Origin: a virus
Direction: 5' to 3' (one strand)
Length of the DNA: 32,564 nucleotides
IMG/VR virus record: IMGVR_UViG_3300010368_000049
Span: 1-32,564 of that record
Of this stretch, positions 1-32,564 are shown piece by piece. The position numbers were made by a program, and so were the translations under genes. The notes under the pieces were generated by a model. The model did no database searches. It saw only the letters and a list, made by a program, of their open reading frames with translations, and was not told the DNA's origin. Positions within the stretch are counted from its first letter, which is position 1. The number at the start of each line of letters is the position of its first letter.

Positions 1-56
1 ACCAGTTTGCGGCTGGAAGCACTTTCAAATTATTCGGTATACACGGAGAGGCATAA
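1..56 (+). CDS. 3' end of a tail-fibre-like gene (partial)
   Basis: The frame starting at base 3 is open and ends at TAA 54-56. Its visible end reads AAGSTFKLFGIHGEA, which closely matches the end of the fibre-like protein at 31952-32536 (AGSRFSLYGIKGA). It is therefore the C-terminus of another member of the same family, with the 5' part outside the window. The gene that begins at 32536 and runs off the right edge may be its missing front half if the genome is circular. The next gene starts three bases downstream, so they are co-transcribed. Confidence 0.7.
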   Translation, partial: QFAAGSTFKLFGIHGEA

Positions 57-58
57 TA

Positions 59-562
59 ATGGCTTACACGCTTATTGAAACGGTAACAGTCGGTTCAGGT
101 GGGGCAGCCTCAATAGAGTTCACTTCAATCCCTCAAGACGGGGTGGATTTGTTGTTGAAACTATCTACTCGCACAGATAGGGCTGCAAATACAGACAACA
201 TAGAGCTTCAGGTAAACTCCAATACCGGCTCAATTTATACCCATAAGCGCTTGCAGGGTACCGGCAGTGGCGTTTTTACTGGTTCTTTCACTGGCACTGT
301 AGCTTACATAATTAATAACGGAAACAATGACACTTCTAATACTTTCGGTAATGCTGATTTTCTAATTGCTAATTACACTTCATCTGCTAACAAGTCTTGC
401 TCAAGCGATGCAGTAAATGAAAATAATGCGACATTGGCGTATCAAGACCTAAAAGCTCACTTGATTGCAGACACAAACCCCATAACTTCTATTCAACTTG
501 CACCGGATAGCGGAACTAATTTTCTGCAATACTCGACAGCATCTCTTTACAAAATCTCTTAG
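59..562 (+). CDS. tail-fibre / appendage protein paralogue
   Basis: A 167-residue protein starting YTLIETVTVGSGGAASIEF, the same opening pattern (YxLiETxTlGsxxaSvxF) as the product of 31952-32536 and of the truncated gene at 32536. It is rich in Ser, Thr, Asn and Gly, has no membrane segment, and reads like a beta-rich virion surface protein. A GGAGAGG ribosome site (45-51) precedes the ATG. Its place between the fibre end and the lysis genes fits a tail-tip or receptor-binding component. I recognise the family only by this local paralogy; receptor binding is inferred. Confidence 0.65.
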   Translation: MAYTLIETVTVGSGGAASIEFTSIPQDGVDLLLKLSTRTDRAANTDNIELQVNSNTGSIYTHKRLQGTGSGVFTGSFTGTVAYIINNGNNDTSNTFGNADFLIANYTSSANKSCSSDAVNENNATLAYQDLKAHLIADTNPITSIQLAPDSGTNFLQYSTASLYKIS

Positions 563-585
563 CAACAGGAAGGTAAAATAAAAAC

Positions 586-828
586 ATGACAACTCCCGTA
601 AAAGTAGTAGTAGACCTAAGCAAGCCAAAGGGCGAGCGTGAGTCAATCATCCCTCTAACCGAGGAAGAGATAGCACAACGAGAAGCAGATGCGGCTCAGG
701 CGGCTATCGAACGGGCTGAGCGTGAAGCTGAGGATCAGGCTAAGGCGGATGCCAAGGCTTCGGCTATCACGAAGCTAACTGCACTCGGACTAAGTGAGGA
801 AGAAGCTCTAGCTTTGGTGGGTGCGTAA
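586..828 (+). CDS. small coiled-coil phage protein
   Basis: An 80-residue protein with a short beta-like N-terminus and a long Ala/Glu/Lys helix (about residues 24-80) of coiled-coil character. It ends LSEEEALALVGA, resembling a small UBA-like helical tail. Small proteins of this make-up often sit after the fibre genes of actinobacterial phages, but I cannot assign a role. An AGGAAGG ribosome site lies upstream. The stop codon overlaps the ATG of the next gene (TAATG at 826-830), so the two are translationally coupled. Confidence 0.65.
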   Translation: MTTPVKVVVDLSKPKGERESIIPLTEEEIAQREADAAQAAIERAEREAEDQAKADAKASAITKLTALGLSEEEALALVGA

Positions 829-1088
829 TGCCAGTAACTTCAACAGGTGTCACAGTCGGCACTTCAATTACCGAAGTATCGGGACCATTTATTTCTAACA
901 AGCTTGTTTATCTTCAGTCTGGAACTACTGGCGCCGTTACTTACGTCGGTGGATCAGACGTGTCGGCAAGCAACGGAATTCTTCTAAGTGAAACAAACAA
1001 CACTGTATTTCAGACGAATGCGGACGACAGTCTCTACGCAATTTCTGACACGGTTGATGCCGTTGTCAAGGTTCTTGAAGTCAAGTAA
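828..1088 (+). CDS. small beta-rich virion protein, paralogue of 18698-18958
   Basis: An 86-residue protein rich in Thr, Ser, Val and Gly with predicted beta strands only. It shares a pattern with the product of 18698-18958: an xYLGG/YVGGSxVT block, then NGILL against NGLLL, then LYAISD against IYAVSD, then a final V/I-rich strand. The two look like distant copies of one small beta-sandwich domain, one in the tail-tip region and one between portal and protease. Its role is unknown; a small decoration or adaptor domain is plausible. No signal peptide or Cys is visible. Confidence 0.65.
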   Translation: MPVTSTGVTVGTSITEVSGPFISNKLVYLQSGTTGAVTYVGGSDVSASNGILLSETNNTVFQTNADDSLYAISDTVDAVVKVLEVK

Positions 1089-1135
1089 AATAGATACCAA
1101 CCTACACGGATTTCTAGAAAGGATCAGTGTAGCAA

Positions 1136-1375
1136 TTGGCTGACGAAACAAACTCGGTTAGGATCACAAACGTTCAAGTTTACGAGAAGCTCATTGAGGT
1201 TTCAAACGTACAAATTGAAATGGTTGCTGAACTCCGCGGCCTAAAGTATCTCCCAGGTAAAGTTGCCGAGATGGATAATCGCTTATCTCGAGTTGAACTA
1301 GTTGCCAAACTTATTTACACTGTTTATGGAGCCGTAATTGGCGCCGTGTCCGTTGCCCTGATTGGATTGCTATGA
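1136..1375 (+). CDS. XhlA-like / holin-type membrane protein
   Basis: A 79-residue protein from a TTG start with AAAGGA upstream. Residues about 15-55 form an amphipathic helix with coiled-coil spacing, and residues about 57-79 form one hydrophobic membrane segment at the very C-terminus. This is the architecture of the XhlA/hemolysin-like proteins that accompany phage lysins. The gene directly precedes and overlaps the M23 endopeptidase (ATGA at 1372-1375), so it belongs to the lysis operon. It could be the holin or a holin partner of the second membrane protein at 1968-2315. Confidence 0.65.
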   Translation: MADETNSVRITNVQVYEKLIEVSNVQIEMVAELRGLKYLPGKVAEMDNRLSRVELVAKLIYTVYGAVIGAVSVALIGLL

Positions 1376-1971
1376 GTTGGATCTTGCCTTTTCCGGATTC
1401 TCGGATCACAGGCCACTATGGCACACTTTCAGATTACCGTCGATCCAGGGGGATGCAGCCTCACTCAGGCACGGATTGGGCGGCAAAAACCGGAACACTA
1501 ATTCCGGCAATCGCTTCTGGCACTGTCAGATTGATTCAGTGGTCCAGGATCTTAGGTTGGGTTGTTGTTCAAACAGCTTGGGACATCAACGAAAATAAAA
1601 CCTGGTTCATCGCCTATTGTCATTTGACTTGCTCGATACACGGAGACAAGTGTAAAGGCGATCACGAGTCACCACTAACTAAAACTAAAGTTGGCGACAA
1701 GGTAAAAGTCGGGCAAAAGTATTTGCGCGTAGGTAACACTGGAAGCGCAACAACAGGATCTCATTTACATGCAACGGCATCTAAAACGGTGAAAGGTGTG
1801 TTCGGTGCGACGACATCAAAAGTCGATCTCTACAAACTCATTCTCGCAAACGCCCAAGGGCCTGAGAAGAAACAAACGAACACGCAAACTAAAACGGTGG
1901 TGGAAAAGGTAAAGCCTGTTGAAACCAAAATTATTTACGCATGCCCACATTGCAAGAAGGAACTAAAGTGA
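1372..1971 (+). CDS. M23-family endopeptidase (endolysin)
   Basis: A 199-residue peptidoglycan peptidase of the M23 (lysostaphin/LytM) fold, which cuts peptide cross-bridges. The zinc site is complete: H31-x3-D35, H84 in YCHL, and H131-x-H133 in GSHLH. There is no signal peptide, so export must use the holin route. Extra Cys residues (C83, C87, C94) surround the second motif. After a charged Thr/Lys/Gln linker (about residues 165-185) the protein ends ACPHCKKELK, half of a zinc ribbon, possibly a small binding or dimer element. It overlaps the genes on both sides by 4 bases. Confidence 0.9.
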   Translation: MSWILPFPDSRITGHYGTLSDYRRSRGMQPHSGTDWAAKTGTLIPAIASGTVRLIQWSRILGWVVVQTAWDINENKTWFIAYCHLTCSIHGDKCKGDHESPLTKTKVGDKVKVGQKYLRVGNTGSATTGSHLHATASKTVKGVFGATTSKVDLYKLILANAQGPEKKQTNTQTKTVVEKVKPVETKIIYACPHCKKELK

Positions 1972-2315
1972 AAGAGTCAATCCGTCAAATTTTAGTTAGG
2001 TCCCTAGGACTTACGGCTGCCACAATGTTTGGTGGCACGGCAATTGGTGCGGTTGCAGGTGATTGGCTGATGGGAACTCTTATTGGCGTAGGTAGCGCAT
2101 TTGCTGTTGTGCTTACAACTGTTGGAGTTGCTGTCGCTTGGAAGGGCACTCTTGAGATCCAGGACATCCAAAATGCTTATCGAGCTGCAGTTGCAAAATC
2201 AGATTCCGAGGGTGTGAAAGATGCACTCGAAGTTACTGAAGATGGGAAGTTCGATTGGGACGACCTGGCTGACGATTCTGATCCTGATCTCTCAGACGAC
2301 GACGCTCAGGTGTAG
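1968..2315 (+). CDS. two-segment membrane protein, holin candidate
   Basis: I chose the GTG at 1968, which overlaps the lysin stop (GTGA) and has AGAAGGA about 6 bases upstream; an ATG further 5' in the same frame lies inside the lysin. The 115-residue product has two membrane segments (about 13-33 and 35-57), a short helical stretch, and a strongly acidic tail rich in Asp (DDSDPDLSDDD). Two segments with a charged cytoplasmic tail next to an endolysin fit a class II holin, though the acidic tail is unusual. Its last 83 bases overlap the WhiB gene on the opposite strand. Confidence 0.65.
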   Translation: MKESIRQILVRSLGLTAATMFGGTAIGAVAGDWLMGTLIGVGSAFAVVLTTVGVAVAWKGTLEIQDIQNAYRAAVAKSDSEGVKDALEVTEDGKFDWDDLADDSDPDLSDDDAQV

Positions 2316-2544
2316 TTAGTCCACCCCAAACTCCCCATGGCTCATTGGCCGCAAGTGCGTAATTCAAACACGCAAGTTTGGCAGGGCACAATCCACATAA
2401 TGCTTTTACATTTCTGAGTTCACGTGCTAACATTCCACCCTTTTCCGGAAACCATGCCTCCGGATCTGAATTTGTGCATGGTGGAACAATTGGGGAGTTG
2501 GCCATTGCTTCGGCCAGTTCTAAGTATGCTTTATCCGCTTTCAT
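2233..2544 (-). CDS. whiB: WhiB-family transcriptional regulator (first copy)
   Basis: A 103-residue protein with the four Fe-S ligands of the WhiB family: C23, C50, C53 and C59 (C-x2-C-x5-C for the last three). The GVWGG turn follows at residues 71-75, then a basic stretch (ERRRLR). WhiB proteins bind a [4Fe-4S] cluster and partner with the host principal sigma factor; phage copies can block host WhiB2 and stop septation or superinfection, as known for mycobacteriophage TM4. The polar tail after residue 86 runs antisense to the holin gene. There is no Shine-Dalgarno; a TATCAT box lies 7 bases before the ATG. Confidence 0.93.
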   Translation of the reverse strand: MKADKAYLELAEAMANSPIVPPCTNSDPEAWFPEKGGMLARELRNVKALCGLCPAKLACLNYALAANEPWGVWGGLTTPERRRLRDQDQNRQPGRPNRTSHLQ

Positions 2545-2557
2545 AAAGTGAATGATA
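2545..2557 (-). promoter_or_regulatory. leaderless promoter of the first WhiB gene
   Basis: Reading the minus strand, TATCAT (2557-2552) is followed by exactly seven bases and then the ATG. There is no purine-rich ribosome site. This is the actinobacterial leaderless pattern (TANNNT 6-7 nt before a start codon that is also the transcription start). No good -35 box is seen. Confidence 0.5.
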
Positions 2558-2574
2558 CACGCGTTTTGATGAAA

Positions 2575-2598
2575 CTAAAAATCCATCTTTTTATGGAT
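2575..2598 (-). terminator. weak terminator between the two WhiB genes
   Basis: On the minus strand a 6-bp stem (ATCCAT / ATGGAT, loop of six) begins right after the stop codon of the upstream WhiB gene and runs into TTTT. The stem is short and AT-rich, so termination would be partial. It separates the two WhiB genes into two transcripts, agreeing with separate leaderless promoters. Confidence 0.3.
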
Positions 2599-2861
2599 CA
2601 TCTTTCATGCGCTTCCGTTCCACCCCAAATCCCGGCGGCCTGGCCTGTTTCGAGAGCGTAAGTAAAACACTCCTCAATAATTGGGCACTGATGACACAAG
2701 GCCTTTGCCAACCTGACGGCCGCAGCTCTTTTTTCAGGATCAGGAAAATCCTCGGGAAACATAAATTCTTTGTAATCTTCGCATGGGACTTTTTTGACAC
2801 TAGCGATAGCTTGTAGAAGCTTGAAGTGCTTTGTATCGCTAATTTGTCGGGAGTTAGTCAT
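2598..2861 (-). CDS. whiB: WhiB-family transcriptional regulator (second copy)
   Basis: An 87-residue WhiB-like protein: C27, C56, C59 and C65 form the Fe-S ligands, and GIWGG is at residues 77-81. The chain stops a few residues after the GIWGG turn, so the basic DNA-binding tail of typical WhiB proteins is almost missing (only EAHER follows). This suggests it acts by binding a protein such as sigma factor and not DNA. It diverges from the first copy well beyond the motifs, so it is not a recent duplicate. It is divergent from the recombination operon with only 28 bases between starts. Confidence 0.92.
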   Translation of the reverse strand: MTNSRQISDTKHFKLLQAIASVKKVPCEDYKEFMFPEDFPDPEKRAAAVRLAKALCHQCPIIEECFTYALETGQAAGIWGGTEAHER

Positions 2862-2873
2862 AAGATAAAGCTA
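2862..2873 (-). promoter_or_regulatory. leaderless promoter of the second WhiB gene
   Basis: On the minus strand TAGCTT (2873-2868) fits TANNNT and lies six bases before the ATG, with no Shine-Dalgarno between. The same 28-base gap carries the GAAAGGG ribosome site of the divergent exonuclease gene, so that gene's own promoter must lie within the WhiB coding region or upstream. Confidence 0.4.
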
Positions 2874-2889
2874 ACAGCGAAAGGGAATA

Positions 2890-3777
2890 ATGAAGAGACA
2901 TACACCGGAAGTTTTCAATAGCGCAAAGCTGCTTGGAGACTTCGAGTCAGGATCAAAAGCCTGGCATGAACTTAGAACAAACTCAATCGGAGGATCAGAA
3001 GTAGGAACAATCTTGGGTTTGAATAAATGGGAGTCGCCTTACTATTTGTGGGCCGTGAAGAGCGGTAACCTGCCACAAAAAGAACTAAACAATTTTGCAG
3101 TTGTTTTAGGCAATGTGCTCGAACCCGTGATCCTGGATCAACTGCTGCCAAAGAAACATCCGGATTGGGAAATCTACAGGACCGGAACGTATCAACACCC
3201 AAACAACGATTTCATGCACGCCAATCCTGACGCACTTGCAAAGGTCGATGGAGAGTGGATTGTAGTTGAAGTAAAAACTGGCCGTAACTATTGGGATGAA
3301 ATTCCGCCAAACTACATTGCCCAGGTTATGCATTACATGAACATCATGGGTTTACGCAAGGCTGTGATCCTGGGATTAGTAGCTATGGACTGGGTGGAAC
3401 ACTGGATCGACTTCGATGAGTTTGAGGCATCGGTAATTGAGCAGAAAGCAACTGAGTTTTGGGAGCTAGTAAAAGCTAATAAGGAACCTACTTTTGACGG
3501 ATCAGACTCGACTTATGAGGCGGTGAGAGCTATGCATCCCGACATCGATGGATCTGAAATTGAGATCGACGGCGCGCACGAATTAGTGCAATTGCAAGAG
3601 GCTGCCGATGAGGCAGCAGCCAAACTAAAAGAAGCAAAGTCAAAAGTGCTAAGCATTATGGGAAATGCTAAATACGCTTATGCGGAGTTTGAGGGCGAAA
3701 GGTATAGAGTCGCAAGCAGACAAACTCGTCCAGGCTATAACCCATTTTTAGTAATCAATAAGAAAGGAAAAAAATGA
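2890..3777 (+). CDS. YqaJ-family viral exonuclease (recombination)
   Basis: A 295-residue protein of the YqaJ / lambda-exonuclease fold. Visible motifs are WHELR...SIGGSE (25-37), LGLNKWESP (42-50), GNVLEP (74-79), D114 in HANPDA, the catalytic pair E127-x-K129 in VEVKTG, and Y142-x2-Q145. These nucleases resect double-stranded DNA ends so that a single-strand annealing protein can pair them; the partner here is probably the ERF-like product of 3973-4521. A helical region follows from about residue 200 and a basic tail ends in KKGKK. GAAAGGG is the ribosome site. It overlaps the next gene at ATGATGA. Confidence 0.88.
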   Translation: MKRHTPEVFNSAKLLGDFESGSKAWHELRTNSIGGSEVGTILGLNKWESPYYLWAVKSGNLPQKELNNFAVVLGNVLEPVILDQLLPKKHPDWEIYRTGTYQHPNNDFMHANPDALAKVDGEWIVVEVKTGRNYWDEIPPNYIAQVMHYMNIMGLRKAVILGLVAMDWVEHWIDFDEFEASVIEQKATEFWELVKANKEPTFDGSDSTYEAVRAMHPDIDGSEIEIDGAHELVQLQEAADEAAAKLKEAKSKVLSIMGNAKYAYAEFEGERYRVASRQTRPGYNPFLVINKKGKK

Positions 3778-3983
3778 TGATTCTACTCGGTGACATAGTT
3801 ACAGTTTCGAGAGAGCTAGGGAATGATGTTACGTGGGTAACAGGTCGAGTATCGGGAATAGTCCAGGATGATAATGGGCACTTAAAATACTTTTACATGA
3901 AAGGGCTAGATAGCTCTTTTTGGATGAGTGACAATTGGAAATTTGCAGACGACCAAGAAATGGATGAGGATGATGAGATTTAA
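3774..3983 (+). CDS. small hypothetical protein, SH3-like beta pattern
   Basis: A 69-residue protein, start ATG at 3774 or the adjacent 3777, with AAAGGA upstream. It opens with a GDIVTVSRE strand and has alternating V/G-rich strands (TGRVSGIV), like a small SH3/KOW-type barrel, then an acidic tail (QEMDEDDEI). It sits between the exonuclease and annealing genes and overlaps both, so it is translated with the recombination operon. I do not recognise a family; a small accessory factor of the recombination pair is only a guess. Confidence 0.6.
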   Translation: MMILLGDIVTVSRELGNDVTWVTGRVSGIVQDDNGHLKYFYMKGLDSSFWMSDNWKFADDQEMDEDDEI

Positions 3984-4521
3984 CCTGGAAGATTACGAGA
4001 CCGTCGAATCTAGGATTAAGCGATTTTATGAGTTGCATGTTGATGGCAGGATCACAACTGTGTGGGAATTTTCATACGCAGTTGATGGTGCATCACCTAA
4101 CATTTGGGTAATCAAAGCATCTGTGTTTTTAGGTGCCGGAGATCAAGCTAACAACTTGCCCAAAGCGACCGGATACGCATTTGAAAAAGATGGCACCGGA
4201 GGGGCAAATCAGCAGGCTGCATTGGAGAACGCGGAGACTAGTGCCATCGGAAGAGCACTGGCGAACATGGGCCTTAGCGGCAACAAGCGAGCATCACGAG
4301 AAGAGATGGCTAAAGTAGCAAAGTCGGATGTTGACTGGCTCGCCGAGGCGGAACAAATTTTGAACGTCCAGGATCTAAGATCTTTGTATACCAAAGCAAA
4401 AGCTGCAAATGCTGATGCTGAGATCCTAGAGAAATTGAAGGACTATGCAACGGCACTTGATACTGAGAGCAAAGATCCAGGAGTTAGAGGAAGCCGCAAG
4501 GGAAGCGGTTCGTCTCAATGA
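3973..4521 (+). CDS. ERF-like single-strand annealing protein
   Basis: About 182 residues. The central block ENAETSAIGRALANMGL followed by RASREEM is the hallmark of ERF-type and related phage annealing proteins. The N-terminal part (YETVESRIKRFYELHVDGRI...) forms the core strands and helix. The C-terminal 60 residues are helical with a Gly/Ser/Arg tail, as expected for the DNA- or partner-binding end. Pairing with the YqaJ exonuclease completes an exonuclease-annealase recombination system. The start is uncertain: in-frame ATGs exist at 3964, 3970 and 3973; homologues usually begin close to this point. Confidence 0.72.
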   Translation: MRFNLEDYETVESRIKRFYELHVDGRITTVWEFSYAVDGASPNIWVIKASVFLGAGDQANNLPKATGYAFEKDGTGGANQQAALENAETSAIGRALANMGLSGNKRASREEMAKVAKSDVDWLAEAEQILNVQDLRSLYTKAKAANADAEILEKLKDYATALDTESKDPGVRGSRKGSGSSQ

Positions 4522-4624
4522 TCCTGAACGTGCTCGTTTTTACAATGCTGAACTCGTCCCATTACTTATAAGGCTCGTTGATGTTGCTGGAACTACAGAA
4601 CCAAATCTCGGAACTGATCGCTGA
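4457..4624 (+). CDS. possible small overlapping gene bridging 4457-4624
   Basis: In the +1 frame relative to the annealing protein an open frame runs from TTG 4457 to TGA 4622-4624 (55 residues). It contains a well-formed amphipathic helix (KIQELEEAAREAVRLNDPERA) and a hydrophobic stretch (ELVPLLIRLVDVAG), far more protein-like than random sequence. It covers the 59 bases between the annealing protein stop and the next start. The front overlaps the Gly/Ser tail of the annealing protein and the end overlaps the coiled-coil gene. No good ribosome site is seen, so coupling or frameshifting would be needed. Confidence 0.4.
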   Translation: MILRAKIQELEEAAREAVRLNDPERARFYNAELVPLLIRLVDVAGTTEPNLGTDR

Positions 4625-4904
4625 AAACTCTAAAGGTGCAACTGCCTTATTTGAGTGCGAGCAAAAACTCGCTGAGGCAGAATACGAATTAGACACAATT
4701 GAGCAGAAAGCTTTTTTAGCTGCCGAAGGAACCGTTGCAGATCGCCAGGCAATTGCTAAACTAAAAGCGGCAGACTCCAGGCTACAAAGGGATCTGCGCA
4801 AAGCCGAGTTCAATCGAGTCAAAGTAAAGATTTCCCAGATTCAAACTGCACTAATGGCTTTAGGCACCCAGGCCAAATTAATCGGTGTAGAAACGAAGTG
4901 GTAA
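4581..4904 (+). CDS. coiled-coil hypothetical protein
   Basis: A 107-residue, almost wholly helical protein (LQNQISELIAENSK..., QKLAEAEYELDTIEQ) with heptad spacing over residues 1-60 and a second helix after residue 65. ATG 4581 has TAAGG at 4569-4573 as ribosome site; an in-frame TTG sits one codon earlier. It lies between the annealing protein and the HNH nuclease, where short coiled-coil proteins of unknown function are common in phage recombination operons. It has no enzymatic motif. Possible roles (scaffold, inhibitor) cannot be told from sequence. Confidence 0.65.
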   Translation: MLLELQNQISELIAENSKGATALFECEQKLAEAEYELDTIEQKAFLAAEGTVADRQAIAKLKAADSRLQRDLRKAEFNRVKVKISQIQTALMALGTQAKLIGVETKW

Positions 4905-5243
4905 TTGAATCAAAAAACTTCAAGACTGGTACGAGAGAGAGACGAATACTGTTGGCATTGCGGATCACAAACTAATTTAGTTGTTCATCATCGTGCTAAT
5001 AGGGGTATGGGCGGATCGAAGATCCTGGATACTACACAAAACATGATCCTTGTTTGCCGCACTTACAATGATGAAATGGAATCAAACGCTGATGTTGCGA
5101 ATGAAGCAAGAAACAGCGGCCACAAGCTTGGTCACTATGCTTCGCCAACGATGCCGGTTTGGGACAACTTTAGAAAACGTTGGTTTGCTTTAAATACCAA
5201 AGGCGGCAAGTTTATTACCGAACCGCCTAGTTTCTTGTTATAA
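4905..5243 (+). CDS. HNH-type nuclease with altered final motif
   Basis: A 112-residue protein starting at TTG directly after the previous stop (TAATTG). It has the CWHCG zinc knuckle, the HHR core (VVHHRANRGMGGS) and the helix Asn (TQNMILVC), as in phage HNH proteins of the HHRxxRGMGG type. In these families the last element is normally CxxCHxxIE; here it reads CRTYNDEME, with Tyr for the second Cys and Asn for His. HNN variants can still cut DNA, but losing a zinc Cys may weaken the fold. It closes the recombination operon; the regulatory module at 5237 begins inside its last codons. Confidence 0.78.
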   Translation: MNQKTSRLVRERDEYCWHCGSQTNLVVHHRANRGMGGSKILDTTQNMILVCRTYNDEMESNADVANEARNSGHKLGHYASPTMPVWDNFRKRWFALNTKGGKFITEPPSFLL

Positions 5244-5335
5244 ATTCGTTATAAAAAAGTTTATAAGTAACTGGACAATTCGTTTCGAAATGAGAGATAA
5301 TAATCTTGTTCAAACGAAAGTAAAGGGAGAATAAA
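5237..5335 (+). promoter_or_regulatory. regulatory module, copy A
   Basis: First of three copies of a fixed layout. Two GTTATAAA boxes start 11 bases apart at 5237 and 5248 (the first overlaps the HNH stop). TTTCGAAA lies at 5283 (+46) and GATAAT at 5296 (+59), the likely -10 box. TGGACA at 5272-5277 is a fair -35 with an 18-base spacer. An inverted repeat TTCGTTT (5279-5285) / AAACGAA (5312-5318) flanks the -10, and AAAGGGAG is the ribosome site. It should drive the nucleotide-metabolism and replication genes from 5336. Confidence 0.75.
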
Positions 5336-5518
5336 ATGACTGAGAAAGAAATGCAAATCATCCTCGAAGGACTAACTGATGAGGACTTGGGTCAGCACCT
5401 ATCTGATCTTCTTTATGAAGTCGTAAAGTTGACGAACCAAAAAGAGTTTGGTTTGCTTTACGAAATCAAGGACCAGCTTGAACTTGCTCACAACGAATGG
5501 GAGTATCGCAACCAATGA
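5336..5518 (+). CDS. small acidic hypothetical protein under module A
   Basis: A 60-residue acidic helical protein (LTDEDLGQHLSDLLYEVVKL...), first gene behind regulatory module A and with a strong AAAGGGAG ribosome site. I recognise no family. Its position as the first product of the operon, like the unrelated first genes behind modules B (9585) and C (20946), suggests a small early protein acting on the host or on transcription. This is inference only. Its stop overlaps the next start (ATGA at 5515-5518). Confidence 0.7.
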   Translation: MTEKEMQIILEGLTDEDLGQHLSDLLYEVVKLTNQKEFGLLYEIKDQLELAHNEWEYRNQ

Positions 5519-5727
5519 AGCTTGAAGAATTAGCTCGCGACATGAGGCTCGCAGCTTTAGACGGTTATAAGATCGTCACGAAAACCGAATTAGATTTAGT
5601 CCGTAATGAGTTACTTCAGCTTTACTTTCACGCCGGAAGGTGGAAGGGTGGAGCGCGAGACTACGCAGCACGAGAGGCTTTTATGGCCTACAACGAAAGG
5701 GAAAAACGTGCCCATAGTAATAATTGA
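5515..5727 (+). CDS. small hypothetical protein
   Basis: A 70-residue protein read from the ATG that overlaps the preceding stop; a GGGAG at 5499-5503 may serve as ribosome site. It has an N-terminal helical half (KLEELARDMRLAALDGYK), a short middle helix (VRNELLQLYFHAG) and a charged C-terminus. I know no matching family. It overlaps the kinase gene start by 20 bases, so the pair is probably translationally coupled. An earlier in-frame start at 5497 is less likely because it lies inside the previous gene. Confidence 0.6.
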   Translation: MKLEELARDMRLAALDGYKIVTKTELDLVRNELLQLYFHAGRWKGGARDYAAREAFMAYNEREKRAHSNN

Positions 5728-6226
5728 GGGAATCGATGGAAGCGGTAAGTCGACTCTGGCTAACATGATCCAGGAAGTTGCTCAACATAAATACAAAGTG
5801 ATCCGAACTCATCGAGGACCAATGAAAGGATCGGTGGTTGAAGAATACGTTGCGCCTTTATTTGAAGTGGCAGCCGATGAATTACTTATTGCGGATCGTT
5901 GGCATGTGGGCGAAATGATTTACGGTCCAATTTATCGAGGCATAAGTTATGTGGACTCGGTTCTTGAGCACATTGAAAACATCTTGGACGATTTGGGTGC
6001 CGTGAAGTTAGTCATGCTTACTCCAAAAGAAATCATCCAGGATCGGATCTCATCTCGTGGCGAGGATTATTTGAAGCCCGAAGATTTTGATCAGGTTTAC
6101 GACTTCTACGAATCGTTTGCTAAAGAATACTTTTGGGAAGAGATCCGGGAAGTAAATGAATACACTCCATACCAAATCATGGGATGGATCGAAAGGCAGA
6201 AACATGGATTCGATAAGGCACATTAG
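5708..6226 (+). CDS. thymidylate/dNMP kinase-like protein
   Basis: A 172-residue P-loop kinase: EGIDGSGKST at residues 7-16 is the thymidylate-kinase-style Walker A. DRWH follows in the middle (where Tmk has DRY/DRW), and an arginine-rich lid segment (DRISSRGEDYLKP) comes later. The enzyme should phosphorylate dTMP or another dNMP to the diphosphate. I chose GTG 5708, which has GAAAGGG upstream; the longer frame inside the previous gene lacks support. It overlaps the thymidylate-synthase-fold gene by 23 bases. In phages with modified bases, such kinases act on the modified dNMP. Confidence 0.82.
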   Translation: MPIVIIEGIDGSGKSTLANMIQEVAQHKYKVIRTHRGPMKGSVVEEYVAPLFEVAADELLIADRWHVGEMIYGPIYRGISYVDSVLEHIENILDDLGAVKLVMLTPKEIIQDRISSRGEDYLKPEDFDQVYDFYESFAKEYFWEEIREVNEYTPYQIMGWIERQKHGFDKAH

Positions 6227-6890
6227 AGAGCAGTTTGTCAGAAAGCTCTACGACCAAAAATTTGTAGGTGACACGGTTGAGATCCTGGGAGCCAGCTTTA
6301 TTGCTAGCGACAAAACTATTTTTGGTAAGCCCAATGAAGATTACATTCGCCGAGAGATCCAATGGTATTTATCTAAGAGTTTATTCGTCGATGACATCCC
6401 AGTAAAAACGCCTTTGATTTGGCGGCAAATTGCTAGCGACTCAGGAGAAATCAATAGCAATTACGGCTACTTGTTTTTGGCTAAAGAAAACGGCAGTCAG
6501 TTAGATGCGGTTGTGGATCACTTGATCCAAGATTCTGGCAGCCGACGAGCCACAGCGGTTTATACAAATCCGTTTATTCATAAGCAATGGAATCGAGATG
6601 GGATGAGTGATTTTATTTGCACTAATGCTGTTCAATACTTGATCCGTGATGGCAAGCTTGAAGTAGTTGTTCAGATGAGATCCAATGACGCGATCTTTGG
6701 TTATCGCAACGATTACGCTTGGCAAAAGTATGCGCAAGATCTTGTCGTCGATAAACTCGCTTCTAATGGTTTGGTATACGAGCCAGGTAACATAATTTGG
6801 AATGCTGCTAGCTTGCACATTTACAAACGTCACTTTGAGCTTATTAGCAACTATGCTGCCTCAGGCGATTACCTAACGGAAGTGTCATGA
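6204..6890 (+). CDS. thymidylate-synthase-fold enzyme, possible dCMP/dUMP (hydroxy)methylase
   Basis: A 228-residue protein with the ThyA catalytic pattern: C139 (nucleophile), R159-S160-N161-D162 exactly 20 residues later as in E. coli ThyA (C146, R166-S167-x-D169), then H205-x-Y207. It is shorter than E. coli ThyA (264). Ungapped alignment puts D170 (FGYRND) at E. coli Asn177, the residue that selects dUMP. Asp there is known from T4 dCMP hydroxymethylase, and the N-to-D change in Lactobacillus ThyA favours dCMP. Plain thymidylate synthase remains possible. GAAAGG lies 7 bases before ATG 6204; the gene overlaps the deaminase (ATGA). Confidence 0.8.
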   Translation: MDSIRHIREQFVRKLYDQKFVGDTVEILGASFIASDKTIFGKPNEDYIRREIQWYLSKSLFVDDIPVKTPLIWRQIASDSGEINSNYGYLFLAKENGSQLDAVVDHLIQDSGSRRATAVYTNPFIHKQWNRDGMSDFICTNAVQYLIRDGKLEVVVQMRSNDAIFGYRNDYAWQKYAQDLVVDKLASNGLVYEPGNIIWNAASLHIYKRHFELISNYAASGDYLTEVS

Positions 6891-7360
6891 GATCCAGTTG
6901 GGAAGAGACTTGGCTAACGGTTGCCAGGACAATTGCTAAAAGATCTCGCTGCGTGAATCGCCAAGTTGGCGCTGTTATCGTGGACGAAAATAATCGACCG
7001 ATTGCTGTTGGCTATAACGGTCCTCCGGCTAACATGGCAATCAGTAGCGATTGCTCATCATTCTGTCCCCGTGGAGGATCTCAAAATCGGCCTGGATCGT
7101 ATGACAATTGTGTTTCAGTTCATGCCGAGGCCAATGCCTTATTGTTCGCGGATCGAAGGCTATTCAAAGAAGCGACAATTTACGTGACAAATCCTTGCTG
7201 CTGGGATTGCGCAAAACTAATCGCCAACTCGGGTATCACTAGTGTTGTGATGCAAAAATCTGTAGCCGATGATCACGCAACCTGGGATCACGTAATGAAT
7301 TTATTCGACGAATGTAGTATCAGAGCAGTAATTATCGAAAGGGAAAGTAATGACGTTTGA
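6887..7360 (+). CDS. dCMP deaminase
   Basis: A 157-residue zinc cytidine/deoxycytidylate deaminase that converts dCMP to dUMP. The catalytic motif is H79-A-E81 (VHAEANAL), and the other ligands are C105 and C108 in CCWDCAK. The proline that normally precedes the first ligand Cys is here C104. Extra Cys residues (C56, C60, C75) match the second zinc site of T4-type dCMP deaminases. The N-terminus (WEETWLTVARTIAKRS) is the usual first helix. It supplies dUMP to the synthase-fold enzyme just upstream, whose stop it overlaps. It ends within the next gene's start region. Confidence 0.92.
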   Translation: MRSSWEETWLTVARTIAKRSRCVNRQVGAVIVDENNRPIAVGYNGPPANMAISSDCSSFCPRGGSQNRPGSYDNCVSVHAEANALLFADRRLFKEATIYVTNPCCWDCAKLIANSGITSVVMQKSVADDHATWDHVMNLFDECSIRAVIIERESNDV

Positions 7361-7772
7361 ACAGGCGCTAAAGGCTCAGTTAGAGCTGCAAATAAAAAGC
7401 TATGGATCAGATCCAAGAAGATCAGACGAAAACCAAAAGCTTGAGTGGATCAGGTGGAACGTCCTTGCTTTAGAGGATGAGTTGCATGAGGCACTAGCCG
7501 AAACAGGTTGGAAACCGTGGGCAAAATCGAAGCACATCAATCGCGATGCTTATGTTTCAGAATTGGTTGATGCATTTCATTTCTTGATGAACTTGATGCT
7601 CATAGTTGACTGCTCAGCTGAGGAATTCTTAGCTAAGTATTTTGAAAAGCGTGGGATCAATGCAGCCAGGCAAGCGGCCGGATACGACGGCGTTGGTGGT
7701 AAGTGCTCAAAGTGCAAGCGAGCACTTGATGATCCTGCCGTCCAGTGTTCAGAAACTGTGTGTGCCGGGTAA
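7350..7772 (+). CDS. dUTPase/MazG-like all-alpha pyrophosphohydrolase
   Basis: A 140-residue helical protein with the all-alpha NTP pyrophosphatase metal motif: E44-x2-E47 in EDELHEAL and E71-x2-D74 in ELVDAFHF, as in dimeric dUTPases and MazG-like proteins. It probably hydrolyses dUTP (or dCTP) to the monophosphate, feeding the same pathway as the deaminase. A C-terminal extension after residue 115 carries C119, C122, C133 and C138, a likely zinc knuckle not needed for catalysis. GAAAGGG precedes the ATG. Its TAA overlaps the initiator ATG. Confidence 0.78.
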   Translation: MTFEQALKAQLELQIKSYGSDPRRSDENQKLEWIRWNVLALEDELHEALAETGWKPWAKSKHINRDAYVSELVDAFHFLMNLMLIVDCSAEEFLAKYFEKRGINAARQAAGYDGVGGKCSKCKRALDDPAVQCSETVCAG

Positions 7773-8578
7773 TGCCAATCATCAGAGGCGAGCATTCGTT
7801 CGATGGGCAGTTTACTCAAATCCCAAATGCTTGGATCAGAGACGCGAGGCTGAGTTACAAAGCGCGTGGATTACTTGCCGAATTACTAAGCCACTCTCCT
7901 GGATTCGAGATTAGTCGTGAGAAGCTGTCTAAGAACGGCCAGGATGGCGACAGAGCCATCAGAAGCGCAATTCGTGAACTCGAGTCTGTCGGATACCTGA
8001 AAAGGTCTCAGAATCGGACTGAGCAAAATCAGTTTGCAGCGGCGGTTTGGATCACACAAGATCCTGAATCCCCGTCGGTTCGTTCTGCGCCGGCGGGAAA
8101 TGCGCTGGCGGATAATGCAGGGGTAAAGAATACTATAGAGAAGAATACTAAAGATCTAGATAATTCTTTAAGCAATTTGGATGTTTTGTTTTCAGAGTTT
8201 TGGAAAGAATACCCTCGCAAAAAGGACAAAGGATCAGCGTTCAAAGCTTTTAGGTCTGCGCTCAAGCGTGGAAAGTTCGAACAAATCCTGGCCGGAGCTA
8301 TTGCCTATGCAAACGATCCAACGCGAAAACCTGAATACACAAAGTTTCCGGCAACCTGGCTAAACGCTGATGCTTGGGAAAATGAGATCTCACCCTCACC
8401 GGATTCTGAGGCGGCAGAACGAAACAGGATCAGACGCGAAAAAGAAATTGAGCGCACACGCAAATTCTTAGATGAACAAGAAGCGTTGCAATCCGAAGCT
8501 ACTGACGGTCCGCTTTTGTGTGAGCACGGCACTAACATCGCCTTATGTAAAAGGTGCATAGCTACAATAAAGGTGTGA
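7772..8578 (+). CDS. winged-helix replication initiator / replisome organiser
   Basis: A 268-residue protein. Residues 14-80 (FTQIPNAWIRDARLSYKAR..., then ISREKLSKNGQDG and AIRELESVGYLKR) form the winged-helix domain typical of phage replication initiators. A flexible linker rich in Asn/Ser follows, then a DnaD/DnaT-like tail (FWKEYPRKKDKGSAFKAF..., FPATWLNADAW) known to recruit the host helicase loader. The end has CEHG...CKRC, a possible zinc knuckle. No polymerase or helicase is encoded here, so this protein would bring the host replisome to the phage origin. Start chosen at the TAATG overlap. Confidence 0.75.
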   Translation: MPIIRGEHSFDGQFTQIPNAWIRDARLSYKARGLLAELLSHSPGFEISREKLSKNGQDGDRAIRSAIRELESVGYLKRSQNRTEQNQFAAAVWITQDPESPSVRSAPAGNALADNAGVKNTIEKNTKDLDNSLSNLDVLFSEFWKEYPRKKDKGSAFKAFRSALKRGKFEQILAGAIAYANDPTRKPEYTKFPATWLNADAWENEISPSPDSEAAERNRIRREKEIERTRKFLDEQEALQSEATDGPLLCEHGTNIALCKRCIATIKV

Positions 8579-8835
8579 TCGAAATTTTATGTGGCCGCTG
8601 TGGCCGTCTTTGGGAAAGTCAGGGCAGACAAAAAGAGTTTGCTTGGTGCCCAGATTGTCGATCCAGAAAAGCGTTGAAGGTGGATGAGTGTTTACCCTGG
8701 CACGGACATTTCGCAGATGACATGATGACACCAATAAATGAATACAATGAAGAATTGTTACCTGGTCGGAGATCATGTAAGAATAGAGACTGCTGTAATC
8801 CAAAACACATTGAAAGGGAATCATGGCAAGAGTAA
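8575..8835 (+). CDS. Cys-rich zinc protein, HNH_3-like remnant
   Basis: An 86-residue protein read from the GTG that overlaps the initiator stop (GTGA); a GTG at 8554 in the same frame is an alternative. The N-terminal half holds C-x2-C (LCGRCG) and C-x2-C (WCPDCR), one zinc ribbon. The C-terminal half reads CKNRDCCNPKHIE, like the tail of HNH_3 nucleases (CxNxxCxNPxHL), but the usual VDH core is absent. It is probably a zinc-binding DNA-associated protein or a degenerate HNH. It overlaps the SSB-like gene by 13 bases. Confidence 0.6.
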   Translation: MIEILCGRCGRLWESQGRQKEFAWCPDCRSRKALKVDECLPWHGHFADDMMTPINEYNEELLPGRRSCKNRDCCNPKHIERESWQE

Positions 8836-9104
8836 AAATTGAAAGTGCGCGCGTAATTAGGATCATGGAAGGGTATGGATTCAAGGCCGAAGAAGTAATC
8901 CAGCTACGCAACGGCAGCGAGGCGAAACGTTATTACACCGTTTGGACGAAAACAAAAGTCCAGGAGAATGACTTTGTTTCAGTCGATGGCGATCTAAGTG
9001 TAAAGGTCGAAGAATACACGGGCAAGGACAATGTGCCGAAAGTTTCCGCTGGGGTTCACATCAATGATGCGATTGTTCACGCTGCTATAGACGCTCCGTT
9101 CTAA
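8823..9104 (+). CDS. ssb: SSB-like OB-fold protein
   Basis: A 93-residue protein whose centre (YYTVWTKTKVQENDFVSVDG, then LSVKVEEY and GVHINDAIV) follows the strands of single-stranded-DNA-binding OB folds (VxVWTxxxVxEGDxVxVxG...). It lacks the long acidic tail of bacterial SSB and is near minimal OB size. It would coat single strands during phage replication and recombination. GAAAGGG is its ribosome site. It sits between the initiator group and RusA and overlaps both neighbours, so it belongs to the replication operon. Confidence 0.65.
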   Translation: MARVKIESARVIRIMEGYGFKAEEVIQLRNGSEAKRYYTVWTKTKVQENDFVSVDGDLSVKVEEYTGKDNVPKVSAGVHINDAIVHAAIDAPF

Positions 9105-9499
9105 TGATTACCCTTGATGTTCTCGGCGATCCGACTCCTCAGGGCTCAAAACGGGTTTTCAATGGACGGGTCGTCGAGGCAGCAGGCCCAAGGCTAAAAA
9201 CCTGGCGCAAAGCAATTGCAGCCGCATGTGAACCTTTTGCAGATCAGAACATTATGCTCGGACCGATCCGATTAGAAGTTGATTTCTATGTTGCGAGGCC
9301 AAAGTCTGTCAGCATAACTAAACGAGCAAAACCAATTGTGCCGCCGGATCTGGATAAATTGCTTCGAGCCGTTGGCGATGGAATTGGCCAGTCGGAAATA
9401 ATTTGGGGTGACGATAGTCAGATCGTCGAAATGTATGGATCAAAGTCATACGCTGACGACCGAGATCCTGGCGCGATCATCCGCATAATCCAGTTATAA
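9104..9499 (+). CDS. rusA: RusA-type Holliday junction resolvase
   Basis: A 131-residue endonuclease of the RusA family, which cuts four-way junctions made during recombination and before packaging. The acidic metal site is visible: D82 and D84 in PPDLDKLLRAVGDG, D92, and D103-D104 in WGDDSQI. The front half (GDPTPQGSKRVFNGR) is the usual first strand and loop. It starts in the TAATG overlap with the SSB-like gene. Its final codons contain the first box of regulatory module B, which starts at 9493. Confidence 0.92.
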   Translation: MITLDVLGDPTPQGSKRVFNGRVVEAAGPRLKTWRKAIAAACEPFADQNIMLGPIRLEVDFYVARPKSVSITKRAKPIVPPDLDKLLRAVGDGIGQSEIIWGDDSQIVEMYGSKSYADDRDPGAIIRIIQL

Positions 9500-9584
9500 A
9501 TTTGTTATAAAACTATGCACAAATAAACTGTGCTTTCGTTTCGAAACTAGAGATAATTATCTTGTTCAAACGAAAGGGAACAAA
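9493..9584 (+). promoter_or_regulatory. regulatory module, copy B
   Basis: GTTATAAA at 9493 and 9504 (11 bases apart, the first across the RusA stop), TTTCGAAA at 9539 (+46), GATAAT at 9552 (+59) and ATG at +92: the same spacing as copies A and C. The -10 lies in a perfect palindrome AGATAATTATCT (9551-9562). CTTTCGTTT (9533-9541) and AAACGAAAG (9568-9576) form a 9-bp inverted repeat around it. TGTGCT (9529-9534) would be a weak -35 with a 17-base spacer. GAAAGGGA is the ribosome site. Confidence 0.75.
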
Positions 9585-9589
9585 ATGAA
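9553..9589 (+). repeat. 37-bp direct repeat, first copy
   Basis: Bases 9553-9589 are identical to 9899-9935. The unit runs from the right half of the -10 palindrome through the AAACGAAAG arm, the ribosome site and ATGAA. It looks like a duplication of a gene's 5' control end. Confidence 0.85.
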
Positions 9590-9902
9590 CGAAACACTAG
9601 ATTCAGCTATCGAAACTAAAGCTAACGAGCTTGTAGAACTAACTAAAAAGTATAACGTTGGTTGTGAAGTAACTGAGCGCGGTGTCTTCGCCGCTACTGT
9701 TCACTTCTTCCAGTTTACAAAAAAAGGTAATTACGTTCGCATGCAAAGTTTTCTAGAATTTACTGCTACCGGTAAAGTGCGCGTAAAAACCTATTGGTAT
9801 TCAGGTCGCACAACAGAAGTTGTTGCAGCTAAAAACATCGAAGATTCAGTGCAATTCATAGCCACATTGAACGATGAAGCTCGCGCGAAGATGTGGGCAT
9901 AA
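9585..9902 (+). CDS. hypothetical protein, first gene behind module B
   Basis: A 105-residue protein with an N-terminal helix (ETLDSAIETKANELVELTKKY), then alternating strands rich in Phe, Tyr, Val and Thr (GVFAATVHFFQFT, SFLEFTATGKVRVKTYWYSG) and a C-terminal helix. This is an alpha-beta layout without Cys or catalytic motif. I do not recognise a family. It is expressed directly from module B with a strong ribosome site, so an early host-takeover or regulatory role is likely but unproven. Its stop codon lies inside the second copy of the 37-bp repeat. Confidence 0.7.
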   Translation: MNETLDSAIETKANELVELTKKYNVGCEVTERGVFAATVHFFQFTKKGNYVRMQSFLEFTATGKVRVKTYWYSGRTTEVVAAKNIEDSVQFIATLNDEARAKMWA

Positions 9903-9935
9903 TTATCTTGTTCAAACGAAAGGGAACAAAATGAA
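9899..9935 (+). repeat. 37-bp direct repeat, second copy
   Basis: Exact copy of 9553-9589, placed so that it supplies the TAA stop of the preceding gene (9900-9902), the ribosome site and the ATG of the next (9931). It lacks the upstream boxes and the left arm of the inverted repeat, so it probably works as a translation signal and not as a full promoter. Confidence 0.85.
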
Positions 9936-10104
9936 AATCTACAGCAACGAACCAACTACCAAGCTACTTACTTTGCTCAACGAAATGGTTGCAGACAAGC
10001 AAATGCTTCTAGCCAACGGTCTTGACAAGATTGCAGAGCAGGATGACTTTGTTATCGCCAACATTATGAGCGAACTAGATTCAAGAAACTTGCAGGTGGC
10101 ATGA
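9931..10104 (+). CDS. small hypothetical protein
   Basis: A 57-residue helical protein (TTKLLTLLNEMVADKQMLLANGL...) starting at the ATG supplied by the duplicated 37-bp leader; GAAAGGGA is its ribosome site. It contains no Cys or known motif. I do not recognise it. Because its leader is a copy of the one before 9585, the two genes are tuned to similar translation rates. The stop overlaps the next ATG (ATGA at 10101-10104), coupling it to a tiny membrane protein. Confidence 0.65.
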   Translation: MKIYSNEPTTKLLTLLNEMVADKQMLLANGLDKIAEQDDFVIANIMSELDSRNLQVA

Positions 10105-10226
10105 GAATTTGGTATGCAATACGCCGACCTGTCGGTTACGTTTTATTTACACTTGCAGCCTATGCGGCGTTGATCGTGATCCACGCGCTTCCGGTTGTAA
10201 TAACAAACGCAATACTAGGCATCTAA
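10101..10226 (+). CDS. 41-residue membrane protein
   Basis: A short frame from ATG 10101 (overlapping the preceding TGA) to TAA 10224-10226. The product has a basic start (RIWYAIRRP) and one long hydrophobic span (about residues 11-41: GYVLFTLAAYAALIVIHALPVV, then ITNAILGI). This follows the positive-inside rule for a single-pass membrane peptide. It has no signal-peptidase site. Possible jobs are superinfection exclusion or a small holin/antiholin-like factor; neither is shown. The overlap coupling and clean open frame make it a credible gene despite its size. Confidence 0.62.
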   Translation: MRIWYAIRRPVGYVLFTLAAYAALIVIHALPVVITNAILGI

Positions 10227-10240
10227 CGAAAGGGAAAATA

Positions 10241-10531
10241 ATGCCATACACAAGAACAACAGATCCACAAACGTCACACGATGCGGCAAGATCCGTATCG
10301 AAACTAAGCGAAACCTATAGTTTGATTATGGGAATTATGAATAAGTTCGGTCCCATGAATGACGAAAAACTAATTACTACCTGGAAAGCTTCAGGTTTGA
10401 AGCAAATTTCAGAGTCCGGTTTGCGATCGCGTCGATCAGAACTAGTAGCTCAAGGACGGCTTGAAGATAGTGGCGCAAGGGAAAAAATGTCGTCAGGCCG
10501 CCTAAGTATTGTTTGGAGAGTAACAGTATGA
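10241..10531 (+). CDS. winged-helix DNA-binding protein
   Basis: A 96-residue protein. It begins TDPQTSHDAARSV, a phrase common in small phage winged-helix proteins, followed by helices (LSETYSLIMGIMNKFG, NDEKLITTW), a likely recognition helix (SESGLRSRRSELVAQGRL) and a closing wing strand (RLSIVWRV). It is probably a transcriptional regulator or replication accessory factor. CGAAAGGGA lies just before the ATG at 10241. Longer readings upstream overlap the 41-residue membrane gene and are unlikely. Confidence 0.72.
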   Translation: MPYTRTTDPQTSHDAARSVSKLSETYSLIMGIMNKFGPMNDEKLITTWKASGLKQISESGLRSRRSELVAQGRLEDSGAREKMSSGRLSIVWRVTV

Positions 10532-10737
10532 GTAAAGCAACACAAAGTTTACGGCAAGTCCTGGATCGCGATCTAGATCTTCTTGAAATGTCCAATTTCA
10601 ATGAGGGTTTTGAAAGTGCGGTAAGGGCTATCGAAGAAATGTCTAACCAACATCACAACATGGGAAACTCAGTATCGGCTGAGATCCTACGGAAGGCAGC
10701 CGAAGAATTACTAGGAGAAAACGTTGATGCAAATTGA
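10528..10737 (+). CDS. small helical hypothetical protein
   Basis: A 69-residue, wholly helical, mildly acidic protein (SKATQSLRQVLDRDLDLLEM..., SAEILRKAAEELLGE). ATG 10528 overlaps the previous stop (ATGA) and has GGAGAG about 8 bases upstream. I see no catalytic motif and no family. It resembles the product of the next gene in size and helix content, and the two overlap by 11 bases, so they may form a complex; this is a guess from context. Confidence 0.6.
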   Translation: MSKATQSLRQVLDRDLDLLEMSNFNEGFESAVRAIEEMSNQHHNMGNSVSAEILRKAAEELLGENVDAN

Positions 10738-10975
10738 CTGGAGAGAACTCAAGTATCGCATTGCTGATGCACTATTCAATTACGAACTTGATGATGCTTA
10801 CCGTATGGGCTTGCAGGCGGGTACAGAGTTTGCAACTCGCAAATTATCCTTCGCTTTAGAGCTAAACATCGAAAGCATGAAACTGACACCAACTGAGAAA
10901 CGCGGCTATGAGAAAGCCATTGAGGTTTTCAAAGCTGAACGTCACAACGTAGAAGTCTCAGCTGGATTGAAGTAA
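10727..10975 (+). CDS. small helical hypothetical protein
   Basis: An 82-residue protein read from ATG 10727 (AGGAG at 10713-10717 upstream; a TTG one codon earlier is the alternative). Helices cover about residues 4-75, with YRMGLQAGTEFATRKLSFALELN as the central part. No Cys, no membrane segment, no known motif. It ends at TAATG with the methyltransferase gene, so it is co-translated with it. It might be a small partner or control protein for the methyltransferase, but nothing in the sequence proves this. Confidence 0.58.
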   Translation: MQIDWRELKYRIADALFNYELDDAYRMGLQAGTEFATRKLSFALELNIESMKLTPTEKRGYEKAIEVFKAERHNVEVSAGLK

Positions 10976-12165
10976 TGCAGCCAACTGCGATCGACTGTCA
11001 ATCCTTTGCCGGAGGATTTGCGCTTGGCATAGTGCAAGCGGGTTTTGAACTTATTGCTAAGCGTGAATACCCCGGAGGTTTCGGATCAGAAGCAATGTTG
11101 GCAAATAGACATTTGCTTGGTGATTCCTGGGAACTAGAAGCGTGTGATCCAAAAGACTGGAGCCCTAAACAGGCGGATTTAGTTTTTGGTAATCCTCCAT
11201 GCTCAGGTTTTTCAAATCGATCCGTAATGGTTCGCGGACTTTTAGAAGATGGCAGCTTCGGCAACTTGAAAATCCGAGGTGCAAATTCTAAAATCAATGA
11301 ATGCATGTGGGCATTAGTTGAGTATGCAGCCAAGTGTGATCCTAAAATTGTTATTTTTGAGTCTGTACAAGGCGCTTATACAAGTGGTCGAAGTCTTATG
11401 ACGGATCTAAGACAAGAACTTGAAGAACTAACGGGCGAAAAATGGAATTTGTATCACGTACTTCATAACGCTTCAGATTTAGGCGGCGCCCAGGTAAGAC
11501 AACGTTATTTTTGGGTAGCCTCACGTATTCCTTTTGGAGTTGATCCGGTTTTTATGCCGCCAACATCGGTGAGAGATCGGATCTCAGATTTGGCGGATCA
11601 GGATTTTGGAACGATCGAAGGGCATGAAGTAGCACAAACACCGCGTCTTCACAGGATCAAAGAGCTTGCAGATAAATCAGTTTGGCTTGAAGGTGAAACT
11701 AGTGGTGAGGCTTTTAGGCGGGCTGAATTAGCAAATGTTGATCTTGATCTTTGGAGTGAGCCACTTGTATCGGATAAGGGAGTAACTCAGTTTGCCCCCA
11801 AAAGATTACGTTACGACGCACCAAGCCGAGTATTAGCCGGTGACGCATTATCAACAGTTGTGCATCCAATAAAAAGCCGGCCGCTAACCCATCGTGAAGT
11901 TGCTCGTTTGTCAGGATTCCCAGACGACTGGATCACAACACCGTATCGAGTAAAACTAAATAATACTTGTTGGTGGGGTAAAGGTGTAACAGTAGAAGCA
12001 GGTCGTTGGATCGCAAAAGCAGCTTTTGACGCAATTACCGGATCTCCGCAAGAGTTCCAGGGTAAACTAATTGGCGAGCACGAGTATTTGATAGCAGCAA
12101 ATAATAAAGAAAGAATCGAATCGACAAATCAACCATTATTCGATGAAATGGAGATACAGCAATGA
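10975..12165 (+). CDS. C5-cytosine DNA methyltransferase
   Basis: A 396-residue Dcm-type enzyme that methylates cytosine at C5 using S-adenosylmethionine. Motif I is FAGGFALG (11-18); motif IV is NPPCSGFS with catalytic C76; motif VI reads FESV with E129 where ENV is usual; motif VIII is Q173-x-R175-x-R177; motif X is GKGVTVEAGRWIAKA near residue 340-355. The target-recognition region lies between VIII and IX and cannot be read. No restriction partner lies nearby, so it is an orphan, probably protecting phage DNA from host nucleases. It overlaps nrdH by 4 bases. Confidence 0.9.
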   Translation: MQPTAIDCQSFAGGFALGIVQAGFELIAKREYPGGFGSEAMLANRHLLGDSWELEACDPKDWSPKQADLVFGNPPCSGFSNRSVMVRGLLEDGSFGNLKIRGANSKINECMWALVEYAAKCDPKIVIFESVQGAYTSGRSLMTDLRQELEELTGEKWNLYHVLHNASDLGGAQVRQRYFWVASRIPFGVDPVFMPPTSVRDRISDLADQDFGTIEGHEVAQTPRLHRIKELADKSVWLEGETSGEAFRRAELANVDLDLWSEPLVSDKGVTQFAPKRLRYDAPSRVLAGDALSTVVHPIKSRPLTHREVARLSGFPDDWITTPYRVKLNNTCWWGKGVTVEAGRWIAKAAFDAITGSPQEFQGKLIGEHEYLIAANNKERIESTNQPLFDEMEIQQ

Positions 12166-12488
12166 AAGAACTTGTTATTACGGTTTGGACTAAACCTAAT
12201 TGTGTGCAATGTATGCAAACTATGAGGGTGATGGATCAGGAAGAGATCAAATACAAAGTACGCCACCTAGATAAGTCAGTAAAAGCAGTCGAAACTTTTA
12301 AAGAGCTCGGTTTGATGTCAGCGCCAATAGTCGAAACCGATACTAAACGGTGGAGCGGCTTTAGGCTAGAAAAGATCAGATCTTTAGCAAAGCATCTTCG
12401 AGTTGAGAGGATGCACGGGATAAATGTCCCTTTAGAGCCACTAAAGCAAGTAGCAGATGAAGTAGCAGATGAAGGAGAGCAGAAATGA
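12162..12488 (+). CDS. nrdH: NrdH-type glutaredoxin-like protein
   Basis: A 108-residue thioredoxin-fold redoxin. It has the redox pair C14-x2-C17 in KPNCVQCMQT, the cis-proline loop APIV in mid-chain, and WSGFRLEKIRSL where NrdH has WSGFRPD. In hosts NrdH reduces class Ib ribonucleotide reductase; no reductase is present in this window, so it must serve the host enzyme. The last 30 residues extend beyond usual NrdH length (about 75-80) and hold a duplicated VADE. It overlaps the methyltransferase stop (ATGA) and the next gene. Confidence 0.85.
   Translation: MKELVITVWTKPNCVQCMQTMRVMDQEEIKYKVRHLDKSVKAVETFKELGLMSAPIVETDTKRWSGFRLEKIRSLAKHLRVERMHGINVPLEPLKQVADEVADEGEQK
12450..12473 (+). repeat. 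tandem 12-bp repeat in the nrdH tail
   Basis: GTAGCAGATGAA is present twice in direct succession and encodes VADE-VADE near the C-terminus of the redoxin. It is in frame and probably arose by slippage; it lengthens an already extra tail. Confidence 0.8.
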
Positions 12489-12694
12489 GTGATCTAAACG
12501 AATTAATCGCACGAAGCAGTGTTGTTAGTTACCAACAAGGCCGCAAAGATGAGCGGTTGATGATCCTAAAACTTGCTAAAGAAGCAAGTATGAGCAATAA
12601 CACAGGCGATTACGTTTACCTGGACGACTTAAACGACTACATCGACGAATACGACAAGGGACATTATGCGAAAATTTATGCGCAAAAGGACTAG
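12485..12694 (+). CDS. small acidic hypothetical protein
   Basis: A 69-residue protein with a helical N-terminal half (DLNELIARSSVVSYQQGRKDERLMILKLA) and an acidic, Tyr- and Asp-rich second half (YVYLDDLNDYIDEYDKG). GGAGAG is its ribosome site and the ATG overlaps the nrdH stop. The QGxxxER helix is often seen in small phage proteins of unknown role. I cannot assign a function. It overlaps the next gene by 29 bases. Confidence 0.6.
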   Translation: MSDLNELIARSSVVSYQQGRKDERLMILKLAKEASMSNNTGDYVYLDDLNDYIDEYDKGHYAKIYAQKD

Positions 12695-12902
12695 CGAACA
12701 AGTCTACGCAGACTTCAAACAGGCTGCCGGATTACTACAGGATAAAAATCTTGTGTGGAGTAATGATTTTGACGAGATCCGGGTAAACCTGGCAAGAGTT
12801 ATTTCTAACTGTGCGATACGAGGCATCGATAATGATCCTTATTTAGTTGCTCTCGTCAATACACTAATTGCCGATGAAAACGACATAACGATTGGCCGCT
12901 AA
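12666..12902 (+). CDS. small basic-to-acidic hypothetical protein
   Basis: A 78-residue protein. The N-terminus is basic (RKFMRKRTSEQ), followed by helices (VYADFKQAAGLLQ, EIRVNLARVISNCAIRG, DPYLVALVNTLIADE). AAGGG sits 5 bases before ATG 12666; an ATG at 12678 is possible but badly spaced. No family recognised. It shares a TAATG junction with the helix-turn-helix gene that follows, so it is expressed with it. Confidence 0.58.
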   Translation: MRKFMRKRTSEQVYADFKQAAGLLQDKNLVWSNDFDEIRVNLARVISNCAIRGIDNDPYLVALVNTLIADENDITIGR

Positions 12903-13129
12903 TGCTAGAAGAATTAGAACCACCTAAAAACAAAGCAGTTTATTGCAAAGTTAGCGATAGTCTCGATAATCTTGATGAACAAGATCGTTTGATTTTGAAA
13001 CGCGCCTTAGCTGATACTGATTCATGGCCTGCCAAAACTTTGTCAACTGCGCTTAGAAGTAGAGGTTTGAGTTTAGCTGATACAACAATTGCTAAGCATC
13101 GAAATAAAACCTGTGCGTGCTTTAGATAG
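12902..13129 (+). CDS. small helix-turn-helix protein
   Basis: A 75-residue protein. The segment LDEQDRLILKRALADTDSWPAKTLSTALRSRGLSLADTTIAKHRNKTCACFR (read in parts) has the layout of a helix-turn-helix: a packing helix, AKTLSTALRSRG as second helix, and LADTTIAKHRNK as recognition helix, closing with CAC. Similar small proteins with a SxxTIxxHR helix and a terminal CxC occur in actinobacterial phages. It is probably a DNA-binding regulator. It is the last gene before a likely promoter at 13130. Confidence 0.62.
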   Translation: MLEELEPPKNKAVYCKVSDSLDNLDEQDRLILKRALADTDSWPAKTLSTALRSRGLSLADTTIAKHRNKTCACFR

Positions 13130-13141
13130 TAAGTTGGTCTA
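13130..13141 (+). promoter_or_regulatory. possible leaderless promoter of the phosphoesterase gene
   Basis: The 12-base gap has TAAGTT (13130-13135, fits TANNNT) then six bases and ATG 13142, and no Shine-Dalgarno. The layout matches the other leaderless candidates in this window, but the box is weak and run-on translation from the gene above is possible. Confidence 0.3.
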
Positions 13142-14308
13142 ATGCTAGAAGATCTAAATTCACTTTCTAAACAAGGCAGCGATAAACGAAGTGTTGCGCC
13201 TAAAGAATCTTGGCGGCCGCAATTAGAACTTGATGCCGATGGTGGATACTTTGTATCGTCGCCCCAAAAAGAACCTGTAACTAATAGCGAAGAGTTGCTA
13301 GCCGAATTTGATCTTAATCCAGCGGACTGGATCATAACTAACGTGCGAAGAAGCAAGTGGCAGACTTACCATGGCGAATGGCTCGAGTCGTATCGCGTGA
13401 GTTTGAAACCCGCTGCTTATCGAGGATCACTAATTGATGCGTCAGATCTTGAGCGCGAAATAAAAAAATGGAAACCAAATAAAAGCCAAAAGCCAACTAA
13501 AGGCGACTTGACTGCTATCTATAACATTGGTGATACTCAATGGGGCAAGGATGCAGGAGATGGAACATCAGGAACTGTCCGGAGAGTAAGGCAGGCGTTA
13601 GATGCTGCGTTGTATCGACATGATGAGATCAAGAACCGAGGTATAGGCCAAATCGTTTTGCCTCAACTAGGTGACTGTATCGAAGGTGTAGTTTCTCAAG
13701 GTGGAAAGATCGCTGGCCGCCTGGATCTCGATCTCACCAGTCAGATCCGAGTTGGTCGTCGTGTTTTGCTGGAGTGGGTAAAAGCCTTTGCGCCGCTGAC
13801 AGACAAACTAATAATCCCCGTCGTTCCAGGCAACCATGATGAATCACACAGGCAGCTAATCACTGATCCAGTCGATTCCTGGCAGGTTGAAATCGTCCAG
13901 CAAGTTCTTGACATCGCGAAAGAAAATGAAAATCTTCAACATGTTGAGGCAAGGTTCCCAGATAGAGACAACACAACTCTTGCACTAGACTTGTCAGGAA
14001 CAATGGTTGGCTTTGCACACGGCCATCAGATCCGTGATGCTGAGAAGTGGTGGTCCGGCCAAAGTCTCGGTTCAACTCCGGTTGGATCGGCTGAAGTTTT
14101 GATCACGGGTCATTACCATCATTACCAGGTGAAACAAATCGGGCCAAGGCTATGGATACAAATCCCTTCGCTCGACGGAGGCTCTCCATGGTTCAAGGAT
14201 CGAAGAGGATTAGACAGTTGGACTGGTTTAGTGTCATTAGTTGTTGGCGATGGTTATGATCCTCGCCGAGATCTTGTCGTGTTATCAGGGGAGAAACGCG
14301 ATGCCTAG
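13142..14308 (+). CDS. calcineurin-like metallophosphoesterase
   Basis: A 388-residue protein with the two-metal phosphoesterase motifs in order: GDTQ (D131, with Gln where His is usual), LGD178, GNHD (N231-H232-D233), AHGH (H293, H295) and GHYHH (H324, H326). The Q variant is common in phage members. The N-terminal 120 residues form a separate domain (WIITNVRRSKWQTYHGEW...) that could bind DNA. Members of this group are probable DNA nucleases or repair phosphoesterases, related to SbcD/Mre11. Its end overlaps the FmdB-like gene. Confidence 0.85.
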   Translation: MLEDLNSLSKQGSDKRSVAPKESWRPQLELDADGGYFVSSPQKEPVTNSEELLAEFDLNPADWIITNVRRSKWQTYHGEWLESYRVSLKPAAYRGSLIDASDLEREIKKWKPNKSQKPTKGDLTAIYNIGDTQWGKDAGDGTSGTVRRVRQALDAALYRHDEIKNRGIGQIVLPQLGDCIEGVVSQGGKIAGRLDLDLTSQIRVGRRVLLEWVKAFAPLTDKLIIPVVPGNHDESHRQLITDPVDSWQVEIVQQVLDIAKENENLQHVEARFPDRDNTTLALDLSGTMVGFAHGHQIRDAEKWWSGQSLGSTPVGSAEVLITGHYHHYQVKQIGPRLWIQIPSLDGGSPWFKDRRGLDSWTGLVSLVVGDGYDPRRDLVVLSGEKRDA

Positions 14309-14480
14309 CTATAGCTATGAATGTGCATGCGGCCAAGTATGGGATGTGATCCACTCGATCTATGATGATCCAGAATTTTTTTGCGATAACTGCGGGGGTG
14401 TAATGGAACGGAAAATCTCTGGAGTAGGGGCAGTCCGGTTCCAGGGTGCAGGCTTCTACAGCACAGACAAAGATGCCTAA
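14301..14480 (+). CDS. FmdB-like zinc-ribbon protein
   Basis: A 59-residue protein opening PSYSYECACG (C8 and C10, a C-x-C instead of the usual C-x2-C) with a second pair in FCDNCGG, and the family's closing phrase GAGFYSTD. FmdB-type ribbons are small putative regulators. The shortened first knuckle is odd: most members read YxCxxCG. It is translated through an overlap with the phosphoesterase stop and overlaps the HNH gene by 8 bases, so it is part of the packaging-side operon. Confidence 0.75.
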   Translation: MPSYSYECACGQVWDVIHSIYDDPEFFCDNCGGVMERKISGVGAVRFQGAGFYSTDKDA

Positions 14481-14802
14481 GTTCAAGCGTCCTTGTTTGG
14501 TTTGTGGAAACCTAAGTTACAAGTCTCACTGTGAGATCCACGAGTTCCAACGCAAGCGTGAGCATGATGCCAAATACAACATACCAGAGCGAAAGCTAAA
14601 GAAGAAACTTTTATACGGCGGCGATTATCAGAAGAGACGGGCACAGGCCCTAGCAGGTGCTACACATTGCCATCTTTGTCAACAACCTTTCGGACCAGGA
14701 GACCGGGTAGAGGCAGACCACCTGTTTCCAACCGACCCAGCAAGCCCATTAGTTCCTGCCCATAGGCTCTGTAATCAACGTAAAAGCAATAAACACCTGT
14801 AA
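14473..14802 (+). CDS. HNH endonuclease next to terminase
   Basis: A 109-residue HNH nuclease. An N-terminal zinc knuckle (CLVCGNLSYKSHC) precedes a basic helical stretch. The HNH core reads CHLCQQPF...VEADHLFP...LCNQRKSN, i.e. C-x2-C, then the DH pair, then the final N-x3-N. HNH proteins beside terminase are needed for cohesive-end cleavage in HK97-type phages such as phi-SLT and HK97, which suggests this phage also packages by cos. I chose ATG 14473, overlapping the previous gene; an earlier in-frame start would overlap it more. Confidence 0.85.
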   Translation: MPKFKRPCLVCGNLSYKSHCEIHEFQRKREHDAKYNIPERKLKKKLLYGGDYQKRRAQALAGATHCHLCQQPFGPGDRVEADHLFPTDPASPLVPAHRLCNQRKSNKHL

Positions 14803-14958
14803 CTAACTGCTATGCCCCTCCGCTGGCGAGACTCCCGGAGTAGGGCAAATCTCTAAATGCTTTTTCATCTGAGCCCCCAGCCACAGCGTTTCGCACATGG
14901 CTACTTTTCCCATCATTTCTCGGAGTCGGCGGTATGATGGTGACGGAAGGGATAACCA
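14803..14958 (+). other. structured non-coding gap, candidate packaging site
   Basis: This 156-base gap has no convincing gene. Two stem-loops are seen: TGCCC-CTCCG (14813-14822) pairs with CGGAG-ta-GGGCA (14836-14847), and AGCCA-ca-GCG (14879-14888) pairs with CGC-aca-TGGCT (14892-14902). It is more GC-rich than its surroundings and has no T-run, so it is not an ordinary terminator. Lying between the HNH nuclease and TerS, it is the best place for a cos or pac site. A TATGAT (14933-14938) and GGAAGGG near the end could start the terminase transcript. Confidence 0.45.
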
Positions 14959-15399
14959 ATGCCAAACCCAGGAAAGCCAAGCGAAGTAAAGAAGAAACTC
15001 GGCAGCCGTCATTACAAGCCAGCCGAAGTTGTTTATGCTTTGCCGGAGATCCAGGAAACGCCAACACCTGAGAGACAGCTGACAGGATCAGGCCGCAAAC
15101 TCTGGGAACGTGCATGGCAACTTGGTCGCAACTGGATCAGTGACAAATCCGACGTCGATCTGTTACTAATGGTTTGCGAGCAGCTTGACGAGCGTGATGC
15201 ATTGCGAGCTTACGTTTTAGAAAACCTTGAGGCCTGGCACGAGCGCAATGCTCTCAGGATTATCGAGCGCGACATCACAAGTAATCTTTCGCTTTTAGGT
15301 TTCAACCCAACTGCTAGAACTAAACTCGGTGTTGCGGAAGTAACGGCTAAATCTAAACTTGAAGAATTGATGATTAAGAAGCAAGGTCGGTTCGAATGA
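14959..15399 (+). CDS. terS: terminase small subunit (P27 family)
   Basis: A 146-residue protein of the phage P27-type small terminase. It opens with the usual basic, Pro/Gly-rich start (PNPGKPSEVKKKLGSRH), then helices (LTGSGRKLWERAW, VDLLLMVCEQLDERDALRAY) and the family's end pattern SNLSLLGFNPTARTKLGVAEV. It binds the packaging site and presents DNA to the large subunit. GGAAGGG is its ribosome site. It overlaps the P-loop gene by 4 bases (ATGA). Confidence 0.88.
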   Translation: MPNPGKPSEVKKKLGSRHYKPAEVVYALPEIQETPTPERQLTGSGRKLWERAWQLGRNWISDKSDVDLLLMVCEQLDERDALRAYVLENLEAWHERNALRIIERDITSNLSLLGFNPTARTKLGVAEVTAKSKLEELMIKKQGRFE

Positions 15400-15812
15400 T
15401 TTGGATCGTAACTGGACCACCGTGCTCGGGCAAATCGACTTACATCCGATCCGAGGCGAAACGCGATGACGTAATTATCGACATGGATCGAATAGCACTC
15501 GCGATCTCAGTAGAAGACACACCGCCGTTTGAATACAACGAGAAGATTCGAAGGATTGCGAGATCCGGCCGCGCGGCAATGGTGAAAGAGGCAATCACAC
15601 TTGCTCAAGGCGAACGTTATTCAAATGTATGGATTATTCATACCGATCCGTCACCTGATCAGCGCATGGCCTATCGCGCTGCAAACTGTCGGTTTATGGA
15701 TCTCGATCCTGGAAAACAAGTTTGTTTAGAGCGTCTCAACTCAAGGCCACTGCGAAATCAGCAAATTGCTAAATCTGTTATCGACGAGTTTTACGCAAAG
15801 CGAAATAAATGA
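15396..15812 (+). CDS. P-loop kinase between TerS and TerL
   Basis: A 138-residue protein of the AAA_33/polynucleotide-kinase type: Walker A GPPCSGKST at residues 7-15, D30-D32 in VIIDMDRIA, and a C-terminal Arg-rich lid (LERLNSRPLRNQQ). It could phosphorylate a 5' DNA or RNA end or a small metabolite. The place is unusual: it separates the two terminase subunits and is coupled to both by ATGA overlaps. This hints at a role in packaging or in repair of cut ends, but the sequence does not prove either. Confidence 0.75.
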   Translation: MIWIVTGPPCSGKSTYIRSEAKRDDVIIDMDRIALAISVEDTPPFEYNEKIRRIARSGRAAMVKEAITLAQGERYSNVWIIHTDPSPDQRMAYRAANCRFMDLDPGKQVCLERLNSRPLRNQQIAKSVIDEFYAKRNK

Positions 15813-17323
15813 GTTGGCCACCGCAATTACTAACACCTGTGCCGGAGGATCAAATTGTCAGTGGCGAGGGTGATGTTGTTATCGGATTCTCAGAAGCATT
15901 TGGCATAGTTACAAAAGACTCAATTGCTGGACGTGCTGGAGAACAATTGCATTTGCGTGAGTGGCAAAAGGATCTCATCAAGTATGTGTTTGCAGGTGAT
16001 GAAGATGGTTATCGCAATCGCATCAGCTTAGTTGGTATGCCTCGCAAAAACGGAAAAAGCGCACTTGGATCGATTTTTGGTTTGTATAGCCTAATCCTGG
16101 GAGCCCGCGGAGCAGAAGTCTATTCGGTAGCGGCTGAAAAAGAGCAGGCCAGGATCGTGTTCGCCGATGCAAAGCGCATGGTTGAAGCATCACCGGAGTT
16201 ATCCGGAATCACAAAGCTTTATCGAGACGCAATCGAACTCCCCAAGTTTGGATCGGTTTATCGCGTGCTTTCTGCAGAAGCTTATTCGAAAGAAGGTTTG
16301 AATCCTTCAGCAACGATTTTTGATGAGCTCCATGCTCAGCCAAATCGCGAGTTGTTCGATGTTATGCAGCTCGCTATGGGAGCGAGAGGACGTTTCTCAA
16401 CACTCATTGCGATCACAACGGCAGGAACTAGGACCGATCAAACGGGTAAGGACTCGATCGCTTACGAACTTTACAACTATGGAAAAAAAGTTATCTCCGG
16501 TGAAATTGATGATCCTTCATTTTTCATGGCCTGGTGGGAAGCTCAATCTGAAGCAGATCATAGGATCGAAGAAACCTGGCGACAAGCCAACCCTGGCTTT
16601 GGCGACATTTGTTCCGCGGAAGATTTTGCGTCTGCAGTAAAACGAACACCAGAAGCAGAGTTCAAAATCAAGCGAACTAATCAATGGGTGAACACAAAAA
16701 ATGCTTGGCTGCCTTCTGGAACTTGGGACGGATTAGAAGAAACTTTCGAACTGCTGCCTGAGGATGAGTATGTTTTAGGCTTCGACGGATCATGGAAAAA
16801 CGACTCAACTGCTTTGGTTGCGGTGATCATGCCGCGCGAAGAAGATGATCCTTATCGAGTGTTTCGAGTTGCTCATTGGGAAAAAGACTTTGCTCTTGAT
16901 GACGATTCCTGGATCGTTGATAAAAATGAAGTAAGCAAAACCGTTATTGACTATTTCTTCGCTAATCCAAATTGTCGAGAGATAGTCTGTGATCCTTCTT
17001 ATTGGCAAGATGAAATGTTTCAGTGGGCAGAAGCAGGAATGAACGTTGTCGAGTATCCAAACACGATTAGCCGAACTGTCCCGGCTACAGCCAAATTATT
17101 TGAAGCAATTATGAATGGCAAGATCCGACACAACGGTGATGCAGCTTTAGGCCGTCACTTAGATAACTGTATTTTGAAAATTGATAATCAACGTGGTGCC
17201 AGGATCACAAAAGATTATCGCAATCCGCGACTGAAGATCGACTTAGCAATTGCATTACTGATGGCTTATGATCGTGCCAGCGGTAGAATTGAAGAGGAAT
17301 TGGTCCCGCAAGTTTTTATCTGA
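15809..17323 (+). CDS. terL: terminase large subunit
   Basis: A 504-residue packaging motor. The ATPase domain has Walker A MPRKNGKS (residues 77-84), the variant typical of the Terminase_1/HK97 group, and Walker B IFDELHA near residue 170. Coupling threonines are in TTAGTRTD. The nuclease domain has acidic residues in GFDGSWKND (near 315), CDPSYW (near 395) and a late D in KIDLAIA. It drives DNA into the prohead and cuts genome ends. It overlaps the kinase gene by 4 bases and is followed 10 bases later by the portal gene. Confidence 0.96.
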   Translation: MSWPPQLLTPVPEDQIVSGEGDVVIGFSEAFGIVTKDSIAGRAGEQLHLREWQKDLIKYVFAGDEDGYRNRISLVGMPRKNGKSALGSIFGLYSLILGARGAEVYSVAAEKEQARIVFADAKRMVEASPELSGITKLYRDAIELPKFGSVYRVLSAEAYSKEGLNPSATIFDELHAQPNRELFDVMQLAMGARGRFSTLIAITTAGTRTDQTGKDSIAYELYNYGKKVISGEIDDPSFFMAWWEAQSEADHRIEETWRQANPGFGDICSAEDFASAVKRTPEAEFKIKRTNQWVNTKNAWLPSGTWDGLEETFELLPEDEYVLGFDGSWKNDSTALVAVIMPREEDDPYRVFRVAHWEKDFALDDDSWIVDKNEVSKTVIDYFFANPNCREIVCDPSYWQDEMFQWAEAGMNVVEYPNTISRTVPATAKLFEAIMNGKIRHNGDAALGRHLDNCILKIDNQRGARITKDYRNPRLKIDLAIALLMAYDRASGRIEEELVPQVFI

Positions 17324-17333
17324 GGCGGTTACA

Positions 17334-18698
17334 TTGGGAATTTTTGACGGATTGTTTGCTAAGCGCGCAATCAGCTATCAAACGCTTTGGGGTGCAGGAG
17401 ACGATTTCAACACGCTCTCAAGCCTCAGCGCTACAAAGGTTGATAGCGACACAGCATTTCAAATAAATGCTATTTATTCCGCTGTCTCTCTAATTTCAGA
17501 CACAATTGCAACGCTTCCGGTTGACTCCTACATCAGACGTGATGGATCTCGTTTTGCGTTTAGGCCGCGTCCTGAGTGGGTGCAAAAGCCGGATGTTGAC
17601 ACAACCAAAGAAGCTTTCTACGGCGCAATTATTGTTTCGCTTCTCTTGGATGGAAATGCGTTTGTGCGCGTTTATGCAAACGCACGTGGCCAGGTTGTAA
17701 ATCTAAACGTGCTAAATCCTCAGCAAGTCAAGATCAAGCGCAACGGCCTTGGCCGAGTAATGTTCGAAGTTCAGGGTGAAGATCAGGATCTCTCAAGTGA
17801 AGAAGTAATCTTTATTCCTGATGTTGTAAGGCCTGGACACATTCGAGGAGTTTCTCGTGTTGAAGCGCTAAAAACAAATTGGGGACTTGCAATTGCTTTA
17901 GAAAATTACGCAGCAACATTCTTTGGATCAGGAACACAAACCAGCGGTGTTATTGAATTCCCAGGAAACCTGTCGGCGGAACAGGCGAAGAATCTTCAAG
18001 AAGGTTTCGACGCTAGGCACCGCGGTTGGGGCAAGGCGCATCGAACCGCAATTATTTCCGGTGGTGCAAAATACTCACCGACAACAGTTGAAAACGACAA
18101 AGCTCAATTCCTTGACTCTCGCCGCTTAGCAGTTGAAGATGTTGCTCGAGCTTTCAACATTCCACCTAACTTGCTGGGTGTTCAGGGATCCTTCACTTAC
18201 GCGTCCGTTGAACAAAACAACCAGGCTTTTGTGACGCACACGCTCAGGCCAATTATCCAAAAACTGGAAACTGCATTTACTCCGCTATTGTCTAGGGAGC
18301 AAGGTGGAGCAACAGCTTTCATAAAGTTCAACCTGGATGGTTTGCTTCGAGCCGATGTAAATACTCGCATGAGCGCCTATTCGACAGGTTTGCAAGCAGG
18401 TTTCCTAACAATCAATGATGTGCGCCGTTTAGAAGATCTGTCTCCGATCGAAGATCCAGCAGCCGAAAACGTCCGTGTGCCTTTGGCCAACGTAAACATT
18501 GACGCAGCAGATTTGAACGCAGTAGAAAAGCGCGTGACTATGGCGTCTCGCTTGATCCTCGCTGGTTTTGATCCTGCCGAAGTCTTGACTGCAATGAACT
18601 TGCCGGAGATGGCTCACACCGGACTTCCGTCTGTGCAACTACAGGGTATCGCTCAAATTGATCCTGAAGATCCTCAAAGTGCGTATGAGGTCGAATAA
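17334..18698 (+). CDS. portal protein (HK97 type)
   Basis: A 454-residue portal, the dodecameric ring through which DNA enters the head. I chose TTG 17334 (GAGGCGG 5 bases upstream), which gives the common opening GIFDGLFAKRAIS; a longer frame lies inside terL. Family marks are AIYSAVSLISDTIATLPV, a long YGAIIVSLLLDGNAFVRV strand-helix, FNIPPNLLGVQ with SVEQNNQAFVTHTLRP, and a C-terminal helical domain with NDVRRLEDLSPIE. It shares a TAATG with the next gene. Confidence 0.95.
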   Translation: MGIFDGLFAKRAISYQTLWGAGDDFNTLSSLSATKVDSDTAFQINAIYSAVSLISDTIATLPVDSYIRRDGSRFAFRPRPEWVQKPDVDTTKEAFYGAIIVSLLLDGNAFVRVYANARGQVVNLNVLNPQQVKIKRNGLGRVMFEVQGEDQDLSSEEVIFIPDVVRPGHIRGVSRVEALKTNWGLAIALENYAATFFGSGTQTSGVIEFPGNLSAEQAKNLQEGFDARHRGWGKAHRTAIISGGAKYSPTTVENDKAQFLDSRRLAVEDVARAFNIPPNLLGVQGSFTYASVEQNNQAFVTHTLRPIIQKLETAFTPLLSREQGGATAFIKFNLDGLLRADVNTRMSAYSTGLQAGFLTINDVRRLEDLSPIEDPAAENVRVPLANVNIDAADLNAVEKRVTMASRLILAGFDPAEVLTAMNLPEMAHTGLPSVQLQGIAQIDPEDPQSAYEVE

Positions 18699-18958
18699 TG
18701 ATTACCAATGGTTGGACAACTGTAGGCTTAACTGCAGTGCCTATTGATGGTGTGCATAACCAACCTACTCGGCTTACGATCCACAATAATGAGAACCTAG
18801 AAAGAATTTATCTTGGAGGACCCAGTGTCACAATTACAAACGGACTTCTATTACGAAAAGAAGAAAGCTATCAATTTACCTTGAATCCATTAGAACAAAT
18901 TTATGCTGTTAGTGACAGGCCAGGTCTCGTTATTAGTTGGATAAAGCAGCCAATCTAA
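18698..18958 (+). CDS. small beta-rich protein between portal and protease
   Basis: An 86-residue beta-rich protein (RIYLGGPSVTITNGLLL, YQFTLNPLEQIYAVSD). Its strand pattern repeats that of 828-1088: GG-xxVT, NGLLL, IYAVSD, final V-I strand. It is coupled on both sides by TAATG. Position between portal and prohead protease suggests a head component such as a decoration protein or a portal-associated cap, but I know no named family. The paralogy with a tail-tip protein hints at a common small virion domain. Confidence 0.65.
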   Translation: MITNGWTTVGLTAVPIDGVHNQPTRLTIHNNENLERIYLGGPSVTITNGLLLRKEESYQFTLNPLEQIYAVSDRPGLVISWIKQPI

Positions 18959-20535
18959 TGCCTTATTACATTACACAAAATCATCCTGATTGTGCGGCTG
19001 ACACCTGGGCCGTAATAAAAGAGGACAATGAATTGCTAGCTTGCCACACGACTAAACAATCGGCAGTAGATCAAATGATTGCTGTTTCATTATCTGAAAA
19101 CCTTGAGCCTGGTGGAGAGCGATCACATAGGGCAATGCCTGGAACTCTAAAGGTAGGCGATTTTGTATCGTGGAACTCTAGCGGTGGAAGAGCACGCGGC
19201 CGAGTAACTGAGATTGTTGAAGACGGCACAATAAATGTTCCTGAAAGTTCAGTATCTATAAATGGAACCTTTAGTGATCCTGCAGCATTGATTGCGCTTT
19301 ACAGACCTGATAATGATGGATGGTCATTTAGCGGCCAGTATGTTGGGCACAAGTTTTCAACATTGACTCGGATTAATCCTTTGCCAGAACCTTCTGAGCC
19401 AGAAGATGATGAAGAAATTGATGAAGATAATGATGGCGAAAATCGGGATGTAAGTCTAACTCCGCCTGCATACATGAGAGCTGCAGCTAGGCGCGGACTT
19501 GAATACTACGCAGAAGGCCAAGGTGGCGATGGCCTAGTTGAGCGGACAATCCGCGAGGCTAGGGCAATGGCGGCCGGAAACGTTACAGCGGACAAGTGGG
19601 TAAGGATCAGAGCCTGGATTGCAAGGCATCTTGTCGATCTCGATGCTCCTGACGCAAACCCTAATTCCGATAACTATCCGAGTGCGGGAGTTGTTGCACA
19701 CTTGCTATGGGGATCAGGTCCATCGAAGGCGGCGGCCAGGCGAGCACTAGACTATGCCGAAGGTGTTGTCGGTAGAATTGAAGCAGAAAATGAAGGCCGA
19801 GCGAAAGGCGAAGCATTGTCAAAGATTGAGACTCGCGTAAATGCAACCGAGTTTGAGATCCGCGAAGAATCAGATGGAATGAGTTTCAGCGGTTATGCCG
19901 CCGTATTCGACTCTCCGTCAGAACCACTTCCGTTTATCGAGCGTATCCAAAGAGGCGCGTTTAGAAAATCGTTGAGATCCAGAAACGACATAAAGTTTCT
20001 TTGGAATCATGACACTGGCGAGATCCTTGGATCAAGCCGAGCTAAAACCATCAACCTAATCGAAGATGATCGTGGACTCAGGATCGAAGGCACATTGCCA
20101 AACACTTCACGCGGCCGTGACGTTGCAGAACTCTTGCGCCGCGGAGATGTTGACTCAATGAGCTTTGGATTTTCTGTTCCTGCTGGCGGAGATACCTGGA
20201 GCGATGACGGATCAGAGCGAACTCTAAAATCAGTTAGACTCCACGAAGTTTCATTGGTTGCATTTCCGGCTTATCTTGGAACGGCTGGATTGCAATCCGT
20301 TCGCGGCCTTGACAAAGTAGCCGAAAGAACCGGAGTTGATTCTGATGCTTTGGCCGATGCGCTTTTGAAAATTGAAGATGGCCAGGAGATTTCAAGCGAC
20401 GAAAAAGACATGCTTGCTCGCGTTATTTCTGATCTTGCGCCTTCGGATCAAGTTGAAGAAACGCCAACTCCGGATCTCTCAACGCTCAACCTAAAGAAGA
20501 AGAAACTTGAACTGCTATCGAAAGGCATTTACTAA
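18958..20535 (+). CDS. prohead protease with long N-terminal fusion
   Basis: A 525-residue multi-domain protein. Residues 1-55 (YYITQNHPDCAADTWAVIK...) form a small alpha-beta domain. Residues 63-140 (KVGDFVSWNSSGGRARGRV, then VGHKFSTLTRI) are a DUF2945/TUDOR-like barrel. After an acidic linker, 168-275 (PPAYMRAAARRGLEYYAEG..., PSAGVVAHLLWG) is a helical domain also found fused to other phage head proteins. From about 295 comes the HK97 prohead protease, with likely catalytic H351 (LWNHD) and S402 (DSMSFGF). Ordinary proteases of this class are near 200 residues. It cleaves the capsid delta domain during head maturation. Confidence 0.88.
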   Translation: MPYYITQNHPDCAADTWAVIKEDNELLACHTTKQSAVDQMIAVSLSENLEPGGERSHRAMPGTLKVGDFVSWNSSGGRARGRVTEIVEDGTINVPESSVSINGTFSDPAALIALYRPDNDGWSFSGQYVGHKFSTLTRINPLPEPSEPEDDEEIDEDNDGENRDVSLTPPAYMRAAARRGLEYYAEGQGGDGLVERTIREARAMAAGNVTADKWVRIRAWIARHLVDLDAPDANPNSDNYPSAGVVAHLLWGSGPSKAAARRALDYAEGVVGRIEAENEGRAKGEALSKIETRVNATEFEIREESDGMSFSGYAAVFDSPSEPLPFIERIQRGAFRKSLRSRNDIKFLWNHDTGEILGSSRAKTINLIEDDRGLRIEGTLPNTSRGRDVAELLRRGDVDSMSFGFSVPAGGDTWSDDGSERTLKSVRLHEVSLVAFPAYLGTAGLQSVRGLDKVAERTGVDSDALADALLKIEDGQEISSDEKDMLARVISDLAPSDQVEETPTPDLSTLNLKKKKLELLSKGIY

Positions 20536-20771
20536 TGGCTAACAAAGATGAAATTAAAAAGGTAATCCTGGCTGTAGCCGGAAATCCTGAGAGTGGCGTT
20601 ATCGCTGAGTATGCGGATAAGTGGGCCGTTGCAATTGCCTCGCTTGATACTGATACTCCATACAACCCCAACGCCAAAGATGGTGATCGGGATGGTATGG
20701 TTCAGGACGGGACAGTTTTCGAACGTCCTGCAAAAGAGATCCGCGTAACCAAGCCAGTCGAAAAGCGGTAG
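20535..20771 (+). CDS. small Asp/Gly-rich head-region protein
   Basis: A 78-residue protein with an N-terminal helix (KDEIKKVILAVAG), a second helix (GVIAEYADKWAVAIA) and the phrase NAKDGDRDGMVQDGTVFERPA, a calcium-loop-like DGDRDG turn common in small phage head proteins. It starts in the TAATG overlap with the protease. Its function is not known to me; it may be a scaffold fragment or protease partner. It is the last gene before two hairpins. Confidence 0.65.
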   Translation: MANKDEIKKVILAVAGNPESGVIAEYADKWAVAIASLDTDTPYNPNAKDGDRDGMVQDGTVFERPAKEIRVTKPVEKR

Positions 20772-20784
20772 TTCATTCCGCTTT
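20762..20784 (+). other. hairpin across the stop codon
   Basis: AAAGCGG (20762-20768) pairs perfectly with CCGCTTT (20778-20784) over a 9-base loop that holds the TAG stop. No T-run follows, so it is more likely an mRNA-stability or 3'-end element than a full terminator. Confidence 0.5.
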
Positions 20785-20807
20785 AGCTGCCAAGCAGAAG
20801 GATCTCT

Positions 20808-20853
20808 CCCCTCCGGTGTTTCCCCCTTTCTTCCGGAGGGGTTTCCCTTTTCT
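20808..20853 (+). terminator. intrinsic terminator after the protease operon
   Basis: CCCCTCCGG (20808-20816) and CCGGAGGGG (20833-20841) form a perfect 9-bp GC-rich stem with a 16-base loop, followed by TTTCCCTTTTCT. It lies directly upstream of regulatory module C, so it insulates the small-gene island from the portal-protease transcript. Confidence 0.75.
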
Positions 20854-20945
20854 GTTACAAATCTGTTATCAAAAATGTTTACAAATAACCGTGCATTCAT
20901 TTCGAAATGGGGGATAATTATCTCAACACAACGAAGGGGATTCAA
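20854..20945 (+). promoter_or_regulatory. regulatory module, copy C
   Basis: GTTACAAA at 20854 and GTTATCAA at 20865 (11 bases apart), TTTCGAAA at 20900 (+46; within a 10-bp palindrome ATTTCGAAAT), GATAAT at 20913 (+59) and ATG at +92. These are the same offsets as copies A and B. The -35 candidate is CGTGCA (20890-20895) with a 17-base spacer. The flanking inverted repeat seen in A and B is degraded here. The ribosome site is GAAGGGGA. Confidence 0.72.
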
Positions 20946-21179
20946 ATGAACACAGCAACCAAGCAGCTAAACTCAGTAGTCAAGATCCTAGGCGACATGG
21001 CTTATGAAGAGATTTTCGTTTACGAGACTTCAAATGAGAACTGGATTGAGCTAAGGATTCAAGACAGCAACATTACATGTGTTGATGTATCGCTAATGTT
21101 TCCAAAGCTTCGTTACAAAGTAGCATTTGCAGACTACGACGAGACGATCCTGTCCGTAAGAGATGTACAAATTTCATAA
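20946..21179 (+). CDS. hypothetical protein of the module-C island
   Basis: A 77-residue alpha-beta protein (VVKILGDMAYEEIFVYE, NWIELRIQDSNITCVDVSL, LRYKVAFADYDETILSVRDV) starting behind module C with GAAGGGGA upstream. I recognise no family. It is first in a set of three small genes placed between prohead protease and capsid genes and bounded by terminators, so it is expressed apart from the late structural genes, probably early. A moron-type accessory protein is the best description. Confidence 0.65.
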   Translation: MNTATKQLNSVVKILGDMAYEEIFVYETSNENWIELRIQDSNITCVDVSLMFPKLRYKVAFADYDETILSVRDVQIS

Positions 21180-21206
21180 GTAAATCAAAATAAGAAAGGA
21201 AACAAA

Positions 21207-21380
21207 ATGTTTTCCAAAACAGCAACCGTTTACAAAGTAAGAATCCGAATCAAGGGACAGACCGTCGTTGGCGTTATCATCGAGGCAGACTCCGCAGCCG
21301 AGGCTACAAAGCTAGCTACCGAAGGCTACCCAAATTACCAATCAATCGCTAGCGTCTCACTCGTAAAAGCCATGAAGTAA
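21207..21380 (+). CDS. 57-residue alpha-beta protein
   Basis: A short frame from ATG 21207 (AAAGGA upstream) to TAA 21378-21380. The product reads strand (TVYKVRIRIKG), strand (VVGVIIEAD), helix (SAAEATKLATEG), YPNYQ, final strand (SIASVSLVKA). The AxSxxEAxxxAxxxxPxYQ core is repeated in the next gene, so the two are paralogues of a small beta-beta-alpha-beta family. Function unknown. Confidence 0.65.
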   Translation: MFSKTATVYKVRIRIKGQTVVGVIIEADSAAEATKLATEGYPNYQSIASVSLVKAMK

Positions 21381-21392
21381 CAAGGGTAGACA

Positions 21393-21536
21393 ATGCAAAC
21401 ATACATGATTTTCGGACACGTAAACTTTATAACTCATCACTTTAGCCTTCTTGCTAAATCGTGTGAAGAAGCTGCGGAAATAGCGCTAAAAACATTTCCT
21501 GGTTATCAACTAAGTGCGGTTTGTTTGATAGGCTAA
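21393..21536 (+). CDS. 47-residue alpha-beta protein, paralogue of the previous
   Basis: From ATG 21393 (AAGGG 6 bases upstream) to TAA 21534-21536. It keeps the layout of the gene before it: strand (YMIFGHVNF), strand (HHFSLLAKS), helix (CEEAAEIALKT), FPGYQ, final strand (LSAVCLIG). The chain is shorter at both ends. It is followed 10 bases later by a strong terminator, closing the island. Function unknown; tandem duplication is inferred from the shared pattern. Confidence 0.6.
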   Translation: MQTYMIFGHVNFITHHFSLLAKSCEEAAEIALKTFPGYQLSAVCLIG

Positions 21537-21546
21537 ATAACAAGTT

Positions 21547-21588
21547 TCCCGTCATTGATCTTCCCCCGGATCGGTGGCGGGATTTTTT
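21547..21588 (+). terminator. strong intrinsic terminator after the small-gene island
   Basis: Bases 21547-21560 pair with 21569-21582 in a 14-bp stem (three G-U pairs, no mismatch) over an 8-base loop, followed directly by TTTTTT (21583-21588). It ends the module-C transcript before the capsid gene. The 112 bases from here to the capsid start hold no gene; TAGTAAAAT near 21602 may be part of a capsid promoter, but no clear -35 is seen. Confidence 0.85.
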
Positions 21589-21700
21589 ATGCTTACATGC
21601 TCCTAGTAAAATGGATACAAACGAGTGTGAGTTAGCTCTATCGTTTTCCAGTTGAGCGTCAACGCCACTGATTCACGTAAACTAACTATTAGGAGACAAA

Positions 21701-22861
21701 TTGTCTGAGTTCATCAAGACTCAGCAGGAACTCCGCGCCAACCTGGTTTCTCAGATTCGAGAGACCATTGACTCAGCTGAGGCTGAGGGTCGTGGACTAG
21801 ACGCTGCTGAACTAGAGAAAATCGATCGCATTGAGGCGGACATCCGCAAGGCTGACGACTCGATCGATGTTGCAAACCGCTCTGAAGAGCGTAAGACTGA
21901 GGCATCCGTTGCCGCTAAGGGATTCATCCCATCCGTATCAGAAGAGCGTTCCGCTACTGAGATCCTTCGCACAATTGCTGAGACTCGTTCGGGCCACACC
22001 TTCGAGCGTCGCACCCTAGCACCAACTACTAACACCGTTCCCAAGTCCTTCTACGACGAAGTGTTCGATGTTGCTCGTTTGGTCGGTCCGATGCTAGATA
22101 CTTCGGAGATGATCAACACCGCTTCTGGCGAGGATCTCACCATTCCAACTCTTACTGCTTACAGCACCGCAGCTCTAACCGCTGCCGCTGGAACCGTTGG
22201 AGCTTCGGACCCGACTTACTCGAGCATTACGCTCGGAGCTTACAAGTATGGCTTCCTGATCCAGGCCGCTAATGAGCTTGTAACTGATGCAGGATTTGAC
22301 CTAGCGTCTCACCTTGCTCAGCAGGCAGGTAACGCAATCGGTTATGCTGTCAACTCAACTTTGACAAATGGCACCGGAACCGTTCAGCCGAACGGTATCG
22401 TCACCGCCGCTGGATCTGGCATCACCGGAGGCACTGGCGTTGCTGGCGGATTTACCGCTGACAACCTAATTGATCTTGCTTACACCAACATTGACGGTGC
22501 AGTTCGCCGCCTTCCAGGTGTTGGTTACATGGCCGCAGGTGCAACAATTGGTGCAATGCGCAAGCTCAAGGACACGGCTGGCAACTACCTTTACCAGGTG
22601 GGCGTCGGACAGCCTGATCAGTTTGCAGGCTTTAGCGTAACTGAGAACCCACACGTTCCAGGCGTTAGCACTGCTGCGAAGTCAGTCCTATTCGGACACC
22701 TTCCTTCATACAAGGTTCGCATGGCTGGTGGCCTTCAGGTTGCTTCGTCTCAGGACTTTGCATTCAACACTGATCTGACTACGTGGCGTTTCTTGATCCG
22801 TCTCGACGGAAACTTGACTCACTCCGGTCACGTCAACTACTTCAAGGGCGGCGCAAGCTAG
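21701..22861 (+). CDS. major capsid protein (HK97 fold)
   Basis: A 386-residue capsid protein from TTG 21701 with AGGAGA 4 bases upstream. Residues 1 to about 90 are helical and charged (QQELRANLVSQIRETIDSAEAEG...), the delta domain that acts as internal scaffold and is removed by the protease. The body has the HK97 marks: an E-loop region (TNTVPKSFYDEVFDVARLVGPM), LTIPTLTAYSTA, GAYKYGFLIQAANELVTDAG and a late P-domain with LFGHLPSYKVRMAGGL. Its codons look more biased than its neighbours, as expected for the most abundant virion protein. Isolated by terminators on both sides. Confidence 0.95.
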   Translation: MSEFIKTQQELRANLVSQIRETIDSAEAEGRGLDAAELEKIDRIEADIRKADDSIDVANRSEERKTEASVAAKGFIPSVSEERSATEILRTIAETRSGHTFERRTLAPTTNTVPKSFYDEVFDVARLVGPMLDTSEMINTASGEDLTIPTLTAYSTAALTAAAGTVGASDPTYSSITLGAYKYGFLIQAANELVTDAGFDLASHLAQQAGNAIGYAVNSTLTNGTGTVQPNGIVTAAGSGITGGTGVAGGFTADNLIDLAYTNIDGAVRRLPGVGYMAAGATIGAMRKLKDTAGNYLYQVGVGQPDQFAGFSVTENPHVPGVSTAAKSVLFGHLPSYKVRMAGGLQVASSQDFAFNTDLTTWRFLIRLDGNLTHSGHVNYFKGGAS

Positions 22862-22875
22862 TCCTTGATTCAGCT

Positions 22876-22920
22876 GAGAGGTCGCTCGTTCTGTAGGTTA
22901 CGAGCGGCCTCTCTTTTTTT
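22876..22920 (+). terminator. strong intrinsic terminator after the capsid gene
   Basis: GAGAGGTCGCTCG (22876-22888) pairs with CGAGCGGCCTCTC (22901-22913), 13 bp with a single G-U pair, over a 12-base loop and followed by seven T. It ends the capsid transcript and separates it from the glycosyltransferase cassette. Confidence 0.9.
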
Positions 22921-22926
22921 ACTTAG

Positions 22927-22938
22927 TATTATTGATTT
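22927..22938 (+). promoter_or_regulatory. leaderless promoter of the glycosyltransferase cassette
   Basis: TATTAT (22927-22932) lies six bases before ATG 22939 with no ribosome site between, the leaderless actinobacterial arrangement. It follows directly on the capsid terminator, so the cassette most likely has its own start of transcription. Confidence 0.55.
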
Positions 22939-24114
22939 ATGACAACCTACAAAGCAGCATTTTCAATAGCATCAAACTCACCAGGAACTCCGACTGGTTA
23001 CGGAGTGCAAGCGATGTTGCTTGCTGAGCGTCTGAAACGCGATGGCTATGACGTGGCAGCCTTATCTAATTACGGCCTTGAGGGTAATACATCTACGATC
23101 CAAACAAATCATGGCGAAATAAAGCACTATCCAAAGGGTTTGAGTTTATACTCCGGCGATGTGCTGAAGCCTTGGCACAAAGACTTTTTAGGCGATCGCG
23201 AAATACCTAATGCAGTCATTACTTTGTATGACGCGTGGGTTTACACAAATGATCCAGGTTTAGAGGATCTCAATTTTTGGTCGTGGACTCCGGTGGATCA
23301 CATAAGCGTTCCACCTAAGGTTTTGCAGTGGGCAAAAAAGCCCAACGTAAAAACTATCGCTATGAGTCCTTTTGGTCAGCGGCAATTTGAAAGTCATGGC
23401 GTTGACTCAGTTTACATCCCACATGGAGTTGACACAAAGGTTTTTCGACCGACTAGAACCATCGGCGGCATAAACGCACGCGAATACATGGGCATTTCCG
23501 AAGATGCATTTTTAGTTGGCATGATTGCAGCAAATAAGGCCAATGGATCTATTCATCGAAAAGCGTTTGCCGAGAATCTGCTTGCGTTTTCGGTTTTCCA
23601 AAAAGAGCACCCAGACTCGTATCTCTACATTCACGCTGAACCCTCGAAGGGATTTGGTGGCTTTCACCTAACTAATTTGATCCAGGCTGCAGGTATTCCA
23701 AAAGATCGCATTTTATTTGCTGATCCTTTGCAACTTAGGATTGGTTACCCGGCCGAGGACATGGCTGGTATTTACTCAACACTTGATGTTTTGCTTCACG
23801 CTTCTTACGGCGAAGGATTTGGAGTTCCGGCTATCGAGGCTCAAGCTTGTGGGACTCGCGTTATCGGATCAGACTGGGCAGCAACTCCAGATTTGCTTGG
23901 AGACGATTCATGGACAGTCCAGGGACAACCGTTTTGGGATGAGGGCCAAACGGCGTTTTTCATGATTCCGCTAATTCCATCACTTGTGCAAGCCTTAAAA
24001 TTAGCTAATGAAAATCGTGGTCACTCTGTTAAGTGTGTTGACTTTGCAAGTCAATTTGATGCTGATCGAGTATACGAAAATTATTGGCAGCCGTTTCTAA
24101 AAGCTCAACTATGA
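22939..24114 (+). CDS. GT4-family glycosyltransferase (GT-B fold)
   Basis: A 391-residue glycosyltransferase. The N-terminal domain has the glycine-rich acceptor loop (SPGTPTGYGVQAMLLAERL); the C-terminal domain carries IPHGVD (160-165), VGMIAANKANGSIHRK (donor-site basic residues) and the retaining-GT signature E292-x7-E300 in GEGFGVPAIEAQACG. It moves a sugar from a nucleotide donor to an unknown acceptor in the cytoplasm; no membrane anchor is seen. It heads a three-gene cassette with a second glycosyltransferase and a cytidylyltransferase, lying between capsid and connector genes. Capsid, cell-wall or DNA glycosylation are all possible. Confidence 0.88.
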   Translation: MTTYKAAFSIASNSPGTPTGYGVQAMLLAERLKRDGYDVAALSNYGLEGNTSTIQTNHGEIKHYPKGLSLYSGDVLKPWHKDFLGDREIPNAVITLYDAWVYTNDPGLEDLNFWSWTPVDHISVPPKVLQWAKKPNVKTIAMSPFGQRQFESHGVDSVYIPHGVDTKVFRPTRTIGGINAREYMGISEDAFLVGMIAANKANGSIHRKAFAENLLAFSVFQKEHPDSYLYIHAEPSKGFGGFHLTNLIQAAGIPKDRILFADPLQLRIGYPAEDMAGIYSTLDVLLHASYGEGFGVPAIEAQACGTRVIGSDWAATPDLLGDDSWTVQGQPFWDEGQTAFFMIPLIPSLVQALKLANENRGHSVKCVDFASQFDADRVYENYWQPFLKAQL

Positions 24115-24758
24115 TCCCGGTTCTTGGCTTTGCGACGCTTTCTAAATTTGAGATGGCACAGCGACTTCTTGATTCGATCGATTATCCTGTAGATAATCTT
24201 GTAATAGTTGACAACTCTGGCAAGCGGAAGTTCAAACCGCAAGTAAATAATTTCGTAAAAAATACTTGGCTAATACAAGTTCCGTATGGACTTGGTGCAA
24301 ATGGAGCTTGGAATTTGATTATCAAAGCTACACCTCACGCACCTTATTGGGTTTTACCAAATGACGATTCTTGGTTCGGCCCAGGATCATTGCAAGCAAT
24401 CGCAGAAGAAGTAAATACTGATGCATTCAATTTTGTAGATGTTCAACCACGTTGGTCGTGCGTAATTCCGACAGAGGGCAGCGTTGAAAAAGCGGGGCTT
24501 TGGGACGAAGCATTCCACCCAATTTACTTTGATGACGATGATTACGAGTGGCGTATGCGAGAACTTGGCGTTAGTTTTCATGACATCCCCGCGAAAGTTT
24601 ATCATGACAATTCATCAACGCTAAAATCAGGATACCAAGATAAAAACACATTTACCTTTAGGCGGAATCAAAGTTTGCTTGTCCATAAACGAACAAATGA
24701 AAATTTGAACGTGCAGGGTTGGTCGCTGCGGGTTAGAAGGGAAAACTCATGGGACTAA
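24111..24758 (+). CDS. GT2-like glycosyltransferase (GT-A fold)
   Basis: A 215-residue protein from the ATGA overlap at 24111. It begins like a GT-A enzyme (PVLGFATLSKFEMAQRLLDSI, then NLVIVDNSG), has the metal-binding NDD at residues 84-86 (WVLPNDDSW), and an acidic YFDDDDYEWRMRELG segment like the catalytic-base region of GT2 enzymes. It is shorter than many GT2 proteins and lacks any membrane segment. It likely adds a second sugar after the GT4 enzyme, or acts on a different acceptor. It overlaps the cytidylyltransferase start by 10 bases. Confidence 0.78.
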   Translation: MIPVLGFATLSKFEMAQRLLDSIDYPVDNLVIVDNSGKRKFKPQVNNFVKNTWLIQVPYGLGANGAWNLIIKATPHAPYWVLPNDDSWFGPGSLQAIAEEVNTDAFNFVDVQPRWSCVIPTEGSVEKAGLWDEAFHPIYFDDDDYEWRMRELGVSFHDIPAKVYHDNSSTLKSGYQDKNTFTFRRNQSLLVHKRTNENLNVQGWSLRVRRENSWD

Positions 24759-25171
24759 ACGTTTACACTGGCGGAACATTTGATCTTTTCCACAGCGGGC
24801 ATGTTAACTTTCTAAAAAAATGCTCGCAAGTTGGATTCGTAACTGTTGCGCTAAATACTGACGAGTTTATTGCAGACTATAAAGGCCGGTCTCCCGTTAT
24901 GAGCTTTGAGCAAAGAAAAGCAGTTCTTGAAGCGTGCATTTATGTCGACAATGTTATTGCAAACAAGGGCGGAGCAGATAGCAAGCCTTCAATCCTTGAG
25001 GTTAATCCAGACATAATCATTATTGGATCAGATTGGGCTCGCAAAGATTATTATAAGCAAATGCAATTTGATCAAGACTGGTTGGATCAGCACGGTTATG
25101 GACTCGCTTACATTCCATACACCAGTGAAATTTCTACTACGATCCTCAAACAACGGATCAGAATAGAATAG
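24749..25171 (+). CDS. TagD-like cytidylyltransferase
   Basis: A 140-residue nucleotidyltransferase of the glycerol-3-phosphate cytidylyltransferase group. Residues 8-18 (GGTFDLFHSGH) contain the HxGH signature, GSDWA follows near residue 93, and SEISTTILKQRI matches the RTxGISTT closing motif with a changed start. It activates a small phosphate (glycerol-3-phosphate in TagD; heptose or ethanolamine phosphate in relatives) with CTP or ATP. With two glycosyltransferases it suggests that a CDP-linked group is made for a surface or virion modification. AGAAGGG is its ribosome site. Confidence 0.88.
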   Translation: MGLNVYTGGTFDLFHSGHVNFLKKCSQVGFVTVALNTDEFIADYKGRSPVMSFEQRKAVLEACIYVDNVIANKGGADSKPSILEVNPDIIIIGSDWARKDYYKQMQFDQDWLDQHGYGLAYIPYTSEISTTILKQRIRIE

Positions 25172-25175
25172 TCTT
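25164..25175 (+). promoter_or_regulatory. leaderless promoter of the head-tail/tail operon
   Basis: TAGAAT (25164-25169) is six bases before ATG 25176, and there is no Shine-Dalgarno. The box overlaps the stop codon of the cytidylyltransferase. It would restart the late structural genes after the inserted cassette. Confidence 0.45.
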
Positions 25176-25769
25176 ATGGCTATTACTAATGGTTACGCAA
25201 CCCTAGCCCAAATCAAAGCATCTCTTAGGATCACGGACAACGTTGATGATGCTTTATTGGAACTAGCTGTTGAAACTGCTTCACGAGAAATTGATGGCGT
25301 TTGCGAGCGTCAGTTTTATCAAACTTCAACAACTCGAGTTTATACTCCACGCGATTCATACATTACTGAAATTGATGATCTTGTTTCTCTCACAACTCTC
25401 AAAACGAGTTCAGCTGCCGATGGTGTTTTTGATGTTACTTGGACTTCCAACGATTACCAACTCGAACCACTAAATGGCCTGGCCGGAGGCATTGCAACTC
25501 CTCAAAACATTATTCGTGCCGTCGGCGATTACACTTTTACTCTTGACGGTGGTGAGGCAACGGTGCAAGTAACTGGAGTGTTTGGATTTGCATCTGCGCC
25601 AACAGCAATAAAACAAGCAACTATTCTTTTAGGATCAAGAATCTTCAAGCGCAATGACGCGCCTTTAGGAGTTACGGGATTTGGAGATCTTGGAGTGATC
25701 CGTGTAGGCAAGATCGATCCTGACGTTGAAGCAATGATTATGCCGTGGAAGCGGATGAGATTCGCATGA
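25176..25769 (+). CDS. head-tail connector (gp6-like)
   Basis: A 197-residue adaptor of the Phage_connect_1/HK97 gp6 type, which forms the ring below the portal. It has the family's opening (YATLAQIKASLRITDNVDDALLELAVETASREIDGVCERQFYQ) with two helices, then beta-rich middle (LVSLTTLKTSS, WTSNDYQLEP), and AIKQATILLGSRIFKRNDAPLGV near the end. It is the first gene of the connector and tail operon. It overlaps the next gene at ATGA. Confidence 0.85.
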   Translation: MAITNGYATLAQIKASLRITDNVDDALLELAVETASREIDGVCERQFYQTSTTRVYTPRDSYITEIDDLVSLTTLKTSSAADGVFDVTWTSNDYQLEPLNGLAGGIATPQNIIRAVGDYTFTLDGGEATVQVTGVFGFASAPTAIKQATILLGSRIFKRNDAPLGVTGFGDLGVIRVGKIDPDVEAMIMPWKRMRFA

Positions 25770-26170
25770 GTATAACGGATCTCAGAAATGGCCTTGCAAC
25801 AAACCTGGCAACTATCTCAGGACTAAGGACTGCGGCTGAAGTTCCGGATAATCCATCGCCACCAATAGCAGTAGTTCAATTGCAGAGTGTCAATTATGAC
25901 GGCGCATTTCAGCAAGGAATGACGACATACAACTTTTTAGTTTCAGTAATTGTTGGTCGGGTTGCTGAGCGAGAAGCTCAAAGGCGACTTGACGCATACG
26001 CATCCTCTTCAGGATCTGAATCGATCAAACTTGCTGCACAATCGGACCGGACTTTGGGAGGCAACGCTTTTGATGTTCGTGTCTCTGAGATGAGCAACAT
26101 CGGTGCGGTATTATTAGGTGAGGCAACTTACCTTGCGGCGGATTTCGTCGTAACCGTTTACGCTAACTAA
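25766..26170 (+). CDS. tail terminator / tail-completion protein
   Basis: A 134-residue protein: an N-terminal helix (ITDLRNGLATNLATI), then strands with PPIAVVQLQSVNYDGAFQQGMTTYNFLVSVIVGRV and the helix EREAQRRLDAYAS, ending in YLAADFVVTVYAN. This is the alpha-beta layout of gpU/gp17-type tail terminators, which cap the tail tube. Its place just before the tail-tube gene agrees. No separate head-closure gene is seen between connector and this one. Confidence 0.68.
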   Translation: MSITDLRNGLATNLATISGLRTAAEVPDNPSPPIAVVQLQSVNYDGAFQQGMTTYNFLVSVIVGRVAEREAQRRLDAYASSSGSESIKLAAQSDRTLGGNAFDVRVSEMSNIGAVLLGEATYLAADFVVTVYAN

Positions 26171-26184
26171 CAAGGAGAAACATC

Positions 26185-26595
26185 GTGGGCAAATTCGTCG
26201 CCACCGACTACGCCATCAGTATCAATGGCACCGACTTCAGCGCAAGCTTGGCATCAGCTACACTCGACATTACTGTCGAAGAGCAGGACACCACGCCGTT
26301 CGGAGCAACCGCTAGAACTCGCATTGGCGGGCTTCAGGACGGATCACTTTCATTGGACTTCCACCAGGATTTCGGAGCATCTTCTGTAGATGCAACCCTT
26401 TTCCCACTTCTCGGAACCAATGCAACCGTTGTGATTGTTCCAACTTCAGGAACAGTTTCAGCAACAAATCCGAGCTACACGTTCACCGCGCTATGCACCC
26501 AGTATCAGCCCTTCGCTTCTAGCGTCGGCGACCTCGCAACGCTATCTGTGTCCTGGCCCGTAACTGGCGCCGTAACCCGTGGCACCGGAGCCTAA
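26185..26595 (+). CDS. major tail (tube) protein
   Basis: A 136-residue beta-rich protein from GTG 26185 with a strong AAGGAGA ribosome site. It reads like a tail-tube subunit: repeated strands, SLASATLDITVEEQDTTPFGA, GGLQDGSLSLDFHQDF, and the end WPVTGAVTRGTG, a closing common in small actinobacteriophage tube proteins. Its codons, like those of the capsid gene, are more biased than its neighbours', fitting high expression. It is followed by tail chaperone genes and the tape measure. Confidence 0.85.
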   Translation: MGKFVATDYAISINGTDFSASLASATLDITVEEQDTTPFGATARTRIGGLQDGSLSLDFHQDFGASSVDATLFPLLGTNATVVIVPTSGTVSATNPSYTFTALCTQYQPFASSVGDLATLSVSWPVTGAVTRGTGA

Positions 26596-26604
26596 GGAAA
26601 ATAA

Positions 26605-26850
26605 ATGATCAACCTACAAATTACCTACACAGACGGTTCGACAAAGCAGGTTGTGGCAGGTGCTCCTGACATTGTTGCTTTCGAGTCAAAGTTCGATCTC
26701 AGTATCGCTCGACTTGAAAAAGACTTTCGTCTAACGCACCTGTTCTTCCTGGCTTGGAATGCAGAAAAGCGTGCCAAGAATACAGCCGATGATTTTGAGA
26801 ACTGGCTTGAAAGCGTTGAACTAGTTGAGGCTGGCGAACAAAAAAAATAG
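26605..26850 (+). CDS. tail assembly chaperone, short form (G)
   Basis: An 81-residue protein (GAPDIVAFESKFDLSIARLEKDFRLTHLFFLAW..., with WLESVELVEAG near the end) ending at TAG directly after a run of eight A. Position between tube and tape measure, and the helical acidic character, mark it as the lambda gpG counterpart that coats the tape measure during tail assembly. Most ribosomes should end here; a fraction shifts to the -1 frame to make the longer form. Confidence 0.85.
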   Translation: MINLQITYTDGSTKQVVAGAPDIVAFESKFDLSIARLEKDFRLTHLFFLAWNAEKRAKNTADDFENWLESVELVEAGEQKK

Positions 26851-27011
26851 TTGGTCTCGGCGACGATTCTGAACATTGGCGCATAGCCTGGATCGCGTGT
26901 GAGACTGGCATTTCACCATTGGATCTTTTGGAGCTCGAACCTAGAATGCTTTGGACACTTGGCCGTTACCTTGAGGCTAAGATCCAAAAGCAATCGCAGC
27001 GTAAACGGTAA
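26605..27011 (+). CDS. tail assembly chaperone, frameshifted long form (GT)
   Basis: The -1 frame after the A run continues from 26847 to TAA 27009-27011 and adds 54 residues, including ISPLDLLELEPRMLWTLGRYLEAK (read in parts), a typical T-domain sequence. No start codon with a ribosome site serves this second part alone. The full product is 135 residues: 81 from the 0 frame, then 54 from the -1 frame. The T part binds the tail-tube subunit and the G part the tape measure, as in lambda gpGT. Confidence 0.82.
26841..26847 (+). other. -1 ribosomal frameshift site
   Basis: A AAA AAA, in phase with the 0 frame (CAA AAA AAA TAG), is the canonical slippery heptamer followed by the stop codon. A full run of eight A spans 26840-26847. 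I see no strong pseudoknot within 60 bases downstream, so the stop codon itself may stimulate the slip. Confidence 0.82.
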
Positions 27012-27035
27012 AATAGGTTTCGAAGGAGCTAGCGA

Positions 27036-27548
27036 ATGATCACACCACAAGTTGATGCTGAAGGCATTCGCAGCGCAATCAAGGAACTCAAAGCTCTTGA
27101 TACTAACTTGCTCAAAGAGTTGCGCAAGGATCTCAGAACTAAAATAAGCCCGCTCGCTAAGCAAATCGCTAATGATGTTCCAATTGATCCACCCCTGTCT
27201 GGGTTTGCCCGACAAAGTAGTTTTGGTTGGGGACCAGTTAGGCCAACTGTTAGCTTCACTCCAGGCCGATCCAGAAAAACCGGAGATCACTTAGTTGCGA
27301 TCCGTATTGCGCCGCCTAAAGGCACGCGCGGATTATACGTTGCAGAAATCGCGGGATCTCGATCACGGGGCAAAAATGCGCGTGGCCAAGCAATGATCCG
27401 AAACCTGAACGAGAAGCGAGCCATGAAAGGCAAAGGCGGCCGCTTTGCTTATACAAAGTTTAGGTTGCTAAGGCCTGACGCTATGAGGCTCGCAACGGTA
27501 ATTGTAAATCAAACCCTTGCCAAGATCAATAAGAGATTGGATTTCTAA
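27036..27548 (+). CDS. HK97 gp10-like neck protein
   Basis: A 170-residue protein with an N-terminal helical pair (AEGIRSAIKELKALDTNLLKELRKDLRTKI), a Pro/Gly/Arg-rich middle (GWGPVRPTVSFTPGRSRKTGDH) and strands with GLYVAEIAGSRSRGKNARGQ. It is very basic. This matches HK97 gp10-family neck or tail-completion proteins. In most phages such a gene is before the tail-tube gene; here it sits between the chaperones and the tape measure, an unusual order. AAGGAG is its ribosome site; it shares TAATG with the tape measure gene. Confidence 0.62.
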   Translation: MITPQVDAEGIRSAIKELKALDTNLLKELRKDLRTKISPLAKQIANDVPIDPPLSGFARQSSFGWGPVRPTVSFTPGRSRKTGDHLVAIRIAPPKGTRGLYVAEIAGSRSRGKNARGQAMIRNLNEKRAMKGKGGRFAYTKFRLLRPDAMRLATVIVNQTLAKINKRLDF

Positions 27549-29929
27549 TGGCTATCAATCTCCCCATTGTTTCTAAGTTTTATGACAAGGGTGTCAAGGA
27601 CGCTGAAGGATCTCTTGCCAAGCTCGGCAAGATAGCAGCTAACACAGCAAAAGTTGCTACGGCTGCCATCGCCGGAATTGCCGTTGGATCAGTAAAAGCT
27701 TTCGCCGACTTCGATGCAAAGATGAATCAGTCGCTTGCGATTATGGGCGATGTTTCAGAAGCGATGCGAACAGACATGGCCGATGCCGCCAGGACCGTTG
27801 CGAAAGAAACTACATTCTCCGCGGATCAAGCCGCTGAAGCATACTTCTTCTTAGCATCGGCAGGTTTGGACGCAGCAGCCTCAATCAAGGCAATGCCTCA
27901 AGTTGCAAAGTTTGCCCAGGCTGGAATGTTCGACATGGCACTTGCCACGGACCTTTTGACTGATGCACAATCAGCCTTGGGCATGGTTATAAAGAATGAT
28001 GCTAATAAAAACCTTGTAGAGATGACTCGTCTTTCCGATGTTTTGGTTCGTGCAAACACTTTAGCCAACGCATCTGTAGAGCAGTTCTCTACAGCCCTGA
28101 CAACTAAGGCCGGTGCTTCGCTTCGTCAGTTTGGCAAAGATGCCGAAGAAGGTGTTGCGGTTCTGGCCGCGTTGGCGGATCAAGGTATCAAGGGCGAGTT
28201 GGCTGGAACTAATCTGTCAATCGCAATGCGAGATCTGACGTCAAAGGCACTTGCTAATAAAGACGCCTTTGCAGCTGCCAACATTGCCGTATTCGACTCG
28301 TCCGGTGAAATGCGCAACATGGCTGACATTGTTGCGGATCTTGAAAATGCAACTTTGGGCATGAGTGATGCTCAAAAGAAGGCAACATTTACAACGCTAG
28401 GTTTTAGCGATAAGTCGATGGGCACTTTGGCCGCTCTGATGGGCACATCCGAAGCGATCCGTAATTATGAAACCGAGTTGAGATCCGCGTCGGGTTTTAC
28501 AGAAGATGTAGCTGGCAAGCAACTCGAAACCATGAGTGCCCAATTTGAACTCCTAAAGTCCAGGGTGATTGATGTTGGCCTCAGTATTGGATCTCAACTT
28601 GCTCCCGCACTTTTATCTATGGGCGATAAGCTCACACCTGTAATTGATAAAGCTGGACCTGCCTTAGTTGCGTTGTTCGTAGCACTTACCCCTGCAATCG
28701 AAGGCTTGCTAATGTTGCTGCCGCTTTTGATTACTGGCCTGGTTCCCATTATTGAGACGCTCGGCTTGATAATTCGAGATGTAGTGAATCCCGCTTTCCA
28801 AGCTATGTTTGAGTTCGTTGGAGGCAATGTTGCTACCGTTGCTACATTTGTGGGTGTTCTTGGAGCATTAGTTGGTGTGATCCAGCTTTGGACAAACGCA
28901 ACTAAAATTGCTGCTGCAGCTCAAGCAATCTTGACTGCTGTTATGGCCGTCGCCCCTCTTTACCTTTTGGCTGTCGCAGTTGCAGCCGTTGCCGCTGGAA
29001 TAGTTTACCTGGCAACTCAGACAACGTTCTTCCAGGATCTGTGGGCAACAGTAACTAAAGCGATTGGCGATGCCTGGAACTTCCTCTGGGAAAATGCCTT
29101 GAAACCAGTATTTGATGCAATCTCAACGGCGTTTACCTTCCTTTACGAAAAGGTTATCTTGCCGGTTGTCACCGCAATCTTTGTAATCATTGGATTATGG
29201 GCGGCATTGTTCCAATGGCTTTACGAAACTATTATCGAACCGATCCTGCGCGAAATTGGAATTGGATTTGAAAAGCTTTATGACAACGTAATTGAACCAG
29301 TAACCAAATTCATTGGTACAGCCATGGGCGTTGTTGGTGACGCTTTTGAAACCGCCTGGACAGACTTCATTAAGCCTGCACTTGGAGCTATTGGCGATGC
29401 ATTTAAATGGGTTTATGACAACATCATCAAGCCGGTAAGCGAGTGGATCAGCAGCACAATCGAAACATTAGGCGACGCGTTTAGAGATGTGTTCCAAGGG
29501 GTCAGCGATTTCATGCGCAATGTATTTGAAAAGCTTGTAGGCTTTATTAAGGTTCCGCTAAATCACATCATTGGATTTATCAACGATGTTATTGGTGCGC
29601 TAAATACGATTCAAGTTTCTATTCCTTCTTGGGTGCCGTTGGTTGGCGGTAAAACTTTTGGTATCAACATTCCTCGAATTCCTCGCCTTGCTAAAGGTGG
29701 TGTTGTCATGCCTCAACCCGGCGGCATCCTTGCCAACATCGGAGAAGGTGGACAACCCGAAGCAGTTATCCCTCTCGATCGTTTTGATGCGCTTGGATCA
29801 ACGACGAATAACTACAACATAAATGTAACTACCGGAGTTGCAACCGATCCTGTTTCCGTTGGTCGTGAAGTTGTCAACGCTATCAAGCGTTACGAGTCAA
29901 CTAACGGAAAGGTATTTGCGGGAGCATGA
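27548..29929 (+). CDS. tail tape measure protein
   Basis: The longest protein (793 residues), which sets tail length. Residues 40-330 are the TP901-type core (FDAKMNQSLAIMGDVS..., ETTFSADQAAEAYFFLASAG). Residues about 365-490 hold several hydrophobic segments. Residues about 510-630 contain repeated units of the form W-L/V-Y-E/D-x-x-I-x-P-V, such as FLYEKVILPV, WLYETIIEPI, KLYDNVIEPV and WVYDNIIKPV. The end has the usual ILANIGEGGQPEAVIPLDRF. At about 0.15 nm per residue the tail would be near 120 nm. It overlaps the hub gene by 4 bases. Confidence 0.95.
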   Translation: MAINLPIVSKFYDKGVKDAEGSLAKLGKIAANTAKVATAAIAGIAVGSVKAFADFDAKMNQSLAIMGDVSEAMRTDMADAARTVAKETTFSADQAAEAYFFLASAGLDAAASIKAMPQVAKFAQAGMFDMALATDLLTDAQSALGMVIKNDANKNLVEMTRLSDVLVRANTLANASVEQFSTALTTKAGASLRQFGKDAEEGVAVLAALADQGIKGELAGTNLSIAMRDLTSKALANKDAFAAANIAVFDSSGEMRNMADIVADLENATLGMSDAQKKATFTTLGFSDKSMGTLAALMGTSEAIRNYETELRSASGFTEDVAGKQLETMSAQFELLKSRVIDVGLSIGSQLAPALLSMGDKLTPVIDKAGPALVALFVALTPAIEGLLMLLPLLITGLVPIIETLGLIIRDVVNPAFQAMFEFVGGNVATVATFVGVLGALVGVIQLWTNATKIAAAAQAILTAVMAVAPLYLLAVAVAAVAAGIVYLATQTTFFQDLWATVTKAIGDAWNFLWENALKPVFDAISTAFTFLYEKVILPVVTAIFVIIGLWAALFQWLYETIIEPILREIGIGFEKLYDNVIEPVTKFIGTAMGVVGDAFETAWTDFIKPALGAIGDAFKWVYDNIIKPVSEWISSTIETLGDAFRDVFQGVSDFMRNVFEKLVGFIKVPLNHIIGFINDVIGALNTIQVSIPSWVPLVGGKTFGINIPRIPRLAKGGVVMPQPGGILANIGEGGQPEAVIPLDRFDALGSTTNNYNINVTTGVATDPVSVGREVVNAIKRYESTNGKVFAGA

Positions 29930-31227
29930 GCGTAAAAGTAGAACTTGGTTTTACAGCGGCTGGAGCATCGGCCCCGTTCTTTACCCTGGATAGCGGATCT
30001 CTTGGCGTCCTTGACGATCCTTTGTCTCTTCTTGGTGGCGGCCAAGTTTTGGTAGATGTGAGTCCATACGTAAGAGAGTTCAATACTAGTCGCGGGAAAA
30101 CAAGGGAACTCGAAAGATTTCAAGCTGGCCAGGCTTCGGTATCGTTCAACAACAGTCAAAGAGTTTTTGATCCTACTTATGGGGCATCACCATACTTTGG
30201 CCAGATAGAACCGAGAAGGCAGATTGTTATTTCGGTTGATGATGTTATTCAATACGAAGGAACAATCGACGATTGGAACATAGGCTACGAACAGGGAGGT
30301 AATTCTGTTGCTGTTGCCGTTGCATTTGATGGCATTGCTAACTTAGCAAACATTACGCTCCAAGATTTCACACCTTCTGGATCTGTTTTAGAATCAAAGT
30401 TTTTCATTTTGGATGACGCTACTAAAGGCAAGCTTGATGATCCAGGATTCTTCCTTGCCGGAACAGATGGCACGGTTACGACTGGTCGAGCAATCAACTC
30501 CGCACTCGATAACATTGGATGGCCACAAAGTAAAAGAGATCTTGATACTGGTTTAGCTGTCGTCGAATCTAATCCGATTCCGAATGATACAACTGCTCTC
30601 GACTATTTGCAAAAGGTGGCAATTAGCGAACCAAGCGGAGTATTTATTTCCAAAACTGGATCTGTAAAGTTTATAGAGAGAAACGCTGGCCTGGTTGGTT
30701 TCAAACCATTATTTGCGGATGATGGCACCGGCATTCCTTACTCAATTGTTTCTGTAATCTTTGGAACAGAGCTTCTTTATAATGAAATTACGGTTAGCAA
30801 TTCTGTCACCGAAGCATCTGCAATCAACGAAACTTCGATTAGTCTTTACGGTAAAAGGGATGTAATCAGGGAAACGTATCTAAATTCTTTTGATCAGTTG
30901 GCACAACTCGCAGATTCATTAGTTGTCAAATTTGGTGAGCCAGAGTTCAGGTTTGAAATCATTGAAATAACTCTTGCTAATTTGGATGCAACACAAAGAG
31001 AGCAAGTTCTCAATTTAGAATTAGGCGATTTCGTTGAAGTCAAGTTTACACCTAATAACATACCGCCAGCGATCGAAAGATACGGCGAAGTTATTTCTAT
31101 GAAGTCAACGTTTGCTCCGGATCGGGAGGTCATGCAAATCGGCCTGCAGTCGGTTCAAGGCGCACTGATAGTATTAGATGAAGAAGCTTTTGGTAAGCTA
31201 GATTCACAGAGCGTTTTAGGATTCTAA
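29926..31227 (+). CDS. tail-tip / hub minor tail protein with repeated motif
   Basis: A 433-residue protein after the tape measure. Central strands (VSPYVREFNTSRGKTRELERFQAGQASVSF, then FDPTYGASPYFGQIEPRRQI) match distal-tail and hub proteins of siphoviruses. A short motif is present three times: FTLDSGSLGVLDDP (19-32), FILDDATKGKLDDP (about 160-173) and IVLDEEAFGKLDS (about 415-427), near the start, middle and end. It probably joins tube to fibres. It is the only large minor tail protein here, so it may combine Dit and Tal roles. Confidence 0.75.
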   Translation: MSVKVELGFTAAGASAPFFTLDSGSLGVLDDPLSLLGGGQVLVDVSPYVREFNTSRGKTRELERFQAGQASVSFNNSQRVFDPTYGASPYFGQIEPRRQIVISVDDVIQYEGTIDDWNIGYEQGGNSVAVAVAFDGIANLANITLQDFTPSGSVLESKFFILDDATKGKLDDPGFFLAGTDGTVTTGRAINSALDNIGWPQSKRDLDTGLAVVESNPIPNDTTALDYLQKVAISEPSGVFISKTGSVKFIERNAGLVGFKPLFADDGTGIPYSIVSVIFGTELLYNEITVSNSVTEASAINETSISLYGKRDVIRETYLNSFDQLAQLADSLVVKFGEPEFRFEIIEITLANLDATQREQVLNLELGDFVEVKFTPNNIPPAIERYGEVISMKSTFAPDREVMQIGLQSVQGALIVLDEEAFGKLDSQSVLGF

Positions 31228-31229
31228 AA
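31217..31229 (+). promoter_or_regulatory. possible leaderless promoter of the fibre genes
   Basis: TAGGAT (31217-31222) is seven bases before ATG 31230, and no Shine-Dalgarno is present. The box lies in the last codons of the hub gene. It may give the fibre array its own transcript. Confidence 0.35.
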
Positions 31230-31952
31230 ATGGCATTTATTGATTTCACAGCTGGCGAAGTGCTAACTGCCGCGCAGATGGATACGACATTCAGACAAAC
31301 TGTTATGCGGTTTGCAGACGCAAGCACAAGGGACACAGCACTTACTACTGTTCTCGCCGAAGGCATGATTTGCTATCTAGATGATACCGATGAGATCCTA
31401 AAATACAATGGCGTAGCCTGGGAAAGTATTTCTAATCCAGGTGACATTACGGCTGTTACGGCCGGGACTGCATTGACTGGCGGCGGAAGCTCTGGTGATG
31501 TAACGCTAAATGTGGATCTCACCGCAGTTACAATTCCTACTTCACAAATCTCTGACTTGACTGCTTCCGCTACTGAACTGAACTATGTTGATGGAGTAAC
31601 TTCTTCGATCCAGGATCAAATTGATAATCCTGTAGCAACATTCATAACAGACGCAACCACAGCACGAACTTTGACATCTACGGATGCGGGAAAAACAATC
31701 CTGTTTACAAGTGCTTCAGCAACAGTAATCACGGTAAACGACAGCACGAATCTAGCTATCGGCGAAAGAGTAGACGTTATTGCGGACGGAGCAGGTGAAG
31801 TAACGGTTTTGGCAAGCACAGCAACTGTAGCTGGTGCTGGCACTTCAACAACATCAGGAAGCTTCACGATCGGTGGCCAATACTCTGCCGCCACTTTGCT
31901 TTGCGTTGGCACTGACAGTTATCGGCTAATTGGAAATGTAGCGGTGGTCTAA
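31230..31952 (+). CDS. tail fibre protein with fibre-shaft repeats
   Basis: A 240-residue protein. The N-terminus (FIDFTAGEVLTAAQMDTTFRQTVMRFADASTRDTAL) is the common base-attachment part of small phage fibres. The shaft follows: GTALTGGGSSGDVTLNVD and ATELNYVDGVTSSIQDQID are hallmarks of trimeric fibre repeats. The C-terminal half (GKTILFTSASATVITVNDSTNLAIGERVDVI) resembles small carbohydrate-binding beta folds. It is likely part of the receptor-binding apparatus. TAATG overlaps with the next gene. Confidence 0.82.
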   Translation: MAFIDFTAGEVLTAAQMDTTFRQTVMRFADASTRDTALTTVLAEGMICYLDDTDEILKYNGVAWESISNPGDITAVTAGTALTGGGSSGDVTLNVDLTAVTIPTSQISDLTASATELNYVDGVTSSIQDQIDNPVATFITDATTARTLTSTDAGKTILFTSASATVITVNDSTNLAIGERVDVIADGAGEVTVLASTATVAGAGTSTTSGSFTIGGQYSAATLLCVGTDSYRLIGNVAVV

Positions 31953-32536
31953 TGAGCCTTTTACTTCTGGGGATCCTGAACTCACAGGCGGCGGCTGGCG
32001 GTGCAGGTGCATACGACCTACTAGAAACAACAACATTAGGAAGCGACTCTGCGAGCGTAGTCTTTAGCAATTTGACAACAACCTACGGCAGCACCTACAA
32101 GCACTTGCAATTTAGGATTTCTGCCTATGCAACTGGTTCAACATTAGCTCCAACTTCTATGCAGGTCAGATTCAATAATGATTCAACTTCTGGCTCACAT
32201 AGAAGTCATCAGCTCAAAGGAGACGGAAGTTCTGTCATCAGTCGCACCCTTTCTCAAGATCAAGGTTATTTAAGAGATGCTTTGGCCGATGGGGATACTC
32301 TCGCACAGGCTTCTCCTGTGATTATGGACATTTTGGATTTTGCTGATACAAACAAAGCGATTGTCGCAAAGGCTTTTAGTGGTGCGACTCAGCAATTTGG
32401 TTCTGCGGTCAGTTTAGAAAGTCTTTTGCTTACCACAGGGGCAACAGCTCTAACGCAAGTAAGCTTCAACAGGCTATCTACAAACACTTATGGAGCTGGC
32501 TCACGCTTCTCACTATACGGAATCAAGGGTGCATAA
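31952..32536 (+). CDS. tail-fibre / appendage protein, paralogue of 59-562
   Basis: A 194-residue protein: after a short hydrophobic and Ala/Gly-rich start (LLLLGILNSQAAAGGAGA) comes YDLLETTTLGSDSASVVFSNL and TYKHLQFRISAY, a module frequent in marine and freshwater phage appendages, then Ser/Thr-rich strands and a final FSLYGIKGA. The same opening and closing patterns are seen in 59-562, in the fragment at 1-56 and in the start at 32536, so at least three copies stand in tandem. It probably forms part of the adsorption device. Confidence 0.75.
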   Translation: MSLLLLGILNSQAAAGGAGAYDLLETTTLGSDSASVVFSNLTTTYGSTYKHLQFRISAYATGSTLAPTSMQVRFNNDSTSGSHRSHQLKGDGSSVISRTLSQDQGYLRDALADGDTLAQASPVIMDILDFADTNKAIVAKAFSGATQQFGSAVSLESLLLTTGATALTQVSFNRLSTNTYGAGSRFSLYGIKGA

Positions 32537-32564
32537 TGGCTACACCTACATACACACTTATAGA
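32536..32564 (+). CDS. 5' end of another fibre paralogue (partial)
   Basis: ATG 32536 overlaps the preceding TAA and the frame is open to the end of the window. The visible residues ATPTYTLIE repeat the start of 59-562 (AYTLIE). The rest is outside. If the genome is circular, this gene would continue into the fragment at 1-56. Confidence 0.7.

Follow-up and report, generated by a model that had tools for sequence, protein, structure and literature searches.

A promoter module occurring three times in a freshwater phage genome carries an 11-bp tandem repeat that is probably read by the host response regulator MtrA

In Corynebacterium glutamicum, the response regulator MtrA recognizes the site (A/G)TAACAATttn(A/G)TAACAAT, composed of 8-bp repeats separated by a 3-bp linker, and the sites at which it acts as an activator are located upstream of the -35 hexamer; regulators of the OmpR type often bind at direct repeats (PMC3353115). 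For response regulators of the OmpR/PhoB family, an 11-bp period of such repeats is typical. The targets of MtrA in C. glutamicum include mepA, mepB and nlpC, which are cell-wall peptidase genes. The box of the regulator GlnR, GTnAC-n6-GnAAC with GaAAC as the second half, has the same half-site spacing (PMC10704036). The use of host response regulators by phages is known as well, namely for CtrA in the lytic deferment of alphaproteobacterial phages and, in the account given in the same source, for Spo0A, which halts the cycle of the Bacillus phage phi29 during sporulation (PMC9437464). The open-access literature yielded no report that connects MtrA with early genes of phages, and the use of MtrA proposed here appears to be new.

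The stretch of DNA analyzed (the window) comprises 32,564 nucleotides of the virus record IMGVR_UViG_3300010368_000049. Three non-coding blocks, designated A, B and C, begin at positions 5237, 9493 and 20854, respectively. In ungapped alignment, each contains two GTTAY boxes 11 bp apart at +0 and +11 from its first base, followed by TTTCGAAA at +46 and GATAAT at +59, while the ATG is located at +99 in A and at +92 in both B and C. The module had been described with this geometry in the first-pass annotation, and all of its positions were verified; a profile built from the three copies scored 98–106 bits at A, B and C and was negative throughout the rest of the window, where its highest score was -22 bits. 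The only three occurrences of TTTCGAAA in the 32.5-kb window lie within the modules, and the same applies to the pattern RTAAC-N6-RTAAC, for which 0.13 occurrences were expected. Pairwise identity among the copies was 15–18/19 in the boxes and 15–17/19 from +46 to +64, as opposed to 12–13/27 in the stretch between them, which bears out the earlier statement that this sequence had diverged while the spacing had been kept. The accompanying claim of identical spacing holds within the window, but copy A has one extra base in two relatives (L005 and L007), so that the spacing is under constraint without being strictly invariant.

In copy A, the paired boxes occupy positions 5237–5252 and read ATAACGAATTTATAAC on the minus strand, a tandem 11-bp direct repeat that is a candidate MtrA-type box by consensus match; a third, imperfect 11-bp unit, GTTTATAAGTA, directly follows. 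The hexamers TGGACA (5272–5277) and GATAAT (5296–5301) stand on the plus strand with 18 bp between them, and the spacer includes the palindrome TTTCGAAA (5283–5290), a possible operator. Transcription is predicted to start at about 5308. The operon headed by A (5336–9499, plus strand) encodes a small ORF, thymidylate kinase, thymidylate synthase, dCMP deaminase, a nucleotide pyrophosphohydrolase/dUTPase-like protein, a replication initiator and, as the last gene, RusA.

In copy B, the MtrA-type box (9493–9508, minus strand, ATAACAAATTTATAAC) overlaps the RusA stop codon; an overlap of the first box with the stop codon of the upstream gene had been noted previously for A and B and was found in both. 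A degenerate -35 position, CTGTGC (9528–9533, plus strand), TTTCGAAA as part of GTTTCGAAAC (9539–9546) and the -10 hexamer GATAAT (9552–9557, plus strand) follow. The operon behind B (9585–14308, plus strand) contains small ORFs and the genes for a DNA methyltransferase, a thioredoxin-fold protein and an exonuclease. An inverted repeat flanking B, CTTTCGTTT...AAACGAAAG, was considered as a conserved hairpin and rejected, being broken in C. A 15-mer, TTGTTCAAACGAAAG, was observed downstream of the -10 hexamer in A and B, with a third occurrence at 9908–9922 lacking the rest of the module.

Copy C consists of the MtrA-type box at 20854–20869 (minus strand, ATAACAGATTTGTAAC), a degenerate -35 position, CCGTGC, at 20889–20894 (plus strand, with GTGCAT two bases on), TTTCGAAA inside ATTTCGAAAT at 20900–20907, and GATAAT at 20913–20918 (plus strand). 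It heads two small ORFs without assigned function (20946–21380, plus strand). Terminator-like hairpins on the plus strand lie just upstream of the copy (20823–20841) and before the major capsid gene (21547–21582), so that copy C and its two ORFs form a cassette (20823–21582) between terminator-like sites among the head genes. Other small genes were seen at this place in three relatives (L015, L053 and G004). The view that each of the three copies heads a separate operon was supported, and the gene content of these operons suggests an early character.

Judged from its sequence, the layout is that of a sigma70-type promoter with a weak -35, GATAAT as the -10 and the 11-bp tandem direct repeat just upstream. 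Hexamers with the 16–18-bp spacer of sigma70 promoters were found in copy A (TGGACA-18-GATAAT) and in the related contig L131, which has the same layout with a perfect -35 (TTGACA-18-TAATCT), TTTCGAAA in the spacer and GTTATAAAACTGTTACAAA upstream. The GATAAT hexamer is well suited as a -10; the hexamers 18 bp upstream of it in B and C are poor matches to a -35, which suggests dependence on an activator. The box of copy A begins 35 bp before the -35, in agreement with the position of MtrA-activated sites. TTTCGAAA, in turn, is situated between -35 and -10, a classical place for a repressor operator. It is limited to the closest relatives and L131, in contrast to the paired boxes, which occur widely. 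Phage promoters of L106, L129, L131, G003 and G004 and copies B and C of the window also have an AAATA element shortly before the -35; we take it to resemble the A+T-rich motif found in promoters of the WhiB7 type, or else a UP element in proximal position, and the phages concerned mostly carry WhiB genes.

Relatives were gathered as 145 contig stretches by means of pattern scans and protein searches with the capsid and RusA, and spacing statistics were computed for same-strand RTAAC pairs in 153 related phage sequences (1.66 Mb). A peak was obtained at exactly 11 bp, with 64 distinct sites compared with about 8 at other spacings, and no such peak appeared in the reversed control of the same 153 sequences. 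Nearly all of the 64 sites are located in gaps before genes. Conservation of the box spacing in related phages had been set by the first-pass annotation as a check that could refute the module, and the spacing proved to be conserved, with 11 bp clearly over-used. Inverted RTAAC/GTTAY pairs at 12 bp numbered 50 in the related phage sequences, counted without deduplication. In nearly every relative, the position corresponding to copy B, immediately behind RusA, is taken by a promoter region in which TATAAC, GTAAC or GTTAY boxes recur, often in the opposite orientation.

With -35 and -10 positions in the relatives called by a simple score, the site and the -35 were separated by 24–26 bp (11 promoters) or 35–37 bp (12 promoters) in one orientation and 31–33 bp (16 promoters) in the other, although these promoters are partly related by descent and the counts are not independent observations. 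The two classes of the first orientation lie one helical turn apart, as would be needed by a bound activator in contact with RNA polymerase. The boxes might alternatively serve as an A+T-rich UP element for the alpha subunits of RNA polymerase, with no dedicated activator involved. Their A+T content, their location upstream of the -35 and their register with the DNA turn would suit such a role, which is nevertheless highly improbable, given that the RTAAC core contains a C and is not an A/T tract, that the 11-bp spacing is specific, and that both orientations occur, each with distances of its own.

The nearest isolate is the Pontimonas phage phiPsal1 (MG835450), whose major capsid protein is 66% identical. 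Its 31-kb genome contains no strict RTAAC-N6-RTAAC site, and the trait is therefore not universal. The earlier remark that the module is not recognizable from any described phage was consistent with these results, as no near DNA match was obtained and the module is missing from phiPsal1. The only bacterial genome with a relative of the capsid was a Microbacteriaceae MAG; on these sequence relationships, Microbacteriaceae are the likely host family. In this predicted host family, 147 of the 150 genomes contained an MtrA above the curated cut-off, and the Pontimonas protein could be aligned over its full length with MtrA of Mycobacterium tuberculosis.

The repeat of the window and its relatives has the format of MtrA sites, namely an 8-bp direct repeat with a 3-bp linker, an 11-bp period and an RTAAC core. 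Agreement with the MtrA consensus was 16/19 for copy A (with the 3' flank) and 15/19 for both B and C, the consensus being that of C. glutamicum and the phage host a predicted one. The boxes known from C. glutamicum, M. tuberculosis and Streptomyces share with those of the phages the 11-bp-period direct repeat, the RTAAC core and the position upstream of the -35.

A further likeness was found in chromosomes of the family that these phages probably infect. In 20 small Microbacteriaceae genomes, 80 strict RTAAC-N6-RTAAC sites were counted, compared with 56 RTAAC pairs at the control spacing of 13 bp; this excess is only modest, and the argument rests on position rather than number. The repeat was present 46–123 bp upstream of 5 of the 23 NlpC/P60 or CHAP (peptidoglycan-hydrolase) genes, with about 0.02 expected, and 11 bp was the preferred spacing of RTAAC pairs in the regions upstream of such genes; the remaining 18 of 23 had no strict site. 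The value of 5/23 was anchored on domain position; a gene-start rule, which took a neighboring ORF at two hydrolase loci, gave 3/21. This enrichment before peptidoglycan-hydrolase genes points to the MtrA regulon. Several 16-mers were letter-identical between phages and hosts, among them ATAACGAATTGGTAAC and GTAACAAAAAGATAAC.

Since GlnR half-sites (GTnAC-n6-GnAAC; PMC10704036) have the identical spacing, the boxes could also be those of GlnR, in which case the promoters would respond to nitrogen. The two boxes share the GTnAC half-site and the 11-bp period, and it is the second half that separates them. In the phages, this half was ATAAC in 39 cases and GTAAC in 25 (background 3 each), whereas GAAAC occurred twice (background 4.7); the lack of enrichment of GAAAC at +11 argues against GlnR. 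As a control, glnA promoters of the 20 small Microbacteriaceae genomes contained GTAAC-N6-GAAAC, an apparent GlnR box, in 8 cases and the strict phage-type site in none, which indicates that these bacteria keep the GlnR-type and phage-type boxes apart. On the half-site statistics and the glnA control, the GlnR reading was rejected as very unlikely.

The computed sequence, geometry, conservation, host occurrence and consensus match are most readily accommodated if the module is an early promoter of the sigma70 type, its -35 being degenerate, and if an OmpR/PhoB-family regulator of the host, in all probability MtrA, binds the 11-bp repeat and acts as an activator rather than a repressor (probability roughly 0.7 for this explanation as a whole). 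Another host regulator of this family, such as RegX3/PhoP or the winged-helix protein without a receiver whose gene neighbors photolyase, might read a similar 11-bp repeat, with the same logic and a different signal. Such repeats are indeed bound by other OmpR-family regulators, and in three Microbacteriaceae genomes (L189, L191 and L199) a conserved RTAAC-type site has photolyase on one side and an orphan OmpR-type winged-helix gene on the other, which could indicate a second reader. This alternative was considered rather unlikely, as the enrichment before hydrolase genes and the good fit to the C. glutamicum consensus favor MtrA, and the site lies downstream, not upstream, of the orphan gene itself. 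Streamlined Microbacteriaceae have kept 4–11 two-component systems (PMC6106888).

In L189, L191 and L199, the RTAAC-type box of this conserved intergenic stretch beside photolyase is accompanied by a conserved segment and a terminator-like hairpin; the stretch gave no Rfam match and may be the gene of a small RNA controlled by the same regulator.

A reader encoded by the phage, either a WhiB protein, of which it has two, or a helix-turn-helix protein, had been suggested in the first-pass annotation. WhiB genes were detected in 15 of 18 related phage records, and the AAATA element upstream of the -35 in many promoters presumably recalls WhiB7-type promoters; the replication initiator, which has a helix-turn-helix, would be another candidate. 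This suggestion lost ground, and a phage-encoded reader now seems improbable, because the same 11-bp repeat stands ahead of host genes in chromosomes of the host family and matches the published MtrA consensus; WhiB does not explain the host copies of the box. Two records with boxes, G013 and G018, had no detectable WhiB gene, both being fragments. Binding of 11-bp tandem repeats is not known for WhiB proteins. A phage-encoded OmpR regulator was likewise rejected, as none of the 18 phage records contained an OmpR-type (Trans_reg_C) domain above the cut-off. WhiB may still act as a partner at the -35. The occurrence of the same repeat before host peptidoglycan-hydrolase genes also qualifies the former designation as a phage-specific promoter-operator: a promoter-operator with constrained and conserved geometry was retained, and its phage specificity was not.

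If MtrA is the reader, two DNA-binding domains would be arranged head-to-tail on RTAAC-N6-RTAAC, one helical turn apart, and the bound regulator, at about -70 to -55 from the transcription start, would occupy a constant side of the helix relative to RNA polymerase and activate transcription. The nucleotide-metabolism and replication operon, the methylase and exonuclease operon and the small cassette among the head genes would in this way be coupled to the state of the host MtrB-MtrA system. In the closest relatives, TTTCGAAA between -35 and -10 could function as a separate operator able to shut the promoter. Unlike chromosomal MtrA boxes, those of the phages head phage operons and are A+T-rich variants, and their reading by MtrA is a prediction from sequence.

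As in the CtrA-regulated phages, sites for a host master response regulator would be concentrated in promoter regions (PMC9437464). The regulator, the phylum and the box are different, and each promoter here has a single paired site or a few of them in activator-type geometry, instead of a dense cluster in one region. Control of phage genes is known for CtrA; for MtrA it is predicted from the sites. The likeness to phi29 lies in sites for a host response regulator in a lytic phage; Spo0A, as described in that source, halts the cycle (PMC9437464), while the position of the boxes in the present promoters suggests activation.

The arrangement suggests that the phage ties its early genes to host cell-wall and growth signaling. 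A broader interpretation, offered only tentatively and more open to doubt than the assignment of MtrA itself, is that a widespread lineage of aquatic actinophages uses MtrB-MtrA as a physiological checkpoint, with early operons firing only when host MtrA is active and the TTTCGAAA operator providing a second input. Active MtrA would then stand for a state of growth, division, envelope or osmotic conditions, and the system would be an actinobacterial counterpart of CtrA deferment built on activation. Were this true, these phages would read the activation state of a regulator that is near-universal in Microbacteriaceae and conserved in actinobacteria, and the use of host master response regulators by phages would extend to another phylum by an independent route. 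It would also offer an experimentally tractable way to learn how the timing of replication is decided in phages of abundant streamlined freshwater actinobacteria, and a DNA signature by which uncultured phages could be assigned to hosts. The catalogue of boxes could be used for predicting the MtrA regulon in Microbacteriaceae.

A separate observation concerned the leader of the major capsid gene. Two tandem hairpins, of the CGGAUGUGAGUCAGCUCUGCCG and CAGUUGAGCGUCAACGCCACUG type, were found at 21636–21686 of the window and in 14 relatives, including phiPsal1, which thus shares this element while lacking the paired boxes. Rfam and tRNA scans gave no match anywhere in the window, the leader included. 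Compensatory changes were present in 8 of the 13 predicted pairs, and the tandem hairpins are likely an RNA element controlling capsid expression.
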